Source: Mucilaginibacter sp. L294 (lineage in GTDB: Bacteria > Bacteroidota > Bacteroidia > Sphingobacteriales > Sphingobacteriaceae). Taken from it: 64,000 nucleotides of DNA. The position numbers were made by a program, and so were the translations under genes. The notes under the pieces are model-generated. The model saw only the letters and a program-made list of their open reading frames with translations, ran no database searches and had not been told where the DNA came from. The DNA lies in NCBI RefSeq assembly GCF_001636615.1, contig NZ_LGEK01000020.1:1-64000 (forward strand). The letters run 5' to 3'. Positions 1-64,000 of the stretch are shown here, one piece after another (position 1 is the stretch's first letter; the number at the start of each line of letters is the position of its first letter).

Positions 1-19
1 AGATGTGTATAAGAGACAG
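1..19. other. Tn5 mosaic end, sequencing-adapter remnant
   Basis: The first 19 bases, AGATGTGTATAAGAGACAG, are exactly the Tn5 mosaic end used in transposase-based library preparation. No transposase or second mosaic end is visible, and the sequence sits at the very edge of the window. It is almost certainly untrimmed adapter at a contig end, not a genomic transposon. Confidence 0.95.
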
Positions 20-303
20 TTTTTAACCCCTGTTTTTTTAAATGTATTGATATACAGTAGTTTTACAATATTAAAGTGCTTTTTTATTTAGATTTTTTAA
101 AAAAAAGTAGGAAATACAATTAAGTGGTGGTTACTTAGGGCTGTGGAGTGTTAACTCCAAAAAAACCAAATACAACCATTACAAATCGGCCAAATACCCT
201 ATGTGTAAAAAAAACACAATGAAAAGATTTGTAAAATAATTTTTATTCATACATTAGACGGAACAACCAATTACGTAATAAATTTATTTAACGCTATACT
301 TTT
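20..303 (+). promoter_or_regulatory. AT-rich leader with candidate promoter
   Basis: This non-coding stretch precedes the first GMC gene and holds no ORF I would call. TTTG at 228-231 is followed, 18 bases on, by TACATTAG at 250-257. That is one mismatch from the Bacteroidota -7 consensus TAnnTTTG at roughly the right spacing, and would give a leader of about 40-50 bases before the ATG at 304. The assignment is by eye and tentative. Confidence 0.35.
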
Positions 304-1983
304 ATGTCTACAAACACTTATGACGCGATAGTCATTGGTTCAGGTATCTCAGGCGGCTGGGCTGCAAAAGAACTGACCGAGAAGGGCTTAAAAACCATCA
401 TGTTAGAGCGCGGTAAAAATATCGAGCACATTAAAGATTATGTTAACGCGAACAAAGGCCCGTGGGAATTTGAACACAGGGGCGGCCGAACGCAAAAAAT
501 GATCGAGGATTACCCCGTTTTAAAACGCGATTATCCGTTAAATGAAACTAACCTTGACTATTGGACCAACGAAAAGGAGAGCCCGTATACCGAGATCAAA
601 CGTTTCGATTGGTTTAGGGGTTACCATGTAGGTGGCCGTTCGTTAATGTGGGGCAGGCAATCATACCGCTGGCACGATACCGATTTTGAAGCTAATGCAA
701 AAGATGGTATAGGTACCGACTGGCCTATCCGTTACAAGGATCTGCACGACTGGTATGGCTACGCAGAAAGGTTTGCGGGTATCTCTGGTAATAAAGATGG
801 TGTTCCGATCCTTCCGGATGGCGATTTTATGCCACCAATGGACATGAACATTGTAGAAAAAGATGTTCAGAAACGCTATAAAGAGTTTTATAAAGATTCA
901 AGGCACTTCATTATTGGCCGTACCGCCAATATTACTGTGCCGCATAACAACCGTACTAACTGCCAGTACCGTAACAAATGCTGGTTAGGTTGTCCGTTTG
1001 GGGCATATTTCAGCACGCAATCGGCTACCTTACCGGCTGCTGTGGCAACAGGTAACTTAACGCTTCGCCCGTGGTCAATCGTAACTAAAATTATTTACGA
1101 TAAAGACACCAAGAAAGCTAAAGGCGTTGAGGTATTGGATGCTGAAACCAACAAAACATATGAATTTTTCGCTAAGATTATTTTCGTAAACGCATCGGCA
1201 TTAAACAGTGCATGGGTGTTAATGAATTCGGCTACCGACGTATGGGAAGGCGGCTTAGGCAGCAGCAGCGGCCAGTTAGGCCATAACGTAATGGACCACC
1301 ACTTAGGTGTTGGTGCAGGCGGCCGTGTAGAAGGCTTTGAAGATAAATATACTTTTGGCCGCAGGGCTAATGGTATTTACATACCTCGTTACCGTAACCT
1401 AAACGGCGAAAAACGCGATTATATCCGCGGTTTTGGTTACCAGGGTGGTGGTAGCCGTAGCGGTTGGGGCCGTGATATTGCCGAATTGAACATTGGTGGC
1501 GATTTCAAAGATGCCTTAACTGAACCAGGAAGCTGGGGCTTTGGTATGGGTGGTTTCGGAGAAACATTACCATATCACGAAAACAAGATCACGCTTGATA
1601 AAACCAAAAAAGATAAATGGGGCTTACCTATTTTGGCATTTGATGTTGAAGTGAAGGATAACGAGCGTAAAATGCGTATCGATATGATGAACGATGCAAA
1701 AGAAATGCTGGAAAATGCAGGTGTTAAGGATGTACAAACCTATACTTCAGAAGCAGTGTTAGGCCGTGGTATCCACGAAATGGGTACAGCACGTATGGGC
1801 CGCGATCCAAAATCATCAGTATTGAATGGTAACAACCAGGTTTGGGATGCTAAAAACGTATTCGTTACGGATGGCGCTGCAATGGCATCTTCTGCCTGCC
1901 AGAACCCGTCACTTACTTATATGGCGCTTACTGCGCGTGCAGCGAATTTCGCTGTTGAGGAACTTAAAAAAGGTAACATTTAA
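304..1983 (+). CDS. GMC-family FAD dehydrogenase, glucoside/glucose dehydrogenase catalytic subunit type
   Basis: This 559-residue GMC oxidoreductase probably oxidises a sugar hydroxyl, for example C3 of a glucoside, and passes electrons to a cytochrome. The N-terminal Rossmann motif GSGISGG (residues 12-18) binds FAD. H491 (IHEMG) and N534 (QNPSL) match the GMC catalytic His/Asn pair. C220-x5-C226-x3-C230 matches the spacing of the [3Fe-4S] ligands of bacterial FAD-glucose dehydrogenases. It lacks its own signal peptide. In that family the small subunit with a Tat leader carries it out of the cytoplasm, and such a subunit is encoded at 3506. The exact substrate cannot be read from sequence. 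Confidence 0.9.
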   Translation: MSTNTYDAIVIGSGISGGWAAKELTEKGLKTIMLERGKNIEHIKDYVNANKGPWEFEHRGGRTQKMIEDYPVLKRDYPLNETNLDYWTNEKESPYTEIKRFDWFRGYHVGGRSLMWGRQSYRWHDTDFEANAKDGIGTDWPIRYKDLHDWYGYAERFAGISGNKDGVPILPDGDFMPPMDMNIVEKDVQKRYKEFYKDSRHFIIGRTANITVPHNNRTNCQYRNKCWLGCPFGAYFSTQSATLPAAVATGNLTLRPWSIVTKIIYDKDTKKAKGVEVLDAETNKTYEFFAKIIFVNASALNSAWVLMNSATDVWEGGLGSSSGQLGHNVMDHHLGVGAGGRVEGFEDKYTFGRRANGIYIPRYRNLNGEKRDYIRGFGYQGGGSRSGWGRDIAELNIGGDFKDALTEPGSWGFGMGGFGETLPYHENKITLDKTKKDKWGLPILAFDVEVKDNERKMRIDMMNDAKEMLENAGVKDVQTYTSEAVLGRGIHEMGTARMGRDPKSSVLNGNNQVWDAKNVFVTDGAAMASSACQNPSLTYMALTARAANFAVEELKKGNI

Positions 1984-2005
1984 CAGTATTGAAATTCGAC
2001 TAACA

Positions 2006-3445
2006 ATGACTGAAGAGAAAGAAACTACAACAAACAACATTTCTACCCCGTCGAGACGGGATTTTATCAAATCGGGTGCATTAGCGGCCGCAGGTTTTAT
2101 GATCGTACCACGCTTTGTATTAGGCGGTACAGGTTATACAGCACCAAGCGATATGCTTAACATAGCCGGTGTAGGCGCGGGCGGTAAAGGCCAAAGCGAT
2201 ATTGCCAACTTTGCAAAAAGCGGTAAAGCAAACATCGCGTTCCTTTGCGATGTGGATGACCGTAGGGCTGCAGCCTCAAGGGCCGCATTCCCTAAAGCCA
2301 AATACTATAAAGACTGGCGCGAAATGTATGATAAGGAGCACAAAAACTTTGATGCCGTATCGGTATCAACTCCCGATCATAACCACGCTATTATAACCTA
2401 TCATGCTATGACGCTGGGTAAACACGTATACGTGCAAAAACCGCTAACGCATGATATTTGGGAAGCCCGTTTATTAACAGAGGCTGCCAAAAAATATAAA
2501 GTAGTTACACAAATGGGCAACCAGGGTGCATCAAATGATGGTACCCGCCTGATGTCTGAATGGTATGATGCCGATTTAGTTGGTGATGTGCATACCGTTT
2601 ACTGCTGGACAAACCGCCCCGTGTGGCCGCAAGGTATCAAATGGCCTGAGCCGCAAACCAATATCCCGAAGGAACTTGACTGGGACCTTTGGTTAGGTAC
2701 AGCGCCTAAAAAAGATTACGTAGATAAATTAGTGCCGTTTAACTGGCGCGGATGGTGGGATTACGGAACCGGCGCCCTTGGCGATATGGGCTGCCACCTG
2801 GTGGAAGCACCTTTCCGTGTATTGGGTATCCAATATGCAAAAGATGTACAGGCAAGCGTAGGCAGTGTTTACGTTGATGAATTTAAACAAGGCCACTTCC
2901 CTGAAAGCTGCCCTCCGTCAAGCCACATTACATTAACTTTCCCTAAAACCAATAAAACAAAAGGCGATGTTACCCTGCACTGGATGGACGGTGGTATACA
3001 GCCCGAAAGGCCAATTGAATTAGGTGCAAGCGAAAAATGGGGTGGCGAAGAAGGTAACGGTACATTATTTATCGGTACAAAAGGTAAAATGTACGCAAGT
3101 ACCTACTCTGATGCAGCAACGTTGTTGCCAAAAGAACGTACTGCAAGTGCAAAAGCCCCTCAGAAATGGGCGCGTGTACCGGGTGGTGCAAACGGCCACT
3201 ACGCGCAATGGGTTGAAGGTTGTTTAGCAGGCTATGGCAAAACCGAGTTAAGCTCGTCGTTTGAAAAAGCCGGCCCGCTTACCGAAGCATTGTTAATGGC
3301 TAACCTGGCTGTACGCGGCCACGAATTAAAAGGCGGTAGCATTAAATTAAACTGGGATAACAACGCCATGAAGGTTACCAACTTTGATGATGTTAACCAA
3401 TACATTAAACGTGAATACCGCCCTGGTTTTGAGTTAAAAGCGTAA
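2006..3445 (+). CDS. Tat-exported Gfo/Idh/MocA family oxidoreductase
   Basis: This 479-residue NAD(P)-dependent oxidoreductase of the Gfo/Idh/MocA family begins 22 bases after the GMC gene. I chose the ATG at 2006 because it is followed by a twin-arginine leader (SRRDFIKSGALAAAG). The open frame extends back to 1826, but that part only re-reads the GMC gene. The Rossmann segment (IAGVGAGGKG) follows the leader, and the family's EKP-like lysine motif appears as VQKPL. Being encoded between a GMC dehydrogenase and its presumed small subunit suggests work on the same oxidised sugar in the periplasm. Tat export fits a pre-bound cofactor. Confidence 0.88.
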   Translation: MTEEKETTTNNISTPSRRDFIKSGALAAAGFMIVPRFVLGGTGYTAPSDMLNIAGVGAGGKGQSDIANFAKSGKANIAFLCDVDDRRAAASRAAFPKAKYYKDWREMYDKEHKNFDAVSVSTPDHNHAIITYHAMTLGKHVYVQKPLTHDIWEARLLTEAAKKYKVVTQMGNQGASNDGTRLMSEWYDADLVGDVHTVYCWTNRPVWPQGIKWPEPQTNIPKELDWDLWLGTAPKKDYVDKLVPFNWRGWWDYGTGALGDMGCHLVEAPFRVLGIQYAKDVQASVGSVYVDEFKQGHFPESCPPSSHITLTFPKTNKTKGDVTLHWMDGGIQPERPIELGASEKWGGEEGNGTLFIGTKGKMYASTYSDAATLLPKERTASAKAPQKWARVPGGANGHYAQWVEGCLAGYGKTELSSSFEKAGPLTEALLMANLAVRGHELKGGSIKLNWDNNAMKVTNFDDVNQYIKREYRPGFELKA

Positions 3446-3505
3446 GCGGATAGCTGTTAAGCCATTAATTAACAAAATAATATTAACTCATAATTCTATA
3501 AAAAA

Positions 3506-4078
3506 ATGAATAGAAGAGACGCGATAAGCAGAGTTGGTTTGATACTTGGAGGAACGGTAATAGGTGCCGAGCTCTTTATGTCAGGCTGTAAATCGGGTAG
3601 CTCAGTAAATACTGAAGACCTGTTTGCAAAAGATACTACCGCCTATTTAAATGAGGTGGGCGAAACCATTTTACCAGAAACAGCAACACCTGGCGCAAAA
3701 GCGGCAAATGTTGGTGGGTTTATGGCTATCATGGTTAGAGACTGTTACACAGAAGCTGACCAAAAGATCTTCAAGAAAGGCCTTTCTCAGTTAGAAGAGG
3801 CAAGCAACAAAAAGTTCAAAAAAGGCTTTTTAGAGGCTGATGCCAAACAACGTACAGAGTTATTGACCGATTTGGATAAAGAAGCTAAAGCATATTCAAA
3901 AAGCAAAAAGCCTGAAGATCCAAATCACTACTTCTCTATGATAAAGCAACTAACCCTGCTGGGGTTCTTTACATCAGAAGTGGGCGCCACAAAAGCACTG
4001 CGTTATGTACCGGTACCGGGCAAATACGTAGGCGATTACCCTTACAAAAAGGGCGACAGGGCCTGGGCGCTTTCATAA
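3506..4078 (+). CDS. Gluconate 2-dehydrogenase subunit 3 family small subunit
   Basis: This 190-residue protein resembles the small (gamma, hitch-hiker) subunit of membrane-bound FAD sugar dehydrogenases. It starts with a twin-arginine-like leader (NRRDAISRVG), a hydrophobic stretch and a Cys at about residue 28 (MSGC), so it may be a Tat-exported lipoprotein. In this family the small subunit escorts the GMC catalytic subunit across the membrane and is needed for its activity. Its position right after the GMC and Gfo/Idh/MocA genes fits that role. Two hairpins after its stop codon suggest the transcription unit ends here. Confidence 0.82.
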   Translation: MNRRDAISRVGLILGGTVIGAELFMSGCKSGSSVNTEDLFAKDTTAYLNEVGETILPETATPGAKAANVGGFMAIMVRDCYTEADQKIFKKGLSQLEEASNKKFKKGFLEADAKQRTELLTDLDKEAKAYSKSKKPEDPNHYFSMIKQLTLLGFFTSEVGATKALRYVPVPGKYVGDYPYKKGDRAWALS

Positions 4079-4090
4079 GCAACTTTAAAT

Positions 4091-4126
4091 AAGCCCTTTC
4101 TGCCTTTGGCATAAGGGCTTTACTTT
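4091..4126 (+). terminator. Hairpin terminator after the small subunit gene
   Basis: AAGCCCTT (4091-4098) pairs with AAGGGCTT (4113-4120), and an inner TGCC/GGCA stem continues the helix around a TTT loop. TACTTTT follows. This has the form of an intrinsic terminator just after the stop at 4078. Confidence 0.75.
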
Positions 4127-4151
4127 TAAATCAAAATTTATACTTTTAGAA

Positions 4152-4179
4152 CCTCTTAGCTAAGCCGCTAAGGGGTTTT
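4152..4179 (+). terminator. Second hairpin followed by T run
   Basis: CCTCTTAGC (4152-4160) pairs with GCTAAGGGG (4167-4175) across a six-base loop, with one G-T pair, and TTTT follows. With the preceding hairpin it separates the GMC unit from the downstream genes. It could also act as an attenuator for the gene at 4200. Confidence 0.65.
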
Positions 4180-4199
4180 AAAAAGTTTATCCACACACT

Positions 4200-5372
4200 A
4201 TGAGTAACAGAAAATTGCGCATGGGCATGATTGGTGGCGGTAAGGATGCCTTTATAGGCGCCATACACCGTATTGCAGCCAACATGGACGGCCAAATTGA
4301 GCTGGTTTGCGGTGCGCTAAGCATGCACCCGGAAATAGCACAGGAAAGCGGACGCTTGCTTTTCCTGCCTGAAGACAGAATTTACAACACTTACGACGAA
4401 CTGTTTAAAGCCGAAGCCCAAAAGCCGGCTGATGAACGGATGGATTTTGTAACCATTGTTACGCCAAATTTTGCCCACTTTGCCCCGGCAATGCAGGCTT
4501 TAGAGAATGGCTTTAACGTGGTGATAGAAAAACCCATCACTTTTACTTTAGAGGAAGCCCAACAGTTGAAAGCCAAGGTTGATGAAACCGGGTTGTTGCT
4601 GTTGCTTACGCACACCTATTCGGGTTACCCGATGGTAAAAGAAGCCAAACAGATTATAAAAAGTGGCAAATTAGGTAAAGTAAGAAAAATATACGTTGAA
4701 TATATACAGGGCTGGTTAAGCCGCTTATCCGAGCGGGAGGAGGGCAATGCCGGCGCCGCATGGCGTACCGATCCTAAAAAATCGGGTAAGAGCGGTTGTA
4801 TGGGCGATATTGGCACACACGCCGCCCACTTGGCCGAATATATCTCGGGCTTAAAAATAACCGAATTAAACGCCTCATTAAATATTGTGGTTGATGGCCG
4901 CATGCTGGATGATGATGGCGCGGTGTTATTGCGTTTTGAAGAAGGCGCGACCGGTACGTTGATCGCATCGCAGGTTGCTGCCGGCGAAGAGAACGCACTA
5001 AAGATCCGTGTATACGGTGAAGAAGGTAGCCTGGAGTGGGCCCAGATGGAGCCGAACACGCTAACCCTTAAATGGATTGATAAACCGGCCGAAACCTTAA
5101 GGGCAGGCAGTAACTATGCCGGCAGGTTATCAACCTATGCTACATCAAACTGCCGTACACCGGGAGGCCACCCCGAAGGTTATCTGGAGGCATTTGGCAA
5201 CCTGTACCGCAATTTTGCTTTAACGCTTAGCGCTAAAATTGCAGGCGAAGAACCAAAAGCGGAGTGGCTTGATTTCCCTTCTGTAGAAGATGGGATAAGA
5301 GGCATGGCTTTTATTAATAATGTTGTTGCCTCTAACGGGAGTAACGAAAAATGGACTAAATATACCATCTAA
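4200..5372 (+). CDS. Gfo/Idh/MocA family oxidoreductase
   Basis: This 390-residue cytoplasmic NAD(P)-dependent oxidoreductase has no signal peptide. The Rossmann motif MIGGGKDAFIG is near residues 9-19, EKPIT near residue 100 is the family's conserved lysine motif, and GDIGTHAAHLAEY near 200 carries the catalytic histidine region. Enzymes of this family reduce or oxidise sugars and 3-keto-sugars. Here it could reduce a 3-keto-sugar released from a keto-glycoside. The stop codon is 3 bases before the next start, so the two genes are cotranscribed and probably act on related substrates. Confidence 0.88.
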   Translation: MSNRKLRMGMIGGGKDAFIGAIHRIAANMDGQIELVCGALSMHPEIAQESGRLLFLPEDRIYNTYDELFKAEAQKPADERMDFVTIVTPNFAHFAPAMQALENGFNVVIEKPITFTLEEAQQLKAKVDETGLLLLLTHTYSGYPMVKEAKQIIKSGKLGKVRKIYVEYIQGWLSRLSEREEGNAGAAWRTDPKKSGKSGCMGDIGTHAAHLAEYISGLKITELNASLNIVVDGRMLDDDGAVLLRFEEGATGTLIASQVAAGEENALKIRVYGEEGSLEWAQMEPNTLTLKWIDKPAETLRAGSNYAGRLSTYATSNCRTPGGHPEGYLEAFGNLYRNFALTLSAKIAGEEPKAEWLDFPSVEDGIRGMAFINNVVASNGSNEKWTKYTI

Positions 5373-5375
5373 CGT

Positions 5376-6428
5376 ATGAACACCATTAAAGGACCGGCCA
5401 TATTTTTAGCCCAGTTTATTGGCGATACAGCGCCGTTTAATGATCTTAAATCTATTTGCCAATGGGCAGCAGGTTTAGGTTATAAAGGCGTGCAGCTGCC
5501 AACTAATGACCTGCGCTTTATTGACCTGCAAAAAGCAGCCGATAGCAAAACTTACGCCGACGAGATAAAAGGCATAGTGAATGAAACCGGCTTAGAAATA
5601 ACCGAGTTATCTACACACTTACAAGGCCAGTTGGTAGCAGTTAACCCTGCTTACGATAGCCTGTTTGACGCTTTTGCGCCCGATAAAGTAAAGGGAAACC
5701 CTGCCGAAAGGCAAAAATGGGCGGTATCGCAGTTAAACGCTGCAGCCAAAGCATCAAAAAACTTAGGGTTAAATGCGCACGTTACTTTTAGCGGCGCGCT
5801 GATCTGGCATATGGTTTACCCATGGCCGCAACGCCCTGCCGGTTTGGTTGATGCCGCTTTTGATGAGCTGGCCAAACGCTGGGAGCCTATCCTGAATGTA
5901 TTTGACGAGAACGGGATAGACCTTTGCTACGAGATACACCCGGGCGAAGACCTGCACGATGGTGTTAGCTACGAAAGATTTTTAAGCAAAGTTAACAACC
6001 ATAAGCGCGCTAACTTGTTATATGATCCATCGCACTTTGTATTACAGGCAATGGACTACCTGGAATACATTGATATTTACCACGAACGTATTAAAATGTT
6101 CCACGTAAAAGATGCCGAATTTAACCCTACCGGCAGGCAGGGTGTTTACGGCGGTTATTCGGATTGGATAGACCGTGCCGGTCGTTTCCGTTCGTTGGGC
6201 GATGGGCAGGTTGATTTTAAAGGTATTTTCAGTAAGCTAACCCAGTACGATTTTAAAGGCTGGGCAGTACTGGAGTGGGAGTGTGCCCTTAAACACCCCG
6301 AAGATGGTGCACGCGAAGGCGCGCAATTTATAAAAGACCACATCATCAGGGTTACTGAACGTGCCTTTGATGATTTCGCTGCATCTGGCAGCGACGATGC
6401 ATTTAACAGATCACTATTAGGACTATAA
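5376..6428 (+). CDS. Sugar phosphate isomerase/epimerase (AP endonuclease 2-like TIM barrel)
   Basis: This 350-residue TIM-barrel protein belongs to the xylose-isomerase-like/AP endonuclease 2 superfamily and has no export signal. Candidate metal ligands are the Glu in CYEIHPGED, the Asp/His in YDPSHFVLQ, the His in MFHVKDAE and the Glu in VLEWECAL. It is tightly coupled to the upstream Gfo/Idh/MocA gene. In comparable Bacteroidota loci such proteins accompany 3-keto-glycoside enzymes and may isomerise or epimerise keto-sugars. The substrate is not deducible here. Confidence 0.85.
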   Translation: MNTIKGPAIFLAQFIGDTAPFNDLKSICQWAAGLGYKGVQLPTNDLRFIDLQKAADSKTYADEIKGIVNETGLEITELSTHLQGQLVAVNPAYDSLFDAFAPDKVKGNPAERQKWAVSQLNAAAKASKNLGLNAHVTFSGALIWHMVYPWPQRPAGLVDAAFDELAKRWEPILNVFDENGIDLCYEIHPGEDLHDGVSYERFLSKVNNHKRANLLYDPSHFVLQAMDYLEYIDIYHERIKMFHVKDAEFNPTGRQGVYGGYSDWIDRAGRFRSLGDGQVDFKGIFSKLTQYDFKGWAVLEWECALKHPEDGAREGAQFIKDHIIRVTERAFDDFAASGSDDAFNRSLLGL

Positions 6429-6445
6429 ATTTAAAAAACGCAACA

Positions 6446-6877
6446 ATGAAAAAGATATTTGTAATATTAGGTATAAGCCTTGTTTTAGCTGCATGTGGTG
6501 GCAATAAACCGGCCGAAGGCGATAAAAGCGACAGCGCATCAGCAAGCAACCAAAGCGCGGCAGCACAACAACCAAATGCCGATACTTCTGCAAACAAAAT
6601 AGGTACTGATAACAACAGCGGTACCCCCGGCAACAAAGGTGAGGCCTTAATGGCTAACAGCGATTGTAACACCTGCCATAACGCACAAAGCAAAATTATT
6701 GGCCCTGCGCTGGTTGATATCGCCAAAAAGTATAAAGAATCTGATATAGATATGCTGGCAGATAAAGTAATTAAAGGTGGCAGTGGCAACTGGGGCACTG
6801 TACCAATGACAGCACACGGCGATTTGCCGTTAGCAGATGCTAAAGAAATGGTAAAATATATTTTATCAGTAAAATAA
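6446..6877 (+). CDS. Lipoprotein c-type cytochrome (class I)
   Basis: This 143-residue lipoprotein has a lipobox ending at C17 (VLAAC) and a long Ser/Ala/Asn-rich linker. A single haem-binding motif C74-N-T-C77-H78 follows. The Met in VPMTAHG near residue 115 is the likely sixth iron ligand. It probably sits in the periplasm, tethered to a membrane, and takes electrons from a sugar dehydrogenase such as the GMC enzyme at 304. FAD sugar dehydrogenases of this type typically combine a GMC subunit, a small subunit and a cytochrome c, and all three are present in this locus. Confidence 0.9.
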   Translation: MKKIFVILGISLVLAACGGNKPAEGDKSDSASASNQSAAAQQPNADTSANKIGTDNNSGTPGNKGEALMANSDCNTCHNAQSKIIGPALVDIAKKYKESDIDMLADKVIKGGSGNWGTVPMTAHGDLPLADAKEMVKYILSVK

Positions 6878-6914
6878 CCCTACAACCCTAACCAATTTAA
6901 ACCAAAAACCAATT

Positions 6915-8165
6915 ATGACTGTAACAACACGCGTTAAGTTATCTACCATGATGTTCCTGGAGTTTTTTATCTGGGGCGCATGGTTTGTAACAATGGGAAC
7001 GTACTTAGGCAAAACATTAGGCGCTACCGGCGTACAAAACGGGAATGCCTATGCAACACAATCATGGGGTGCTATTATTGCGCCATTTATTATTGGATTA
7101 ATTGCCGATAGGTTTTTCTCGGCCCAAAAAGTTTTGGGTATTTTACATTTAACCGGCGCGGCGTTGCTATATTATATTACTACCATTCCCAACTTTGATG
7201 GATTTTTCCCAATCATATTGGCTTACATGATCGTTTACATGCCAACATTGGCATTGGTAAATTCGGTATCATTTAAACAAATGTCCAATCCAAGTAAAGA
7301 GTTTCCGCCTATCCGTATATTCGGTACCGCAGGCTGGATCATTGCCGGTTTAACTATTGGCTGGCTTGGCTGGGAACAAAGTAATTCATTAGTGTTAACC
7401 TTTAAAATGGCTGCCATAGCATCATTGGTTTTAGGTATATTAAGCTTTACACTACCTGCTACGCCTCCGGCTAAAAAAGGTCAGAAAACTTCATTAAGCG
7501 ATATTATGGGGTTAGATTCCATTGGCTTATTAAAGAACAGGTCATACCTTATTTTCTTCCTGGCTTCGGTAGCTATATGTGTGCCTTTGGCATTTTATTA
7601 CAACTTTACCAATCCTTTTTTAAATGAGATCGGTATGAAGGCCGCAGCTGCTAAACAATCAATGGGGCAAATCTCCGAATTGGTTTTTATAGCCCTGATG
7701 CCTTTGTTTTTTGTGCGCCTTGGCGTTAAAAAGATGCTGGCTGTGGGTATGATAGCATGGGTATTACGTTACATATTTTTTGCCTACGGCGATACCGGTT
7801 CAAACTACTGGATGCTGATTGCAGGTATTGTAATGCATGGTATCTGCTACGATTTCTTCTTCGTAACAGGCCAGATCTATACAGATAATCTTGCAGGCGA
7901 GCGTTTTAAAAGTGCGGCACAAGGTTTTATTACCCTGGCAACTTACGGCGTAGGTATGCTTATCGGTTCGTACATTTCGGGCCCGATAGTAGATCATTGG
8001 AAAATATCAGATACTGCTCATAACTGGACAACCATTTGGCTGATACCTGCCGGCATAGCAGCGTTTGTATTCCTGGTGTTTGTTACCTTCTTTAAAGATA
8101 CCAACCAGATACAAACCAAACCCGGTTTAGATATCGAAGAACCACAAGGCAGGGTAGAAGTATAA
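6915..8165 (+). CDS. MFS transporter, nucleoside:H+ symporter (NupG/XapB) family
   Basis: This 416-residue inner-membrane protein has about twelve predicted hydrophobic segments. The opening (MFLEFFIWGAWFV) and the overall pattern match the nucleoside:H+ symporter branch of the major facilitator superfamily. In Bacteroidota this branch often sits in sugar-oxidation loci beside Gfo/Idh/MocA and DUF1080 genes. That suggests it carries a sugar or keto-sugar product here rather than a nucleoside, although this is inference from context. The stop lies 2 bases before the next start. Confidence 0.85.
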   Translation: MTVTTRVKLSTMMFLEFFIWGAWFVTMGTYLGKTLGATGVQNGNAYATQSWGAIIAPFIIGLIADRFFSAQKVLGILHLTGAALLYYITTIPNFDGFFPIILAYMIVYMPTLALVNSVSFKQMSNPSKEFPPIRIFGTAGWIIAGLTIGWLGWEQSNSLVLTFKMAAIASLVLGILSFTLPATPPAKKGQKTSLSDIMGLDSIGLLKNRSYLIFFLASVAICVPLAFYYNFTNPFLNEIGMKAAAAKQSMGQISELVFIALMPLFFVRLGVKKMLAVGMIAWVLRYIFFAYGDTGSNYWMLIAGIVMHGICYDFFFVTGQIYTDNLAGERFKSAAQGFITLATYGVGMLIGSYISGPIVDHWKISDTAHNWTTIWLIPAGIAAFVFLVFVTFFKDTNQIQTKPGLDIEEPQGRVEV

Positions 8166-8167
8166 TT

Positions 8168-9052
8168 ATGGCAGGTACAAACAGAAGATCGGCAATAAAG
8201 AATTTGCTTGCGGGTACCGCGGCAATAGGCGCGGCTGGCATGCTATCGTCTTTTAAACCCGATGATAAAGAATTAATGGCTGATAAATTAAAAGGCAATA
8301 TAAACCACGCGGTATGCCGCTGGTGCTACGGCGATATTTCTGTTGAGCAACTTTGCGCAGCCGCAAAAGATATCGGCATAAAAGGCATCGACCTGGTTGG
8401 CCCGGAAGATTGGCCTACACTGAAAAAATACGGCCTGTATTCGTCTATGTGTAATGGTGCAGAAATAAACCTTACAGATGGTTTTGGCGATACACAGTTT
8501 CATGCGCAATTGCACAAACAGTATTCGGCTATGATCCCCAAGGTTGCGGCAGCGGGGTATAAAAACCTGATCTGCTTTAGCGGCAGTCGCCGGGGCAAAA
8601 CCGACGAAGAAGGCTGGAAGAATTGTGTAGAGGGCTTAAAACCGATGGTAAAGCTGGCCGAACAGCATAATGTTGTATTGGTGATGGAACTGCTTAACAG
8701 CAAAATAGACCATAAAGATTACCAATGCGACCATACCGCCTGGGGCGCCGAGCTTTGTAAAAGGCTGGGGTCTGAAAACTTTAAGCTGTTGTACGATATC
8801 TATCACATGCAGATAGACGAGGGTGATGTGATCCGCAACATCCGCGATCACCACCAGTACATTGCGCATTACCATACAGGTGGTGTGCCGGGTCGTAACG
8901 AGATAGATGAAACACAGGAACTGTTTTACCCTGCAATTATGCGCGCTGTTTTAGAAGTAGGGCACAAGGGGTTTGTTGCTCAGGAGTTTATCCCCAAGCA
9001 AAAAGACAAACTGTTATCCTTACGCAAGGCAGTACATATTTGCGACGTTTAA
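8168..9052 (+). CDS. Exported hydroxypyruvate-isomerase-like TIM-barrel protein
   Basis: This 294-residue protein has a leader with NRRSAIKNLLAG followed by a hydrophobic segment, consistent with Tat export. The body resembles hydroxypyruvate isomerase family TIM barrels. Likely metal ligands are the Glu in VMELLN, the Asp/His in LYDIYHMQ, the His in HYHTGG and the Glu in AQEFIP. It is unusual for a sugar isomerase to be exported. With the neighbouring Tat-type proteins it suggests that several steps of the pathway take place in the periplasm. Confidence 0.82.
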   Translation: MAGTNRRSAIKNLLAGTAAIGAAGMLSSFKPDDKELMADKLKGNINHAVCRWCYGDISVEQLCAAAKDIGIKGIDLVGPEDWPTLKKYGLYSSMCNGAEINLTDGFGDTQFHAQLHKQYSAMIPKVAAAGYKNLICFSGSRRGKTDEEGWKNCVEGLKPMVKLAEQHNVVLVMELLNSKIDHKDYQCDHTAWGAELCKRLGSENFKLLYDIYHMQIDEGDVIRNIRDHHQYIAHYHTGGVPGRNEIDETQELFYPAIMRAVLEVGHKGFVAQEFIPKQKDKLLSLRKAVHICDV

Positions 9053-9109
9053 ACCTTAGGGCAGGCCAATAGGTCTATTATAAACATTACATCAACCAAA
9101 ATAAATATA

Positions 9110-9985
9110 ATGACGAGCAGAAGAACATTTTTAGCACAGGCGGGCATCGTATCCGCAGGGATGGTGCTTGCGCCGCAGTTACTTTCGGCAAAAAGCAAAA
9201 ACGGCGTGGGCCTGCAATTATACAGCCTGCGCGATCAGTTACCAAAAGATCCGAAAGGCGTAATTGCCCAGGTTGCTAAGGCTGGCTATAGTGAGGTGGA
9301 AACCTTCGGGTACTCGGCAAAAAACGGTTTCTGGGGCTTAAGTGCCACAGAATTCAGCGCTTTGTTAAAAGCCAACGGTTTAAAAACCCCAAGCGGCCAC
9401 TACGGTATTGATGAGTTTTTCGGCACCGGCAAAATGGACGAGTTTAACAGCTACATTGAGGCTGCTAAAATTACAGGCCAAACCTATATAGTAATACCGG
9501 GCTTAAACCACGATTTTATTAAAACAGCTGCCGATTTTAACTCGATAGCTGATAAAATGAACAAAGCTGCTGCAATTTGCAAAACGCATGGTTTAAAGCT
9601 GGGCTACCATAACCATAACTTTGAGTGGAAAGAAACCGAAGGCACAACCTTTTACGATACCATTTTAGCCAAAACAGACCCAACGCTGGTAAGCATGGAA
9701 ATGGATATTTACTGGGTGGTACGCGCCGGGCACGATCCGGTTAAGATATTTGAAAAACACCCGGGACGTTTTGCCATGGTACACGTTAAGGATAGGGATA
9801 AAACCAATGCCGAACTAAATACTGAAATTGGCAGCGGCGATATCGATTTTAAAACTATTCTGAGCAAAGCGCAGCTTGCCGGCATCAAACACTATATTGT
9901 TGAGCAGGAAAATTACACCAATATAGACCCCTACAAAAGCCTTGCGCAAAGCAGTGCTTACATGAAAAACTCACTGCATATATAA
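9110..9985 (+). CDS. Tat-exported sugar phosphate isomerase/epimerase-like TIM barrel
   Basis: This 291-residue protein starts with a twin-arginine leader (TSRRTFLAQAG) and a hydrophobic stretch ending near residue 25. The TIM-barrel body starts with VGLQLYSLRD, typical of a Bacteroidota isomerase/epimerase subfamily. Metal-binding candidates are HNHNFEW, MEMDIYW, MVHVKD and VEQE. It is the third TIM-barrel isomerase-like gene in the locus and the second that looks exported. The substrate is probably a 3-keto-sugar or its derivative, inferred from context only. Confidence 0.85.
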   Translation: MTSRRTFLAQAGIVSAGMVLAPQLLSAKSKNGVGLQLYSLRDQLPKDPKGVIAQVAKAGYSEVETFGYSAKNGFWGLSATEFSALLKANGLKTPSGHYGIDEFFGTGKMDEFNSYIEAAKITGQTYIVIPGLNHDFIKTAADFNSIADKMNKAAAICKTHGLKLGYHNHNFEWKETEGTTFYDTILAKTDPTLVSMEMDIYWVVRAGHDPVKIFEKHPGRFAMVHVKDRDKTNAELNTEIGSGDIDFKTILSKAQLAGIKHYIVEQENYTNIDPYKSLAQSSAYMKNSLHI

Positions 9986-10012
9986 TTTAGCCAATCAATT
10001 AATTATAAATAA

Positions 10013-10777
10013 ATGAAATACAGGATAATTTTAACCGCATTGCTAACAGGAGGAGCCTATATGGCAAATGCACAAAGCAAACCCGAGGATACTGAAAAAT
10101 GGGAGCCGGTACCACCGGTAGTTACTGCAGGCAAAGTTGTTGGCGAAGCACCATCTGACGCTGTTATATTATTTGACGGCAAAAGCGGGCTTGACCAATG
10201 GAAAGACGTTGCCAGCGGCGATGCTGCCAAATGGGATGTAAAAGGCGATGTATTAACTGTAAATAAAAAATCAGGCAACATCGAAACCAAAAAAGCATTC
10301 GGTAACTACCAGTTACACATCGAGTGGAAAGTACCATCAAACATTGAAGGTACAGGCCAGGGCCGCGGTAACAGCGGTGTGTTCTTAGCCTCTATAGGTA
10401 AAGGCGATGACGGGTATGAGTTACAGGTATTGGATTCATACAATAACAAAACCTATACAAACGGTATGGCCGGCAGTATCTACAAACAGTTTATACCATT
10501 GGCTAACCCAACAAGGCCCCCGGGTGTATGGAATGTTTATGACGTGATCTGGACAGCCCCAACCTTTGATGGCGATAAAGTTAAAACCCCGGCACGCGTA
10601 ACCGTAATATTTAACGGTGTATTGGTTGAGAACAATATTGAGCTTTTAGGCCCAACACAATATATTGGCACACCTGCCTACAGAAAGGCACATGGCCCGT
10701 CGCCAATTAAATTACAGGCACACGGCGATAAAAGCGAACCGCTTAGCTTCCGTAACATTTGGGTTAGGGAACTGTAA
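10013..10777 (+). CDS. DUF1080 protein, 3-keto-disaccharide hydrolase type
   Basis: This 254-residue secreted protein has an N-terminal signal peptide (cleavage near ANAQS) and one DUF1080 domain with a concanavalin-like fold. Members of this family hydrolyse 3-keto-glycosides. The segments FDGKSGLDQW, GNSGVFL, YELQVLDS and the terminal SFRNIWVREL are typical. As the last gene of the unit it would cleave the 3-keto-glycoside made by the GMC dehydrogenase, leaving 3-keto-sugar for the Gfo/Idh/MocA and TIM-barrel enzymes. A strong terminator follows 21 bases after the stop. Confidence 0.88.
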   Translation: MKYRIILTALLTGGAYMANAQSKPEDTEKWEPVPPVVTAGKVVGEAPSDAVILFDGKSGLDQWKDVASGDAAKWDVKGDVLTVNKKSGNIETKKAFGNYQLHIEWKVPSNIEGTGQGRGNSGVFLASIGKGDDGYELQVLDSYNNKTYTNGMAGSIYKQFIPLANPTRPPGVWNVYDVIWTAPTFDGDKVKTPARVTVIFNGVLVENNIELLGPTQYIGTPAYRKAHGPSPIKLQAHGDKSEPLSFRNIWVREL

Positions 10778-10798
10778 TAGTATTTAAAACTTTTAGTG

Positions 10799-10829
10799 AA
10801 AAGCTTACCGGTAACGGTAAGCTTTTTTG
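10799..10829 (+). terminator. Strong intrinsic terminator of the keto-sugar locus
   Basis: AAGCTTACCG (10801-10810) pairs perfectly with CGGTAAGCTT (10815-10824) around a GTAA tetraloop. Flanking A/T pairs extend the stem to 12 bp, and a T-rich tract follows. It ends the 4200-10777 unit before the sensor kinase gene. Confidence 0.88.
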
Positions 10830-10959
10830 TTTTTATGAAAATTTCGGTATTGTTTCTTTTTTGTATATTTTGAACTTATTATAATATGCTTCGTATAAGC
10901 AGATGTAAACCAATAAGCCCTCTAAAATAAATTTTACCAGTCACAATTTGCGGTATTGA

Positions 10960-13900
10960 ATGTATAAGCATTTTATAATAACCATCCTGTTGCTTTATAC
11001 TTTAAGTGGTTTTGCGCAAAACCAAAGCTTAAAGTTTGAGCATATTGGTACAGCCGAGGGTTTGTCGCAAATAAATGTGGCTACCATTATACAGGATAGC
11101 CGCGGGTTTATGTGGATAGGCACACGTGATGGTCTCAACAAATACGATGGCTACAGCTTTACTACCTATAAGCACGACGCGCAGGACCCCAAAACGCTTA
11201 CCAGCAGTATGGTGGCCGATATGGTCGAAGATAAAGAAGGGAATATTTGGGTGGCAACCATTATCGGCCTTAATAAGATCGAGCGTAAAACGGGCCGTGT
11301 CATTCAATATAAACATGATGATAAGAACCTCAACACCATATCAAACAATATACTAAACAAACTCACTGTAGACGAGAAAGGCAATATCTGGATTGCAGGC
11401 CAGGGTGGGCTGGATTACCTGGATACTCATCATAACACATTTAAACATTACAGGCATAATGATAATGATGCCGGCAGCCTGAGCGATAATAACATAAGCT
11501 TTGTGTACATAGGTGCCAATAACAATGTTTGGGCAGGTACTTTTACCGGAGGGCTGCAGCTCCTTGAAAAAAGCACCGGGACATTTAAAAAGTATCAGTA
11601 CGATCTGCAGAACCCCAAAAGCATATCCAGCAATAACATCAGTTGTATTTTTGAGGATAGCAAGCGCCGTTTATGGGTAGGTACCCAAAATGCAGGGCTT
11701 AATTTATTTGATGCCCCTAATAAAAGGTTTATTCGCTATCAGCATAGTGATGGCGCTAAGAATGGCATCAGCAGCAATAATATTTATTGTTTAAATGCCG
11801 ACGATAACGGCAACCTGTGGATAGGCAGCGATAATGGGGGGCTCTGCATCCTAAACCCCGAAACAGGCAATGTAATTAACTATCAGCATGATGATATAGA
11901 TAAGAACAGCATAAACGGTAACACGCTTTACAGCATCTGTAAGGACAGGCTGGGCAATATGTGGCTTGGGGCTTATAGCGGGGGGATAAATGTATTTAAG
12001 CGCAGTACGGCAAGCTTCCCGCATTACAGGCACAGTTCAGACCCTAACAGCCTTTCGAATGATTTTGTACTGGCCCTTTATGAGGACCCACAGCAAAATT
12101 TATGGGTAGGTACTGATGGCGGCGGTTTAAATAAGTTTAGTCGTAAAGAGGGTACCATAACGCATTACATCCAAAATAAAAACAATAAAAACAGCATAAC
12201 CGGCAACTATGTGCTTACCGTTAACCAGGATTACGAAGGCGATTTTTGGATAGGTACCTGGGCCGATGGATTAAGCATATTTAACCCCAAAACCAATGTT
12301 TTTACCAATCTAAAAAACAACCCTAATAACCCGAACAGTTTAGGGGGGAATAATATTTATGCGCTTATACATTCAAAAGATCATACCACCTGGATAGGCA
12401 CTTACAACGATGGTTTAAGCCATTATGATAAGAAAACCAAAAAGTTCTTCAACTACAAAAATAACCCCAACGACCCCTACAGCCTAAGCAGCGACAGGGT
12501 TTACTCGTTGCTGGAAGACCGGAACAACAACCTGTGGATAGGTACTTTTGATGGCGGCCTTAACCTGCTCGACAGGAAAGCCAACAAATTCACCAGGTTT
12601 CAGTATAGCAGTAAAAAGAACAGCATCAGTAATGATAACATCCCCGATATTTTTGAGGATACTAAGGGCAACCTTTGGCTCAGCACCTTTTCGGGCTTGA
12701 ATTTGTTTGATCCGGTTAAAAAGCACTTTACCACCTACACAAAAAAAGATGGGTTGCCCAGTGACATTATTTATGCCGTGCGCGAGGATGATAGCGGTAA
12801 ACTATGGATCAGTACAAACAACGGCCTTTCGGTTTTTGACAGGGCCAAACACACTTTTAAAAATTACAGTATTGAAGATGGCCTGCAGGAGAATGAATTT
12901 AAATCGCATTCATCCTATAAAGGCAGCAATAACAGGCTTTATTTTGGCGGCGTAAACGGGTTTAATGCTTTTACCCCAGGCCAGGTATTAAAACCGCAGG
13001 GCTTTTCGCCATTGGTTATTACAGCTTTCCGGCTATTTAATAAAAGTATAGCGCCTGCTAAAGATAAAAACGACAATTCGCCGCTTAAACAGGATATAGA
13101 AGATGCCCGGTCTATTACGCTCAATCACAAGCAATCGGTTGTATCACTGGAGTTTGCTGCGCTTGATTTTGCATCCACCGATAAAAAGAAATATGCCTAC
13201 ATACTGGAAGGCTTTGATAAGGAATGGAACTATGTAGGTTCGCGCAATACGGCAACCTATACAAATTTACCTGCCGGTACGTATGTTTTTAAGCTGAAGT
13301 ATCAAAACCCGGCCGGGTTTTGGTCGCCGGTTATATCGGGTTTAGAAATTATCAGCACCCCGCCGTTTTGGTTAACCTGGTGGTTTAAAACACTCGGCGT
13401 GCTATTGATAGCGGCACTCATCTATGTTATCTTCATTATGCGTGTACGTGCTATAAAAGCGCAGAAAGCCATACTGGAGCAGCAGGTAGAAGACCGCACC
13501 CTGCGCCTCGCCGAAATGACCAATGAGGAGCGTGTTTTGCGCGAGGATGCAGAGAAGGCCCGTGAAGAAGCCGAAAAGGCAAACAAGGCGAAAAGTATCT
13601 TCCTGGCTACTATGAGTCATGAGATCCGCACCCCGATGAATGGCGTAATGGGGATGGCCACGCTTTTGGCCAACACCGAACTTAATGCCGAACAACAGGA
13701 ATACACCGAAACGATTAAAAACTGCGGCGACTCGCTGCTAAATGTTATTAACGATATACTGGATTTCTCGAAGATCGAATCGGGTAATATGGAGCTGGAC
13801 GAGCAGGATTTTGACCTGCGCGAGTGCATTGAAGCCGTGCTTGATGTTTTTGCCGAGAAGGCAACCCGCTCCAACCTCGATCTGGTTTACCAGGTAGAAC

Positions 13901-15117
13901 ACAACGTACCCTCCCAAATTATTGCAGATGCCTTTAGGTTACGGCAAGTATTGATTAACCTGGTGGGGAATGCCATTAAATTTACCGCAAAAGGTGAGGT
14001 GTTTATTTGTGTTAAGCTAAAAGGCAGCCAGGATAATCAGTTCGATCTGTTGTTTGAGATCCGCGATACGGGTATCGGCATCCCGCCGAATAAGATAGGC
14101 AGGCTGTTTAAGGCCTTTTCGCAGGTCGACTCGAGTACCACCCGTAAATATGGCGGCACCGGTTTAGGCTTGGCCATCAGCGAAAAACTGGTGAATTTAA
14201 TGGGCGGCGAAATTGGCGTAAAAAGTAAAGTAGGTAAAGGCACAACCTTCTCTTTTAATATACTGGCCAAACCAGGTGTAAAAGCACAGCGTAACTACGT
14301 GCATTTAAATGTTGCCGAAATTCAAAACAAGAATATACTGGTTGTTGATGATAATAAAACCAACCGCGATATACTGGAGGAGCAGTTAAAACAGTGGAAC
14401 TTTATCCCGGTTATGGCAGCATCGGGCATGGGGGCTTTAAAGGCGTTGGAGTTAAATGCCAACATTGATCTGATCATATCAGATATGAATATGCCCGAGC
14501 TGGATGGTGTGGAACTGGCCCGTAAAATACGCGAGCACAGCCAGGTGCCTATCATCCTGCTTACATCAATGGGTAATGAACAGAGCCGCAAGAACGCGCA
14601 CCTGTTTAATGTGGCCTTAACCAAACCTACCAAACACCAGTTGCTGTACAAGCATATTATTGAGCAGCTAAAAATAAACAGCGACGTAAAAACAGAAGAA
14701 CAACCGGTTAAAACGCCATTCTCTGAAGATTTTGCCCGCATCCATCCCATGACGATATTGATAGCCGAGGATAACGTTATCAACCAAAAACTGGCAAAAT
14801 ACATCCTTAATAAAATGGGGTACAAACCCGATATTGTTGAGAACGGGCACGAAGCCATCAACGCCACGGTTAACAAAAAGTACGACCTGATACTGATGGA
14901 TGTACAAATGCCCGAAATGGACGGCCTGGAAGCTACCCGCTTTATCCGCCAGAATATGGAGCACCAGCCGGCTATCATTGCCATGACGGCCAACGCCATG
15001 ATAGAGGACAAGGAGGAGTGCCTTGCCGCCGGTATGAATGGTTATCTAAGTAAACCTTTAAAGCTGCAGGAACTAATGGATATTTTGGCCGGACGGGGTG
15101 CCAATAAAGTGGCGTAG
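10960..15117 (+). CDS. Hybrid two-component sensor kinase with Reg_prop propeller and two receiver domains
   Basis: This 1385-residue hybrid sensor has a signal peptide and then about 14 two-component-regulator propeller repeats (roughly residues 20-690, recurrent LWIGT-type motifs). A Y_Y_Y domain covers about 720-795 and a membrane segment about 808-827. HisKA follows with phospho-acceptor H887 (SHEIRTP), then HATPase_c (NAIKF, DTGIGIP, GTGLGLAI). Two receivers have D1175 and D1314. Unlike classical Bacteroides hybrid systems it ends after the second receiver with no AraC-type DNA-binding domain, so it needs another output protein. Its place between sugar loci suggests it senses a glycan fragment in the periplasm. 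Confidence 0.93.
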   Translation: MYKHFIITILLLYTLSGFAQNQSLKFEHIGTAEGLSQINVATIIQDSRGFMWIGTRDGLNKYDGYSFTTYKHDAQDPKTLTSSMVADMVEDKEGNIWVATIIGLNKIERKTGRVIQYKHDDKNLNTISNNILNKLTVDEKGNIWIAGQGGLDYLDTHHNTFKHYRHNDNDAGSLSDNNISFVYIGANNNVWAGTFTGGLQLLEKSTGTFKKYQYDLQNPKSISSNNISCIFEDSKRRLWVGTQNAGLNLFDAPNKRFIRYQHSDGAKNGISSNNIYCLNADDNGNLWIGSDNGGLCILNPETGNVINYQHDDIDKNSINGNTLYSICKDRLGNMWLGAYSGGINVFKRSTASFPHYRHSSDPNSLSNDFVLALYEDPQQNLWVGTDGGGLNKFSRKEGTITHYIQNKNNKNSITGNYVLTVNQDYEGDFWIGTWADGLSIFNPKTNVFTNLKNNPNNPNSLGGNNIYALIHSKDHTTWIGTYNDGLSHYDKKTKKFFNYKNNPNDPYSLSSDRVYSLLEDRNNNLWIGTFDGGLNLLDRKANKFTRFQYSSKKNSISNDNIPDIFEDTKGNLWLSTFSGLNLFDPVKKHFTTYTKKDGLPSDIIYAVREDDSGKLWISTNNGLSVFDRAKHTFKNYSIEDGLQENEFKSHSSYKGSNNRLYFGGVNGFNAFTPGQVLKPQGFSPLVITAFRLFNKSIAPAKDKNDNSPLKQDIEDARSITLNHKQSVVSLEFAALDFASTDKKKYAYILEGFDKEWNYVGSRNTATYTNLPAGTYVFKLKYQNPAGFWSPVISGLEIISTPPFWLTWWFKTLGVLLIAALIYVIFIMRVRAIKAQKAILEQQVEDRTLRLAEMTNEERVLREDAEKAREEAEKANKAKSIFLATMSHEIRTPMNGVMGMATLLANTELNAEQQEYTETIKNCGDSLLNVINDILDFSKIESGNMELDEQDFDLRECIEAVLDVFAEKATRSNLDLVYQVEHNVPSQIIADAFRLRQVLINLVGNAIKFTAKGEVFICVKLKGSQDNQFDLLFEIRDTGIGIPPNKIGRLFKAFSQVDSSTTRKYGGTGLGLAISEKLVNLMGGEIGVKSKVGKGTTFSFNILAKPGVKAQRNYVHLNVAEIQNKNILVVDDNKTNRDILEEQLKQWNFIPVMAASGMGALKALELNANIDLIISDMNMPELDGVELARKIREHSQVPIILLTSMGNEQSRKNAHLFNVALTKPTKHQLLYKHIIEQLKINSDVKTEEQPVKTPFSEDFARIHPMTILIAEDNVINQKLAKYILNKMGYKPDIVENGHEAINATVNKKYDLILMDVQMPEMDGLEATRFIRQNMEHQPAIIAMTANAMIEDKEECLAAGMNGYLSKPLKLQELMDILAGRGANKVA

Positions 15118-15173
15118 TAATAAACGTGGATGTGTTGTTTTTTTAGATAAATTAGCCCGCAAAACATTTCATT

Positions 15174-15959
15174 ATGCTATCCTGTAAAAAACTTTTCTGC
15201 TGTGCGGTATCTATTGTGTTATTGATACTTTCTTCGCCAACGTTAATGGCGCAATCTGGCGGGTATTATTACCAGATAAAGATCTATCACTTTAAAACCC
15301 CGGCGCAGGAGAGTATCATTGATAATTACCTGAAAGCGGCTTATTTGCCTCAGCTACACCAAAAGGGCTTTAAAAATGTTGGCGTATTTAAGCCGGTAGA
15401 AACAGACACTGCCGACAGGCGCATCTACGTTTTTATCCCGTTTAAAAGCTGGAAAAGCATCGAAACCTTTAACGCACATGCCCAGCAACCCAACAGTTTA
15501 GCTGTAAACAACCCGGATTATACTAACGCCGCTTATAACAAGCCGGCCTATAGCCGTTTAGAAACCATTATACTTACCGCGTTTATTACCCGCCCGCAAC
15601 CTGCTGCACCAAAATTAACAGGCGATAGGGCCAAACGTATTTATGAGCTGCGCAGTTACGAAAGCCCTACCGAAGCCCTGCATTACAATAAAGTACGCAT
15701 GTTTAACAGCGGCGAAACCGACCTTTTCGACAGACTTGGCTTTAACCCTGTATTTTATGGCAGCGTTATTGCGGGTAGCCATATGCCTAACCTAATGTAC
15801 CTCACCACCTTTAACGATAAGGCCGACAGGGAAAAACATTGGGATGCTTTTGGCAAAGATGCACAATGGAAGGACCTTTCATCGCGAAAGGAGTTCCAGA
15901 ACAATGTATCTAAAGCGGATATAACATTTTTATATCCTGCGGATTACTCGGACTTTTAA
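15174..15959 (+). CDS. Secreted NIPSNAP family protein
   Basis: This 261-residue protein has a signal peptide (cleavage near LMAQS) and two ferredoxin-like NIPSNAP modules, roughly residues 30-130 and 150-258. The first begins YYQIKIYHFKT and the second YELRSYESPTE. NIPSNAP proteins are dimeric alpha-beta barrel proteins and their bacterial role is poorly defined. The next gene starts 5 bases after its stop, so the two are probably cotranscribed. Confidence 0.88.
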   Translation: MLSCKKLFCCAVSIVLLILSSPTLMAQSGGYYYQIKIYHFKTPAQESIIDNYLKAAYLPQLHQKGFKNVGVFKPVETDTADRRIYVFIPFKSWKSIETFNAHAQQPNSLAVNNPDYTNAAYNKPAYSRLETIILTAFITRPQPAAPKLTGDRAKRIYELRSYESPTEALHYNKVRMFNSGETDLFDRLGFNPVFYGSVIAGSHMPNLMYLTTFNDKADREKHWDAFGKDAQWKDLSSRKEFQNNVSKADITFLYPADYSDF

Positions 15960-15964
15960 AAGAG

Positions 15965-17428
15965 ATGCCTATGGCCCGCGAAAAAAAAGATTTTGATGCT
16001 ATTGTAATTGGCTCTGGCCCCAACGGGCTGGCTGCAGCTATACTGATGCAGCAGAAAGGCCTCTCTGTTTTGCTGCTCGAAGGGAAAAGCGAGATAGGCG
16101 GTGGCCTGCGTTCGGCAGAGCTTACACTGCCCGGCTTTAAGCACGATATCTGCTCGGCTATCCATCCCTTAGCCGCAGCTTCCCCCTTTTTTAAAACACT
16201 GCCACTGGCCAATCATGGCCTGAGTTATATTTATCCGGAGATAGATGCCGCGCACCCCTTAGAACATGCAAATTCGGCTTTTTTGTGCCGTAGTATTGAC
16301 GAAACAGCGCAGCATTTAGGCGCTGATGAAAAAGCCTACCGCAAATTGATGACATCGGTAACCAAAAACTGGCCTTTGATAGATGCGGATGTGTTGGGTC
16401 CGCTGCATTTCCCAAAGCACCCGCTGGCACTGGCAAGTTTTGGCTTGGATGCTATGAAACCGGTAACCCTGTTAGCTAAAGGCTTTAAAACCAAACAAGC
16501 TAAAGCATTGCTTGCCGGTATGGCCGCGCACGCTATACAGCCATTAACCAACATGGCAACATCGGCCATTGCGCTGGTGCTAATGGCCGCCGGGCATTTA
16601 CAAGGCTGGCCGGTTCCCGTAGGTGGCTCAAACAGTATAGCCAATGCGCTGGCATCGTATTTTTTATCGTTGGGTGGTAAAATAGAAACAGATACTTACA
16701 TAACATCATTAGATCAGCTCCCATCGGCACACGCGCTTTTATTTGATATTACCCCAAAGCAATTGCTGCAAATAGCAGGGCATAAGTTCTCATCGGTTTA
16801 TAAATGGCAGTTAGAGCGTTACCGCTACGGGTTGGGCGTTTATAAAATAGACTGGGCTTTAGATGAGGCTATCCCGTTTGCATCCGAAGGGTGCAGAAAA
16901 GCAGGGACTGTGCATCTTGGCAATACCCTAAATGAGATCCGCGATGCCGAGCAGCAAACCTGGAGCGGTAAACATCCCGATAAACCTTTTGTATTACTGG
17001 CCCAGCAGAGCCTTTTTGATAGTACACGCGCGCCAAAAGGCAAACATACGGCATGGGCATATTGCCACGTACCCAATGGCTCTAACCATAACATGACAGA
17101 CGCTATTGAAAAGCAAGTAGAACGGTACGCACCGGGCTTTAGGGATATTGTTTTAGCCAAGCACACCATGGATACCATGGAGATGGAAGAATACAACCCC
17201 AATTATATTGGCGGCGATATAAACGGCGGGGTGATAGACCTGGGCCAACTGTTTACAAGGCCCGCGCTGCGGTATTCGCCCTATAAAACATCAGAGAAGG
17301 GGATGTACATTTGCTCGTCATCAACGCCGCCGGGTGGCGGGGTGCATGGCATGTGCGGGTATTATGCGGCTAAAAAGGCACTGAAAGATGTGTTTGATAT
17401 TACTGCCGATAGTTTGGCCAGGCAATAA
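15965..17428 (+). CDS. FAD-dependent oxidoreductase, phytoene desaturase/PYROXD2-like
   Basis: This 487-residue flavoprotein has an N-terminal dinucleotide-binding motif (VIGSGPNGLAAA, residues 13-24) followed by the EGKSEIGGGLRS segment typical of the carotenoid-desaturase/PYROXD2-like group. A C-terminal FAD-contact stretch (GGGVHGMCGYYAAKKAL) is present. There is no signal peptide and no carotenoid gene nearby, so a carotenoid role is not supported. Either ATG, at 15965 or 15974, could be the start. The substrate is unknown. Confidence 0.85.
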   Translation: MPMAREKKDFDAIVIGSGPNGLAAAILMQQKGLSVLLLEGKSEIGGGLRSAELTLPGFKHDICSAIHPLAAASPFFKTLPLANHGLSYIYPEIDAAHPLEHANSAFLCRSIDETAQHLGADEKAYRKLMTSVTKNWPLIDADVLGPLHFPKHPLALASFGLDAMKPVTLLAKGFKTKQAKALLAGMAAHAIQPLTNMATSAIALVLMAAGHLQGWPVPVGGSNSIANALASYFLSLGGKIETDTYITSLDQLPSAHALLFDITPKQLLQIAGHKFSSVYKWQLERYRYGLGVYKIDWALDEAIPFASEGCRKAGTVHLGNTLNEIRDAEQQTWSGKHPDKPFVLLAQQSLFDSTRAPKGKHTAWAYCHVPNGSNHNMTDAIEKQVERYAPGFRDIVLAKHTMDTMEMEEYNPNYIGGDINGGVIDLGQLFTRPALRYSPYKTSEKGMYICSSSTPPGGGVHGMCGYYAAKKALKDVFDITADSLARQ

Positions 17429-17522
17429 CCTCCGCCGATGGTTACTTTACAAAAGCAATGAAAACATACCGTGCATTTGCAGGTAAATAGTTATTTTGTG
17501 TGATAAAACTAAAGCCGCAGCC

Positions 17523-18353
17523 TTGAAAGTATTACATAGCGTACACCCCGAAGATTTTAAAAGTTACGATACACAGAAAATTCGTGAGCATTTTTTGATG
17601 GAAGGCCTGGTTGAGCCCGGCAAGATAAATATGGTTTATACCCATTACGACAGGATGGTTATTGGTGTGGCTAACCCTACGGATAATAAAATATCATTGC
17701 CAAATTACCCTAACCTGAAGGCCGGATATTTTTTAGAGCGTCGTGAAATAGGCATCATCAATGTTGGGGGCGATGGTGAAATTATCGCCGACGGAAAAAC
17801 TTATCCCGTAAATAAACTGGATTGCCTGTATTTGGGCAAGGAGGTAAAAGAGGTGAGCTTTGCAAGCAGCACTGCAGCGCAGCCGGCTGTTTTTTATATC
17901 CTTTCGGCACCGGCGCATAGTGCGTATCCAACGGTTTTATTATCAAATGCCGACGCCATAAAGGTAACACTGGGTAGCCCGGCAACATCAAACCTGCGTA
18001 CCATCAATAAATATATACATCAGGAAGGGATAAAAAGCTGCCAGTTGGTTGTAGGTTTAACCATTTTGCATGAAGGCAGCGTTTGGAACACCATGCCCGC
18101 CCATGTGCATGACCGCCGGATGGAAACTTATTTTTATTTTGATTTGGCAGAAGGGCAAAGGGTGTTTCATTTAATGGGCGAGGGGCATGAAACCCGCCAT
18201 GTGGTGATGGATAATTACAACGCGATAGTTTCGCCGCCGTGGAGTATCCACGCGGGTAGCGGTACCGCCAGTTATAGCTTTATTTGGGGTATGGCCGGCG
18301 AAAACCTCGATTATACCGATATGGAGGCAATAGCCATAACAGACCTAAAATAA
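17523..18353 (+). CDS. kduI: 5-dehydro-4-deoxy-D-glucuronate isomerase
   Basis: KduI converts 5-keto-4-deoxyuronate to 3-deoxy-D-glycero-2,5-hexodiulosonate in unsaturated uronate catabolism. I place the start at the TTG at 17523, which gives 276 residues beginning MKVLHSVHPED and lines up with the usual length of about 278. The frame is also open from another TTG at 17496. No in-frame ATG sits at the expected place. The C-terminal cupin carries the likely zinc ligands in MPAHVHDRRMETYFYF and the distal His in PPWSIHAG. It is followed 6 bases later by an SDR reductase gene, a typical uronate pair. Confidence 0.92.
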   Translation: MKVLHSVHPEDFKSYDTQKIREHFLMEGLVEPGKINMVYTHYDRMVIGVANPTDNKISLPNYPNLKAGYFLERREIGIINVGGDGEIIADGKTYPVNKLDCLYLGKEVKEVSFASSTAAQPAVFYILSAPAHSAYPTVLLSNADAIKVTLGSPATSNLRTINKYIHQEGIKSCQLVVGLTILHEGSVWNTMPAHVHDRRMETYFYFDLAEGQRVFHLMGEGHETRHVVMDNYNAIVSPPWSIHAGSGTASYSFIWGMAGENLDYTDMEAIAITDLK

Positions 18354-18359
18354 TTAAGC

Positions 18360-19175
18360 ATGAGCGACAGATATTCACTAAAAGGGAAAGTTATAGCGGT
18401 AACAGGCGGTACCGGCATACTGGGTAATTCGTTTGTGAATGGTATTGTGGAGGCAGGCGGCGCCGTTGGCATATCAGGTCGTAACAGGCAGGTTGCCGAA
18501 GAACGTGCTGAAGCCATCAACCAAAAAGGGGGGCAGGCCATAGCGCTGATCGCTGATGCCATGAACGAAGCCGAACTTGTTGCCGCACGCACATTGCTGC
18601 TTGATAAATTTGGCCGCTTAGACGGGCTTGTAAACGCCGCTGGCGGCAATATGCCCGATGGGGTACTGCAGCCCGGCGAGGATATATTCAGCATGAATAT
18701 TGACGGTATGAAGAAGGTAACCGACCTGAACCTTTGGGGTACGCTGATGCCTACGCAGGTATTTGGAGAGGCCATTGCCAAAACCGGGAAGGGGAGCATC
18801 GTTAATATCTCATCCATGAATTCGAAAAGGGCTATTACAAAGGTACTGGGTTACAATATGGGGAAAGCCGCGGTTGATTGTTATACGCAATGGTTTGCGG
18901 TAGAGCTGGCTAACCGTTATGGTGATGCCATCCGCATGAATGCCCTGGCACCCGGCTTTTTCCTGACCGAGCAAAACCGTAACCTGCTAACCAAACCCGA
19001 AGGTGGTTATACCGAACGTGGCGAACTGGTTATAAAGCAAACGCCATTTAAGCGTTTTGGCCACCCGGATGAGCTGATAGGTGCGCTGGTATGGTTACTG
19101 AGCGATGCATCGGCATTTGTAACCGGTTCTATGATATGCGTAGACGGTGGTTTCTCTATATTTGGGGGCGTATAA
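18360..19175 (+). CDS. SDR oxidoreductase, D-mannonate oxidoreductase (fructuronate reductase) type
   Basis: This 271-residue classical short-chain dehydrogenase has the cofactor motif TGGTGILG near residue 15, the NAAGG motif near 90, a serine in NISSMNS and the catalytic YNMGK. The segments DLNLWGTLMPTQVF, APGFFLTEQNRNLL and CVDGGFSIFGGV recall the SDR-type mannonate oxidoreductase of Bacillus (YjmF/UxuB) more than KduD. It would interconvert D-fructuronate and D-mannonate with NAD(P)H. Being paired with kduI, a KduD-like role cannot be excluded. Confidence 0.8.
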   Translation: MSDRYSLKGKVIAVTGGTGILGNSFVNGIVEAGGAVGISGRNRQVAEERAEAINQKGGQAIALIADAMNEAELVAARTLLLDKFGRLDGLVNAAGGNMPDGVLQPGEDIFSMNIDGMKKVTDLNLWGTLMPTQVFGEAIAKTGKGSIVNISSMNSKRAITKVLGYNMGKAAVDCYTQWFAVELANRYGDAIRMNALAPGFFLTEQNRNLLTKPEGGYTERGELVIKQTPFKRFGHPDELIGALVWLLSDASAFVTGSMICVDGGFSIFGGV

Positions 19176-19201
19176 TTTTAATAAAAGAACTAAAGGAATA
19201 T

Positions 19202-19801
19202 ATGGGTAAAGGACGTTTAGAAGCATTTAGCGACGGGGTACTGGCAATTATCATCACCATTATGGTGTTAGAGCTTAAGGTACCGCATGATGCCAGTTGG
19301 GAAGCCTTGCGCCACCTGGGGCCGGTGTTTTTAAGCTATGTGCTCAGTTTTGTGTATGTGGGCATTTACTGGAATAACCACCACCATATGATGCATGCGG
19401 CAAAATCTGTTAATGGCGCTATTTTATGGGCCAACCTGTTCCTGTTGTTCTGGTTATCGCTGGTGCCTTTTGTAACCGCATGGATGGGCGAGAACCATTT
19501 TGCCCAACTGCCCGTTATTTGCTATGGCGCGGTGTTGATCATGAGTTCGATATCCTACGGTATATTAGTGCGTGTATTGGTTAAGCATCATGGCGAAAAC
19601 TCGGTACTTGCCCGCGCTGTTGGCAGCGATACCAAGGGGAAGATCTCTACAGGTATTTATGCCGCGGCTATTGTGGTATCGTTCATCCACTCGTGGATTG
19701 CCTTTGGCATGTACTTTATAGTGGCCCTGATATGGCTTGTTCCTGATAAACGCATTGAGCGTAAGTTAGCCGACGAACATCAGGAGCATCACCTTAGCTA
19801 A
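19202..19801 (+). CDS. TMEM175-like potassium channel family protein (DUF1211)
   Basis: This 199-residue integral membrane protein has about six hydrophobic helices. The first carries FSDGVLAIIITI, matching the FSDGV signature of the TMEM175/DUF1211 family, whose bacterial members form potassium-selective channels. I chose the ATG at 19202 because the signature follows directly. The open frame reaches back to 19091 but that part overlaps the SDR gene. Its 3' end overlaps the convergent gene at 19794 by 8 bases. Confidence 0.88.
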   Translation: MGKGRLEAFSDGVLAIIITIMVLELKVPHDASWEALRHLGPVFLSYVLSFVYVGIYWNNHHHMMHAAKSVNGAILWANLFLLFWLSLVPFVTAWMGENHFAQLPVICYGAVLIMSSISYGILVRVLVKHHGENSVLARAVGSDTKGKISTGIYAAAIVVSFIHSWIAFGMYFIVALIWLVPDKRIERKLADEHQEHHLS

Positions 19802-20441
19802 GCTCCTGCATCAGTTTATCAAAAGCTTCCTTTAGTTCGGCCAGTTCGGTTTCTACCTTGCTCAGGCGTTCTTCCAGCTCAGATGTTGAGCTGCGTCGCG
19901 ATGGCTCGTCCTGCGTATCATCTTCAACAATAGTACCTCCTAATAAATGGCGGTAGCGTACTTCTTTTTGTCCGGGGCGTTTTGGTAACTGCAATACATA
20001 AGGTATCTCGCCGCCGGCCAGTTTCTCCAGCATGGCCTGCACTTCATCAAGATCCTCAAACTCATACAACCTGCCCGAGTTGGTGTTAATCTCGCCCGGC
20101 GTTTGTGGCCCGCGCAGTATCAGCAAACATATCACCGCAACTTCTGATGGTATCACCGGGAAAACTATACCAAAGTTGTGTTTATACTTGGTTGCCCTGC
20201 TGCTGCCACCCGTAGCGGTAGATATGAGCCCTTTACGTTTTAGGGTATCCAGCGCCAACATCACGGTGTTTTCGTCATAATCTACAACGGGCCTGCGCGC
20301 GGTTTTCTGGTTGCAGGCGGCGGTAAGGCCGTTAAGCGTCATGGGGTAATAATCGGGCGTGGTTTTGCTTTTTTCCATCAGCGAGCCCAGTACGCGTAGT
20401 TCGGTATCGGTTAAAACAGGTAAAGTTTGCGGTGTGTCCAT
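19794..20441 (-). CDS. yceH: YceH family (UPF0502) protein
   Basis: This 215-residue YceH/DUF480 protein has two winged-helix-like repeats (starting LTDTELRVLGSLMEKS and VAVICLLILRGPQ) and a C-terminal coiled coil (SELEERLSKVETELAELKEA). The function of the family is not settled. A role linked to DNA binding is suggested by fold only. I prefer the ATG at 20441 (MDTPQTLP) over the one five codons upstream. The gene converges on the TMEM175-like gene with an 8-base overlap, so the two have no room for a terminator between them. Confidence 0.88.
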   Translation of the reverse strand: MDTPQTLPVLTDTELRVLGSLMEKSKTTPDYYPMTLNGLTAACNQKTARRPVVDYDENTVMLALDTLKRKGLISTATGGSSRATKYKHNFGIVFPVIPSEVAVICLLILRGPQTPGEINTNSGRLYEFEDLDEVQAMLEKLAGGEIPYVLQLPKRPGQKEVRYRHLLGGTIVEDDTQDEPSRRSSTSELEERLSKVETELAELKEAFDKLMQELS

Positions 20442-20483
20442 GCACAAATATAGCAAGTGGTTTCAAACTGCGGGTATAGTGTT

Positions 20484-20491
20484 TATCTTCG
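20484..20491 (+). promoter_or_regulatory. Candidate -7 box upstream of the epimerase-like gene
   Basis: TATCTTCG differs from TAnnTTTG by one base and lies 7 bases before the ATG at 20499. No convincing -33 element is visible. If it is used, the transcript would be almost leaderless. Confidence 0.25.
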
Positions 20492-20498
20492 CCCTTGT

Positions 20499-21305
20499 AT
20501 GACGGTTAGTATTTTAGGTTGCGGATGGTATGGCCTGGCATTAGCGAAAGCGCTTGTTGCCAAAGGTGTTTCGGTTAATGGCTCTACCACATCGCCGGAT
20601 AAGCTTGCAATGCTTCAAACGGAAGGTATTACGCCTTTTATTATCGATCTGTCGGCAGGGAACACAACCCTAAACCCTGCATTTTTTACCTGCGATGTTT
20701 TAGTGATCGCTATCCCGCCCAAAAGCCGTTCGGGAGAAGGCGCAGAGTATGTTCATAAACTGCAGCGTGTTGTTGATGCTATTCATCAGTATGGCATTAA
20801 GAAGGTTATCCTCATCAGTTCTACAGGCGTTTACTCCGAGCAAAATAGGGAATTGAATGAAACAGACGACCCCAAGCCCAATACGCCATCGGGCCAAATA
20901 CTTTTTGATGCAGAGGAACTCTTCAGGCAGCAAACCGGGTTTAAAACCACCATTATCCGTTTCGGTGGACTGATAGGCCCAGGCCGCGACCCGGGCAGAT
21001 TCTTTGCCGGGAAAAAAGATATCCCCAATGGGTTGGCGCCTGTAAATATGATCTACCAGGACGATTGCGTAGGGCTTACGCTTGCAGTGATTGAAAAAGA
21101 TGCCTTTGGTTATATCTTAAATGCCTGTACGCCGCACCACCCGCCAAAATTTACCTTTTATACTCAGGCAGCGGCCAGAGCCGGACTGGAACAACCCATA
21201 TTTATACCCGAACTGAAGGAGTGGAAGATCATATCCGGCGCGAATACAGATAAAATACTCGCGTACGATTTTAAGATAAAAAACTGGTTTGAATGGCTGG
21301 CATAG
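20499..21305 (+). CDS. NAD(P)-dependent epimerase/dehydratase-like (extended SDR) protein
   Basis: This 268-residue protein has an N-terminal Rossmann motif (ILGCGWYGLALAKAL) and reads like the YeeZ-type atypical extended SDR group. The catalytic Tyr/Lys pair of classical extended SDRs is not clear. The ATG at 20499 is chosen because it begins directly before the Rossmann strand. The frame extends upstream to 20457 without similarity. The gene is divergent from the YceH gene, and the two share a 57-base intergenic region. Substrate unknown. Confidence 0.78.
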   Translation: MTVSILGCGWYGLALAKALVAKGVSVNGSTTSPDKLAMLQTEGITPFIIDLSAGNTTLNPAFFTCDVLVIAIPPKSRSGEGAEYVHKLQRVVDAIHQYGIKKVILISSTGVYSEQNRELNETDDPKPNTPSGQILFDAEELFRQQTGFKTTIIRFGGLIGPGRDPGRFFAGKKDIPNGLAPVNMIYQDDCVGLTLAVIEKDAFGYILNACTPHHPPKFTFYTQAAARAGLEQPIFIPELKEWKIISGANTDKILAYDFKIKNWFEWLA

Positions 21306-21331
21306 GCCGTTAAACAAATTGGATATTTTAT

Positions 21332-21339
21332 TATTTTAG
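21332..21339 (+). promoter_or_regulatory. Candidate -7 box TAnnTTAG
   Basis: TATTTTAG lies 7 bases upstream of the ATG at 21347 and differs from TAnnTTTG at one position. Similar TAnnTTAG boxes precede the genes at 304, 15174 and 31847. Confidence 0.25.
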
Positions 21340-21346
21340 CGGTACC

Positions 21347-21736
21347 ATGTCACAATATACTATCCCACTAAAATACCGCAGGATGGAAAACCTGCATATC
21401 GTTTTCTGGCTTTTTAAAGATATTGGCTGGTGCCTGGTTTGGAAACCGCTGGGCATCGTGATGATATTCCCTACACTGATCATTTCCATTGTTATTGCCT
21501 ATCGTACCAAAGAGATGGTATCTGAATTATGCCACAACCTGGCCATTACTTTTTGGATAAGCGCAAACTCCTACTGGATGATAAGCGAGTTTATGAAGTT
21601 TGACGTGTTATACATTTATGGTATGATAACCTACAAACACCTGGCGCTGATACCGTTTTTTATGGGTGTGTTTTGCCTGGTGTATTATTACGCCATCTGG
21701 CAGCCACGGCACCCCAATGAGATAGAAACGATGTAA
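21347..21736 (+). CDS. Small integral membrane protein of unknown function
   Basis: This 129-residue protein has about four hydrophobic segments (near residues 36-55, 60-75, 85-110). I do not recognise a named family. An alternative start at the second Met (21383, MENLHIVFW) would give 117 residues and is equally plausible. Conserved-looking aromatic segments (LFKDIGWCLVWKPLG) lie on the N-terminal side. A hairpin-forming repeat follows the stop. Confidence 0.7.
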   Translation: MSQYTIPLKYRRMENLHIVFWLFKDIGWCLVWKPLGIVMIFPTLIISIVIAYRTKEMVSELCHNLAITFWISANSYWMISEFMKFDVLYIYGMITYKHLALIPFFMGVFCLVYYYAIWQPRHPNEIETM

Positions 21737-21741
21737 GAGGA

Positions 21742-21831
21742 TTAACCACAGAGGTCACTGAGTTTTCACAGAGGTCACAAAGAAAGCCTCTGTGTTACTT
21801 TGCGTTTTTTCTTTGTGTTCTCTGTGGTTAA
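21742..21831. repeat. Inverted repeat, ACCACAGAG family, copy 1
   Basis: TTAACCACAGAG (21742-21753) is the exact reverse complement of CTCTGTGGTTAA (21820-21831). An inner pair, CACAGAGG (21767-21774) and CCTCTGTG (21787-21794), is nested inside. It sits between convergent genes and may serve as a terminator. A related element occurs at 49536-49636. Confidence 0.85.
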
Positions 21832-21837
21832 TAATAG

Positions 21838-22230
21838 TTAAACTATATTCAGCGGGTTGTTCCTGAAATATGCTATTTTGGCCATAAACATGGTTGCCAT
21901 TTTATTGGCGCGCCATTTGGCTTCGGTGGCTTTATCACCGCTAAACAATTCATCAATGGTTTCGGTAAAAAGTGCCAGCCATTGTTCAAAATGTTCGGGG
22001 CCAACGGGGAGCTGTGCATGAGGCGGGAAGGGGCGGCCATCATAAGTGTACTCTTCCAATAATATTGTTTGCCAAAACCGGTACATCTTATCCAGATGGA
22101 CAGGCCAGTTATCCTGTATCCGCTCGTTAAATATCGGGCCTAATAGCTCGTCCGTTTGTATCCTTTGGTAAAAGGTATCTACAAGCAATTTGATATCATC
22201 AAGCGTTAAAATTTCCCGTTGCGGTTGCAT
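21838..22230 (-). CDS. Group III truncated haemoglobin
   Basis: This 130-residue protein matches the 2/2 haemoglobin fold in length and pattern. DDIKLLVDTFYQRI is the A/B helix region, WPVHLDKMYRFWQTILL covers the E-helix area, and HAQLPVGPEHFEQWLALF holds the proximal-histidine F-helix region of group III proteins. It probably binds haem and O2 or NO in the cytoplasm. It is flanked by inverted repeats on both sides and appears to be a single-gene unit. Confidence 0.9.
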   Translation of the reverse strand: MQPQREILTLDDIKLLVDTFYQRIQTDELLGPIFNERIQDNWPVHLDKMYRFWQTILLEEYTYDGRPFPPHAQLPVGPEHFEQWLALFTETIDELFSGDKATEAKWRANKMATMFMAKIAYFRNNPLNIV

Positions 22231-22262
22231 GTGGTAAAGGTAGCTACTATTTTTAAACGGTT

Positions 22263-22387
22263 TGTCATGCTGAGGTACGAAGCATCTAATAACTCATCAT
22301 GTCATTTCTCCTCACTACGTTCGTTCGAAATGACAAAAGGGTTAGGGTAAATTGCGAATAGATCCTTCGCTATCGCTCAGGATGACA
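22263..22387. repeat. Nested inverted repeat between haemoglobin and DUF1080 genes
   Basis: TGTCATGCTGAGGTACGAAG and following bases (22263-22287) pair with 22360-22387, interrupted by a bulge. An inner GTCATTTC (22301-22308) pairs exactly with GAAATGAC (22327-22334). The arm layout, with a variable bulge beside a conserved GAG, matches the element at 26442-26540, so both are copies of one mobile-looking intergenic repeat family. Confidence 0.8.
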
Positions 22388-22406
22388 GAGCGGATAGGAT
22401 GACGAC

Positions 22407-23150
22407 TTACAACCGCTTTATCTCCACTTTTTTAAACCATACATCAGCACCGTGGTCTTGCAGGGAGATGCGGCCTTTTTTGTAGCTGCCAAAGCCCGGC
22501 CATTCTTTAAATTTACTGCCGGCTATCAGTTTGTTCCAGTTGGCATCCCACATGGTGGTTTGTAGTACAACCTCGTGGTTTACCAGAATGGTAAGCTTGC
22601 CTTTGTTAGCAATCACTTCGGTTTTATTCCATTTGCCTGCCGGGTTTACGATCTCTTTATCTATCGACATCAGGTCATACAGATCGCCTGCGCGGTGTTT
22701 GATCAGTTTGCCATCCTCGTTCTCTTTATTATCGGCAATCTGTGTTTCGGGACCGGTTTGCCATGGGTATTTATATTTGGTGGTATCCTCGTGCACATAA
22801 AACATAATACCGCTGTTGCCAGCGCGGGATATCTTCCACTCTACCTTCAGATCAAAGTTCTCATACTCATCGTTGGTCACAATATCACCGCCGCCGGCAC
22901 TTTGCCAGTCGGCTTTTTTGGATGCATCCAAATGTAGTTCACCGTCTTTAAGCTTCCAGGCCGAACCTACAGCACCTTTGCCGTAAACATGCCAGCCCGA
23001 TAATGTACTATCGGCCAGTAAATTTACCCATTCGCCGGGTTTTACCTCGGCAGTTTGGGTACTGTCCTGGTAGTTGGCGCCTTTACGGCCCGATGAGTTA
23101 CAGGCGCTTATGGCAATAGCGGTAAACAAAATGAAGCTTATTTTTCTCAT
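22407..23150 (-). CDS. DUF1080 lipoprotein, 3-keto-disaccharide hydrolase type
   Basis: This 247-residue lipoprotein has a lipobox Cys at residue 16 (ISACNS) and one DUF1080 domain. Typical segments are WVNLLADSTLSGW, NSGIMFYVHEDT, RAGDLYDL and ISLQDHGADVWFKKVEI. It probably hydrolyses a 3-keto-glycoside in the periplasm. It starts 10 bases after the upstream GMC dehydrogenase gene, so the two form a compact oxidise-then-cleave module parallel to the larger locus at 304-10777. Confidence 0.88.
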   Translation of the reverse strand: MRKISFILFTAIAISACNSSGRKGANYQDSTQTAEVKPGEWVNLLADSTLSGWHVYGKGAVGSAWKLKDGELHLDASKKADWQSAGGGDIVTNDEYENFDLKVEWKISRAGNSGIMFYVHEDTTKYKYPWQTGPETQIADNKENEDGKLIKHRAGDLYDLMSIDKEIVNPAGKWNKTEVIANKGKLTILVNHEVVLQTTMWDANWNKLIAGSKFKEWPGFGSYKKGRISLQDHGADVWFKKVEIKRL

Positions 23151-23160
23151 ACAAACAGAT

Positions 23161-24888
23161 CTACAGGTTTCCCTTTTTTATCTCATTAACAGCAAACGTA
23201 GCGGCCCTTGCAGTAAGCGCCATATACAAAATAGATGGGCTTTGGTTGCCGGTGCTGGTCATGCAGGCGCCATCGGTAACAAACACATTTTTACAGGCGT
23301 GTAGTTGGTTGTTGGCGTTCAGCATAGATGTTTTTGGGTCTTTACCCATACGCACCCCGCCCATTTCATGTATATCTAACCCCGGAGATTGCTTATTGTT
23401 GTATTTGCTGATGTTTTTTACACCTGCTTTCTCCAGCATGGCCGCGGTTTCGTTTAAAAAATCATCGGCCATCAGTTCATCGTTGGGGTGGTACTCAACA
23501 GAGGTAACCAGCAATGGGATACCCCATTGGTCTTTCTCGGTATCGCTCAGGCGCACATGGTTGTTTTCTACCGGTACGGTTTCGCCCTGCAGGTAGGCAA
23601 ACACGTGCCAGCCGCCCGGTTCGCAAAGGTCGTCTTTATATTGGCTGCCAACCTGCCCGTTGTCGCTATCGTTAGGGTGCTGGTCGCGGTAGGCGTTCAT
23701 AAACGTAGTGTAACCGCCAAAGTATTTGGTATCGCGCTGGTGCAGGTTACGGTAATTTACCAATATCAGGTCGGTAGGGTTGCGGCCGAAATAGTATTTA
23801 TCCAGGTAACCATCCAAAGTGCCCGAAACAGAAGCCCGGTAATTATGGAACGCGATGTATTTACCCAGCACACCACTATCGTTACCCAAACCATTAGGGA
23901 ACCGTTGCGATTTTGAGTTAAGCAGTATCAGGTTGGTGTTCAATGCCGAGGCGTTCATAAAGATCACCTTGGCGTGGTATTCAATCACCTGTTTGGTGTT
24001 GGCATCAATGATGCGCACACCGCTTGCCTTGCCCAGCTTTTCATCATAAATAACAGAATGCACAACAGAATGCGGGCGAACGGTAAGGTTCCCGGTTTTT
24101 TCGGCCCATGGCAGGGTAGAAGAGTTTGAGCTGAAGTATCCGCCAAAGGGGCAACCGCGCATACACATATTACGCGCCTGGCATTTGCCGCGGCCCTGGT
24201 CAAGGTGTACCTGCTGTGGGTCGGTTAAATGTGCCCAGCGGGCGTGTACCAGGTGGCGGTCGGTATAGTTTTCTTTTAAGGTTTGTTTAATGTGCTGCAG
24301 CGGTACGTTCATCTCAAACGGGGTTTGAAACTCGCCATCGGGCATAGCTTCCAACCCGTCTTTGTTACCGCAGATACCGATAAACTTTTCTACATGCGAA
24401 TACCAAGGCGCTACATCTTTATAACCAATAGGCCAGCCAATACCATAGCCAAAACGCTCTGGCGCGGTAAATTCAAACTCGCTCCAGCGCTGTGTTGCAC
24501 GGCCCCAGGTTAATGATTTACCGCCAACCTGGTACCCACGGATCCAGTCGAAGGGCTTTTCCTGTACATAAGGGTGGTCGGCATCTTTTACGAAAAATTG
24601 ATCGCAATCATCGCCGTAGCCCGCGGCCTTGGTTATTAGTGGGTTTTCTTTATAATGTTTAAGGCTCATGCGGCCCCGGTAGGGAAATTCCCAGGGCGGG
24701 GTAGTGGCCGTAGGATAATCTTTCAGGTGCTTTACATCGCGCCCACGCTCTAAAACGAGGGTTTTTAAGCCCTGCTCGCAAAGCTCTTTAGCAGCCCAGC
24801 CGCCGCTTATGCCCGACCCAATAACTATAGCATCAAATGTATTAGCGGCAGTATTGGCCGCGTTTGTATCCGGAGAATTTGCTGACAT
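23161..24888 (-). CDS. Second GMC-family FAD dehydrogenase
   Basis: This 575-residue paralogue of the protein at 304 has the FAD motif GSGISGG (residues 24-30) and the C236-x5-C242-x3-C246 spacing expected for a [3Fe-4S] cluster. The catalytic His is kept in IHEMG. Where the first enzyme has QNPS, this one has QSPS, so the usual catalytic Asn position is Ser550. No small subunit or cytochrome gene is adjacent, so it may share those encoded at 3506 and 6446. It is coupled to the DUF1080 gene downstream. Confidence 0.88.
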   Translation of the reverse strand: MSANSPDTNAANTAANTFDAIVIGSGISGGWAAKELCEQGLKTLVLERGRDVKHLKDYPTATTPPWEFPYRGRMSLKHYKENPLITKAAGYGDDCDQFFVKDADHPYVQEKPFDWIRGYQVGGKSLTWGRATQRWSEFEFTAPERFGYGIGWPIGYKDVAPWYSHVEKFIGICGNKDGLEAMPDGEFQTPFEMNVPLQHIKQTLKENYTDRHLVHARWAHLTDPQQVHLDQGRGKCQARNMCMRGCPFGGYFSSNSSTLPWAEKTGNLTVRPHSVVHSVIYDEKLGKASGVRIIDANTKQVIEYHAKVIFMNASALNTNLILLNSKSQRFPNGLGNDSGVLGKYIAFHNYRASVSGTLDGYLDKYYFGRNPTDLILVNYRNLHQRDTKYFGGYTTFMNAYRDQHPNDSDNGQVGSQYKDDLCEPGGWHVFAYLQGETVPVENNHVRLSDTEKDQWGIPLLVTSVEYHPNDELMADDFLNETAAMLEKAGVKNISKYNNKQSPGLDIHEMGGVRMGKDPKTSMLNANNQLHACKNVFVTDGACMTSTGNQSPSILYMALTARAATFAVNEIKKGNL

Positions 24889-24984
24889 GAAGTTTAAAAT
24901 TGGTATTCTAAAGATGCAATAAATTATCCGTAAAAGAAAGTTGACTTGCCCGGTCTGCGGCGACGTATAGAATTTACATTTCTC

Positions 24985-25039
24985 CTCACCCTCTTTGCGC
25001 AGCAGAGAGGGTCGACAAACGAAGTGTAGTCGGGGTGAG
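24985..25039. repeat. Inverted repeat, CACCCTCTT family, copy 1
   Basis: CTCACCC (24985-24991) pairs with GGGTGAG (25033-25039), and an inner CCCTCT pairs with AGAGGG (25006-25011). A larger member with similar words lies at 43834-43975. It separates the GMC gene from the amino-sugar isomerase gene. Confidence 0.7.
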
Positions 25040-25057
25040 TAAACTTAAAGCAAAATC

Positions 25058-25792
25058 TCAGCTGCCGTGCTCCAATTCGGATGCAGCGTCTTTATCAAGC
25101 AAGATAAAAGCGTTCGATAGTTTTTGCAGGATGGATGCCGGCACTTCTGTAGTAACAGTTCCCTGCAAACTTTCGTGAATGATATCGGCTTTTTTAACGC
25201 CTGACGCGATCAGCACCGCCTTGCCTGCTTCGGCCAAATGTTTTAAGCCCAGGGTGATGCCCCCGGTTAGTACGGTTTCTTTATTAAAATATTTTTGGCC
25301 AACCTGTACGGTAACCGGGTCTAACGCCGAATGGTGGGCATATAGATCAACCGGGGTGCCGGGCTCATTAAGGCCAAGGTGCCCATTCATGCCAATGCCT
25401 ACCATCATGATATCAAGCCCGCCTTTGCTGCTGATGAGGTTGTTAACGCGTTCGCATTCCGCATCAAGGTTATCTGCCCTGGCATTGAACATGGTAATGC
25501 TTTTAAACGATTTGTTTAGCTTGTTAAAAAATTGATGTTTAAAATAATAGCTGCAACTGCCCTCGTCGTTCTCATCCATGCCTATCCACTCATCCAGCGC
25601 TACAAAATGGCTTTGGCTTAGGTCTATTTTACCATTATTGGCCCATTGCACAAGATAGTTCAACATTCCGGTTGGCGAATCACCGGATGGGAAACATAAT
25701 ACAGACGCGGGTTTTTCGGCCAGTTGTCGGGCAACCAGTTCTGCCGCCGCTTCAGACATCGCTTCGTAAGTATCGTATATCGCTATTTTCAT
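25058..25792 (-). CDS. Glucosamine/galactosamine-6-phosphate isomerase family deaminase
   Basis: This 244-residue protein belongs to the NagB/6-phosphogluconolactonase superfamily. HFVALDEWIGM and GIGMNGHLGLNEPG correspond to the catalytic Asp and His/Glu regions. By eye, ECERVNNLIS, KGGLD, GITLGLK and EVPASILQKLSN look closer to AgaI (galactosamine-6-phosphate isomerase) than to NagB. I chose the ATG at 25792 (MKIAIYDT) because the 15 residues upstream do not look conserved. It would deaminate and isomerise a hexosamine phosphate in the cytoplasm. Confidence 0.85.
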   Translation of the reverse strand: MKIAIYDTYEAMSEAAAELVARQLAEKPASVLCFPSGDSPTGMLNYLVQWANNGKIDLSQSHFVALDEWIGMDENDEGSCSYYFKHQFFNKLNKSFKSITMFNARADNLDAECERVNNLISSKGGLDIMMVGIGMNGHLGLNEPGTPVDLYAHHSALDPVTVQVGQKYFNKETVLTGGITLGLKHLAEAGKAVLIASGVKKADIIHESLQGTVTTEVPASILQKLSNAFILLDKDAASELEHGS

Positions 25793-25920
25793 GTTGCCTA
25801 ACTTTTTATCAATCATCCCCTTAACAAATAAACGCAAAAAGTTTTTTGAAAAGCGGTGTCCTTTTATTAAATTGAATACATAAAGAGTTTCAAAAAGAAA
25901 TATCAGGCCATACCAAATAT

Positions 25921-26367
25921 ATGATAAAAGATACGCTGAAAGAACTGATCATCCGCGACCTTGAAAAGTTAAAGCAGGAGATAGAAGCTTACCAGGACGA
26001 GGAAAAGATCTGGTATATCGAAAAGGGGATATTGAATTCTGCAGGCAACCTTTGTTTGCATTTGGTTGGTAACCTGAACACCTACATTGGTGCGGAATTT
26101 GGCAAAACCGGTTATGTGCGGAACCGTGAAGATGAATTTGCGCTGAAAAATGTACCACGCGCAGAACTGGTGGATAAAGTAGAAAAAACGATCATCATGA
26201 TCGGGAATGCCTTTGATATGATCACAGAAGAGCAAATGAACGAAAAATACCCGGGAGACAGGCCCTTAGATGGTGCATCTACCGAATACTTTTTTGTTCA
26301 CCTGGCTATACACTTAGGCTACCATCTGGGGCAGATAAACTATCATCGCCGGTTGCTGGATAACTGA
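25921..26367 (+). CDS. DinB-superfamily protein (DUF1572-like)
   Basis: This 148-residue protein is a four-helix bundle of the DinB/YfiT superfamily. Likely metal-binding histidines are in CLHLVGNL near residue 42 and in FFVHLAIHLGYHLGQINYHR near 126-143. Members are often thiol S-transferases or stress-linked proteins, but this protein's substrate is unknown. It is transcribed divergently from the amino-sugar isomerase gene. Confidence 0.85.
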   Translation: MIKDTLKELIIRDLEKLKQEIEAYQDEEKIWYIEKGILNSAGNLCLHLVGNLNTYIGAEFGKTGYVRNREDEFALKNVPRAELVDKVEKTIIMIGNAFDMITEEQMNEKYPGDRPLDGASTEYFFVHLAIHLGYHLGQINYHRRLLDN

Positions 26368-26441
26368 TTATAGCAGCTACTTTTTATGGTCACATTTAAA
26401 GCTATGTACCGTTCTAATAAGTTGTTTAAAAATTAAAAAAA

Positions 26442-26540
26442 GAGATCGTCATTGCGAGGAACGAAGCAATCTTCGACATGCTTGTTGCCTACTTTTCTAT
26501 CGAAGATTGCCACGCTATCGCTCGCAATGACGATCGGCTC
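26442..26540. repeat. Inverted repeat, same family as 22263-22387
   Basis: The left arm (26442-26475, starting GAGATCGTCATTGCGAG) pairs with the right arm (26500-26540, ending CGCAATGACGATCGGCTC) with a small asymmetric bulge (GAACGAAG opposite CGCTATCG). It fills most of the 199-base gap between the DinB-like gene and the convergent Gfo/Idh/MocA gene. Confidence 0.82.
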
Positions 26541-26566
26541 TACTTTAATAAATTACTTTTTATTAG

Positions 26567-27658
26567 TTACTCTTGTTTTGGGTTTAGCCAAAGGTCAATA
26601 GGCCTGTCAACTTTTGGGTGGAACGGCAGGCTGATCTTTTTGCCCTGCCCGGCAGATGCATAGGCGGCATACAGTATCTCCAGCACCGCGCGGCCGTCTT
26701 CGCCGGTTACCAGCGGGGTTTTGTCGTGGCGTACACAGTCAATAAAATGTTTCAGTTCGTGCGGGTAGCCCTGGTTAAATACTTCCTCAAATATGGTGAA
26801 GCTCCACCCGGCAGAAGTATCGGCCTTTTCCATAGCATAACCATACCCTTCGCGACTGTAAGTTAACGCCGAGCTACCCATAAACAGGTCGGCATAAATA
26901 ACGCCGCCTTTACCGTATATCTCGCAGCGGTCGTCCATACCGCCATGCTTGGCCCAGCTATCTTCGGCAACGCAGGTAACACCGTTCTCAAATTCAACAA
27001 TTACTACGGCGTTGTCCTCGCCTTTGGTTCGGTTACCATGCAAAACGGTAGCCATGGTAGCATACACGCTTTTAACCTTAGCGTTGCCCAGCATCCAGCG
27101 GAACCAGCCCATGGCATGGCAGCCCATGTCCATCAGCACGCCACCACCGGCCAGGTTAATATCGTAAAACCAATCGGTATGCGGGCCCGAGTGTTTTTCG
27201 GCTTGCTTTAGCATGTAAACCTCGCCAACGGCGCCTTCTTTTACCACCTGCCTGGCGCGCTCATATTTTGGCGCAAAGCAAAGCTCTTCGGCATACATCA
27301 GCTTTACGTTGTTGGCCTTGCAAGCAGCTATCATTTCGTCGGCTTCCTCTAAGGTAACGGCCAGCGGTTTTTCTATAATGATGTGTTTACCCGCGTTGGC
27401 TGCTTTAATGGTATTAACCGCATGCAGGTAGTTGGGTACGCAAATATCAATCACCTCGCAATCGGTTTCGGCCAGTAGTTTATCTACATCATCAAAATAA
27501 GCGGGGATGTGGTGCTTTTCGGCAAAGGCTTTGGCCTTATCCAAATTACGGGCATACACAGCCACAATCTCCGCCTCGGGGATAAAGCGCTGGTACGATT
27601 CTACGTGGATATCTGATATGAATCCTGCTCCCAGGATGGCAACTTTAGTTTTGGTCAT
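26567..27658 (-). CDS. Gfo/Idh/MocA family oxidoreductase
   Basis: This 363-residue cytoplasmic NAD(P)-dependent oxidoreductase has the Rossmann motif GAGFISDIH (residues 10-18), EKPLAVTLEEAD near 97, and DMGCHAMGWFRWM near 180 holding the usual catalytic His. It follows the bglX-like gene on the same strand with an 17-base gap, so the two are probably cotranscribed. That makes a role with a sugar released by the glucosidase plausible. The substrate is not known. Confidence 0.86.
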   Translation of the reverse strand: MTKTKVAILGAGFISDIHVESYQRFIPEAEIVAVYARNLDKAKAFAEKHHIPAYFDDVDKLLAETDCEVIDICVPNYLHAVNTIKAANAGKHIIIEKPLAVTLEEADEMIAACKANNVKLMYAEELCFAPKYERARQVVKEGAVGEVYMLKQAEKHSGPHTDWFYDINLAGGGVLMDMGCHAMGWFRWMLGNAKVKSVYATMATVLHGNRTKGEDNAVVIVEFENGVTCVAEDSWAKHGGMDDRCEIYGKGGVIYADLFMGSSALTYSREGYGYAMEKADTSAGWSFTIFEEVFNQGYPHELKHFIDCVRHDKTPLVTGEDGRAVLEILYAAYASAGQGKKISLPFHPKVDRPIDLWLNPKQE

Positions 27659-27675
27659 GATATAAATAGAAGATG

Positions 27676-29904
27676 TTAGTTGGTTAATTGAAATGTTTTT
27701 TCCAGTTTAATTTGGTTTGATGCTGCACCTATCATCAGCTTAAACTCGCCGGGCTGGGTGATGAGTTGCAGGTTATCATTATAAAACTGCAATTTTTCTT
27801 TATTGATGGTGAATGTGATGCGTTTTGTTTCGCCGGGGGCGAGCATCACTTTTTTGAAATCTTTTAACTCTTTAACAGGTCGCAGCGGTTGGGCTACCAT
27901 ATCGCGGATATATAGCTGGGCGACATCCTCGCCTGCTGTATTCCCGGTATTCTTCAGGTCGAACGATACAGTCAGGCTTTCCGTTTTTTTGATGGCCGTT
28001 TTGCTGATGCTGATATTGGTATAGCTAAATGTGGTATAACTTAAGCCATAACCAAATGCGTATTGCGGTGTGTTTGGCGCATCAATGTACGATGAGCGGT
28101 AAAACGTATCGTTATCGCCCTGGGCTGGCCTGCCTGTATTTAAAAAGTTATAATAAATAGGGATCTGGCCTTCGCTGCGCGGGAAGGTCATAGGTAGTTT
28201 ACCCGCCGGGTTGTAGTTGCCAAACAAAACATCAGCTACCGAATTACCCATCTGGCTGCCTAACCACCAGGTATAAACTATTGCCGGGGCATGTTCGGCT
28301 GTCCAGTTAAATACCATAGGGCGGCCCGCCATAAGCAGTACCACTACGGGTTTGCCGGTTGCTACAACCGCTTTTATCAGGTCCTCCTGCACACCGGGGA
28401 TGTGAATATTAGCTTTGCTGCGCGCCTCGCCGGTCATAAAAATATCTTCGCCAACAGCCATGATAACTACATCGGCTTTTTTAGCGGTTTCTACGGCTTC
28501 TTTAAAATCGGTTGCTACACTGTCTTTTATTTTGCATCCTTCGGCATATAATATTTTTGCGCCGGGTGCCTGGTTATGGATGCCCTCTTCTATGGTAACT
28601 ACATTTTCATTCGGGTCTACATCGGTTGACCATGCACCTTTCAGATACCACCGCTCCCTGCTTAGCGGGCCAATAAGCGCAATGGTTTTCAACTCTTTTG
28701 AAAGCGGCAAAAGCTGCTTTTCGTTTTTTAGCAGTACAATGCTTTTCCGGCCCATATCGCGCGCCGCCTCGATGTTTTCAGGCTTGTTCATAGTGGCCTT
28801 TTCGCGTTCGGGGTTAATAAATTTGTACGGGTCATCAAATAAACCCATTTCAAATTTTTTGGTGAGGATGCGCCTTACAGCATCGTTTACCAATGTGACA
28901 GGCACCCGGCCATCCTTAACCAGTTTAGCCAGGTTATTGATGTAGGCGCGGCTTTCCATATCCATATCACTACCGGCTTTTATGGCCACTTCTGCAGCTT
29001 CATAATTATCTTTTACAAAGCCATGCGGTATCATTTCGCCTATCGAGTTCCAATCGCTCACAACAAAGCCTTTAAAGCCCCACTGGCCTTTTAGTATATC
29101 GCGCTGCAAGTAGCTGCTGCCTGTTGCAGGTGTTCCGTTAAGATCGTTAAAGGCGTTCATAAATGTGGCTGCCCCGGCATCAAGCGCGGCTTTAAAAGGG
29201 GGCAGGTAAGTTTGCCATAGCGTGCGTTTGCTCATATCAACGCTATTATAATCCCGGCCGCCAATGGCAGCCCCATAAGCGGCAAAGTGTTTTACACATG
29301 CCATTACCGCATCGGTATTGCCAAGGCCTTTACCCTGAAAACCTTTTACACGCGCACCTGCAATTAACGATCCCAAATATGGGTCTTCACCCGCACCTTC
29401 CATCACACGGCCCCATCGCGGGTCGCGGGCAATATCAACCATGGGGGCAAAGGTCCAGTTGATACCTGCCGCCGCCGCTTCAGTAGCAGCAACGCGTGCC
29501 GAGCGCTCCATGGCAGGCATATCCCAGCTTGCGGCTTCGGCCAGGGGGATGGGAAAGGTAATGCTATACCCGTGTATCACATCCTGCCCAAAAAGTAGTG
29601 GTATTTTTAAACGCGACTGCATGGCCGCCTGCTGAAATTTCCGGGTGTGTTCGGTCCCCATAATATTAAGCACCGAACCTACTTTGCCCTGCTTCACAGC
29701 ATCCAGCTTGTTACCTACATCTTTGGTAACCGGGCCGGTAGCTTCCCAATCGCCATTGTATTGGTTAAGCTGCCCAACTTTTTCATCCAGTGTCATTTTA
29801 TTCAACAATGCCTCCACTTTGGCTGCAATTGTTTTTTGCTGTGCGAAGGCTGTGTTTACATACAAAAGCACCGAAAAGGTAAAAGCAAGTTTTATAAATC
29901 TCAT
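27676..29904 (-). CDS. bglX: Periplasmic beta-glucosidase, GH3
   Basis: This 742-residue GH3 beta-glucosidase has a signal peptide (cleavage near TAFAQ). The N-terminal barrel contains KHFAAYG and the nucleophile Asp in GFVVSDWNS. The alpha/beta sandwich and a C-terminal fibronectin III-like domain (from about residue 655, DVAQLYIRD) follow. It cleaves terminal beta-glucosyl residues of oligosaccharides in the periplasm. It starts 3 bases after the SGNH hydrolase gene ends, so the three genes 30594 to 26567 probably form one operon. Confidence 0.93.
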   Translation of the reverse strand: MRFIKLAFTFSVLLYVNTAFAQQKTIAAKVEALLNKMTLDEKVGQLNQYNGDWEATGPVTKDVGNKLDAVKQGKVGSVLNIMGTEHTRKFQQAAMQSRLKIPLLFGQDVIHGYSITFPIPLAEAASWDMPAMERSARVAATEAAAAGINWTFAPMVDIARDPRWGRVMEGAGEDPYLGSLIAGARVKGFQGKGLGNTDAVMACVKHFAAYGAAIGGRDYNSVDMSKRTLWQTYLPPFKAALDAGAATFMNAFNDLNGTPATGSSYLQRDILKGQWGFKGFVVSDWNSIGEMIPHGFVKDNYEAAEVAIKAGSDMDMESRAYINNLAKLVKDGRVPVTLVNDAVRRILTKKFEMGLFDDPYKFINPEREKATMNKPENIEAARDMGRKSIVLLKNEKQLLPLSKELKTIALIGPLSRERWYLKGAWSTDVDPNENVVTIEEGIHNQAPGAKILYAEGCKIKDSVATDFKEAVETAKKADVVIMAVGEDIFMTGEARSKANIHIPGVQEDLIKAVVATGKPVVVLLMAGRPMVFNWTAEHAPAIVYTWWLGSQMGNSVADVLFGNYNPAGKLPMTFPRSEGQIPIYYNFLNTGRPAQGDNDTFYRSSYIDAPNTPQYAFGYGLSYTTFSYTNISISKTAIKKTESLTVSFDLKNTGNTAGEDVAQLYIRDMVAQPLRPVKELKDFKKVMLAPGETKRITFTINKEKLQFYNDNLQLITQPGEFKLMIGAASNQIKLEKTFQLTN

Positions 29905-29907
29905 CTT

Positions 29908-30594
29908 TTATAGGTATTTCATTTTTTTAAGATAGGCCACCCAAACTATATAAGCCTCGGGTTTTAGGTGCAGGCCTTCATAAGTGTATTTGGCATCCAG
30001 CCGGTTTTGCGCATCAATAAAAAGCGGGTGCAGGTTAATATAGGTATAACCCATACCTGCGGCATTTGCTTTAAGCATCTCATTTACCCGGGGGATGTGT
30101 TCGGCCTTATCATAATGCTGCGGGAAGTTCTTCACCGTTGGGTTTATAGGCAACACGCTCTGTACATAGATCCTGGTGCCGGGGCTTCCTGCTTTTATCT
30201 TACCGATGATCTTAAAATAATTATAGGCGATAACCGAGTCGGGGATATCCTTGCCGATATCATTAATACCTAACAGGATAAACAGCTTTTTGGGATGGCG
30301 GTTGATCACATCGTCGATGCGTTTTAGTACGCCATAGGTAATATCGCCGCCAATGCCGCGGTTAAGCACGGTGGTATCGTTTAACAGTTTTGGCCAGTTG
30401 CCCATTTCGGTAATGCTGTTGCCTAAAAAGATGATGCCGCCCTGTGTTACCGGTTGCTTTTTGAATTGTTCAAGCCGCTGGGTGGTATGGTCGGGGATGA
30501 AGGGGATGGTATCAAACAGGTTTTGGTTTGACGGCCTGGTTTGCGCGCGCGCAAAGGCAGGAAGCAGCAAAAGCAGCAGGAGGTACTTCTTCAT
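29908..30594 (-). CDS. Secreted SGNH/GDSL-family hydrolase
   Basis: This 228-residue hydrolase has a signal peptide (LLLLLLPAFARAQ). The catalytic Ser is in FLGNSITEMG, the oxyanion Gly in GIGGDI, the Asn in LLGINDIG, and the terminal His in YEGLHLKPEAY. Likely substrates are acetyl or other esters on sugars. I chose the ATG at 30594 since it opens the signal peptide. The frame extends 35 codons upstream without sense. It heads the bglX unit. Confidence 0.86.
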   Translation of the reverse strand: MKKYLLLLLLLPAFARAQTRPSNQNLFDTIPFIPDHTTQRLEQFKKQPVTQGGIIFLGNSITEMGNWPKLLNDTTVLNRGIGGDITYGVLKRIDDVINRHPKKLFILLGINDIGKDIPDSVIAYNYFKIIGKIKAGSPGTRIYVQSVLPINPTVKNFPQHYDKAEHIPRVNEMLKANAAGMGYTYINLHPLFIDAQNRLDAKYTYEGLHLKPEAYIVWVAYLKKMKYL

Positions 30595-30749
30595 AAATTT
30601 GTTTAGTTGGCGGCTAAAAATACAATATTTGTGACCATTTAAGGTCGTTTTATGGCGTTTTTGTCCGTTTGGAGGGCGAAAAAAGGCGCGTATTTGCACT
30701 TAAAAACCTTCATTTTCATCAAAAACCTGACAAATCGTAAACAATCCTA

Positions 30750-30781
30750 AATACAATAATGTTGCATTTGTATTATCTTTG
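30750..30781 (+). promoter_or_regulatory. Promoter box with overlapping palindrome, possible Fur-family operator
   Basis: TATCTTTG at 30774-30781 matches the -7 consensus TAnnTTTG exactly and ends 4 bases before the ATG at 30786. AATACAA (30750-30756) is the exact reverse complement of TTGTATT (30768-30774), and ATG-TTG-CAT forms the near-symmetric centre. An AT-rich palindrome overlapping the promoter of a unit that includes a Fur gene suggests autoregulation. No -33 element is clear. Confidence 0.4.
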
Positions 30782-30785
30782 CAGC

Positions 30786-31226
30786 ATGATCTCGAGATTA
30801 AAAGCCATAAAACTGGATAATATCGGTATGACAGCTTCCACACTTTGCGCTATACACTGCGCGGCTGTGCCTATATTTTTTACCAGTTTACCCTTGCTTG
30901 GCCTGGGCTTTTTGGCCAACCCCTGGGTAGAGTGGATCATGATCATTATTGCCCTGGTGGTGGGTATCTCATCTATCGGTAATTCGTACTTTAAAGAGCA
31001 TCATCGTGTTTTACCGCTGGCTTTGCTGATAACCGGCTTTGTTACCATTATTATTGGCCACCTGTTTACTAAAGGATGGTTGGAGGCGATTGTAGTACCC
31101 CTTGGCGGCATTACTATAGCTACAGCGCACTTTGTAAATTATAAATTTGCCGGTGCCTGCAAAGCCGGCGACAGCTTTTTCCACCTAAAGCATGCGCACC
31201 CGCATGATGAGCAGCATGCTGCATAA
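30786..31226 (+). CDS. MerC family membrane protein
   Basis: This 146-residue inner-membrane protein has four hydrophobic helices. CAIHCAAVP in the first helix matches the Cys pair of MerC, a mercuric-ion transporter family. The His-rich tail (HLKHAHPHDEQH) may bind metal. There is no merA or merR nearby, and the gene is followed by a Fur-family regulator 24 bases downstream, so a role in general metal uptake, perhaps zinc, is more likely than mercury resistance. The ATG at 30786 is chosen because it starts at a clear cytoplasmic N terminus just after a promoter box. Confidence 0.84.
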   Translation: MISRLKAIKLDNIGMTASTLCAIHCAAVPIFFTSLPLLGLGFLANPWVEWIMIIIALVVGISSIGNSYFKEHHRVLPLALLITGFVTIIIGHLFTKGWLEAIVVPLGGITIATAHFVNYKFAGACKAGDSFFHLKHAHPHDEQHAA

Positions 31227-31233
31227 ATTTCAT

Positions 31234-31241
31234 TAAATTTG
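31234..31241 (+). promoter_or_regulatory. Candidate -7 box for the Fur gene
   Basis: TAAATTTG fits TAnnTTTG exactly and lies 9 bases before the ATG at 31251. This suggests the Fur gene may have its own nearly leaderless transcript besides read-through from the MerC gene. Confidence 0.35.
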
Positions 31242-31250
31242 TAGGGTAAA

Positions 31251-31703
31251 ATGGCACAAGTAAAAAATAACTACCAGTTTGAGGATATGCTGCAAAAGCA
31301 TAATCTGAAAAAAACCGCGCCGCGGCTAAGGGTGCTATCTATGATGTACTCAAAAAATACGGCCACCTCACAACCCGATCTGGAGAGCGTAATGAACGAT
31401 ATTGACCGGGTTACCCTGTACCGTATCCTGAATGTTTTTGAAGAGAAGGGCATCATCCATAAAGTGTTTGACCTGAACGGCACGGCCAACTACGCCGTTT
31501 GCCACTCCGATTGCCAGGAGAACCACCACCACGACGAACACCTGCATTTTAACTGTACCGTTTGCAAAAATGTGTACTGCCTCAACGAGCTGAACATCCC
31601 AAGGCTAACCCTGCCTGCCGGTTTCGAGGCCGAAGGATTTACCATTTACGCATCGGGGTTATGCCCCAAGTGCAATAAGAAAAGTACGGCCAAAACTAAT
31701 TGA
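31251..31703 (+). CDS. Fur-family metal-dependent repressor
   Basis: This 150-residue protein has a winged-helix N terminus (recognition region LESVMNDIDRVTLYRIL) and a C-terminal dimerisation domain. Metal sites are suggested by HHHDEHLHFNC, CTVCKNVYC and a final CPKC. The paired CxxC motifs give the structural zinc site. Whether it senses iron, zinc or manganese cannot be told from sequence. Pairing with a MerC-type membrane protein makes zinc a reasonable guess. Confidence 0.9.
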   Translation: MAQVKNNYQFEDMLQKHNLKKTAPRLRVLSMMYSKNTATSQPDLESVMNDIDRVTLYRILNVFEEKGIIHKVFDLNGTANYAVCHSDCQENHHHDEHLHFNCTVCKNVYCLNELNIPRLTLPAGFEAEGFTIYASGLCPKCNKKSTAKTN

Positions 31704-31820
31704 TATTTGCAACAAGATTGCTATTAACCATGGCGTCCCGAAAACGTCTTTTAACGGCCTTAAATCGCCCAAAATCGACTTTTAAAGGTAATTTATTGTA
31801 CTGTTTTATACAATGTTGGT

Positions 31821-31828
31821 TAAATTAG
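31821..31828 (+). promoter_or_regulatory. Candidate -7 box for the amidase gene
   Basis: TAAATTAG lies 18 bases before the ATG at 31847. Just upstream, ATTGTA (31795-31800) and TACAAT (31809-31814) form an exact inverted repeat that could be an operator. Confidence 0.25.
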
Positions 31829-31846
31829 CGTTCCCTAATGATATAA

Positions 31847-32668
31847 ATGAGTAAAAAATATTTCAGGCTGATGTTTACCATCGGCGTCCTTTCTTTTTAC
31901 ATGCTGCTGTGTTCTTTTACACCTGCGGCAGATACTATTCAAAACGCTGGTTTTAAGCTAAAAACCATTATTATTGATGCCGGCCATGGTGGTAAGGATG
32001 CCGGTGCAAAGGGCTTGTCGTCGTTCGAGAAGAATGTAACCCTTTCTATAGCCAAAAAGCTACAGGCAGCTATCCAAACCCAGTTTCCAGAGATCGCGAC
32101 CGTCATGACCCGTACCGATGATACCTTTATCGAGTTAAGGCGCCGGTCGGATATTGCCAATAAATCGCAGGGTAACCTTTTTATCTCTATTCATTGTAAT
32201 TCATCAGCTGAGGGCACCGCCTACCGCGCGCACAAACAAAGCGGGGTGATGCTGCTCATCTACGGTATAAAACGAGCCGGTGAGCAACTGGAGGCTATGC
32301 GCGAGAACGCATCCATCCTGATAGAAAAAGACCAAACGCAATACGAAGCCCTTGATGCCGACGACCCGGCCAATGCTATTATACTAAGTGCCTTCGCCAA
32401 AAAATACCGTAAGCAAAGCATTAAGTTTGGCGAGTATTTAAACATGGAATTTACCGAAACAGATGGCCGCCCCTCTATTGGTGTGCGCGAGCAAAGCCTT
32501 TATGTTCTGGCCAACAGCGGTATGCCGGCTGTGCTGATAGAAACAGGCTTTATCAATAACCCCGATGAAGAAACCTATCTTAATTCGGAAGAGGGACAGA
32601 ACGAGATCGTTCAAAGTATTGTGCGTTCTGTAAAGGCCTATAGGGATGTGCTTACGCTGCAGCAATAG
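31847..32668 (+). CDS. N-acetylmuramoyl-L-alanine amidase (Amidase_3)
   Basis: This 273-residue zinc amidase cleaves the bond between MurNAc and L-Ala in peptidoglycan. A signal peptide precedes the catalytic domain. Zinc ligands are the His in IIDAGHGGKD, the Glu in FEKNVTL and the His in FISIHCNS. The catalytic Glu is in AVLIETGFINN. It would act in the periplasm during daughter-cell separation. A repeat flanked by a duplication of the gene's own 3' end follows it. Confidence 0.92.
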   Translation: MSKKYFRLMFTIGVLSFYMLLCSFTPAADTIQNAGFKLKTIIIDAGHGGKDAGAKGLSSFEKNVTLSIAKKLQAAIQTQFPEIATVMTRTDDTFIELRRRSDIANKSQGNLFISIHCNSSAEGTAYRAHKQSGVMLLIYGIKRAGEQLEAMRENASILIEKDQTQYEALDADDPANAIILSAFAKKYRKQSIKFGEYLNMEFTETDGRPSIGVREQSLYVLANSGMPAVLIETGFINNPDEETYLNSEEGQNEIVQSIVRSVKAYRDVLTLQQ

Positions 32669-32877
32669 TTTGTTAACGTAAAGTTTGATAGCAATCGCTC
32701 GCCTCCCGGCGAGTGATGACTATTAGGAGGCCTCCGGCCGCAGTAATAGAACAGGCCGGAGGCCTTGTAATAGCAGTCACTCGCTAAGAAGCGAGCGACT
32801 GCGACAATCGTTCACGCATCCAGAGGTCTATAAATACTACTTACCTACGGCAATAGTGGTTTTTTAACGTAAAGTTT
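32651..32877. repeat. Inverted-repeat element flanked by duplicated amidase 3' end
   Basis: The core (32691-32815) is a long inverted repeat: CAATCGCTCG and GGCCTCCGGCC on the left pair with GGCCGGAGGCC and CGAGCGACTGC on the right. It is flanked by an imperfect direct repeat of about 35 bases, 32651-32686 and 32840-32877, which includes the amidase stop codon and TTAACGTAAAGTTT. The rest of the 307-base gap to 32975 holds only a small hairpin. Confidence 0.75.
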
Positions 32878-32927
32878 ATCTTAAATTATTCAGTTAATAG
32901 CATAAAACATTATATATTAGATAATGC

Positions 32928-32947
32928 TTGCCCTTGTAACAGGGCAA
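32928..32947. repeat. Small hairpin upstream of the Ter operon
   Basis: TTGCCCT (32928-32934) pairs exactly with AGGGCAA (32941-32947) across a six-base loop, 28 bases before the ATG at 32976. It could be a terminator remnant, an operator or a 5' leader structure. Confidence 0.45.
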
Positions 32948-32975
32948 ATATTTTATAAACTGTTTACATCTGCTA

Positions 32976-33674
32976 ATGCCTTACTACCAGCACTATTCGT
33001 TTGATCTGTGGCTTACACTGATCAAGTCAAACCCGGATTTTAAGATCCAACGCGCGCATTTTTTTCAGCAAAATTTTAATCGGACAGGAAAATCTGTTGA
33101 GGAAATAGATAAGCTCTTCAGGCAGGTGGACGGTATGTGTAACGCCATCAACGAGAAAACAGGCAAGAACATAGATGCCGACGAAATGTACCTGATGGTG
33201 ATCGGTCTCATCAGCGGCGATAGCTTAAGTATTGACGAGGTAGATTATACCGCCCTGCACCTGCAAATGGAGGATTTGCTGTTTAAATACCCCCCGCAAA
33301 TGTACTCGGCTGTAACAACCGAGGTGCTGGAGCATCTAAAACAAAAAAGCGGAGCAACTTTTAGTTTGTTGAGCAACACAGGATACATCACCGGTAGATC
33401 ATTACGAAAGGTATTAGCACTTTACGGGCTGGATAGCTATTTCGATTTTCAGCTTTACTCTGACGAGGCGGGCATGTCAAAACCAAACCCCGAATTTTTT
33501 AAAACCATGCTGAATAACATTGATATATGTAATGCAGATAAGGAGATCCCACTCAAAAATATTATTCACATCGGCGATAATCCGAAGAATGATAAACAGG
33601 CCGCAGATGACATAGGCATCAGCTCATTGCTTATTAATTCAAACCAAACTACCATTTTAAGCCTTATAAGCTAA
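32976..33674 (+). CDS. HAD-superfamily hydrolase in a Ter operon
   Basis: This 232-residue HAD protein has nucleophile D10 in SFDLWLTL, motif II in LLSNTGY, the Lys in SKPNPEFF and motif IV in HIGDNPKND. The second Asp of motif I (DxD) is Trp12 here, which in classical phosphatases is the general acid. Activity may therefore be altered. It starts the Ter-type operon, 10 bases before the phosphoribosyltransferase gene. HAD and phosphoribosyltransferase genes are known companions of TerD/TelA genes. Confidence 0.83.
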   Translation: MPYYQHYSFDLWLTLIKSNPDFKIQRAHFFQQNFNRTGKSVEEIDKLFRQVDGMCNAINEKTGKNIDADEMYLMVIGLISGDSLSIDEVDYTALHLQMEDLLFKYPPQMYSAVTTEVLEHLKQKSGATFSLLSNTGYITGRSLRKVLALYGLDSYFDFQLYSDEAGMSKPNPEFFKTMLNNIDICNADKEIPLKNIIHIGDNPKNDKQAADDIGISSLLINSNQTTILSLIS

Positions 33675-33684
33675 AAGCAGTCAT

Positions 33685-34533
33685 ATGACATCTACCACAT
33701 ATTCACTACACCATATCCATCACGATACTACCTTTGGCTTTGATGCCAATGATTACAGCCGTTTTAAGTTTGGTGATGGCCTGGTATCGAAAGATTTTGG
33801 CATATCGCTGGCGGATGGGTTTATCAGCGAATACCTGGCAGAGAACCCTGTATCACAACAGATAGTGGTTATATCAAGCCCATACTCGTTTATCCCAACG
33901 GCAACCTTCGCCATGAAAAACTGGTTTGTTTACCGCCTTAACCATTGGCTGGCAGGGCAGGGCTTACCCGTTGTGCAGGAAGCAAAGGTGCACCGCACCA
34001 TCACTTATAAAGAGGACTACGGGGAGCTGAATGCCGAGCAGCGGATGAACCTGATAGGTAACGACCAGTTCCACATCGATAAAGACTTTTTGCAAGGCAA
34101 AACGCTGCTGTTTTTAGATGATATCCGCATTACGGGCAGCCACGAGCGCATGATCATGAAAATGGTTGACGCTTATGGGCTCGATAACGATATCCACATG
34201 CTATACTTTGCCCAACTGATCAATACAGATATCCACCCCAATGTGGAAAATTACCTGAATTATTACCAGGTGAAGAACATTTTCGACCTGGACGGCATCA
34301 TCAAAAGCGGCAATTTTTGCATCAACACACGTATTGTAAAATACATATTAAACTATAGTTTTGATAGCTTTTGCGTGTTTATAGAAAACCAGCAGGCCGA
34401 TTTTGTAGAGCAGCTGTACAACATGGCTTTGGGCAACGGATACCACACCATAGAGGCATACGGGCGCAACCTTAAATTTATAAAAAAACTTTTACTTTTA
34501 GATAATTATAAACTAATACAATATGGCAATTAA
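33685..34533 (+). CDS. Phosphoribosyltransferase-like protein of the Ter cluster
   Basis: This 282-residue protein carries the PRPP-binding signature around D145-D146 (LLFLDDIRITGSH), the hallmark of type I phosphoribosyltransferases. Such genes accompany TerD/TelA modules and were proposed by others to make a nucleoside-like product. The last 11 bases overlap the first TerD gene, which implies translational coupling. No purine or pyrimidine salvage signature was recognised, so the acceptor base is unknown. Confidence 0.85.
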   Translation: MTSTTYSLHHIHHDTTFGFDANDYSRFKFGDGLVSKDFGISLADGFISEYLAENPVSQQIVVISSPYSFIPTATFAMKNWFVYRLNHWLAGQGLPVVQEAKVHRTITYKEDYGELNAEQRMNLIGNDQFHIDKDFLQGKTLLFLDDIRITGSHERMIMKMVDAYGLDNDIHMLYFAQLINTDIHPNVENYLNYYQVKNIFDLDGIIKSGNFCINTRIVKYILNYSFDSFCVFIENQQADFVEQLYNMALGNGYHTIEAYGRNLKFIKKLLLLDNYKLIQYGN

Positions 34534-35077
34534 CCTTCAAAAGGGGCAGCGCGAAGCTATTGACGCCCCTAAATTTACAATAGGCTTAGGCTGGGATACC
34601 AACACATCATCAACCGGGGCAGGCTTTGACCTTGATGCGTCTGTATTTATTATGGGCGATAATAAAAAGATATTGAGTGATGAGCATTTTGTGTTTTACA
34701 ATAACCTTAAAACACCCGATGAAGCTGTTGAGCATACCGGCGATAACCTGACCGGTGCAGGCGATGGCGACGATGAGCAGATCAAGATAGACCTAACTAA
34801 AATTGACCCGCGTGTAACCGAGATCTGCATCGTGGTGACCATCCATGAGGCCGAGAGCCGCCGCCAGAATTTTGGCCAGGTGCGCAACTCGTTCGTGCGC
34901 ATTTTTGATGCAGCTACCAATACCGATATCCTGAAATACGAACTGGAGGAAGATTTTTCAATAGAAACAGCGGTAGAGTTCGGTCGCATTTACAAACGCG
35001 ATAACAAATGGAAATTTGAGGCAGTAGGTGCGGGCATGAAAGGCGGCCTGCAAGATTATTTAAACAAATACAACTAA
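34523..35077 (+). CDS. terD: TerD family stress protein, copy 1
   Basis: This 184-residue TerD-domain protein has the typical core GLGWDTN...FDLDASVF...DEHFVFYNN and acidic calcium-binding loops (GDGDDEQIKIDL). TerD proteins bind calcium and associate with the inner face of the membrane in tellurite- and general stress-resistance systems. It overlaps the phosphoribosyltransferase gene by 11 bases, and the second TerD gene follows after 11 bases. Confidence 0.95.
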   Translation: MAINLQKGQREAIDAPKFTIGLGWDTNTSSTGAGFDLDASVFIMGDNKKILSDEHFVFYNNLKTPDEAVEHTGDNLTGAGDGDDEQIKIDLTKIDPRVTEICIVVTIHEAESRRQNFGQVRNSFVRIFDAATNTDILKYELEEDFSIETAVEFGRIYKRDNKWKFEAVGAGMKGGLQDYLNKYN

Positions 35078-35088
35078 CCAAAAATATC

Positions 35089-35703
35089 ATGGCAATAAAT
35101 CTTCAAAAAGGGCAACGTATAAGCCTTGAGAAAAGCAACGGCAGCAAACTGCAAAACGTTTGCGTAGGTATAAACTGGGGCGCTATAGAGAAAAAAGGCA
35201 TTTTTGGTTTCGGCGGCAGCAAAGAAGCGGTTGACCTTGATGCCAGCTGCGCTTTGTTTGATGAAAATAAAAAACTGCTTGATGTGGTTTACTTTGGCAA
35301 CCTGAAATCAAAAGACCAGGCCGTACGCCACAGTGGGGATGACCTTACCGGCGATATGGGTGGCGATGATGGTTTGGATAATGAAGTGATCACGCTTGAT
35401 TTTTCGGCGCTTAACCCGGCTGTAAAAAATGTGGCTTTTGTGCTGAACAGTTTTAGGGGCCAGGATTTTGGAACTATCCCGTTCGCGTCTATCCGCATTT
35501 ACGAGGGTACGCCAAAACGTGTTAATGAGATCTTCGCGACTTATGATATAGCGCATGATGCCAGTTTCAAAGGACATGTATCTATGGTGATGGGGATTTT
35601 TTACGTTAAAAACGATGAATGGAAATTCAACGCTATTGGCGAACCCACCAAAGACCGTAAACTGGAAGAAACCGTAAACACGGTAATGAGGAATTTTTTA
35701 TAA
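35089..35703 (+). CDS. terD: TerD family stress protein, copy 2
   Basis: This 204-residue TerD paralogue keeps GINWG, VDLDASCALFDE and GDDGLDNEVITLDF, with an extra loop (KKGIFGFGGSKEAVDL) compared with copy 1. Two different TerD copies in tandem are common in Ter loci and may form mixed assemblies. A perfect inverted repeat directly follows the stop and could partly terminate transcription before the telA-like gene. Confidence 0.95.
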   Translation: MAINLQKGQRISLEKSNGSKLQNVCVGINWGAIEKKGIFGFGGSKEAVDLDASCALFDENKKLLDVVYFGNLKSKDQAVRHSGDDLTGDMGGDDGLDNEVITLDFSALNPAVKNVAFVLNSFRGQDFGTIPFASIRIYEGTPKRVNEIFATYDIAHDASFKGHVSMVMGIFYVKNDEWKFNAIGEPTKDRKLEETVNTVMRNFL

Positions 35704-35705
35704 AC

Positions 35706-35795
35706 GTAGAGACGCGATACTTCGCGTCTCCTTTAGGACGGTGACAAACTTTTCATTAATGATATCCATTAAGACGCGAAGTATCGCGTCTCTAC
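35706..35795. repeat. Perfect 24-bp inverted repeat, each arm itself palindromic
   Basis: The 24 bases at 35706-35729 (starting GTAGAGACGCG) are the exact reverse complement of 35772-35795. Each arm also contains AGACGCGA-TACT-TCGCGTCT, so it can fold alone or with the partner arm. This looks like a Bacteroidota intergenic repeat placed inside the Ter operon. Confidence 0.92.
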
Positions 35796-35832
35796 ATAAA
35801 ATGTGCTAAACACGTATTAGAAAACAAAACAC

Positions 35833-36972
35833 ATGGAAAACAACCTAACCAACGAGGGCGCCGGGCTGCCAGACTTTACACCGACACCGGCAGCAGCAAG
35901 CGTTAATACCCCGGTTAAACTTGATAAAGAAGGCAATGTTGACTTAACCAACATTACACCCGATGAAGTAAAAAAATACAGTGAAAAAGGTAAGGACTTA
36001 AACCCTGCCGATGTAAACTCTATTTTGAACTATGGTACCGATGTACAAGCCTCTATGGAGCGGTACAGTAATACGTTCCTGTCGTCGGTACGTACCTTTG
36101 ATTCGGGCGAGGTTGGTACCTTAATTACCGACCTGCTGCACGAATTGAATTATATTGATGTAGACGAGTTGGAGCAAAACGCCTTTGTAAGGATCATATC
36201 CCGCATCCCTATTTTGCGTACCCTGGTTATGGATACCAAAAAGATGTTTGCCAAATATGACCTTGTGGTTAATAATGTCGATAAGATCACCAATAAAATA
36301 AAAGCGGGCCGCGTAAACTCTATTAAGGATAATGCATCGCTGCAAACCATGTTTGATAGTAATGTAGACTACATTCATCAAATGGAAGAACTGATCATTG
36401 CCGGGCAGTTAAAATACAAAGAACTGAACGAGCAGTTAGCGGTTATGGATGGTAACCCATCTGCCTACCAGGATTATGAAATTGCCGACCTGCGCGATTA
36501 TGTGAACCGCCTTGATAAGCGCCTTGCCGACCTGAAAGTGGTACGCTTTATCATGCTGCAATCGCTGGCGCAGATAAGGGTGGTACAAAACAACAATACC
36601 ACCATTGCCGAGAAAGCGCAGTCTATCGTATCAACCACTATCCCGGTTTGGAAAAACCAGCTCACCATTGCCGTAGCGCTGAACAGGCAAAAGGCAAATG
36701 TAGAGATGCAGAAGAAGATCTCGGACACGACGAACACTATATTACTTAAAAACGCTGAGCTGTTAAAAACAAACAGTATTGATGTAGCCCGCGAGAATGA
36801 AAAAACTGTGGTATCTTTGGATACTTTAAAACGTACCACACAATCGTTAATTGAAACCTTAACAGAAGTGAAAAGGATACATGACGAGGGTACACAAAAC
36901 AGGAAAACGCTTAATACAGAGTTGCAGACTTTAGAGACAGAACTCAAAAAGAATGTGACCAATACACGTTAA
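35833..36972 (+). CDS. telA: TelA-like toxic anion resistance protein
   Basis: This 379-residue cytoplasmic protein is mostly helical and matches the TelA/KlaA family linked to tellurite and other stress resistance. ISRIPILRTLV, the central coiled-coil segments (IHQMEELIIAGQLKYKELNEQLA) and IVSTTIPVWKNQL are typical. Its biochemical role is not firmly known. It is followed 7 bases later by an unrecognised gene, so the two are likely translated from one transcript. Confidence 0.9.
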   Translation: MENNLTNEGAGLPDFTPTPAAASVNTPVKLDKEGNVDLTNITPDEVKKYSEKGKDLNPADVNSILNYGTDVQASMERYSNTFLSSVRTFDSGEVGTLITDLLHELNYIDVDELEQNAFVRIISRIPILRTLVMDTKKMFAKYDLVVNNVDKITNKIKAGRVNSIKDNASLQTMFDSNVDYIHQMEELIIAGQLKYKELNEQLAVMDGNPSAYQDYEIADLRDYVNRLDKRLADLKVVRFIMLQSLAQIRVVQNNNTTIAEKAQSIVSTTIPVWKNQLTIAVALNRQKANVEMQKKISDTTNTILLKNAELLKTNSIDVARENEKTVVSLDTLKRTTQSLIETLTEVKRIHDEGTQNRKTLNTELQTLETELKKNVTNTR

Positions 36973-36979
36973 CCGGCAT

Positions 36980-37942
36980 ATGGATGAAAACAGGTTAAAC
37001 ATATTAAATGCATCAACACGGGTTATCAGCAAACTACAGCTGTTATCCGTGTTTTTTAGTAATGATGTAATTTATAAGATTTACCTGCGCACGCAAGTGC
37101 TGCACCAGCTTTTTCAAACCAACCCCGAGCTTGATATTAACCAACTGGAGATGTTTCATCTCCAGTTTACTTCAACCCTTATTGATCTGCTTAAAAAGAT
37201 CAAGAAGAACAACGAAACCCAGGCCGACCTGCTGCTGGATGAGGTAGTACTGAACAACCAACTGATAGACCAGATGGAAGATTCGGTTTATACCGAACAT
37301 AATTTCAGTAATGATAAACAACGGCAGTCGTTAAAAATGAGCCAATCGCTGCGCAAGCTGTTCCTGGTACTGTCAGATAACTCGTCGGAGTATCCGTTTA
37401 CGGGAAATATCAATAAGTTTAGCTCGCATTTCTCGGGCGATTACTTTTTTAGTATCTCCACCGAATTGGTTTATGATCTGCTGGCATATAACACTGCCGA
37501 TGTTTACACTAACGAATATGCTACCATACAGCGTAAGCTGATGGGTGCTTTATGCAAGTATGATTTTAAGGTAGATTTTTACTGTGGTTTGCGCGCCAAT
37601 GATATTGTGCTGGAGGTTTACCGGTTTACTGATGTGAACAGGTATTTCCTTTTTTCGCCGCTTAACAATGTGCTTTTGTTTTGCGATGTGGCCAAACTTG
37701 GCGATATTGACCTGAAGAACACCATCAGTAAGCGCGAGCGCATGATGCGCGAACTGCGCGATAAAAATGTACAGCTAACAGGCAAGGCCGGTTTAATAAA
37801 AACCAACCTGCCCGAAAATATTACGGCCCTATTGGCCGAAGACTATAAGAAGATAGCTGATGTGAACTTTTTAGCACACATGAACGCGTTTGACGTTCAG
37901 GCTAATATTTTAAAAACGATGTTAAACACCGATATAATTTAA
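36980..37942 (+). CDS. Unrecognised 320-residue protein in the Ter operon
   Basis: I do not recognise a family. The protein is predicted cytoplasmic, without signal peptide or membrane segment. The N-terminal half (residues 1-135) is largely helical with Leu/Ile heptad-like spacing. The C-terminal half mixes beta-rich stretches (DFKVDFYCGLRANDIVLEVYRF) and a basic helix (SKRERMMRELRDKN). It sits between telA and terC with gaps of 7 and 13 bases, which points to a role in the same stress system, perhaps as a TelA partner. This is inference from position. Confidence 0.85.
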   Translation: MDENRLNILNASTRVISKLQLLSVFFSNDVIYKIYLRTQVLHQLFQTNPELDINQLEMFHLQFTSTLIDLLKKIKKNNETQADLLLDEVVLNNQLIDQMEDSVYTEHNFSNDKQRQSLKMSQSLRKLFLVLSDNSSEYPFTGNINKFSSHFSGDYFFSISTELVYDLLAYNTADVYTNEYATIQRKLMGALCKYDFKVDFYCGLRANDIVLEVYRFTDVNRYFLFSPLNNVLLFCDVAKLGDIDLKNTISKRERMMRELRDKNVQLTGKAGLIKTNLPENITALLAEDYKKIADVNFLAHMNAFDVQANILKTMLNTDII

Positions 37943-37955
37943 ACTAAACCTACAA

Positions 37956-38780
37956 ATGGACATATTACACACCCTACTTGGTGAAGATATTAAGGCAGGC
38001 CTGCTCATCATCTTAAACCTGATTGTTATTGAAAGCCTTTTATCGGTTGATAATGCCGCGGTGCTGGCCACTATGGTTATCGATCTGCCAAAGCAGCAAC
38101 GTGCGCGTGCACTGCGTTATGGTATTATCGGTGCTTATGTATTGCGTGGGGTATGCTTGTTTTTAGCAGCGTGGCTGGTAAAAATATGGTGGTTAAAACC
38201 ATTGGGTGGTTTGTACCTGCTATACCTTGCTTTTGATTATTTTAAAGGGAAACTCGCCAAAAAAGCTGCCGGTGGCGGCGAGGAAGAATCGGTAGATAAG
38301 AATAAAAACTGGTTGTATAAATCAACCGTTGGGCTTATTGGTACGTTTTGGGCAACCGTTGCCCTGGTGGAGCTGATGGACCTTGCCTTTTCTATAGATA
38401 ACGTATTTGCCGCTGTGGCCTTTACAGATCATGTGTTCTTGATCTATACCGGGGTGTTCATCGGTATACTGGCCATGCGTTTTGTAGCGCAGGCGTTTGT
38501 AAAGCTGATGGAGAAATTCACCTTCCTGGAAACAGTTGCTTTTATGGTTATCGGCGTGTTGGGTATAAAGCTAACCGCATCGTTGTATGTTCATTTCTTC
38601 CCGGAGGCGGGCTTCTCCAAATTTATGGAAGGCGAAACAGCGGATATTGCGGTATCGGTATTTACGGTGGCGGTATTCCTGATCCCGGTGCTTACCTCTG
38701 TATTGTTTAATTTCCCAAAAAAGAATATCATTAAACCCGAAGTAGCAGAAGAGGCCGAAGGTGTACTGGATAAAAGCTAA
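37956..38780 (+). CDS. terC: TerC family integral membrane protein
   Basis: This 274-residue inner-membrane protein has about seven hydrophobic helices. The family's acidic motifs are present: VIESLLSVDNAAVLA in the second helix and ELMDLAFSIDNVFAA later. TerC proteins have been tied to tellurite resistance and to metal (Mn) efflux that supports exported metalloproteins. It is probably the membrane anchor or transporter of this Ter system and closes the operon. Confidence 0.93.
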   Translation: MDILHTLLGEDIKAGLLIILNLIVIESLLSVDNAAVLATMVIDLPKQQRARALRYGIIGAYVLRGVCLFLAAWLVKIWWLKPLGGLYLLYLAFDYFKGKLAKKAAGGGEEESVDKNKNWLYKSTVGLIGTFWATVALVELMDLAFSIDNVFAAVAFTDHVFLIYTGVFIGILAMRFVAQAFVKLMEKFTFLETVAFMVIGVLGIKLTASLYVHFFPEAGFSKFMEGETADIAVSVFTVAVFLIPVLTSVLFNFPKKNIIKPEVAEEAEGVLDKS

Positions 38781-38783
38781 ATT

Positions 38784-38833
38784 CAGATGTGCAGATTTCA
38801 GATGTGCAGATATGCAAATAAATATTCAATAAA
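38784..38833. repeat. CAGATGTGCAGAT repeat, copy 1
   Basis: CAGATGTGCAGATTTCAGATGTGCAGAT contains two tandem units and is followed by AAATAAATATTCA. Nearly the same string recurs at 40715-40757, both times just after a stop codon. Confidence 0.75.
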
Positions 38834-38847
38834 TAGCAAATAAACAA

Positions 38848-39327
38848 GTGAAACTGATCGCATCAATTTTCGGGATAGGGTATGTAAAGGGCGGCGGCAC
38901 GCTGGCTGCAATAGTTACCTGCCCGTTCATTTGGCTGTTATGGCAGCAGCCAGGTTTACAAAGTCCGTGGTATCTGGTAGCCGCTACGGTGATTATTACC
39001 TTGCTGGGCATTTACGTTGGCGACAAGGTAGAGCCCTTTTGGGGTAAGGATAGTTACCGCGTGGTGATTGATGAAGTTGCCGGTATGATGGTAACCATGC
39101 TGTTTATCCCGCCTAACTTATATTACCTGTTGATAGGCCTGGTGCTGTTCCGCTTTTTTGATATTGTAAAACCGCTTGGCATCCGCAAAATGGAAAATTT
39201 ACCCGGCGGCACCGGCGTAATGATGGACGATGTACTGGCGGGTGTTTACGGAAACATAGTATTGCAAATTATCATATTTTTTGTTGTTAAGTTTTATGGA
39301 AATGCTTCACTTGATGTGAGCATTTGA
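38848..39327 (+). CDS. pgpA: Phosphatidylglycerophosphatase A
   Basis: This 159-residue integral membrane phosphatase makes phosphatidylglycerol from its phosphate. It starts at GTG 38848. The family pattern is kept: SIFGIGYVKGGGTLAA at the N terminus, VIDEVAGMMVTM near residue 75 with the acidic active-site residues, and DIVKPLGIRKMENLPGGTGVMMDDVLAG with the second acidic cluster. It follows terC after a repeat and may be read from the same transcript, though its function is general lipid synthesis. Confidence 0.9.
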   Translation: MKLIASIFGIGYVKGGGTLAAIVTCPFIWLLWQQPGLQSPWYLVAATVIITLLGIYVGDKVEPFWGKDSYRVVIDEVAGMMVTMLFIPPNLYYLLIGLVLFRFFDIVKPLGIRKMENLPGGTGVMMDDVLAGVYGNIVLQIIIFFVVKFYGNASLDVSI

Positions 39328-39389
39328 AGGGGCTAAAATTCAGTATAAATATTTACCTTAGTTTTTAAACTTTAAACTTATATCAAGGT

Positions 39390-40712
39390 ATGACTTTTTT
39401 TACCTATGCTGCGCTGTTTCTGCTTGCTATTCGCCTCCGCAGGGCCATAAAACTATCACCCATAACAGCAAAATGGAACGCGCCGCTCTATGGCATTGCA
39501 TTAGCCACCATTGGTGTAGCTTTTTTGCTGGATGATTTGCTGCCCAACGCTGAGATAGAAGGGATAGTAATTGCACTGGTACTGTTAGGGGTAGTAGAGT
39601 TCCTAAAACGCGAACCCGATTTTAAGCGTTTCCATGTTTTAATAAATGCACATTATCCGCTGATTGCAGCCGTTATACTCTCAAATATAGTTGCGCTTAT
39701 CAGCATAAAATTTTATAAAAAGTACGACGATTATTTTCAGGCCGCGCAATTAGCCGCTTTCGGCTGGATCTTTCTCCGTGTGGCCACCTCCAAAAAACAA
39801 CAAAGCGAACTCAAACGCATTAGTGAGCGCAAAGACGAACTGGAAATACTGGTTGCCGAACGCACCGTCGAAATAACCAAGCAGCGTAACGAACTGCAGG
39901 AAACCGTTAAAGAACTCCAGTCTACACAAGCGCAACTGATCCAGCAGGAAAAACTGGCATCATTAGGCGAGCTTACTGCCGGTATAGCGCACGAGATCCA
40001 GAACCCGCTCAACTTTGTAAACAACTTCTCTGAAGTAAGTATGGAGCTGATAGAGGAGATGGAAGAGGAGATGGCCAAAGGTGATATGGAAGAAGCTACT
40101 GCTATCGCCAACGACATAAAACAAAACCTCGAAAAGATCCGCCATCATGGTAAACGTGCCGATGGTATTGTAAAAGGCATGTTGCAGCACAGCCGCGCCA
40201 GCAGCAATGTTAAAGAGCCAACAAACCTCAACACCATCGCAGATGAATACTTCCGCCTGGCCTATCATGGCCTGCGCGCCAAGGATAAATCGTTCAATGC
40301 CGACCTGGTGACTAATTTTGACCCTGCTTTGCCGTCTATTAACATTGTATCGCAGGATGTTGGGCGGGTATTGCTTAATATGTTCACCAATGCGTTTTAC
40401 GCGGTGCATCAAAAGCAAAAAACAATAGGAGGCGATTTTAAACCTCGTGTTGAGGTATCAACCCGTACCATAAAAACACCAAAAGGCAGCGAGGTAGAGA
40501 TCGTGGTAAAAGATAATGGCAGCGGTATCCCCGATGCTATTAAGGATAAAATTATGCAGCCGTTCTTTACCACCAAGCCGGCAGGCGAGGGCACAGGACT
40601 CGGTTTATCGCTCAGCTATGATATTATTGTGAAGGCGCATAAAGGCCATATCAACATTAATAGCAAGGAAGGCGAGGGCTCTGAGTTTATTATCACGCTG
40701 CCCATTGCCTGA
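39390..40712 (+). CDS. Membrane sensor histidine kinase
   Basis: This 440-residue kinase has four hydrophobic stretches in the first 130 residues, a coiled coil (residues 135-190), a HisKA-type domain with H201 (GIAHEIQNPLNF) and an HATPase_c domain (NAFYAV, DNGSGIP, GEGTGLGLSLSYDI). There is no extracytoplasmic sensing domain of any size, so the signal is probably sensed in the membrane or cytoplasm. Two receiver genes follow at 40790 and 41175, likely partners. Confidence 0.92.
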   Translation: MTFFTYAALFLLAIRLRRAIKLSPITAKWNAPLYGIALATIGVAFLLDDLLPNAEIEGIVIALVLLGVVEFLKREPDFKRFHVLINAHYPLIAAVILSNIVALISIKFYKKYDDYFQAAQLAAFGWIFLRVATSKKQQSELKRISERKDELEILVAERTVEITKQRNELQETVKELQSTQAQLIQQEKLASLGELTAGIAHEIQNPLNFVNNFSEVSMELIEEMEEEMAKGDMEEATAIANDIKQNLEKIRHHGKRADGIVKGMLQHSRASSNVKEPTNLNTIADEYFRLAYHGLRAKDKSFNADLVTNFDPALPSINIVSQDVGRVLLNMFTNAFYAVHQKQKTIGGDFKPRVEVSTRTIKTPKGSEVEIVVKDNGSGIPDAIKDKIMQPFFTTKPAGEGTGLGLSLSYDIIVKAHKGHININSKEGEGSEFIITLPIA

Positions 40713-40714
40713 TG

Positions 40715-40757
40715 CAGATGTGCAGATTTTAGATGTGCAAATAAATATTCATTAAAT
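40715..40757. repeat. CAGATGTGCAGAT repeat, copy 2
   Basis: CAGATGTGCAGATTTTAGATGTGCAAATAAATATTCA starts 2 bases after the kinase stop and closely repeats 38784-38833. Confidence 0.75.
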
Positions 40758-40789
40758 CACTAATTCACTAAATCAATAACTATTTTCGC

Positions 40790-41164
40790 ATGAAAATATT
40801 AGTCGTAGACGACGAAGAGGATGTTCAGCCGCTATTTTTACAACGATTCCGTAAGGAAATTAAAAATCACGAACTTGAGTTCGACTTTGCGCAATCGGGC
40901 GAGGAAGCGTTAGATTATCTGAAAGATAAACATTCGGAAGTGGTGCTGATCCTGTCGGATATTAACATGCCGGGCATGAGCGGAATAGAGTTGCTTACGC
41001 ACATCCGCGAGGATTTCCCAACCCCGCCGCCCCCAGTGGTAATGATGATAACCGCCTATGGCGACGAAGAGAACTACAAGCAGGCAATGGACAAAGGGGC
41101 CGATGATTTTTTGACCAAGCCGCTTGATTTTAACTTACTGAAAGAAAAACTTAAAACTTTATAG
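40790..41164 (+). CDS. Single-domain response regulator
   Basis: This 124-residue stand-alone receiver has the acidic pair in VVDDEED and phospho-acceptor D57 (LILSDINMPG). The Thr in MMITAYG and Lys in LTKPLD complete the active site. It has no output domain, so it may act as a phosphate relay or bind a partner. The gene lies between the histidine kinase and a receiver-cyclase gene, 10 bases before the latter. Confidence 0.93.
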   Translation: MKILVVDDEEDVQPLFLQRFRKEIKNHELEFDFAQSGEEALDYLKDKHSEVVLILSDINMPGMSGIELLTHIREDFPTPPPPVVMMITAYGDEENYKQAMDKGADDFLTKPLDFNLLKEKLKTL

Positions 41165-41174
41165 CACACATACA

Positions 41175-42221
41175 ATGGCTAAGATACTGGTAGTGGATGA
41201 CGAAGCTGATCTGGAGATACTGGTAAAACAAAAGTTCCGCCGCAAGATCAGGGAGAACGAGTACGAATTTATTTTCGCGCAGAACGGGGAAGAGGCTTTA
41301 GAGCGCATCAAAGAAAACCCCGATCTGGATATCATCCTGTCGGACATTAACATGCCGGTGATGGATGGCCTTACCCTGCTTACCCATTTGCCCCAGGCTA
41401 ACCCTACGCTTAAAGCAGTAGTGGTATCGGCCTATGGCGATATGCAGAACATCCGTACCGCCATGAACCGCGGCGCGTTTGATTTTGTGATGAAACCGGT
41501 TGACTTTGACGACCTTGACATTACCATGCAACGTACCATTACCTACGTAAGGCAATTGCAGGAAACGCTAAAGGCCATCAAAGAGAACAACATCCTGAAA
41601 ATGTATGTGGACGAGAATGTGCTGAATTTTATGACGCACAAGGAGTTTGAAGGCAGCCTGATGAAGAACGAACTGCTTGAAGCCACCGTGATGTTTGTTG
41701 ATGTTTGCGGTTTTACAGCTATTACAGAGCATATTCCGGCCAATACGGTAGTTAACCTGCTTAACGGCCTGTTTGATAAAATTGTAAAAGAAATTATAGC
41801 ACAGGGTGGCCACGTAGATAAGTTTATGGGCGATGCCATCATGGCGGTTTTCCGGGGCGAGTTCCATTTGGATAGGGCCATAGACGCCGCACTTGCCGTA
41901 AAAGCACACCTGAGCGACGAACCTGAGATTGACGCGGGTAACGGCAAAAAGTTTAAACCAAACATCGCTGTAGGGATCAACTCGGGCGAAATGGTTTCGG
42001 GTAATATTGGTTCGGCATCCCTAAAACGTTTGGATTATACCGTAATTGGCGATTCGGTAAACCTGGCGCAACGCCTGCAAAGCATAGCCACCGCCGGGCA
42101 GATCATCATTACCGAGGATGTTTACCACCAGGCTAAAGAATCATTCCAGTGCAAACCTAACGGTGAGTTCTCCCTTAAAAATAAGCTTAAGCCGGTTAAT
42201 ACTTACGAGGTGATGGAGTAA
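41175..42221 (+). CDS. Response regulator with class III nucleotide cyclase output
   Basis: This 348-residue protein has an N-terminal receiver (D57 in IILSDINMP) and a C-terminal class III cyclase domain from about residue 170. Metal-binding Asp residues are in VMFVDVCGFTAI and KFMGDAIMAVF. Lys in DKFMGD and Asp in LDYTVIGDSVN are the residues usually read as ATP specificity, so adenylate cyclase is more likely than guanylate. The upstream histidine kinase probably controls cyclic nucleotide output. Confidence 0.92.
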   Translation: MAKILVVDDEADLEILVKQKFRRKIRENEYEFIFAQNGEEALERIKENPDLDIILSDINMPVMDGLTLLTHLPQANPTLKAVVVSAYGDMQNIRTAMNRGAFDFVMKPVDFDDLDITMQRTITYVRQLQETLKAIKENNILKMYVDENVLNFMTHKEFEGSLMKNELLEATVMFVDVCGFTAITEHIPANTVVNLLNGLFDKIVKEIIAQGGHVDKFMGDAIMAVFRGEFHLDRAIDAALAVKAHLSDEPEIDAGNGKKFKPNIAVGINSGEMVSGNIGSASLKRLDYTVIGDSVNLAQRLQSIATAGQIIITEDVYHQAKESFQCKPNGEFSLKNKLKPVNTYEVME

Positions 42222-42240
42222 ATAAAGGTTAAAATAATAT

Positions 42241-42267
42241 TGAATGATGACTTCACTTTATCATTCA
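42241..42267. terminator. Possible bidirectional terminator
   Basis: TGAATGAT (42241-42248) pairs exactly with ATCATTCA (42260-42267) between the convergent cyclase and HD-YitT genes. The flanks are A/T-rich. The stem is AT-rich and short, so terminator function is uncertain. Confidence 0.45.
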
Positions 42268-42299
42268 GTATTCAACATTCATTATTCGATATTCCCAAA

Positions 42300-43754
42300 T
42301 TAATGCCTTGCCCTGCGTTTCAATACACCACCGGCGGCTTCTTTAATAATACTGGTAAAGATAAATGCCTTCGGGTCAATTTCATGCACCATGTTTTTCA
42401 ATCGCCTAAGCTCTAAACGGGTAACCACAGTAAATACAATATCAACAGGGTGGCTTACGTCAAAGCTATCTTTCAGAAAACCACGTTCGCCTTTGTAAAC
42501 GGTAATACCCCGGCTAAGCTGTTTTACCAGCATCTCTTTGATTGCCGCGTTCTGGCCCGATATAATGGTTACGCCGGTGTATTCCTCCAGTCCCTCAATT
42601 ACAAAATTGATAGTGCGTGATGCTGTATAATAGGTTAATATAGAGTACAAAGATGTAGGCAGCCCCAGCTTTACAGCCGCAATCAGGAAGATGATAATGT
42701 TGATGCCCAGTATGATCTCGCTGATGGTAAAGCTGATGCGTTTACCAGTGTATAAGGCCAATACCTCAATGCCATCCAGCGCGCAGCCGCCCCGTATGGC
42801 CAGCCCGATGCCTATCCCCATAAATACCCCGCCGAAGATGGATACCAGCAGTTTGTCGGAAGTGATTTCGGGATAAGGGATGAAATGCAGGCACAGCGCC
42901 AGCCCCACAATCGCCAGAAAGGTTTTCACAGCGAAGGATTTGTCCACCTGAAAAGCGCCCATAATAATGAACGGGATATTGGCTATGATAATAACATAAG
43001 CAATATTTTTATGATAAAGCTCGTGTATCAGCAGCGAAATGCCGGTTACCCCGCCATCAAAAAACTTATTGGGTACCAAAAAACTCTTTAAAGCAAAACC
43101 GCAAAACAGTATACCAGCAAGCGTATAAATAATATCTAAAAAACTTATTTTTATGGCGTTATTCTTAGTCATTAACGTGGTAGTTTTATGTTGTAAATCT
43201 CTTAAATTTTCTTCTTGCTTGGGCTGCCTGTTTTTTAAAGAAGCATCCGTAAAGTACCGGTGTTTTTGCAAAAATATGGTTTGCAGATGGTCCCATTCTT
43301 CTTCGTTACGGATGGTGCCAAAAGCCAGCATTTCGTGGTACAGTTTACTGCCCGTAGTTGCAAAATCGCTGCGGCCCAGGTAATCCAGGTCGGCATCGCA
43401 AATAATTTGTTCCAGCAGGTTGGTGGGGTGCTGTGGCAGCTGCGTAGCCATGATCAGCGTACAGATCTTTTCAATATCAGTTTCATCATAACCAAACTGC
43501 GGTAAGGCCTCGCGGGCTATTTTGCATGATGCCAGCTCATGCTCATGATTCCCCAACAGGTACCCGCAATCGTGGTAAAGGGCGGCAACAAGCAGTAGTT
43601 TGGTAAATTCCTCGTTAACGTTCTCCTGTTTCGCGATAGCTGCTGCCGAATGATAAACATCAAGGGTATGGTCGGCATTATGGTAGTGGAACTGAGCGGG
43701 CAGCCCGGTACGCAACCTGTCTACTATATATTTACCCTCGGGGCTATCAACCAT
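42300..43754 (-). CDS. HD-domain and YitT-family membrane protein fusion
   Basis: This 484-residue protein joins two parts. Residues 1-160 form an HD metal-dependent phosphohydrolase-like domain with H29, H61-D62 and D120/D122 as likely ligands. Residues about 200-370 form a YitT/DUF161 membrane domain with roughly five helices, and about 390-475 a DUF2179 domain. YitT proteins normally lack an HD domain. The junction (around residues 165-195) has no stop, and the next Met (about residue 194, MTKNN) looks like a typical YitT start, so a recent gene fusion is plausible. Confidence 0.87.
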   Translation of the reverse strand: MVDSPEGKYIVDRLRTGLPAQFHYHNADHTLDVYHSAAAIAKQENVNEEFTKLLLVAALYHDCGYLLGNHEHELASCKIAREALPQFGYDETDIEKICTLIMATQLPQHPTNLLEQIICDADLDYLGRSDFATTGSKLYHEMLAFGTIRNEEEWDHLQTIFLQKHRYFTDASLKNRQPKQEENLRDLQHKTTTLMTKNNAIKISFLDIIYTLAGILFCGFALKSFLVPNKFFDGGVTGISLLIHELYHKNIAYVIIIANIPFIIMGAFQVDKSFAVKTFLAIVGLALCLHFIPYPEITSDKLLVSIFGGVFMGIGIGLAIRGGCALDGIEVLALYTGKRISFTISEIILGINIIIFLIAAVKLGLPTSLYSILTYYTASRTINFVIEGLEEYTGVTIISGQNAAIKEMLVKQLSRGITVYKGERGFLKDSFDVSHPVDIVFTVVTRLELRRLKNMVHEIDPKAFIFTSIIKEAAGGVLKRRARH

Positions 43755-43833
43755 AATTCGCCTGTTTATTCTGTTGCGCTAAGATATTAATTTGAGGGGA
43801 TAGTTACCAAGGTTCTTTTAGCTTCGTGAGTTT

Positions 43834-43975
43834 GCCCACCCCGTCTCGATAGCTATCGGGATCGCTACGCTTGTCGACCTTCTCTGCTTCGCAAAGAGGT
43901 GAAGGAATTTGCAAAGCCCTCTTTCCGCGCAGCGAAGAGAGGGTGGTCGAGCGTATCAACGATCGGGTGAGTTAA
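43834..43975. repeat. Large inverted repeat, CACCCTCTT family, copy 2
   Basis: The left half (from CCCACCCCGTCTCGATAGC) pairs with the right half (ending CGATCGGGTGAG), with inner CCTTCTCTGC and CCCTCTTTCC words. It shares these with 24985-25039. The whole 482-base gap between 43755 and 44236 holds no ORF I would call. Confidence 0.7.
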
Positions 43976-44008
43976 ATAACCAACAAGTTGGCGCATATTA
44001 ATTCATTG

Positions 44009-44028
44009 CCGTCCCTTTCAAGGGACGG
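44009..44028. repeat. Perfect 9-bp palindrome
   Basis: CCGTCCCTT (44009-44017) and AAGGGACGG (44020-44028) pair exactly with a two-base loop. It lies alone in the gap upstream of the LLM oxidoreductase gene and could be a terminator for upstream transcription or an operator. Confidence 0.6.
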
Positions 44029-44179
44029 AATTAACAAATAAGAATAAGGCTTTAGCCAAAAACTTCAGCCATCCTCATCAAAATGAATCATAAACCATCC
44101 CTTTTGTCACGGTTCTCTGATTAATGTGACCGTAACGTCAAATAACACCGTTGTAGCTGCAACAGGGGCTATTTAGCAC

Positions 44180-44187
44180 TAATTTTG
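44180..44187 (+). promoter_or_regulatory. Candidate -7 box for the LLM oxidoreductase gene
   Basis: TAATTTTG matches TAnnTTTG exactly and lies 49 bases before the ATG at 44237. The nearest TTG at 44151-44153 is 26 bases upstream, longer than usual spacing. Confidence 0.35.
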
Positions 44188-44236
44188 AATAACATCTGCC
44201 AATATAAGGTGTTAAACATCTGAACAGAACAAGACT

Positions 44237-45274
44237 ATGAGCGCAAAGAAATTATCAGATATAAAATATTCCGTATTAGACCTGGCCACCGTTGTGGAGG
44301 GTAGCACGCCCATTGATAGCTTTAAAAAAAGCATGGAGGTGGCGCAGCTGGCCGAAAAGATAGGTTACACCCGTTACTGGTTTGCCGAGCATCATAACAT
44401 GATGAATGTAGCCAGTTCTGCAACATCGGTATTGATAGGCTATATAGCTGGCGGTACTTCAAAAATCAGGGTTGGCTCGGGCGGTATTATGCTGCCCAAC
44501 CACGCGCCGCTTATTGTAGCCGAGCAGTTTGGTACGCTGGCATCGCTTTACCCGGGCAGGATTGACCTTGGCCTTGGCCGTGCGCCGGGCACCGACCAGA
44601 TGACCGCCCTGGCCATCCGCGGCGAAAATTTTAACGCGGCGCATAATTTCCCACGGGATATTGTGCGGCTGCAAACCTATTTTTCGGCTGATAATGCCAC
44701 AAGTAAAGTAAGGGCCATACCGGGCGAAGGGTTGGATATACCGATATGGGTGCTGGGCTCAAGTACTGATAGCGCCAAGGTTGCCGCAGCCATGGGTTTA
44801 CCTTATGCTTTTGCCAGCCACTTTGCACCAACGTATTTTATGGAGGCCATTAAAATTTACCGCGACAATTTTAAGCCTTCCGAATACCTGCAAAAACCAT
44901 ACGTAATGGCCTGTGTAAATGTGGTAGCTGCCGATACCGATGGCGAAGCCGAATACCTTGCCACATCTATCAAACAATTTTTTATGGGTGTAGTAACCGG
45001 CAAAAGGCAATTGCTGCCGCCCCCGGTTAAGAGCATGGATAGCGTATGGAACGTGTTTGAAGAAGAAGCCGTAATGCAGATGCTGGCGTATTCGTTCATC
45101 GGCGGGCCGGAGAAGATCAGGGCGGAGTTAACTTCATTTGTTGATGAAACCGGGGTTGACGAGATTATGGCAACCACTCACGTATTTGACCATCAATCTC
45201 GCATGTATTCGTACAAGGTTTTTGCCGATGTTATCCGCAATACCAATTACGCCCCGCTCAATATCGAACTATAA
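44237..45274 (+). CDS. LLM-class flavin-dependent oxidoreductase
   Basis: This 345-residue protein is a luciferase-like monooxygenase family (beta/alpha)8 barrel. [53 protein letters not shown] and [13 protein letters not shown] are typical. It probably uses FMNH2 from a separate reductase, with an unknown substrate. It is a single-gene unit. A shared hairpin separates it from the convergent tyrosinase gene. Confidence 0.9.
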
Positions 45275-45296
45275 GAAACATTTTGTGTTTAGTAAC

Positions 45297-45333
45297 AAGA
45301 AAAGGCTGCGATAGCAATATCGCGGCCTTTCTT
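45297..45333. terminator. Bidirectional hairpin terminator
   Basis: AAGAAAAGGCTGCGATA (45297-45313) pairs with TATCGCGGCCTTTCTT (45318-45333) around GCAA, with minor mismatch. A and T runs on the two sides make it suitable for both converging genes. Confidence 0.85.
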
Positions 45334-45351
45334 GCTTATTATGGATTAAAC

Positions 45352-46851
45352 TTATTGAACAATAACCGATACGTTCTCTACCTTCAGCTCTTCCTGAGGC
45401 GCGCCGCCATATTTTTTTATGGAGATGTTAAAGTTGGGTTGCGCCACGGCTCTAGAAAGGTTAAACTCCTTTGAGATCTCAAAAGTGAACGTTTCCTGCA
45501 TCTTGGCCGGCATACCATCCATTTTCATATCTTCCATGCCCGAGTGGTGGTCGGCACCAAAAAAGGTCATAAAGCCACTAAAGTAATCGCTTTTTGAATT
45601 GGCAACCGCGCCTTTTGGCAGGTTCAGGAAAACCTCGTAACCACCTTTGGGCGCTTTGGTGTATGATACCGTAACATTCATAAATACCTTTTGGTTAGCA
45701 TCGCTTTTTAGCAAACTGGTTTTGGCTATATTATTGGCAATCGTAAAATTGGTAACCTCTTTACTAACTACCACATTAGGCGCTTGTGAAGCCAGTGCGT
45801 TTTTAGCCTGTAGCTGCAACGGTGCCGATTTTAGTACGTTGGCAGGTTTGCCCTGCACCGGTGTATCGTCATAGTCATAATCCATAGTGTATAATATCTT
45901 CATGATATCTTCCATAGTGTACTGCACTTTTTTACCGTTCTCGTCAAAGAAGATATAAGGCCACGGCACCGATTTTAACTCCGCAAGGCTAACTTCCTGC
46001 CCATTACTGGTGTTGGTCCATTTTTGCCATACCCGGTCAATGTTGGCATGGTGTACCCAAAAGATCGGGTCGTAAGCTGCGGTTCTTACATCCTGCATCA
46101 AGCCGCCGCCCTGATCAAATTTTTGTTTAATGGGGTTAAACATGCCTTTGCCGGCCTCGCTATTGCCGTAACCAATATAATCGTGCATGGCCCCATGTGG
46201 CGCTGCATTCATGTTTTTGTTGAAGCCTGCGTAGGTGGTGTTATCAAACAGTTTTTTCAGGTCAATAAATTCCAGTATTTCGCCATGTAAGGGGGCGCCA
46301 TTGTTCAGGCTATCCAAACGGGCCTTTTCGTACAGGCTCGATTTGCTGTCCCGGTAAATAGCGGGCATGGTACGGCTTTGCTGCGCGTTTACTGTATCGG
46401 TGTATCCCCAGTAAGGCAGGCTGAAATCCGGATCGCCGGAGAGTTTGCGCACAATCTTCTCAAAATGATAAATATATAGCCTGTGCCATACCAAAAAGTG
46501 GATCACCTCTTTTTTTGATTTGGTGTGCGTGCAGTTATCCCAGGCCTCTTTCAGGTCTTTTGAGTAGTGGTAACTGGCGCAAAAAGGGTTATTGGGGATG
46601 GTATCGGGCACCCAGTGGATAGCACCTTGGTAATACCAGCTGCTGGTGCTGTCGCAATCCATTGCGCGCATAATGCCCAGGGCCTTCTTCAGGTCGTCCA
46701 TATCTTTTTGTGCTTTGGCCGAGTAAAGGCTTTTACGTATGTGGCGTATTTGTGTGCCCTGTGCTTTTTCGGTATTGCCGCTTTGGTTCCCTCCGCAGGC
46801 GCTCAGGACTACAGTAAATAAAATAGCCGCCCATTTTAGTGGTTTGTTCAT
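45352..46851 (-). CDS. Tyrosinase-family lipoprotein
   Basis: This 499-residue lipoprotein has a lipobox Cys at residue 19 (LSACGG) and a tyrosinase/polyphenol oxidase copper domain. CuA candidates are H79, H123 and H129 (VWHRLYIYHFE). CuB candidates are H219, H223 (APHGAMHD) and H267 (DPIFWVHHANIDRVW). A C-terminal beta domain resembles the plant polyphenol oxidase tail. It would oxidise phenols at the cell surface or in the periplasm. I chose the ATG at 46851, which directly starts the lipoprotein signal; the frame extends 15 codons upstream. Confidence 0.88.
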   Translation of the reverse strand: MNKPLKWAAILFTVVLSACGGNQSGNTEKAQGTQIRHIRKSLYSAKAQKDMDDLKKALGIMRAMDCDSTSSWYYQGAIHWVPDTIPNNPFCASYHYSKDLKEAWDNCTHTKSKKEVIHFLVWHRLYIYHFEKIVRKLSGDPDFSLPYWGYTDTVNAQQSRTMPAIYRDSKSSLYEKARLDSLNNGAPLHGEILEFIDLKKLFDNTTYAGFNKNMNAAPHGAMHDYIGYGNSEAGKGMFNPIKQKFDQGGGLMQDVRTAAYDPIFWVHHANIDRVWQKWTNTSNGQEVSLAELKSVPWPYIFFDENGKKVQYTMEDIMKILYTMDYDYDDTPVQGKPANVLKSAPLQLQAKNALASQAPNVVVSKEVTNFTIANNIAKTSLLKSDANQKVFMNVTVSYTKAPKGGYEVFLNLPKGAVANSKSDYFSGFMTFFGADHHSGMEDMKMDGMPAKMQETFTFEISKEFNLSRAVAQPNFNISIKKYGGAPQEELKVENVSVIVQ

Positions 46852-47130
46852 TGTGATGTGATTAAGGTTAGGTAATATAAATATACGCCATGACAAGGCC
46901 CCGACAAAAGGGTATAAACAGCTTTTTTGCGTGCTGTTATTCCGGGAGCCAAAAACAGATAAAAGGTTAACAGCAACCCACCGTACTCCATGAAGTAATA
47001 TTACGTTTTAGTGTTGTGTGTATAAAATTTGCAAATTGCGTACAACAAACAGGCGTATTAAATGTAATTTACACTGTATTTAACATCATACCTTTTGCCT
47101 GCCTTATAGGGCAATGTTTTTTAATAATAA
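46852..47130. other. Divergent intergenic region, tyrosinase and kinase genes
   Basis: This 279-base region lies between divergent genes and must hold both promoters. CATACCTTTTGCC (about 47088-47100) resembles a -7 box with one extra base for the kinase gene. I see no clear hairpin or ORF. Confidence 0.4.
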
Positions 47131-48507
47131 ATGAGTAAAGTATTTACGATAACAGAAGGGCTTGAAAACTTAGGCGCCATGAGCACCGGTGGGCAGGGCT
47201 CGGTTTATAAAGGCCGCCGCATGGGGCCTGTTTTAACGGCTATAAAACTCCTGCCGACACCTATCCATACCGAAAGTGAGGACGATAAGAATTTTCGCAA
47301 CTTTCGTAACGAGGTAAGTAAGCTGCAAAAAGTTAACGAACAGCCAAACCCAAATGTGGTGAAGATATTGAGCTCGGGCATTACCGATAGCGGCTCGTTC
47401 CCGTACATCGAGATGGAGTACATTGAGGGGCCTGATCTTTGCGAACTGCTGAAAGAGCCCCACGAAAAGATATTTATGCTTACCGAGGTGATCCGCGTGG
47501 CCGATCAATTGGCCAGCGCCCTGGCGCATTGCCATAAAGTAGGGGTAAAGCATGGCGACGTAAAAAGCAATAACGTAAAGTATAATATCCATACCGGCAA
47601 CTATGTGCTGCTTGATTTTGGCCTGGCCATCATGAGCGAGGAGCAGCGCCGTACCAGCATCCGCCATGCGGGGGCTATTGAATTTATGGCGCCCGAGCAA
47701 CACGACGGCAAAATGCTACTGGAAACCGATATTTATAGCTACGGCATCATCCTATATGAATTATTGACCGGCGAAGTACCATTCCCGCTGCATGGCGGTG
47801 GTGATGCAGGCCGTAACGCGGTGATGCTGGCGCATATTGAATCGCGGGTGCCTGATCTGCTGAATGCCCGCAGAAACTCGCTGCCAGATACCTGGGACCA
47901 GGAAAAGCGGGGGCGCGAAATGCAGCTGCCGCAATGGCTGCTTAAACTGGTAGAAAAATGCCTGGAAAAAGATCCGGCCAAAAGGTTCAGCAACGGTACA
48001 CAACTGCATGATGCTATTGTAACCGGCAGCCTTAGCGGGTCTGATAGTTTTGATATTGCCGGTGGCCTCAGCAATGCCGCCCTGCGCAGCGAGAACGAGC
48101 GCCTGCACAACCAGTTGCTGCAATATCAGCAATCGGGAGCGCCGGTCATTAAACAACAGATTGCCGCCGAACCTGTTGAAGATGAGTCGCGCGTATCGCT
48201 GTCAAAACCATATTACTATACGGTAATGGTGTTGCTGGTGTTGTTTATGGGCTTTTCGGTTTATGCTACGTTCCTGAAAAAAGAAGGTCGCCAAAATCAG
48301 TCAAAACAGGATTCGTCGCAAACAAAAGCAGATACCAGTACGGGTGTGCCCGATTATGGATCGAGGTTCCCTGCGGATAATGCGGCAGAGGATAGCCTAC
48401 CGGTAAAAAAAGATACTGTGGTGAAAAAGCCGGTAGTGATACCGCAAAAGCCGGCGCCTGATACTACAGGGACAATAGAAACCGATACAACTCAAAAACC
48501 AGAGTAG
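47131..48507 (+). CDS. PknB-like Ser/Thr protein kinase 1 with membrane anchor
   Basis: This 458-residue kinase has a full N-terminal kinase domain: G-rich loop GGQGSVYKG, K39, E61, catalytic loop H141-G142-D143, DFG at 162-164 and APEQ near 189. The usual HRD is HGD, so it belongs to the non-RD type. A coiled segment (residues 320-345) leads to one membrane helix (363-383), and a Pro/Thr/Lys-rich tail of about 75 residues lies outside. The first ~160 residues are almost the same as in the kinase at 56125. It opens the phospho-signalling and cell-wall gene cluster. Confidence 0.93.
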   Translation: MSKVFTITEGLENLGAMSTGGQGSVYKGRRMGPVLTAIKLLPTPIHTESEDDKNFRNFRNEVSKLQKVNEQPNPNVVKILSSGITDSGSFPYIEMEYIEGPDLCELLKEPHEKIFMLTEVIRVADQLASALAHCHKVGVKHGDVKSNNVKYNIHTGNYVLLDFGLAIMSEEQRRTSIRHAGAIEFMAPEQHDGKMLLETDIYSYGIILYELLTGEVPFPLHGGGDAGRNAVMLAHIESRVPDLLNARRNSLPDTWDQEKRGREMQLPQWLLKLVEKCLEKDPAKRFSNGTQLHDAIVTGSLSGSDSFDIAGGLSNAALRSENERLHNQLLQYQQSGAPVIKQQIAAEPVEDESRVSLSKPYYYTVMVLLVLFMGFSVYATFLKKEGRQNQSKQDSSQTKADTSTGVPDYGSRFPADNAAEDSLPVKKDTVVKKPVVIPQKPAPDTTGTIETDTTQKPE

Positions 48508-48570
48508 ATTTCGGATTTAGAATTTTGTGTTTAGAGTTTAGTAATTAGCATTTAGAATTTAAAAGGAAAC

Positions 48571-49515
48571 ATGGCCTCAACACCAAATTTTTGGCAGCGC
48601 ATTGGCATACAGGATTGGTTTTTAACCAACGAGAGTACCGAGAAGGCAAAGGCTAAAGCCCTTACGCCCGATACGGTTTACAGTTACATTGTGGAGAAAT
48701 TCCGCGACTCGATCAAAGACCTTTCCTTTGCCGATCGCGTAGTATTTTACCACGAATTCATCATCAGTTTCAATGCCGATGATTACAAGGAATTTGTTGC
48801 CGATAAACAAGGCATCTTCGGCCTTATCGTACAGGAAACGGTGACTAAGTTTTACGAGATATTGAAAGAATATCGCGCAGCTGGCAAAACGGTAAAACCC
48901 TCGGGCTCTAAATGGGTGTTCAGGCTGGTATCACACCCTGATTATGCCCGTGGCGATAAGGGCTTTATTGGCAAATTACTGCCCGATAATAATCAGAAAG
49001 AGCAGAACCTTAGGGTAACCTTCATCCCGCGGCAAACGGGCATCGCCCAAACCTTTGATGTAAGCCAGGAAGCGTTAAAAGGCTTTACTTATTACAGCGA
49101 GGGTTACTTCGAGATCCCGTACGAGCAGGAACTGGAACCCGAAGAGCAAAAGGCCGCCAAAACGCAAAACACTGTAGCCCGGTTGGAAACCATCATCCCC
49201 GACCAGCAGTTTGCCGGTAAAAAGGTAGAGTACCTGATGAAGGACGAAGAGATCATCGTATCGGGCAGCGAGGAAACACGCGAAGATTCAAACATCTTCA
49301 CCATCCCAAGTGATTGGGTGAACGCCCCACACCTGCAAATACGTTATAACAAGGCTGATAGCAAATTTTACCTGGCATCATTCGGCGAGATAACCACACT
49401 GAACGAAGTTGCCATAGCCCGCAGCGATATCAACTCGCCGCAATGGGTGGAGCTGCCGGTAAACTCGCGCATGCTGCTGAACGGTATTATTGGTTTAAAC
49501 CTTTTTAAAGCATGA
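48571..49515 (+). CDS. Unrecognised protein with probable degenerate FHA domain
   Basis: This 314-residue cytoplasmic protein has no family I can name with certainty. The N-terminal part (residues 30-110) has helices resembling those of the FHA protein at 55341. The C-terminal part (from about residue 215) follows an FHA-like strand order: EEIIVSGSEE, APHLQIRYNKADSKFYLAS, then a final hydrophobic strand. The Gly-Arg of the phosphothreonine site is not kept (VSGSEE), so binding may be lost or changed. It lies between kinase 1 and the phosphatase. Confidence 0.75.
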   Translation: MASTPNFWQRIGIQDWFLTNESTEKAKAKALTPDTVYSYIVEKFRDSIKDLSFADRVVFYHEFIISFNADDYKEFVADKQGIFGLIVQETVTKFYEILKEYRAAGKTVKPSGSKWVFRLVSHPDYARGDKGFIGKLLPDNNQKEQNLRVTFIPRQTGIAQTFDVSQEALKGFTYYSEGYFEIPYEQELEPEEQKAAKTQNTVARLETIIPDQQFAGKKVEYLMKDEEIIVSGSEETREDSNIFTIPSDWVNAPHLQIRYNKADSKFYLASFGEITTLNEVAIARSDINSPQWVELPVNSRMLLNGIIGLNLFKA

Positions 49516-49535
49516 TGATGGGAAATAAATTAATC

Positions 49536-49636
49536 AACCACAGAGTGCACAGAGATATGCAAACAGCCAACCACAGAGTACACAGAGGTGTGATCAAACA
49601 GCCCTCTGTGCTTCTCCCTCAGTGCTCTCTGTGGTT
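49536..49636. repeat. ACCACAGAG inverted repeat, copy 2
   Basis: AACCACAGAG occurs directly repeated at 49536 and 49569, and both can pair with CTCTCTGTGGTT ending at 49636. It is related to 21742-21831 and fills the gap before the small membrane gene. Confidence 0.8.
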
Positions 49637-49657
49637 ACTTAAAAAGAATTCTTAAGT

Positions 49658-49756
49658 ATGTCGCAAATATTATCCATAGGCTTATTGGTGATTGGGTTTT
49701 TCCTGTTGGTGACCCATTTTGCTGATATTAAAAACTCAGGTAAACGCAATGGCTGA
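49658..49756 (+). CDS. 32-residue single-pass membrane protein, coupled to PP2C gene
   Basis: This short ORF starts at ATG 49658 and encodes 32 residues: a short polar start, one hydrophobic helix (about residues 4-22, ILSIGLLVIGFFLLVTHFA) and a basic tail (KNSGKRNG). Its stop overlaps the start of the phosphatase gene in ATGGCTGA, a typical translational-coupling arrangement. I do not recognise a family. It could be a small regulator or anchor of the phosphatase. The call rests on the helix, tail and overlap. Confidence 0.6.
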   Translation: MSQILSIGLLVIGFFLLVTHFADIKNSGKRNG

Positions 49757-51218
49757 AAACTATTTTGGATTAACCGATACAGGCAAGGTACGTACCAATA
49801 ACGAGGATACCTTTATTACCCAAAAGGTAATGGGCAACCGTATGGTACTGGCTGCCGTAATTGATGGGGTTGGTGGTTATAGCGGCGGCGAGGTAGCTGC
49901 CGATATAGCGAAAAATGTGATCATTGATAGGCTGAGTGGCCTACAGGGCGAGATCATCCCAGGTATGATAGATGCCTTTAAACTGGCCAGCAAACAGATC
50001 TCTGACAGGAAACTGGAAGATAAAGAACTGGAAAGCATGGCCTGCGTAGCTACCATGGCCCTGGTCGACCTGGAGAACAACCAGTTTTTTTACGCGCACG
50101 TAGGCGATACGCGTTTGTATTTGCTGCGCGATGCTTCATTGATAAAGATCTCTAAAGACCACTCCTTTGTAGGCTTTTTAGAAGACAGCGGCAGGCTCAC
50201 CGAGGATGCGGCCATGAACCACCCCAAACGTAACGAGATAAACAAAGCCCTGGGCTTTACCAGCCAGATAGATACCGACGAGAGTTTTATCGAAACAGGG
50301 CAGTCGCCGTTTTTACCAGGCGACCTGCTGCTAATTTGCAGCGATGGCTTAACCGACCTGGTAGATAAGAACGGTATATTGGATATCATTACCCAAAAAA
50401 CCTCCCTGCAAGATAAAGCAGCACAGCTCATAACTACCGCCAATGCCAACGGCGGGCGCGATAACGTGACCGTTGTACTGGTACAAAACGATAAGGCGCA
50501 GCAAAGGCCGCAGGCCACCATGCCCGCATCATCGCCCGCAAAAAGGAACGATGAAGCAGATGATGGGATTACACCAGCCCGCCCCAAACAACAACACATC
50601 GAACCCGAAATAATATACAAAGCACCTATGGGGCCAAACAGAAACCTCGGTTTAACGCTTATACTGGGCTTTTTGTGCCTGGTGTTCCTGTCATCAACTA
50701 TCTGGTTGTTTTTAACTAAACAAAAGGCGGCTGCATTACCCGGCGAAACAGATACAGCTATCGTGCAAAAGTTGCGTAATGCTGATGAAGTAAAACTGCA
50801 GGATGCCATTGATGCTTTTAAAGGCGATACGCTGGTGTTATCAGATACCGCGTTCAAACAACCTATTATCATCACTGATACTTTGCATATTGACCAGGAT
50901 ACGCTGTACATCAAAGTAAAGGGTAACATTACCCTGCAACGCGATACATCCTATAAAGGCCCGGCCTTATCCATAGCAACAGATAATAAAGTTGTAGTGC
51001 TGGAGAACCTGAAATTTAAAGATTTTAATACAGGCATTGATCTGGGCAACAGTAGCTTGTTTTTAAAGAATACGCAGTTCATTAACTGCAAATTGCATGT
51101 TCAGCGTAAGTATGATCTACCTGATAGTAAGCCCGTGAATGCCGATTTCCCTGCTACAAAAGTAAACCCGCAAACTGCTAAACCCCAAACCCCTGCCAAG
51201 CCGAATGGAACCCGATAA
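49749..51218 (+). CDS. PP2C-family Ser/Thr phosphatase with membrane helix and external beta-rich tail
   Basis: This 489-residue phosphatase has a complete PP2C domain: E19-D20, D39-G40 (VIDGVGG), D120 (VGDTR), D199-G200 (CSDGLTDL) and D238 (GRDNVTV) as metal-site residues. A Pro/Gln-rich linker leads to one membrane helix (300-323). The outer tail (330-489) has repeated short strands resembling a beta-helix (VVVLENLKFKDF, SLFLKNTQFINC). I chose the ATG at 49749; the frame opens at 49719 without similarity. The layout is like mycobacterial PstP. Its end overlaps the SEDS-PBP gene by 14 bases. Confidence 0.92.
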   Translation: MAENYFGLTDTGKVRTNNEDTFITQKVMGNRMVLAAVIDGVGGYSGGEVAADIAKNVIIDRLSGLQGEIIPGMIDAFKLASKQISDRKLEDKELESMACVATMALVDLENNQFFYAHVGDTRLYLLRDASLIKISKDHSFVGFLEDSGRLTEDAAMNHPKRNEINKALGFTSQIDTDESFIETGQSPFLPGDLLLICSDGLTDLVDKNGILDIITQKTSLQDKAAQLITTANANGGRDNVTVVLVQNDKAQQRPQATMPASSPAKRNDEADDGITPARPKQQHIEPEIIYKAPMGPNRNLGLTLILGFLCLVFLSSTIWLFLTKQKAAALPGETDTAIVQKLRNADEVKLQDAIDAFKGDTLVLSDTAFKQPIIITDTLHIDQDTLYIKVKGNITLQRDTSYKGPALSIATDNKVVVLENLKFKDFNTGIDLGNSSLFLKNTQFINCKLHVQRKYDLPDSKPVNADFPATKVNPQTAKPQTPAKPNGTR

Positions 51219-54200
51219 AATACAAGTGGTAAGCAGGTGGAAGGAACGCATTTTTCTGCTGTTGATAAGCGTTCTGTTCGTGTTTTTGTTCTTCAGGTTG
51301 CACGCGGTTTTGCAAACCCGCTTTACCGATGTAGACAAGCGCCTGCAGGACGGCACTATGATAAACCTGAATGCGCCCGACCCGGCAGGGCAGCTGAAAA
51401 AGCTGCTGACCAGGGGGTATTACTTTGAGGACAAACGCGACATAGACCTGATAACCACAACAGTCGCCAATGCATCGGGCGGTGCCACTCAGGTTGATAA
51501 TATTGGCGAACTGAATAAACGCAAATACTTTATTGGTGCGGATGATGCTTTTGCTAAAGGCGGTAAATCGTTCAAAAGCAGGGTAGATGCCTCGCGATCC
51601 CTGTTAGGCTACACCGGCGAAGATTCACTGCTGTTTGTAAGCGAAAAGGAAAACCCGGTTAAAGCCCCCCAGGTAACCGACCTGGCCCTGGGCGATCAGA
51701 GCATCAGCGCAAGCATCATTAATAAAAAACAACCCGTAGCCGGCGTTTTGGTAAAGCTGGAAATGATACTGCCGCAGGATAGTATTTATAATGACGAAGA
51801 AATTGAGGACGTTAAGCTGATCACCGAAAATGGTAACGGCTTTAAAAAGATATTTACACCCGATAGCGCCGGTAAAAAACACTTGCAAAGCTTAACCGCC
51901 TATGCTCGTACCAACGAACAGGGCATTGCGGAGTTTAAGAGCCTGCCCGAGGGCAAAGCCTTTAAAGTGCTGCCGCTGCAACCGGGGTACCAGTTTGGTG
52001 CATCGCAGGGGATTCAAAACCTGGATGATGACGCCAGCTTTACTTTCAGCCAGCAGCCACATACCATCAGGCTTTTTTCTACTAAAGATTTTAATATCCT
52101 CAAAAAGGAGAAATCGCTCATCATCCGTACGCCTGTCGAGTTTAACAAATGGTTCCTCATTATCTCAGGCAGTTTTATAGCGGCGTTTTTGCTGGTTCAT
52201 ATCATCCTTTCATGGAAGTTCAGCACAGCCGATCAGTTGATCTTACCGGTAGTGATGATACTGGCGGGATTGTCGTTTTTAACCTTATTAAGCCTGCAAG
52301 ACCCCCTGCGCGACCGTTTTTTGGCTAAAGATATGCTGGCTTACCTTGGCATCGGCCTTGTGGCCATGTTGGTGATGCTGCAGTTTAAACTGCGCCGCTT
52401 TACGCCCGATTCGTGGATTTACCGCATGCTGGTGTTTAAGCATAACCGCAATGCGGCAAACGGCTGGCCATGGGTAGTACTGGCGGCTACGCTGCTGGCC
52501 ATGACCATTAAATTTGGTACCGGCCCCGAAGGTAGCGGCGTTAAGGTAAACCTGTTTGGCTTTCAGCCCAGCGAAATTGTAAAATATTTGATCATCCTTT
52601 TCCTGGCGGGATTTTTCGCCGCTAATGAAAAGCTTATCAGCGAATACAGCAGCTGGAATAAACGCTGGCAGTTCTTTTCGTTTGCTTTGATCGCCATATT
52701 GGTAACGCTGCTATTGTTCCTGCTACTGGGCGATCTGGGCCCGGCCATGGTGGTATGCTTTACCTTTATTGTGTTGTTCTCCTTCTCCCGTGGCGATTTT
52801 ATGTTTATGGCGGGTGCGGTGGTGCTTTACGTCATTGTATCATGGGTGGTAAAAAATGTATGGCTGTCGGCATTGATAACAGCGGCGATTGCAGCCTTGT
52901 TTATGGCTTTCAAACGTAAATCTATAAGCGAATCGGCTATGATGGTGCTCATTATCATGGCGGCATTTTTAACGATAGATCAGATCCCGTATTTAGGCAA
53001 ACTGTTCCCCGGCCCGGTGCAAAGGCTGGTTGATCGTAAGGCCATTTGGCAGGACGCCTGGAATAACGAGGTTTACGGTGGCGACCAGGTAGCCAACGGC
53101 CTTTGGGCCATGAGCAGCGGTGGCGTAAGCGGCCAGGGCGTAGGCGAGGGTTTTGCCAAAACCATCCCCGAGGCACATACCGATATGATATTACCATCCA
53201 TGGGCGAAGAATTCGGGTGGACGGGGATCACATGTATCTTCATCCTGTTCCTGCTTTACCTGCACCGATCCATCATTATTGGCCGGCGAACGGGCACACC
53301 ATTTCTGTTTTACCTGTGCGCGGGGATAGGTATATCCACATTTGTGCAGTTTATGCTGATAGCGGGCGGTTCAACCGGGGCGCTGCCGTTGTCGGGTGTT
53401 TCGCTACCGTTCCAGAGTTATGGCGGGTCGTCACTGGTGGCTAACTTATTGGCATCAGGCTTTTTGCTTTCAGCCTCCCTCGTAAGGGGCACGCCGGTAC
53501 AGATGAATTATATATCGCGCCAGCAGGATAAAAACCTGGTGCCCGCGCTGCTTGGCGCTGTAGCAGGTATTGTGTTGCTATCGGTAAATGTATCGCGGTA
53601 TTCGTTCGATAATAAAAAATGGGTGGTAAAACCCTCCCTGGTGGCCGATAAAAGCGGCGCCCGGATGTTTAGCTATAACCCACGCATCGCCATATTAATG
53701 AACCGGTTAGAGGCCGGTAATATCTACGACCGCGACGGCGTACTGCTGGCTACCAGCAAACCCGAACTGGTGATACAGCAACATCGCAAACTGGTACAGG
53801 CAGGGGCTATCGGTTATAATATAGATTCGGCCATGCACAAGCGGCTGGACAGGTATTACCCCTTTGATGAACAGATGTTCTTTTGGACGGGCGACGCCAA
53901 TACCGGTGTTTTCAACGGAAGCCCCAATGGTTATTTTGCCGAATATGAGCATGCCGCCGAATTGCGCGGTTTTAAAATGCCAACCGAAAAGTATAACGTT
54001 ACCGCCAACCGCTACCGCGAGGACCGGTTTTTGGCCCGTGGCGTAAAAGAAATGACGGTGGTTAAGCGCGATTACAGCGCCATTGCCCCGTTGCTTTTAG
54101 CAGGCATCAATAGCACCGAAGTGGAAGCCTTTAAAAAACGCAACCGCGATATCAAACTAACCATGGATGCATCGTTGCAAACAAGCATCCAAAACTCGAT

Positions 54201-55275
54201 AGCGCAGGACACCTCTTTGCTGGATAACCGGGTATCGGTTGTGGTGATGGAATCAAACACCGGCGATGTGCTTACTTCGGCGGTTTACCCGCTGCCACCC
54301 GTGCACGACTGGGAAAAACTAACCATGAGCTACGCAGAACAAAACCAACTGGCCGGGTGGGCAACCACGCAGGATCTTGGCTTTACGCTGGCTACGCAGC
54401 CTGGTTCTACCGCTAAGCTGGCAACTTCTATCGCATCGTTTAATAAATTGGGGCTTGCAGCTGTTAATCGCAAATTTAACGTGGAAAGCTACGAGCGTAT
54501 CCGTACCAAAGGTTTAGAACCTGATGAAACCGGGCTGATAACCCTGGAGCGCGCCGTTGCCAAATCAAACAACGTGTATTTTATTAAGCTGGCAAATGAG
54601 GAACACTTGCAGGAGCAAATGGCCACCGTTTATATGAAAACCGGTATGTTTTTACACGGGGTAGGCGGTTATTATTACGGCCGCGATAAAGAGAACGCCG
54701 CGCAGGAAGAAAAGTGGCGGGAACTTTGGCGTAAAACCGAGTTTAATACCAAGCCAAAATACAACCCGAATAATATCCGCAAAACAAGGGCTAAGGGTAT
54801 CTCGGGCATGGCATGGGGCCAGGGCGAGCTGATCGCTACCCCGGCATCGGTAGCGCGTATGGCGGCGGCTATAGCCAACCACGGCACCATATTGCAAAAC
54901 AGGTATGTGCTAAAGGTGAACGATTCGACCGTAGCGGTTAAGCCGGGCACTAAACTAACCAACGATCCTAAATATGCTGCCTTGTTGCGCCAGTATATGA
55001 TAGAGCAAAGCGCGCCAAAGGAATGGATACTGAACCTCGCGGTAGCTGGTAAAACCGGTACGCCCGAGCGCATTTGGAAAAAACAGCAGATAAACGATGG
55101 CTGGTATGTGTTTTTTGCGCCGAAAGCGAACGGCAGCGGGAATATGGTGGTATGTATCAGGATAGAATCTACAAAAGGTTCATCGGATGCGGTGAGGCTG
55201 GCGGGTAAGCACGTGATACCATTCCTGAAAGAAAAAGGATATATTAAAAGTATTAAAGAGCAAACAAGTGAATAA
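51205..55275 (+). CDS. SEDS glycosyltransferase (RodA/FtsW) fused to class B penicillin-binding protein
   Basis: This 1356-residue protein joins two peptidoglycan enzymes. Residues 15-32 form a membrane helix, 33-312 an external region with an Ig/regulatory-like domain (NEQGIAEFKSLPEG). Residues 314-760 form the SEDS polymerase, with QPSEIVK (454-460), probable catalytic D660 (EAHTD) and SYGGSS (738-743). Residues about 830-1350 form the transpeptidase, with S1068-T-A-K1071, S1121-N-N and K1283-T-G. All expected catalytic motifs are present. It would polymerise and crosslink glycan strands as one unit. It overlaps the phosphatase gene, implying coupling. Confidence 0.93.
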   Translation: MEPDKIQVVSRWKERIFLLLISVLFVFLFFRLHAVLQTRFTDVDKRLQDGTMINLNAPDPAGQLKKLLTRGYYFEDKRDIDLITTTVANASGGATQVDNIGELNKRKYFIGADDAFAKGGKSFKSRVDASRSLLGYTGEDSLLFVSEKENPVKAPQVTDLALGDQSISASIINKKQPVAGVLVKLEMILPQDSIYNDEEIEDVKLITENGNGFKKIFTPDSAGKKHLQSLTAYARTNEQGIAEFKSLPEGKAFKVLPLQPGYQFGASQGIQNLDDDASFTFSQQPHTIRLFSTKDFNILKKEKSLIIRTPVEFNKWFLIISGSFIAAFLLVHIILSWKFSTADQLILPVVMILAGLSFLTLLSLQDPLRDRFLAKDMLAYLGIGLVAMLVMLQFKLRRFTPDSWIYRMLVFKHNRNAANGWPWVVLAATLLAMTIKFGTGPEGSGVKVNLFGFQPSEIVKYLIILFLAGFFAANEKLISEYSSWNKRWQFFSFALIAILVTLLLFLLLGDLGPAMVVCFTFIVLFSFSRGDFMFMAGAVVLYVIVSWVVKNVWLSALITAAIAALFMAFKRKSISESAMMVLIIMAAFLTIDQIPYLGKLFPGPVQRLVDRKAIWQDAWNNEVYGGDQVANGLWAMSSGGVSGQGVGEGFAKTIPEAHTDMILPSMGEEFGWTGITCIFILFLLYLHRSIIIGRRTGTPFLFYLCAGIGISTFVQFMLIAGGSTGALPLSGVSLPFQSYGGSSLVANLLASGFLLSASLVRGTPVQMNYISRQQDKNLVPALLGAVAGIVLLSVNVSRYSFDNKKWVVKPSLVADKSGARMFSYNPRIAILMNRLEAGNIYDRDGVLLATSKPELVIQQHRKLVQAGAIGYNIDSAMHKRLDRYYPFDEQMFFWTGDANTGVFNGSPNGYFAEYEHAAELRGFKMPTEKYNVTANRYREDRFLARGVKEMTVVKRDYSAIAPLLLAGINSTEVEAFKKRNRDIKLTMDASLQTSIQNSIAQDTSLLDNRVSVVVMESNTGDVLTSAVYPLPPVHDWEKLTMSYAEQNQLAGWATTQDLGFTLATQPGSTAKLATSIASFNKLGLAAVNRKFNVESYERIRTKGLEPDETGLITLERAVAKSNNVYFIKLANEEHLQEQMATVYMKTGMFLHGVGGYYYGRDKENAAQEEKWRELWRKTEFNTKPKYNPNNIRKTRAKGISGMAWGQGELIATPASVARMAAAIANHGTILQNRYVLKVNDSTVAVKPGTKLTNDPKYAALLRQYMIEQSAPKEWILNLAVAGKTGTPERIWKKQQINDGWYVFFAPKANGSGNMVVCIRIESTKGSSDAVRLAGKHVIPFLKEKGYIKSIKEQTSE

Positions 55276-55340
55276 CCCTCGGGTTTAGCATAATATAAAA
55301 CTGTTTTTTTGGTTCAATAATAATAGTACTACGCGTCATT

Positions 55341-56132
55341 ATGTTCAATTTGTTTAAAAACGATAAGGAAAACCGGCCTGTGGATGTAAAAAGCATCCGT
55401 TATGAACTGCTGCAGTTTATTAAACAAGAGCTGCAAAAGGCCGAGGGTGGTGAGGGCGGCAATATCAAAGGCTTAAACCTTTTTATCAATTGTCCATCAT
55501 CAGAAAAAGCGATGTACGAGGCCGCTGTTTATACCGAAGAACCTGAATTGTTTAAAGACGAAGTACAACGCATTGCGGATGATTATGCCGTTAACCTGCC
55601 CGAAACATGGCTGATGGAGGTGATATTCGACCATGAATTTCCGGATGAAGCAACCCGGGCGAAAAAACTGGATGCGGCTTTCTTTATTAAAACGAGCAAG
55701 AATTTTATTAAACAAAGCGCTACCGCTTACCTGCATGCATTAAGCGGCGAAACTGATCAAAAGGAGTATAGTATTACTTCCGATAGCGAGAAGATCCACA
55801 TCGGTAGGGATAAAAAAGCGCAGGGCGATGATGGCTTTTTCCGTACCAATCATATCGCGTTCCCGAGTGATAGCGCGAACGAAAGCAACAAATATGTAAG
55901 CAGGCAGCACGCCCATATCGAGTGGAACAACGATGCAGGCCGTTTTATGCTTTTTGCTGATGAAGGCGGGGTGCCGCCAAGGAATAAGATCAAGATCAGG
56001 TCGGAGAAGAGCGAGGATATTATCAAACTTACATCTACCCATATCGGTCACCAGTTACAGGAAGGCGATCAGATCATTTTAGGCGAATCGGCAGTGTTAG
56101 AATTTAGTTACCAACCCGCAACGAATGAGTAA
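55341..56132 (+). CDS. FHA-domain protein
   Basis: This 263-residue cytoplasmic protein has an N-terminal helical/mixed region (residues 15-145) and a C-terminal FHA domain (about 150-260). The phosphothreonine-binding residues are kept: G-R in KIHIGRDK and S-x-x-H in YVSRQHAHIEW. It probably docks on phosphorylated kinase or cell-wall proteins. The stop overlaps the start of kinase 2 by 8 bases (ATGAGTAA), so the two are made together. Confidence 0.9.
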   Translation: MFNLFKNDKENRPVDVKSIRYELLQFIKQELQKAEGGEGGNIKGLNLFINCPSSEKAMYEAAVYTEEPELFKDEVQRIADDYAVNLPETWLMEVIFDHEFPDEATRAKKLDAAFFIKTSKNFIKQSATAYLHALSGETDQKEYSITSDSEKIHIGRDKKAQGDDGFFRTNHIAFPSDSANESNKYVSRQHAHIEWNNDAGRFMLFADEGGVPPRNKIKIRSEKSEDIIKLTSTHIGHQLQEGDQIILGESAVLEFSYQPATNE

Positions 56133-57546
56133 AGTTTTTACCATAACAGAAGGTTTAGAGAACCTTGGCGCCCTGCGAACGGGCGGGCAAGGGTCAGTAT
56201 ACAAAGGCCGCCGCATGGGGCCGGTACTTACCGCTGTAAAGCTGCTGCCAACCCCCATCCACTCCGAAAGCGAGGACGATAAAAACTTCCGCAACTTTAG
56301 TAATGAGGTTGCCAAACTGCAAAAGGTAAACGAAGAACCCAACCCCAACGTTGTAAAAATATTAAGCTCGGGCATTACCGAGAGCGGCTCGCTGCCATAC
56401 ATCGAGATGGAGTATATTGAAGGGCCTGACCTGTGCGAACTGCTGCAAGCCCCGCACGAAAAGATCTTTATGCTGAAAGAGGCGATCCGGGTGGCAGATC
56501 AACTTGCAAATGCCCTGGCGCATTGCCATAAAGTAGGGGTAAAGCACGGCGATGTAAAAAGCAATAACGTAAAATATAATATACATACCGGTAATTATGT
56601 ACTGTTGGATTTTGGCCTGGCGGTAATGACGGAAGAAGAGCGCCGCAGCAGCATCCGCCATGCCGGGGCAATTGAATTTATGGCACCCGAACAGCACGAC
56701 GGCGCCATGCTGCTGCAAACGGATATTTACAGTTATGGTATCATTTTATATGAATTATTAACCAGCAGTGTTCCTTTCCCGCTTACCGGTAATGGCGAAA
56801 CCGGCCGTAACGCCATTATGCTGGCACACATGGAAACCCCTGTGCCCGATCTGCGCGAGGCCCGTAAAAACAGCCTGCCCGATAGCTGGAGCGCCCTTAA
56901 ACAAACACAGGAACTTCAAGTGCCGCAATGGCTGCTTGATGTAATTGATAAATGCCTGCAAAAAGCACCCGAAGCGCGTTTTAAAAGTGGCGTTGAACTG
57001 CATGAGGCCATTATAAACGGCAGCCTTGCCGCCGATGGTAAATTAAGCACAACCGCCATACAAGCCGAGAACGAACGTCTGCAACACATGGTAGCCCATT
57101 ACCAGCAAGACGAAGAAGCGAAGGATAAACAGTTATCTTCCCTAAAACTTTTAACAGGAGAGGGCGGGGTGAGATATAATGAAGAAAAAGGCACTTATGA
57201 GCGCGACAATTCAAAAATATTATTGTCGAAAAGTGCATTTGGCCTGGTGCTGACACTTTGCGGCATATTTATAGCACTATTTGTTTATTCGGCATTTATA
57301 GATAAAGATGAAGCCACGGGAAACGTTATACCCATATACGTTGATGCCCGCGATTACCTGAAGCCACCTTTTATGGCCCGCGCCTATAATCAGGATAGCG
57401 TGATAGGGGTATTATATAGCCGAAAAGTATTAGCAGCCCGTAGGGCTGCCGCAAACAAGGCAATAAAAGCCACTGTAGATTCGGCAATTATAAAAGCCGC
57501 CACGCCCGTTAAGAAAAAACGTAAAAAATTCCTGGGACTATTTTAA
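56125..57546 (+). CDS. PknB-like Ser/Thr protein kinase 2 with membrane anchor
   Basis: This 473-residue paralogue of kinase 1 shares its G-loop, K39, H141-G142-D143 and DFG. The N-terminal ~160 residues are nearly the same, and divergence increases after the kinase core. A coiled segment (313-345) leads to one membrane helix (370-393) and an external tail of about 80 residues ending in a basic stretch (VKKKRKKFLGLF). The two kinases differ mainly in their outer tails, so they may read different envelope signals but share targets. The gene overlaps the FHA gene by 8 bases and ends the cluster. Confidence 0.93.
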   Translation: MSKVFTITEGLENLGALRTGGQGSVYKGRRMGPVLTAVKLLPTPIHSESEDDKNFRNFSNEVAKLQKVNEEPNPNVVKILSSGITESGSLPYIEMEYIEGPDLCELLQAPHEKIFMLKEAIRVADQLANALAHCHKVGVKHGDVKSNNVKYNIHTGNYVLLDFGLAVMTEEERRSSIRHAGAIEFMAPEQHDGAMLLQTDIYSYGIILYELLTSSVPFPLTGNGETGRNAIMLAHMETPVPDLREARKNSLPDSWSALKQTQELQVPQWLLDVIDKCLQKAPEARFKSGVELHEAIINGSLAADGKLSTTAIQAENERLQHMVAHYQQDEEAKDKQLSSLKLLTGEGGVRYNEEKGTYERDNSKILLSKSAFGLVLTLCGIFIALFVYSAFIDKDEATGNVIPIYVDARDYLKPPFMARAYNQDSVIGVLYSRKVLAARRAAANKAIKATVDSAIIKAATPVKKKRKKFLGLF

Positions 57547-57646
57547 TACAGCTACAACGTTTTCGCAACAATTGTAAGTAGGGTTTATTGCGTAGGGAAT
57601 TATATCCTATCTTTAAAAACCAATGTTACTATTGTAGTAATTACCT

Positions 57647-58768
57647 ATGAAAAAGCTTCTTACGTTTTATATACTGTTACTGGCTTTGCCCGGGATTGCT
57701 TTAGCCCAGGAACATAAAACCATGGCTATTGGACAACCTGCGCCCGATTTTAAGCTGAAAGGGGTGGATGATAAAACCTATACGCTGCAAACCTTCAGCA
57801 AGGCTAAAGTACTGGCGGTGGTGTTTATATGCAACCATTGCCCAACATCGCAGGCATACGAGGAGCGCATTAAAAAAATGACTGCCGACTATGCCGGTAA
57901 AGGTGTAAAGATAGTGGCTATCAGTCCGAATGACCCTGCATCCTTGCGATTAGATGAACTGGGCTACAGCGATGTGGGCGACTCTTTTGCCGATATGAAG
58001 CACCGCGCAAAAGAAAAGGCCCTTAACTTTCCGTACCTGTACGATGGCGATACCGAGATAGCATCAAAACAATACGGCCCGGTGGCTACCCCGCATATTT
58101 TTATTTTTGACGAAGCCCGGAAACTCCGTTATAATGGCCGTATTGATGATACCGAAGATCCTGCAAAACCTATCAAATCGCCGGATGCCATAAATGCAAT
58201 TGAAGCATTGCTGAGTAGCAAGGAAGTGCCGGTAACGGTAACCAAAACATTTGGATGCTCTATCAAATGGGCCGAAAAGCGAGACTGGATCCAAAAAGCC
58301 GCCGTTACCTGGGCCAAAGAACCTGTTAATCTGGATGTTATTGATGCCGATGGTATTACTAAACTGGTAAAGAATGGCAGCGGCAAATTGCGCCTCATAA
58401 ACCTTTGGGCTACTTGGTGCGTGCCATGTGTGCAGGAGTTCCCGGAGCTGGTGACCATTAACCATATGTACCGCGATAGGGGCCTGGAGTTTGTAACCAT
58501 CAGCGCGGATGCTGCATCCCGTAAGGAAAACGCTTTGAGGTTTTTGCAGAACAAACAAGCATCGGGCAAAAACTATATTTATACCGGCGATGATAAGTAT
58601 AAGATGATTGAGGCGGTTGACCCTAAATGGGATGGCGCCCTGCCATACACCATGCTGGTTGACCCGGATGGCAAAATTGTTTACGCCAAGCAGGGCATAA
58701 TTGACCCTGAAGCGCTTAAGAAGATCATTTTTGATGTGCCAATGATGGGCCGAATCTATAAAGACTAA
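57647..58768 (+). CDS. Secreted protein with two thioredoxin-like domains
   Basis: This 373-residue protein has a signal peptide (cleavage near ALAQE). The first redoxin domain (residues 25-185) has C62-N-H-C65 in VVFICNHCPTS. The second (about 235-370) has C258-V-P-C261 in INLWATWCVPC. A conserved-looking FGCSIKW (C204) lies between them. It probably carries out thiol-disulfide reactions in the periplasm. It starts 100 bases after kinase 2 and may form a unit with the ThuA gene 7 bases downstream. Confidence 0.88.
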   Translation: MKKLLTFYILLLALPGIALAQEHKTMAIGQPAPDFKLKGVDDKTYTLQTFSKAKVLAVVFICNHCPTSQAYEERIKKMTADYAGKGVKIVAISPNDPASLRLDELGYSDVGDSFADMKHRAKEKALNFPYLYDGDTEIASKQYGPVATPHIFIFDEARKLRYNGRIDDTEDPAKPIKSPDAINAIEALLSSKEVPVTVTKTFGCSIKWAEKRDWIQKAAVTWAKEPVNLDVIDADGITKLVKNGSGKLRLINLWATWCVPCVQEFPELVTINHMYRDRGLEFVTISADAASRKENALRFLQNKQASGKNYIYTGDDKYKMIEAVDPKWDGALPYTMLVDPDGKIVYAKQGIIDPEALKKIIFDVPMMGRIYKD

Positions 58769-58775
58769 CCTGGAT

Positions 58776-59546
58776 ATGAAACAATTTCTTACATTCCTGT
58801 TGCTGCTGATAGGTATAGCCTGCCTTGGGTTTACGGCATCGGCACAAAAAATAAAATCCTTTAAAGTGCTGGCTTTATATGAAAATGGTGGCCACCATGT
58901 AGCATATTCCAAACGGGCTAAAGTTTGGCTTAATCAGCTGGCCACGCAAAAAGGCTTTACGATTGATTACATCGAGAATACCGATAAAATTGATGATGCT
59001 TTTTTGAGTAAGTATCAACTGTTCATCCAATTAGATTATGCGCCCTACGCCTGGAAGGATAAGGCAGCAAAGGCCTTCGAGAAATATATTAACGAGGGCA
59101 GGGGCGGTTGGATAGGTTTCCATCATGCTACGCTTTTGGGTGAGTTTGACGGGTACCCCATGTGGGGTTGGTTCTCGGCCTTTATGGGTGGCATCAGGTG
59201 GAAGGATTATATAGCCACTTTTGCAAAAGGTAAGGTAAACGTAGAGGATAAACAGCACCCTGTGATGAAAGGCGTGCCGGCATCATTCCTGGTACAACAG
59301 GAGGAGTGGTACACGTACGATAAAAGCCCGAGGGCCAATGTGCATGTGCTGGCCAGCGTAGATGAAAGCACCTACGACCCACAGCAGCCCAAGGTAAAAA
59401 TGGGCGATCATCCCGTAGTGTGGACAAACCCGCATTATAAAGCGCGCAACGTATATATATTTATGGGTCACTCGCCAAATCTGTTTAATAACCCGGCTTA
59501 TACCAGGCTGTTTACTAACGCAATTTTTTGGGCGGCGGGCAAATAA
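58776..59546 (+). CDS. Secreted ThuA-domain protein
   Basis: This 256-residue protein has a signal peptide (cleavage near ASAQK) and one ThuA domain with a glutamine-amidotransferase-like fold. VLALYENGGHHVAYS, GGWIGFHHATL and VVWTNPHYKARNVYIFMGHSPNLF are typical. ThuA family members are linked to trehalose and other 3-keto-glycoside use in rhizobia, and secreted versions are frequent in Bacteroidota. It may be functionally linked to the 3-keto-sugar loci in this window, but the distance makes that speculative. Confidence 0.88.
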   Translation: MKQFLTFLLLLIGIACLGFTASAQKIKSFKVLALYENGGHHVAYSKRAKVWLNQLATQKGFTIDYIENTDKIDDAFLSKYQLFIQLDYAPYAWKDKAAKAFEKYINEGRGGWIGFHHATLLGEFDGYPMWGWFSAFMGGIRWKDYIATFAKGKVNVEDKQHPVMKGVPASFLVQQEEWYTYDKSPRANVHVLASVDESTYDPQQPKVKMGDHPVVWTNPHYKARNVYIFMGHSPNLFNNPAYTRLFTNAIFWAAGK

Positions 59547-60701
59547 CTACTTTTCGGCGGGGGTAATGTTAAGACTTTTGAAGATGTTGGCATCCGGCTG
59601 GTTATCGGTATTGTTATACTTGCCATCCATTAAGCTTTGGCCGGTTGTACCCGGGTTGCTGCCATAACCCAAAGGCCATTTGGCTTTGGTGTTCGGGATA
59701 CTTAAACCGGCCAGTCCCGCTGCTTGCAGGCAAAAATCGGTACAGTTATTATTGCTGAGGTGATACTCCAGGTCGCCATATTTTTTGGTGAGGGTGAGGA
59801 TCTTTTCAAAACTCCTTTTAGAAATGAACTTTCCTACAACCTCGTCCCATTTGTGGCCTGCATCGTCTTTAAACTCTGATGCCGATGATGGATCCCACGG
59901 GGTGGCAAACAGTATCTTTTCGTTTTTTGGATAAAACCCGAACGAGCACGATACATAGGTAGAATCGGCGTTATACTTGATCAGCGTAATAAAGGTGTGG
60001 CCGGTGTTGCTAAATACAAAAACCTTTGGCTTGCCCGATATAGGTTGCTTTACATGGAAAAGCAGGGCATAGGCAACAGCCTGTTTGCCATCATTAAATG
60101 TATTTGAAATACGTTTGTAATTAGTGTATTTGCTTTTAGTGGTTTTAGCTTTTTCTGCCTGTACACTCAGTAACGAATCATCTTTGGTGTTGATAGGTAA
60201 TTCGGCCGGGGTTACGTCATCGTCGTCGTCATCATCAGCAGCCAGTTTATCAGCGTGCTTTTTAGCTTTTTTGTTTTCGCGGTCAATGGTTTTAAAAAAG
60301 CATTTCATAGCCAGCGGGTACAGTTTTAGCCTGGCAAACAGGTTGGCAAAACGGTAAAGCGCTTTGTTATTCTTTTGATTTTCAGCGATAGAGTTACCCA
60401 GTTCAAGCTGTTTCAAATAACCCATCAGCTGTTTGCGCTCCTGCGATTTGCTCAGGTTAAGCGAAATGGTTTTTTGCAGCGAGTTATCGTCATCATCATC
60501 AAAAACGCTGAACGTTTTGGCGGGTGCGCTGGTAACAGTGTGCTCTTTAGTATCGGTAAATGTTATGGTTTGGAGAGTATCGGCCTTGTCCTGTTGGTAA
60601 GGCATAGACGCCGAAAGCTGGGCGTGGACATTCAAGCTACTGCTTATCAGCAGCGCTAACATTATCAGCTTGAAATAAACGGACCGATCAGAACTTTTCA
60701 T
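59547..60701 (-). CDS. Secreted protein of unknown function with papain-like candidate residues
   Basis: This 384-residue protein has a signal peptide (cleavage near VHAQL). Two acidic runs stand out, at residues 67-72 and 156-162. The C-terminal domain (about 200-370) has H235 in NTGHTFITL and C320 in NNNCTDFCLQAAGL. The His-then-Cys order suggests a permuted papain-like (NlpC/P60-related) fold, but I cannot assign the family firmly. I chose the ATG at 60701, which opens the signal peptide; the frame extends 24 codons upstream. It converges directly on the ThuA gene. Confidence 0.72.
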   Translation of the reverse strand: MKSSDRSVYFKLIMLALLISSSLNVHAQLSASMPYQQDKADTLQTITFTDTKEHTVTSAPAKTFSVFDDDDDNSLQKTISLNLSKSQERKQLMGYLKQLELGNSIAENQKNNKALYRFANLFARLKLYPLAMKCFFKTIDRENKKAKKHADKLAADDDDDDDVTPAELPINTKDDSLLSVQAEKAKTTKSKYTNYKRISNTFNDGKQAVAYALLFHVKQPISGKPKVFVFSNTGHTFITLIKYNADSTYVSCSFGFYPKNEKILFATPWDPSSASEFKDDAGHKWDEVVGKFISKRSFEKILTLTKKYGDLEYHLSNNNCTDFCLQAAGLAGLSIPNTKAKWPLGYGSNPGTTGQSLMDGKYNNTDNQPDANIFKSLNITPAEK

Positions 60702-60891
60702 ATTAATATTGTGAATTGATAAGATAACGCGTTTAGGCGGGGGGCTTCCTATCAGCAACAACAATATGTACATTTAATAACCTGCAAGGGACATCCCGGC
60801 GGGCCAATTGAGATAAATATAACAACTTATATATCGTCTGCAAAACCTGCACATTAATTTTACAATAAGTAGTATATTGTACTGCTGTGTT

Positions 60892-60899
60892 TATTTTTG
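60892..60899 (+). promoter_or_regulatory. Candidate -7 box for the DUF4395 gene
   Basis: TATTTTTG matches TAnnTTTG exactly and lies 33 bases upstream of the ATG at 60933. No clear -33 element was seen. The rest of the 231-base divergent gap holds no ORF or hairpin I would call. Confidence 0.35.
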
Positions 60900-60932
60900 A
60901 GCTAAGTTTTGTAGCTATTAATTAAATTTTTT

Positions 60933-61379
60933 ATGAGCCAAGATCTGCAATGCCCGGTAGACCACGTAAAAGTAAACGAAAATAAAGTAAGGATAATTGC
61001 CTTATTGGTATTATTATCGGGCATTTTGTTTCTATTAAACGGCTATAACTGGCTTATTATGCTACTGGTTTATGACTTTTTTACCCGGGCATTTTTTTTA
61101 CCGAATTTTAGCCTGCTCGGTGCCCTGGCTAATGTATTTGTTAAACTTTTTAAAGTTCCCTTTAAACCAACCGATCGCGGGCCAAAACGCTTTGCCGCTG
61201 GTATGGGTTTTGTATTTGTAACCACTATACTTATCGCGGCTATTTTGGGCTGGGTAGTACTTTTAGCGCCGCTTACCATATTGCTATGCATTTTCGCCTG
61301 CCTGGAATCCTTCGCCGGGATTTGTGTGGGTTGTTATATTTATACCTGGCTGCAAAAAATAGGCAACATATTCGCATAA
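60933..61379 (+). CDS. DUF4395 family membrane protein
   Basis: This 148-residue membrane protein has about four hydrophobic helices. The N terminus has CPVDHVKVNENKVRI, matching the DUF4395 pattern of a Cys-Pro followed by Asn and Arg before the first helix. A GPKRFAAGMGF segment in the middle is also typical. Its function is unknown. Some members are found beside thioredoxin-like genes, and such a gene is encoded at 57647. Confidence 0.82.
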   Translation: MSQDLQCPVDHVKVNENKVRIIALLVLLSGILFLLNGYNWLIMLLVYDFFTRAFFLPNFSLLGALANVFVKLFKVPFKPTDRGPKRFAAGMGFVFVTTILIAAILGWVVLLAPLTILLCIFACLESFAGICVGCYIYTWLQKIGNIFA

Positions 61380-61433
61380 CAACAAAACCCGGGTTAAACA
61401 CCAGGCTTTGTTGTTATTGCATAGTAACGCTGC

Positions 61434-62882
61434 TTACTTAAAAGTAGCAGTTTTTACAGTCTCATTATTTTGCAGCAAAATAACCAGGTTACCGTTACCC
61501 GAGCTAAAATACTGGGGCATTAGGGTGTATGAAGTAACCTTTGTATCAAGCTCTTTTGCAAAGTTTACGGGCGCTTCCATAAGGCCGTCGTTATTAATTA
61601 ATACAGCTACCGGAAGTTTGTAATATTTATAAGTATTGCCTTCAAAATATTTGCCGTATTGATCATTAAATACAAGGGCAAGTTTGTTATTAACAATGCC
61701 CGAGGCTATCATCAAATCCTGATCATAATTTCTTGAGGTTAGCTTACGACTGAATGGGATATCGAATTTTTTAGCGCCATCACTGCTAAATGCCGTAACC
61801 ATAATGTCTTTATGTTCGTAATCAAATTCTTCTTCAGCATTTAAGCGTTGCATGGCATTGCCTGTTGATGGTAATTTATTGGCCCTGTATTGCTCGCCAA
61901 TTAAATATAAGGTGTTATCATTAAAAACAATATTGCGGGCTGTGAGGCTTTCTATCTGGCTGGTAAACATAAATGTTTTTACCTCGGCCGGTTTTGATGA
62001 GTTGAATAACCAAACGCCTATAGCCTTGGTATCGTTTATGGAGAATGTTTTTTTCTGGTGCATATACCCGGCTATAACCAATTGGCCGGCAGTATTAACA
62101 GAACTTAAATAGTTGTAATTTTTTTGATCGGGGTTGGCTATAATAACAGGTATTATGCTGCCGCTTGCTGAGCCTGCCGTGGCTTTGTATACAACAGGAT
62201 AGGTGAATGATTTATCATAATCTTCACCGATAAGGAAAAGCTCCCCTTTATCAGAAGCCAAGAAATCTTTAACCTGTATTTTTTTAGGGTTACCGGCAAA
62301 GCTAAATTCGCCTTTGCCGGTTTCTTTCAAATTGTCGTCGAGTATTACATATTTAAACTGGTCGGGCGTGTCTTTTACATGCGGTAATTGTGCTACTACG
62401 GCCACATGTTTTTTATCAGACGTTAGAGTGATGTACTAATCGCCCGGGTTGCTCATTTTTTGAAAATCTATACTCGAAACGTTTACAACGGTATTGGTGA
62501 ATTCTCCATTATTATTAATGGTTTTTATCGTGAGCGTATTTTTACCTGTGCTTTTATCGTGGTTTTCAACAAAAGCGGCAATGGTATTGCCAACAACCAC
62601 TATTTTAGTTATTTCGCTATTATTGTTAAAAACGCCAACGGGCACACGCTCGTCTTTTGCAATGATGTTGCCCGTATTATCGCAAATAATAAGTGTATTT
62701 GTATGCAGCATGTTCTCGTATTTCCGTGTAACAATGTAATTGGCGTTATCGTTACTATACGATGTAATCTCGGGCTGTTTGCTTCCTTTAAATGCTGCAC
62801 TGTTGTTACCCTGGGTAACCTTTATCTGGGCACCTGCGCTTGCAGCGCAAAAAAGCATAATGGGTAGTAAATATTGTTTCAT
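61434..62882 (-). pseudogene. Secreted protein gene interrupted by an in-frame TAG
   Basis: A single reading frame runs from ATG 62882 to the stop at 61434, broken only by TAG at 62436-62438. The first part (148 residues) has a signal peptide (ASAGAQ). The second part continues as YITLTSDKKHVAVVAQ with no frame change. The downstream part can restart at GTG 62405 but would lack a signal peptide. The full product of about 480 residues has a beta-propeller-like look (repeated strand and turn stretches) and no recognised family. It is either a real nonsense mutation or a sequencing error. Confidence 0.8.
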
Positions 62883-62891
62883 AAATTAGGT

Positions 62892-64000
62892 TTAGTTGTT
62901 TTGTTGGCGTGATTTAATGTCGGAAAAAAGCACCTCAAACTCTATTTTTTTCCGCCGATCATTGGTGCTCAGGTTTATCGCGTTCATTTTATCTAAAGTA
63001 GCCTGCCCGCTTGCAGCGTTGCCCTGTGCAAAGTAAGCCTCCAGCAGGTTAAAATATACAGCTATAGCTACGTCTTTATTAATGCGGGCCTTTTTATTAT
63101 TCATATCGGCTTCGGTCAGTGCCGCGGTCCAGATAGCTTCTACCTTATCCAGCTTTGTATAGGCCAGCTTACTATCTTGCTGCAACATTAATAATGCGGA
63201 CGAAGCTTCATTAAATGCGGTGGTTAGGTCCTGGTATTTAGCATCATCATTTTTGATATAAGATAGGGTGGCTATCCTTTTTACCTTTGAATACCCAAAC
63301 TGATCATTAAGTAAATTATTGATGAATTTAAGGTTCTCCTGTAAGGTTTTTTCCTGTAGGGTTTTTATAAGTAATTCAGTATTAATATCCATTGGGCGGG
63401 TGGATGCACCACCTTTGTAGATCTTATAACTATTAAGTTCCGGCGGGGTAAGGCTTAGTATTTCTTTGCCTGCGGGGGTAAAAACCTTAACACTCATGGG
63501 GTGCCTGTAAGAAAACTCGGCATGATACTGCGTTTCTTTATAGGTGCCTGAACTGCCTCCGCCTAAGCGTACGTTTGTTTGCTGCTCATCCATGTTGCGG
63601 GGGATGGTATTATCAAAACCGTACAGCGTTACCACTATTTTAAGCGCGTTAGCAGGGGCGTTGTCATAACCTTCCAGTTTTATGTAGGTATCGCCTAATA
63701 GCTTATAATCATAAGTGCTTTGTAATACCGGTTTTGGTATAAAAGCCAGATATGGTTTTTGAGGCAGGTTTTAACAGGTTTACCGCCCTCGCCTATGGAT
63801 TTATCGGCCAGTTTAGCGCCAAAAGATTTTTTATTATAGTCTGCCAGCTCCTTATCATAACGGGCCTGAGCTTCTTTTACCAGACCGGCGTATACAGCAA
63901 TTTCTTTTTGATAGGTTTCTTGTGCGGTTTGTTTTTCTTTGTTGTAATCGGCCAGTAGTTGCTTGTTTTTGGCTTCATAACCACTTTCCATACTTACCTG
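62892..64000 (-). pseudogene. Frameshifted gene of unknown function, running off the window edge
   Basis: The upstream part (residues from 64000 to about 63772) is coiled coil-rich (LLADYNKEKQTAQETYQKEI). After GGKPVK the frame runs into nonsense and ends at a stop at 63695. In another frame the sequence continues as NLPQKPYLAFIPKPVLQSTYD and joins the ORF that ends at 62892. One A missing from the run read on this strand (TTTT at 63769-63772 on +) explains the break. The frame is open to the window edge (Gln-Val-Ser before Met), so the start is not visible. It is followed by the TAG-broken gene after 9 bases. Confidence 0.78.

Follow-up and report, generated by a model that had tools for sequence, protein, structure and literature searches.

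In actinobacteria, the locus fhaA-fhaB-pstP-rodA-pbpA-pknA-pknB controls cell-wall growth, and the DNA studied here raises the question whether a Gram-negative lineage carries a counterpart and, if so, whether that counterpart is convergent or acquired. The window (the whole stretch of DNA that was analyzed, 64,000 nt, from Mucilaginibacter sp. L294, a soil bacterium of the Bacteroidota) contains, at positions 47131-57546 of the + strand, a seven-gene same-strand set in the order kinase 1 (K1), F1 (FhaA-like), a 32-residue membrane protein (tm32), PP2C, a SEDS-class B PBP fusion, an FHA protein and kinase 2 (K2). The features are the following:

47131-48507, + strand: K1, 458 aa, Hanks-type Ser/Thr kinase domain at residues 17-288 (Pfam Pkinase, 1.8e-36)
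48571-49515, + strand: F1, FhaA-like protein, 314 aa, two domains according to fold comparison
48649-49158, + strand: N-terminal FhaA_N-like domain of F1, modelled residues 27-196
49165-49512, + strand: C-terminal degenerate FHA domain of F1, residues 199-314
49658-49756, + strand: tm32, 32-residue single-helix membrane protein, consensus like MSQILSIGLLxIxxxLLxTHFxDIKNSxKxNG
49749-51218, + strand: PP2C Ser/Thr phosphatase (Pfam PP2C, 6.4e-13)
51205-55275, + strand: SEDS-class B PBP fusion, 1356 aa, Pfam FTSW_RODA_SPOVE (9.2e-47) and Transpeptidase (6.6e-23) in one chain
51307-52140, + strand: N-terminal domain of the fusion, ~275 residues, between the first and second membrane helix (by eye)
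52141-53499, + strand: SEDS glycosyltransferase part of the fusion, with an extra N-terminal hydrophobic stretch
53557-55254, + strand: class B PBP part of the fusion, transpeptidase domain at residues 1011-1326
55341-56132, + strand: FHA protein, 263 aa, with an N-terminal domain of its own and a C-terminal FHA domain
55797-56084, + strand: FHA domain of the FHA protein, residues 153-248 (Pfam FHA, E 2.3e-4)
56125-57546, + strand: K2, 473 aa, kinase domain at residues 18-287 (Pfam Pkinase, 9.9e-34)

All seven ORFs were recovered, all on the + strand, as given in a preliminary description of the locus, and the overlaps of 8, 14 and 8 bases reported there are present: between tm32 and PP2C (given a PP2C start at ATG 49749; the mechanical call, at TTG 49719, is longer), between PP2C and the fusion (51205-51218) and between the FHA gene and K2 (56125-56132). 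The identities proposed for the kinase, phosphatase, SEDS-PBP and FHA genes were matched by Pfam for all these parts, and in this genome Pkinase, PP2C_2 and FHA have no matches outside the module. A promoter scan was uninformative (19 found against 17.3 expected); a scan for terminator-like elements gave 22 against 14.6 expected.

The description of the central gene as a RodA-PBP fusion was correct in that SEDS and transpeptidase domains are combined in one chain (160 bits for the SEDS family PF01098 against a cut-off of 26.4), but the ~275-residue domain before the SEDS part had gone unmentioned. Judged from sequence, this domain probably holds a transthyretin-like (CarboxypepD_reg) fold: PF13620 is matched by 23 of 24 family members (limit E 10, best 1e-6), the member in the window being the one without a match, and a PDB search with the domain gave a best E of 1.6. 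The PBP part is of class B, with the SxxK, SxN and KTG motifs and without a class A glycosyltransferase domain. The motif residues S1068/K1071, S1121/N1123 and K1283/G1285 are invariant in all 76 aligned fusions, and the same holds for D660 in the PE.HTD loop of the SEDS part, an aspartate that we take to be the essential residue of that loop.

Both kinases have a membrane helix behind the kinase domain, placed by eye at ~362-383 in K1, where it is followed by a Thr/Pro-rich tail, and at ~370-392 in K2. The catalytic loop of K1 reads HGDVKSNN (non-RD), and an HGD loop occurs in 131 of the 137 kinase ORFs of the retrieved loci. The PASTA family is absent from the Pfam matches of K1 and K2, and the scores of the two against the PknB equivalog model NF033483 (144.8 and 148.1 bits) are about a third of the cut-off of 450, which is thus not reached. 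The genes are 80% identical at the DNA level over 765 bases, and such similarity on both sides of the block points to a local duplication. In PP2C the catalytic domain comes first; behind it, by eye, a linker leads to a single membrane helix and then to an outer domain that is ~160 aa long. Its likeness to cyanobacterial PP2C and to Stp1 is no less than that to PstP. The 32-residue ORF had been reported correctly and is real, as a similar short ORF with the signature [HN]F..IK was found in 71 of 74 F1-PP2C intervals and is missing only from the three loci that are most distant (L090-L092).

F1 had been labelled a probable degenerate FHA protein. F1 itself has no Pfam match, but 5 of 26 family members match FHA (PF00498; limit E 10, best E 2.1e-5) and the C-terminal domain is predicted to adopt an FHA fold (MDC1 FHA: Z 14.2, 2.0 A over 101 residues; Rv0020c FHA, 2lc1: E 2.3e-5), so the label is right; by eye, the pocket residues are mostly replaced. 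For the N-terminal domain, a Foldseek search of 350,542 PDB chains returned 2lc0, the N-terminal domain of mycobacterial FhaA (Rv0020c), as the first match (probability 0.90, E 0.11), which is weak in itself. The TM scores of this pair are 0.41/0.50, and VIA gave Z 6.1 over 104 residues, with encapsulins at 5.8, which by the VIA rule is a tie. The Pfam model of FhaA_N (PF12401), run on six module genomes, had no match on F1 and two weak matches elsewhere; hhalign against a profile of three FhaA sequences gave a p of 0.12 over the collinear domain, and the best E of a PDB sequence search with the F1 profile was 0.3, which is not a useful match. Based on these predicted folds, the N-terminal domain is likely, but not firmly, FhaA_N. 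In the separate FHA protein the pocket is intact (G155 R156 / S187 R188 H190, invariant in 37/37), its GR and SxxH motifs presumably forming the phospho-Thr binding pocket. FHA is matched by all 37 family members (limit E 10, best E 1.6e-6), a PDB sequence search with the family profile found nothing useful (best E 0.91), and a profile comparison with F1 aligned only 20 columns.

Whether the genes belong together was judged from a sample of 80 loci. The fusion ORF was called in 78 of these, and 69 had at least 6 kb upstream and at least 5 kb downstream (the other 9 were left out; L042 and L094 are identical, so that a single sequence enters the count two times). Beside the fusion, on the same strand, F1 was found in 69/69 loci and PP2C, FHA and kinase each in 68/69. 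The shortfalls were ORF-calling misses in L036 and L044, where a separate check found the missing parts, so that none of the 69 fusions lacks kinase, phosphatase or FHA neighbours. Either a dispersed gene set or a fusion normally free of such neighbours would have spoken against the proposed module, and neither was seen: the set stays intact while the flanking genes vary, is retained in relatives at 34-40% identity, and also occurs on a Spirosoma plasmid. No relative of the module was found in the viral contigs searched. The distribution is patchy, with the fusion in 40 of 201 family genomes; within the genus, 12 of the 35 listed genomes are without it at E <= 1e-100. All 33 checked fusion genomes (of 40) have a kinase within 6.5 kb of the fusion, and 21 of these 33 have no Pkinase match outside the module. 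Any kinase at all was found in 7 of the 19 fusion-free genomes checked (of 161). The idea that these lone kinases are scars of module loss via K1-K2 recombination was not borne out: the kinase loci of six of the seven genomes (G397 was left out) showed at most 32% identity to K1/K2, or no match.

Considering the conserved operon, the intact catalytic residues, the grouping of the SEDS half (see below), the FHA fold of F1 and the exclusive signaling matches, all of which were established by computation, we think it quite probable that the locus is a self-contained phospho-regulated module built around a single-chain peptidoglycan synthase, and that the SEDS half at least shares its ancestry with the actinobacterial pknB locus. 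The kept gene set and its signaling neighbours thus support what the preliminary description had proposed for a Gram-negative lineage; regulation and activity remain inferred, as there are no expression, phosphoprotein, mutant or peptidoglycan-synthesis data. In the putative mechanism, the two membrane kinases would respond to a signal from the envelope or from growth by phosphorylating threonines, both their own and those of module proteins. The FHA protein would read the phospho-Thr, with F1, its pocket being degenerate, serving as a scaffold, and in this way the single-chain enzyme may be recruited or activated, its SEDS half polymerising lipid II and its PBP half cross-linking, until PP2C resets the system. 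The fusion would fix the pairing of polymerase and transpeptidase at 1:1, and the synthase would operate alongside the ordinary division and elongation synthases.

The alternative that Bacteroidota assembled a look-alike operon from their own RodA or FtsW, PBP2 or FtsI, kinase, PP2C and FHA genes appears improbable to us. In the SEDS tree the fusion groups with actinobacterial RodA and the clostridial FHA-linked SEDS of Monoglobus (support 100/99), and AU tests rejected its placement with Bacteroidota RodA (p-AU 0.0019), with Bacteroidota FtsW (0.0073) and with Bacteroidota and proteobacterial RodA (0.032). The grouping persists when Monoglobus or the actinobacteria are taken out (one reduced tree has a long-branch warning), the actinobacterial profile scored highest in 9/9 fusions, and a D-x-x-(I/L)-L-P stretch before the SEDS core is common to the fusion and actinobacterial RodA. 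The tree has long branches and few outgroups (no cyanobacteria, few Firmicutes). Within these sampling limits, shared ancestry of the SEDS half with the Gram-positive locus is favoured on sequence grounds; for the FhaA-like protein it is favoured more weakly, the modelled fold with FhaA as first Foldseek match being the basis. The five parts in actinobacterial order also argue against independent assembly. What independent assembly does explain is the local duplication of the kinases and the lack, in the searches made, of any special closeness of kinases and phosphatase to PknB and PstP. The PBP half, moreover, cannot be assigned to the actinobacterial branch: its tree, in which no PBP2a was included, allows a position with actinobacterial PbpA, with PBP2 and with FtsI. 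On the choice between convergence and acquisition, left undecided earlier, the component trees suggested for it favour shared ancestry for SEDS and give no placement for PBP.

Other readings concern the function. That the fusion is simply the elongation or division synthase of the lineage would suit its SEDS and PBP activities, which are typical of such synthases, but is hardly tenable given the separate FtsW in a mur cluster, the separate RodA adjoining PBP2 and the absence of the fusion from 12 of the 35 genomes listed for the genus; FtsW and RodA accompany it in all six fusion genomes searched, where it is thus the third SEDS gene. This additional status, the patchiness and the plasmid copy would also fit a back-up wall synthase that mainly serves to carry the cell through beta-lactam or envelope stress, for instance with a low-affinity PBP and the kinases as trigger, a variant of our explanation rather than its opposite. 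Among PBP chains, a PDB sequence search ranked PBP2a/PBP2' highest and not PBP2 or FtsI, but this likeness is weak (best 1.9e-9, ~160 residues) and the unresolved PBP tree does not strengthen it, so that we consider this variant possible but rather unlikely. A conflict or anti-phage module acting on the cell wall seems very doubtful. The module is mobile and patchy, its two kinases and PP2C resemble the kinase-kinase-phosphatase (KKP) layout named in PMC11341870, and the kinases match the PADLOC models PD-T4-6 and mad6, PP2C weakly PDC-M21C. These kinase matches, however, represent the kinase domain, F1, the fusion and FHA have no match, and the invariance of the catalytic residues of both wall enzymes fits a biosynthetic role.

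A set of kinase, phosphatase, phosphate reader and wall synthase has so far been described as a cell-wall growth control centre in Gram-positive bacteria; in a literature search limited to titles and abstract openings, with most subscription literature not covered, we recognised no description of the module in Bacteroidota. In mycobacteria the locus controls growth and division and its kinases have many targets, so that a step acting directly on the synthase is difficult to single out. The module discussed here is self-contained and, being patchily present, probably dispensable, and most of the checked hosts have no other Pkinase match, which makes direct phospho-control of a SEDS-PBP pair testable in isolation, in cultivable Gram-negative bacteria. 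It would widen the association of FhaA, PP2C, RodA and PbpA beyond the Gram-positive phyla and would provide structural studies with a naturally occurring one-chain SEDS-PBP enzyme. We lean slightly towards a broader view, in which the actinobacterial locus exemplifies a transferable system found across phyla, a synthase equipped with its own phospho-signaling. In Bacteroidota this would be a signal-gated, single-chain third synthase, passed on as one unit, plasmids included, and the main client of its kinases.

Compared with known systems, the module is closest in content to the actinobacterial pknB locus: both have an FhaA-like protein, PP2C, a RodA-type SEDS, a class B PBP, Ser/Thr kinases and an FHA protein on one strand, and their SEDS parts group together. 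The claim that the order is broadly actinobacterial holds for FhaA-PP2C-SEDS-PBP-kinase, as in the loci of Nonomuraea, Tsukamurella, Actinomyces oris and Arthrobacter, but not for the FHA gene, which follows the fusion instead of preceding the phosphatase. The module further differs in the fused SEDS and PBP with their added N-terminal domain, in kinases without PASTA, mostly with an HGD loop and often one on each side, in the extra 32-residue membrane protein, and in its place as the third synthase of members of a Gram-negative phylum, with an occurrence on a plasmid as well. The E. coli pairs RodA-PBP2 and FtsW-FtsI have the same catalytic parts and residues, but their SEDS branch is different and, to our knowledge, they are not under the control of a Ser/Thr kinase operon. 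In the clostridial trio of Monoglobus pectinilyticus (L105), FHA likewise adjoins SEDS and PBP and the SEDS falls in the same group, but the genes are separate, and none of the 11 features annotated on its 13.7 kb, for which the gene table is incomplete, is a Ser/Thr kinase or PP2C. Clusters of pknB and fhaA occur in some Firmicutes (PMC6554272). Natural single-ORF SEDS-PBP fusions exist according to PMC10449877, which cites the Rhodococcus RHA1 genome. The module shares with these the union of polymerase and transpeptidase in one polypeptide, and its fusion is tied to a signaling operon.

The preliminary description had placed seven genes, three of whose junctions overlap (by 8, 14 and 8 bases), on one strand between positions 47131 and 57546, and a check of the open reading frames bore this out, the first 8-base overlap on condition that the PP2C gene starts at 49749. 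Two Ser/Thr kinases (K1 and K2), a PP2C phosphatase and an FHA domain were assigned by Pfam and NCBIfam, as were a SEDS domain and a transpeptidase within a single chain of 1356 residues (the fusion), whose best named match in a sequence search is 96% identical (Mucilaginibacter rigui). On this basis the window, part of a Bacteroidota genome, is taken to come from a Mucilaginibacter. PADLOC returned kinase-domain matches only, plus one weak PP2C match. Two of the genes are:

49658-49756, plus strand, 32-residue single-helix membrane protein between F1 (an FhaA-like protein) and PP2C, overlapping PP2C; kept in 71 of 74 intervals
51205-55275, plus strand, SEDS-class B PBP fusion

Just upstream of the operon lies a Tyrosinase-domain protein (45352-46896, minus strand), found at the same position in locus L005. 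Directly after K2 comes a protein whose AhpC/Redoxin domain precedes a thioredoxin-like one (57647-58768), and its gene separates the second kinase from a ThuA-like gene (58776-59546), which is present in 10 of 80 loci and in six of them (L005, L008, L010, L028, L031 and L063) comes immediately after the second kinase.

The module genes belong together as a unit. At least 75 distinct loci contain the fusion, including those of Mucilaginibacter, Pedobacter, Daejeonella, Paradesertivirga, Segetibacter, Ferruginibacter and Flaviaesturariibacter, as judged with DNA patterns that favour close relatives. Five further stretches from other genomes brought the set to 80 loci (the identical fusion of L042 and L094 is counted twice); a fusion ORF was called in 78, and exclusion of nine with short flanks left 69 in which the upstream flank reached at least 6 kb and the downstream flank at least 5 kb. 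Among these, F1 was called in 69, and PP2C, FHA and a kinase on the same strand were each called in 68 (the kinase upstream in 59, downstream in 52). The rows of L036 and L044 are incomplete because of ORF-calling failures, as the absent genes were recovered there by tblastn. The genes flanking the block vary from species to species. The block is still present in three distant genomes (34-40% identity), in two of them with the order F1-PP2C-kinase-kinase-fusion-FHA.

Within the window genome the signalling set is exclusive to the module: K1 and K2 are the sole Pkinase matches, and the module phosphatase and FHA protein the sole PP2C_2 and FHA matches. A kinase survey covered 52 of 201 family genomes: of the 40 fusion carriers 33 were included, and of the 161 fusion-free genomes 19. 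Every one of the 33 had a kinase no more than 6.5 kb from the fusion, and in 21 no kinase lay elsewhere, while any kinase (E <= 1e-10) occurred in 7 of the 19 fusion-free genomes (Fisher p 2.4e-7, related genomes not being independent), six of these seven with kinase loci unrelated to K1/K2. Just 21 genomes in this set of 52, including two fusion-free ones, had a detectable FHA, because the family is divergent. One fusion-free genome of the same genus carries another cluster of an FHA protein, two kinases and PP2C (L179, 4092-14214), with kinases around 30% identical to K1/K2.

The kinases have PknB/Stk1 as their top NCBIfam model, with a score far below the cut-off, and keep the HxDxKxxN motif (of 137 ORFs, 131 read HGD and 5 HRD, and 1 gave no match). 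K1 and K2 share 80% DNA identity over 765 bases (47131-47895 and 56125-56889), in direct orientation around 9 kb apart. Kinases flank the block on both sides in 45 loci; there the paired copies from one genome meet inside clades of 2-28 sequences, with L092 as the sole exception, as though duplication or conversion had happened several times. Only 1 of the 45 pairs are mutual nearest rows. In L092, a distant module, the flanking kinases are merely 29% identical, in contrast to the near-duplicates elsewhere.

The fusion is a third synthase: the window genome also has FtsW in a mur cluster and a RodA adjoining PBP2, and two additional SEDS genes were found in all six fusion genomes searched. Residues S1068, K1071, S1121, N1123, K1283 and G1285 do not vary among the 76 aligned fusions, the window included, nor does D660, the aspartate of the SEDS part, and G155, R156, S187, R188 and H190 of the FHA protein are kept in 37 of 37. 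Judged from these residues, the module looks active.

At a strict threshold (E <= 1e-100, which may miss distant copies), the fusion occurred in 10 of 395 Bacteroidota genomes (5 of 170 genera) and, within its own family, in 40 of 201 genomes (7 of 25 genera), of which 23 were among the 35 genomes of its own genus. A 137-kb plasmid of Spirosoma oryzicola (NZ_CP089545.1) carries the block as F1-PP2C-kinase-kinase-fusion-FHA; a hypothetical gene and then a two-component system follow it. The copy of genome G269 joins the Spirosoma-like copies (support 95/88 in the SEDS tree, only 85/61 in the PBP tree), yet that of G033, of the same family (f2), falls on the opposite side of the SEDS tree. This placement and the plasmid copy suggest horizontal transfer of the block.

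The ancestry of the SEDS half was examined by trees. In a tree of 35 SEDS sequences, two long rows having been removed, nine fusions, five actinobacterial RodA and an FHA-linked SEDS of Monoglobus lay on one side of a branch (100/99; 99/96 with all 37). Three of the five RodA came from complete pknB loci (fhaA-fhaB-pstP-rodA-pbpA-pknA-pknB; Nonomuraea, Tsukamurella, A. oris); a kinase alone was found beside that of Embleya and nothing beside that of Streptomyces, and the Arthrobacter RodA, split over two ORFs, was omitted. Grouping the fusion SEDS with Bacteroidota RodA (AU p 0.0019), with Bacteroidota FtsW (0.0073) or with Bacteroidota and proteobacterial RodA (0.032) was rejected; grouping with actinobacteria without Monoglobus was not (0.111). 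The fusion-actinobacterial grouping kept 100/99 after removal of Monoglobus, and removal of the actinobacteria left fusion and Monoglobus together (99/96), with a program warning of long branches meeting. Among five-sequence profiles, actinobacterial RodA scored highest in 9 of 9 fusions (112-137 bits; Bacteroidota RodA 65-98, FtsW 67-85), which its greater length partly explains. Fusions and actinobacterial RodA also have in common, where the first shared helix lies (assigned by eye), a D-x-x-(I/L)-L-P stretch, preceded by a hydrophobic stretch; the Monoglobus SEDS has the latter and lacks the P. Five of the six other SEDS shown have 13-19 residues before this helix, and E. coli FtsW 48. The tree is limited by few outgroups and by actinobacterial rows from records deposited as plasmids. 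The FHA-SEDS-PBP trio of the clostridium Monoglobus pectinilyticus (L105, 5712-8697) is possibly a minimal form of the system.

The PBP half forms a separate long branch, for which placement with PbpA (p 0.435), with PBP2 (p 0.319) and, as in the best tree, with FtsI (65/53) are all allowed. The PP2C scores lie close together: 118.8 bits for cyanobacterial-type PP2C (2j82 and 5iti), 107.5 for Stp1 and 106.6 for PstP. When matches up to E 10 were admitted, 23 of 24 fusion N-terminal domains hit a transthyretin-like Pfam family (best E 1e-6); that of the window fusion gave no match to this family.

F1 keeps the FHA fold and has mostly lost the binding pocket, whose residues, read by eye, are N-x-P-H in most rows (S-N-P-H in L090 and L091) where S-R-x-H is expected. 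FhaA_N has the element order helix-strand-helix-helix-strand-strand, and from this order in the F1 N-terminal region FhaA_N was suspected before the structure search that follows. Modelled alone (pLDDT 79, pTM 0.75), the region had as its top Foldseek match among 350,542 PDB chains the N-terminal domain of Rv0020c (FhaA; 2lc0), with probability 0.90 (at most 0.41 for any other of the best 50), E 0.11 and TM 0.41/0.50. VIA also put 2lc0 at the top, with Z 6.1 for 104 residues superposed at 3.9 A and 19% identity; encapsulins came next at Z 5.8, a tie given that differences below 1 do not count; sequence methods were silent or weak. The scores alone do not persuade us that the modelled region is FhaA_N; the expectation held beforehand does, in part.

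What is established here is limited to the parts, how they are linked and the SEDS grouping; signal, substrates and effect are inferred. In the favoured reading, inner-membrane kinases would phosphorylate module proteins, the FHA protein would read phospho-Thr, F1 may act as scaffold, the fusion would build and cross-link peptidoglycan, and PP2C would reset the system. Our literature search yielded no paper that we recognised as treating the module in Bacteroidota. In published work, an artificial RodA-PBP2 fusion was made (PMC6207328), natural SEDS-PBP single ORFs are said to exist, citing the Rhodococcus RHA1 genome (PMC10449877), and the pknB locus is described as an operon that Mycobacteriales conserve to a high degree (PMC11898655).
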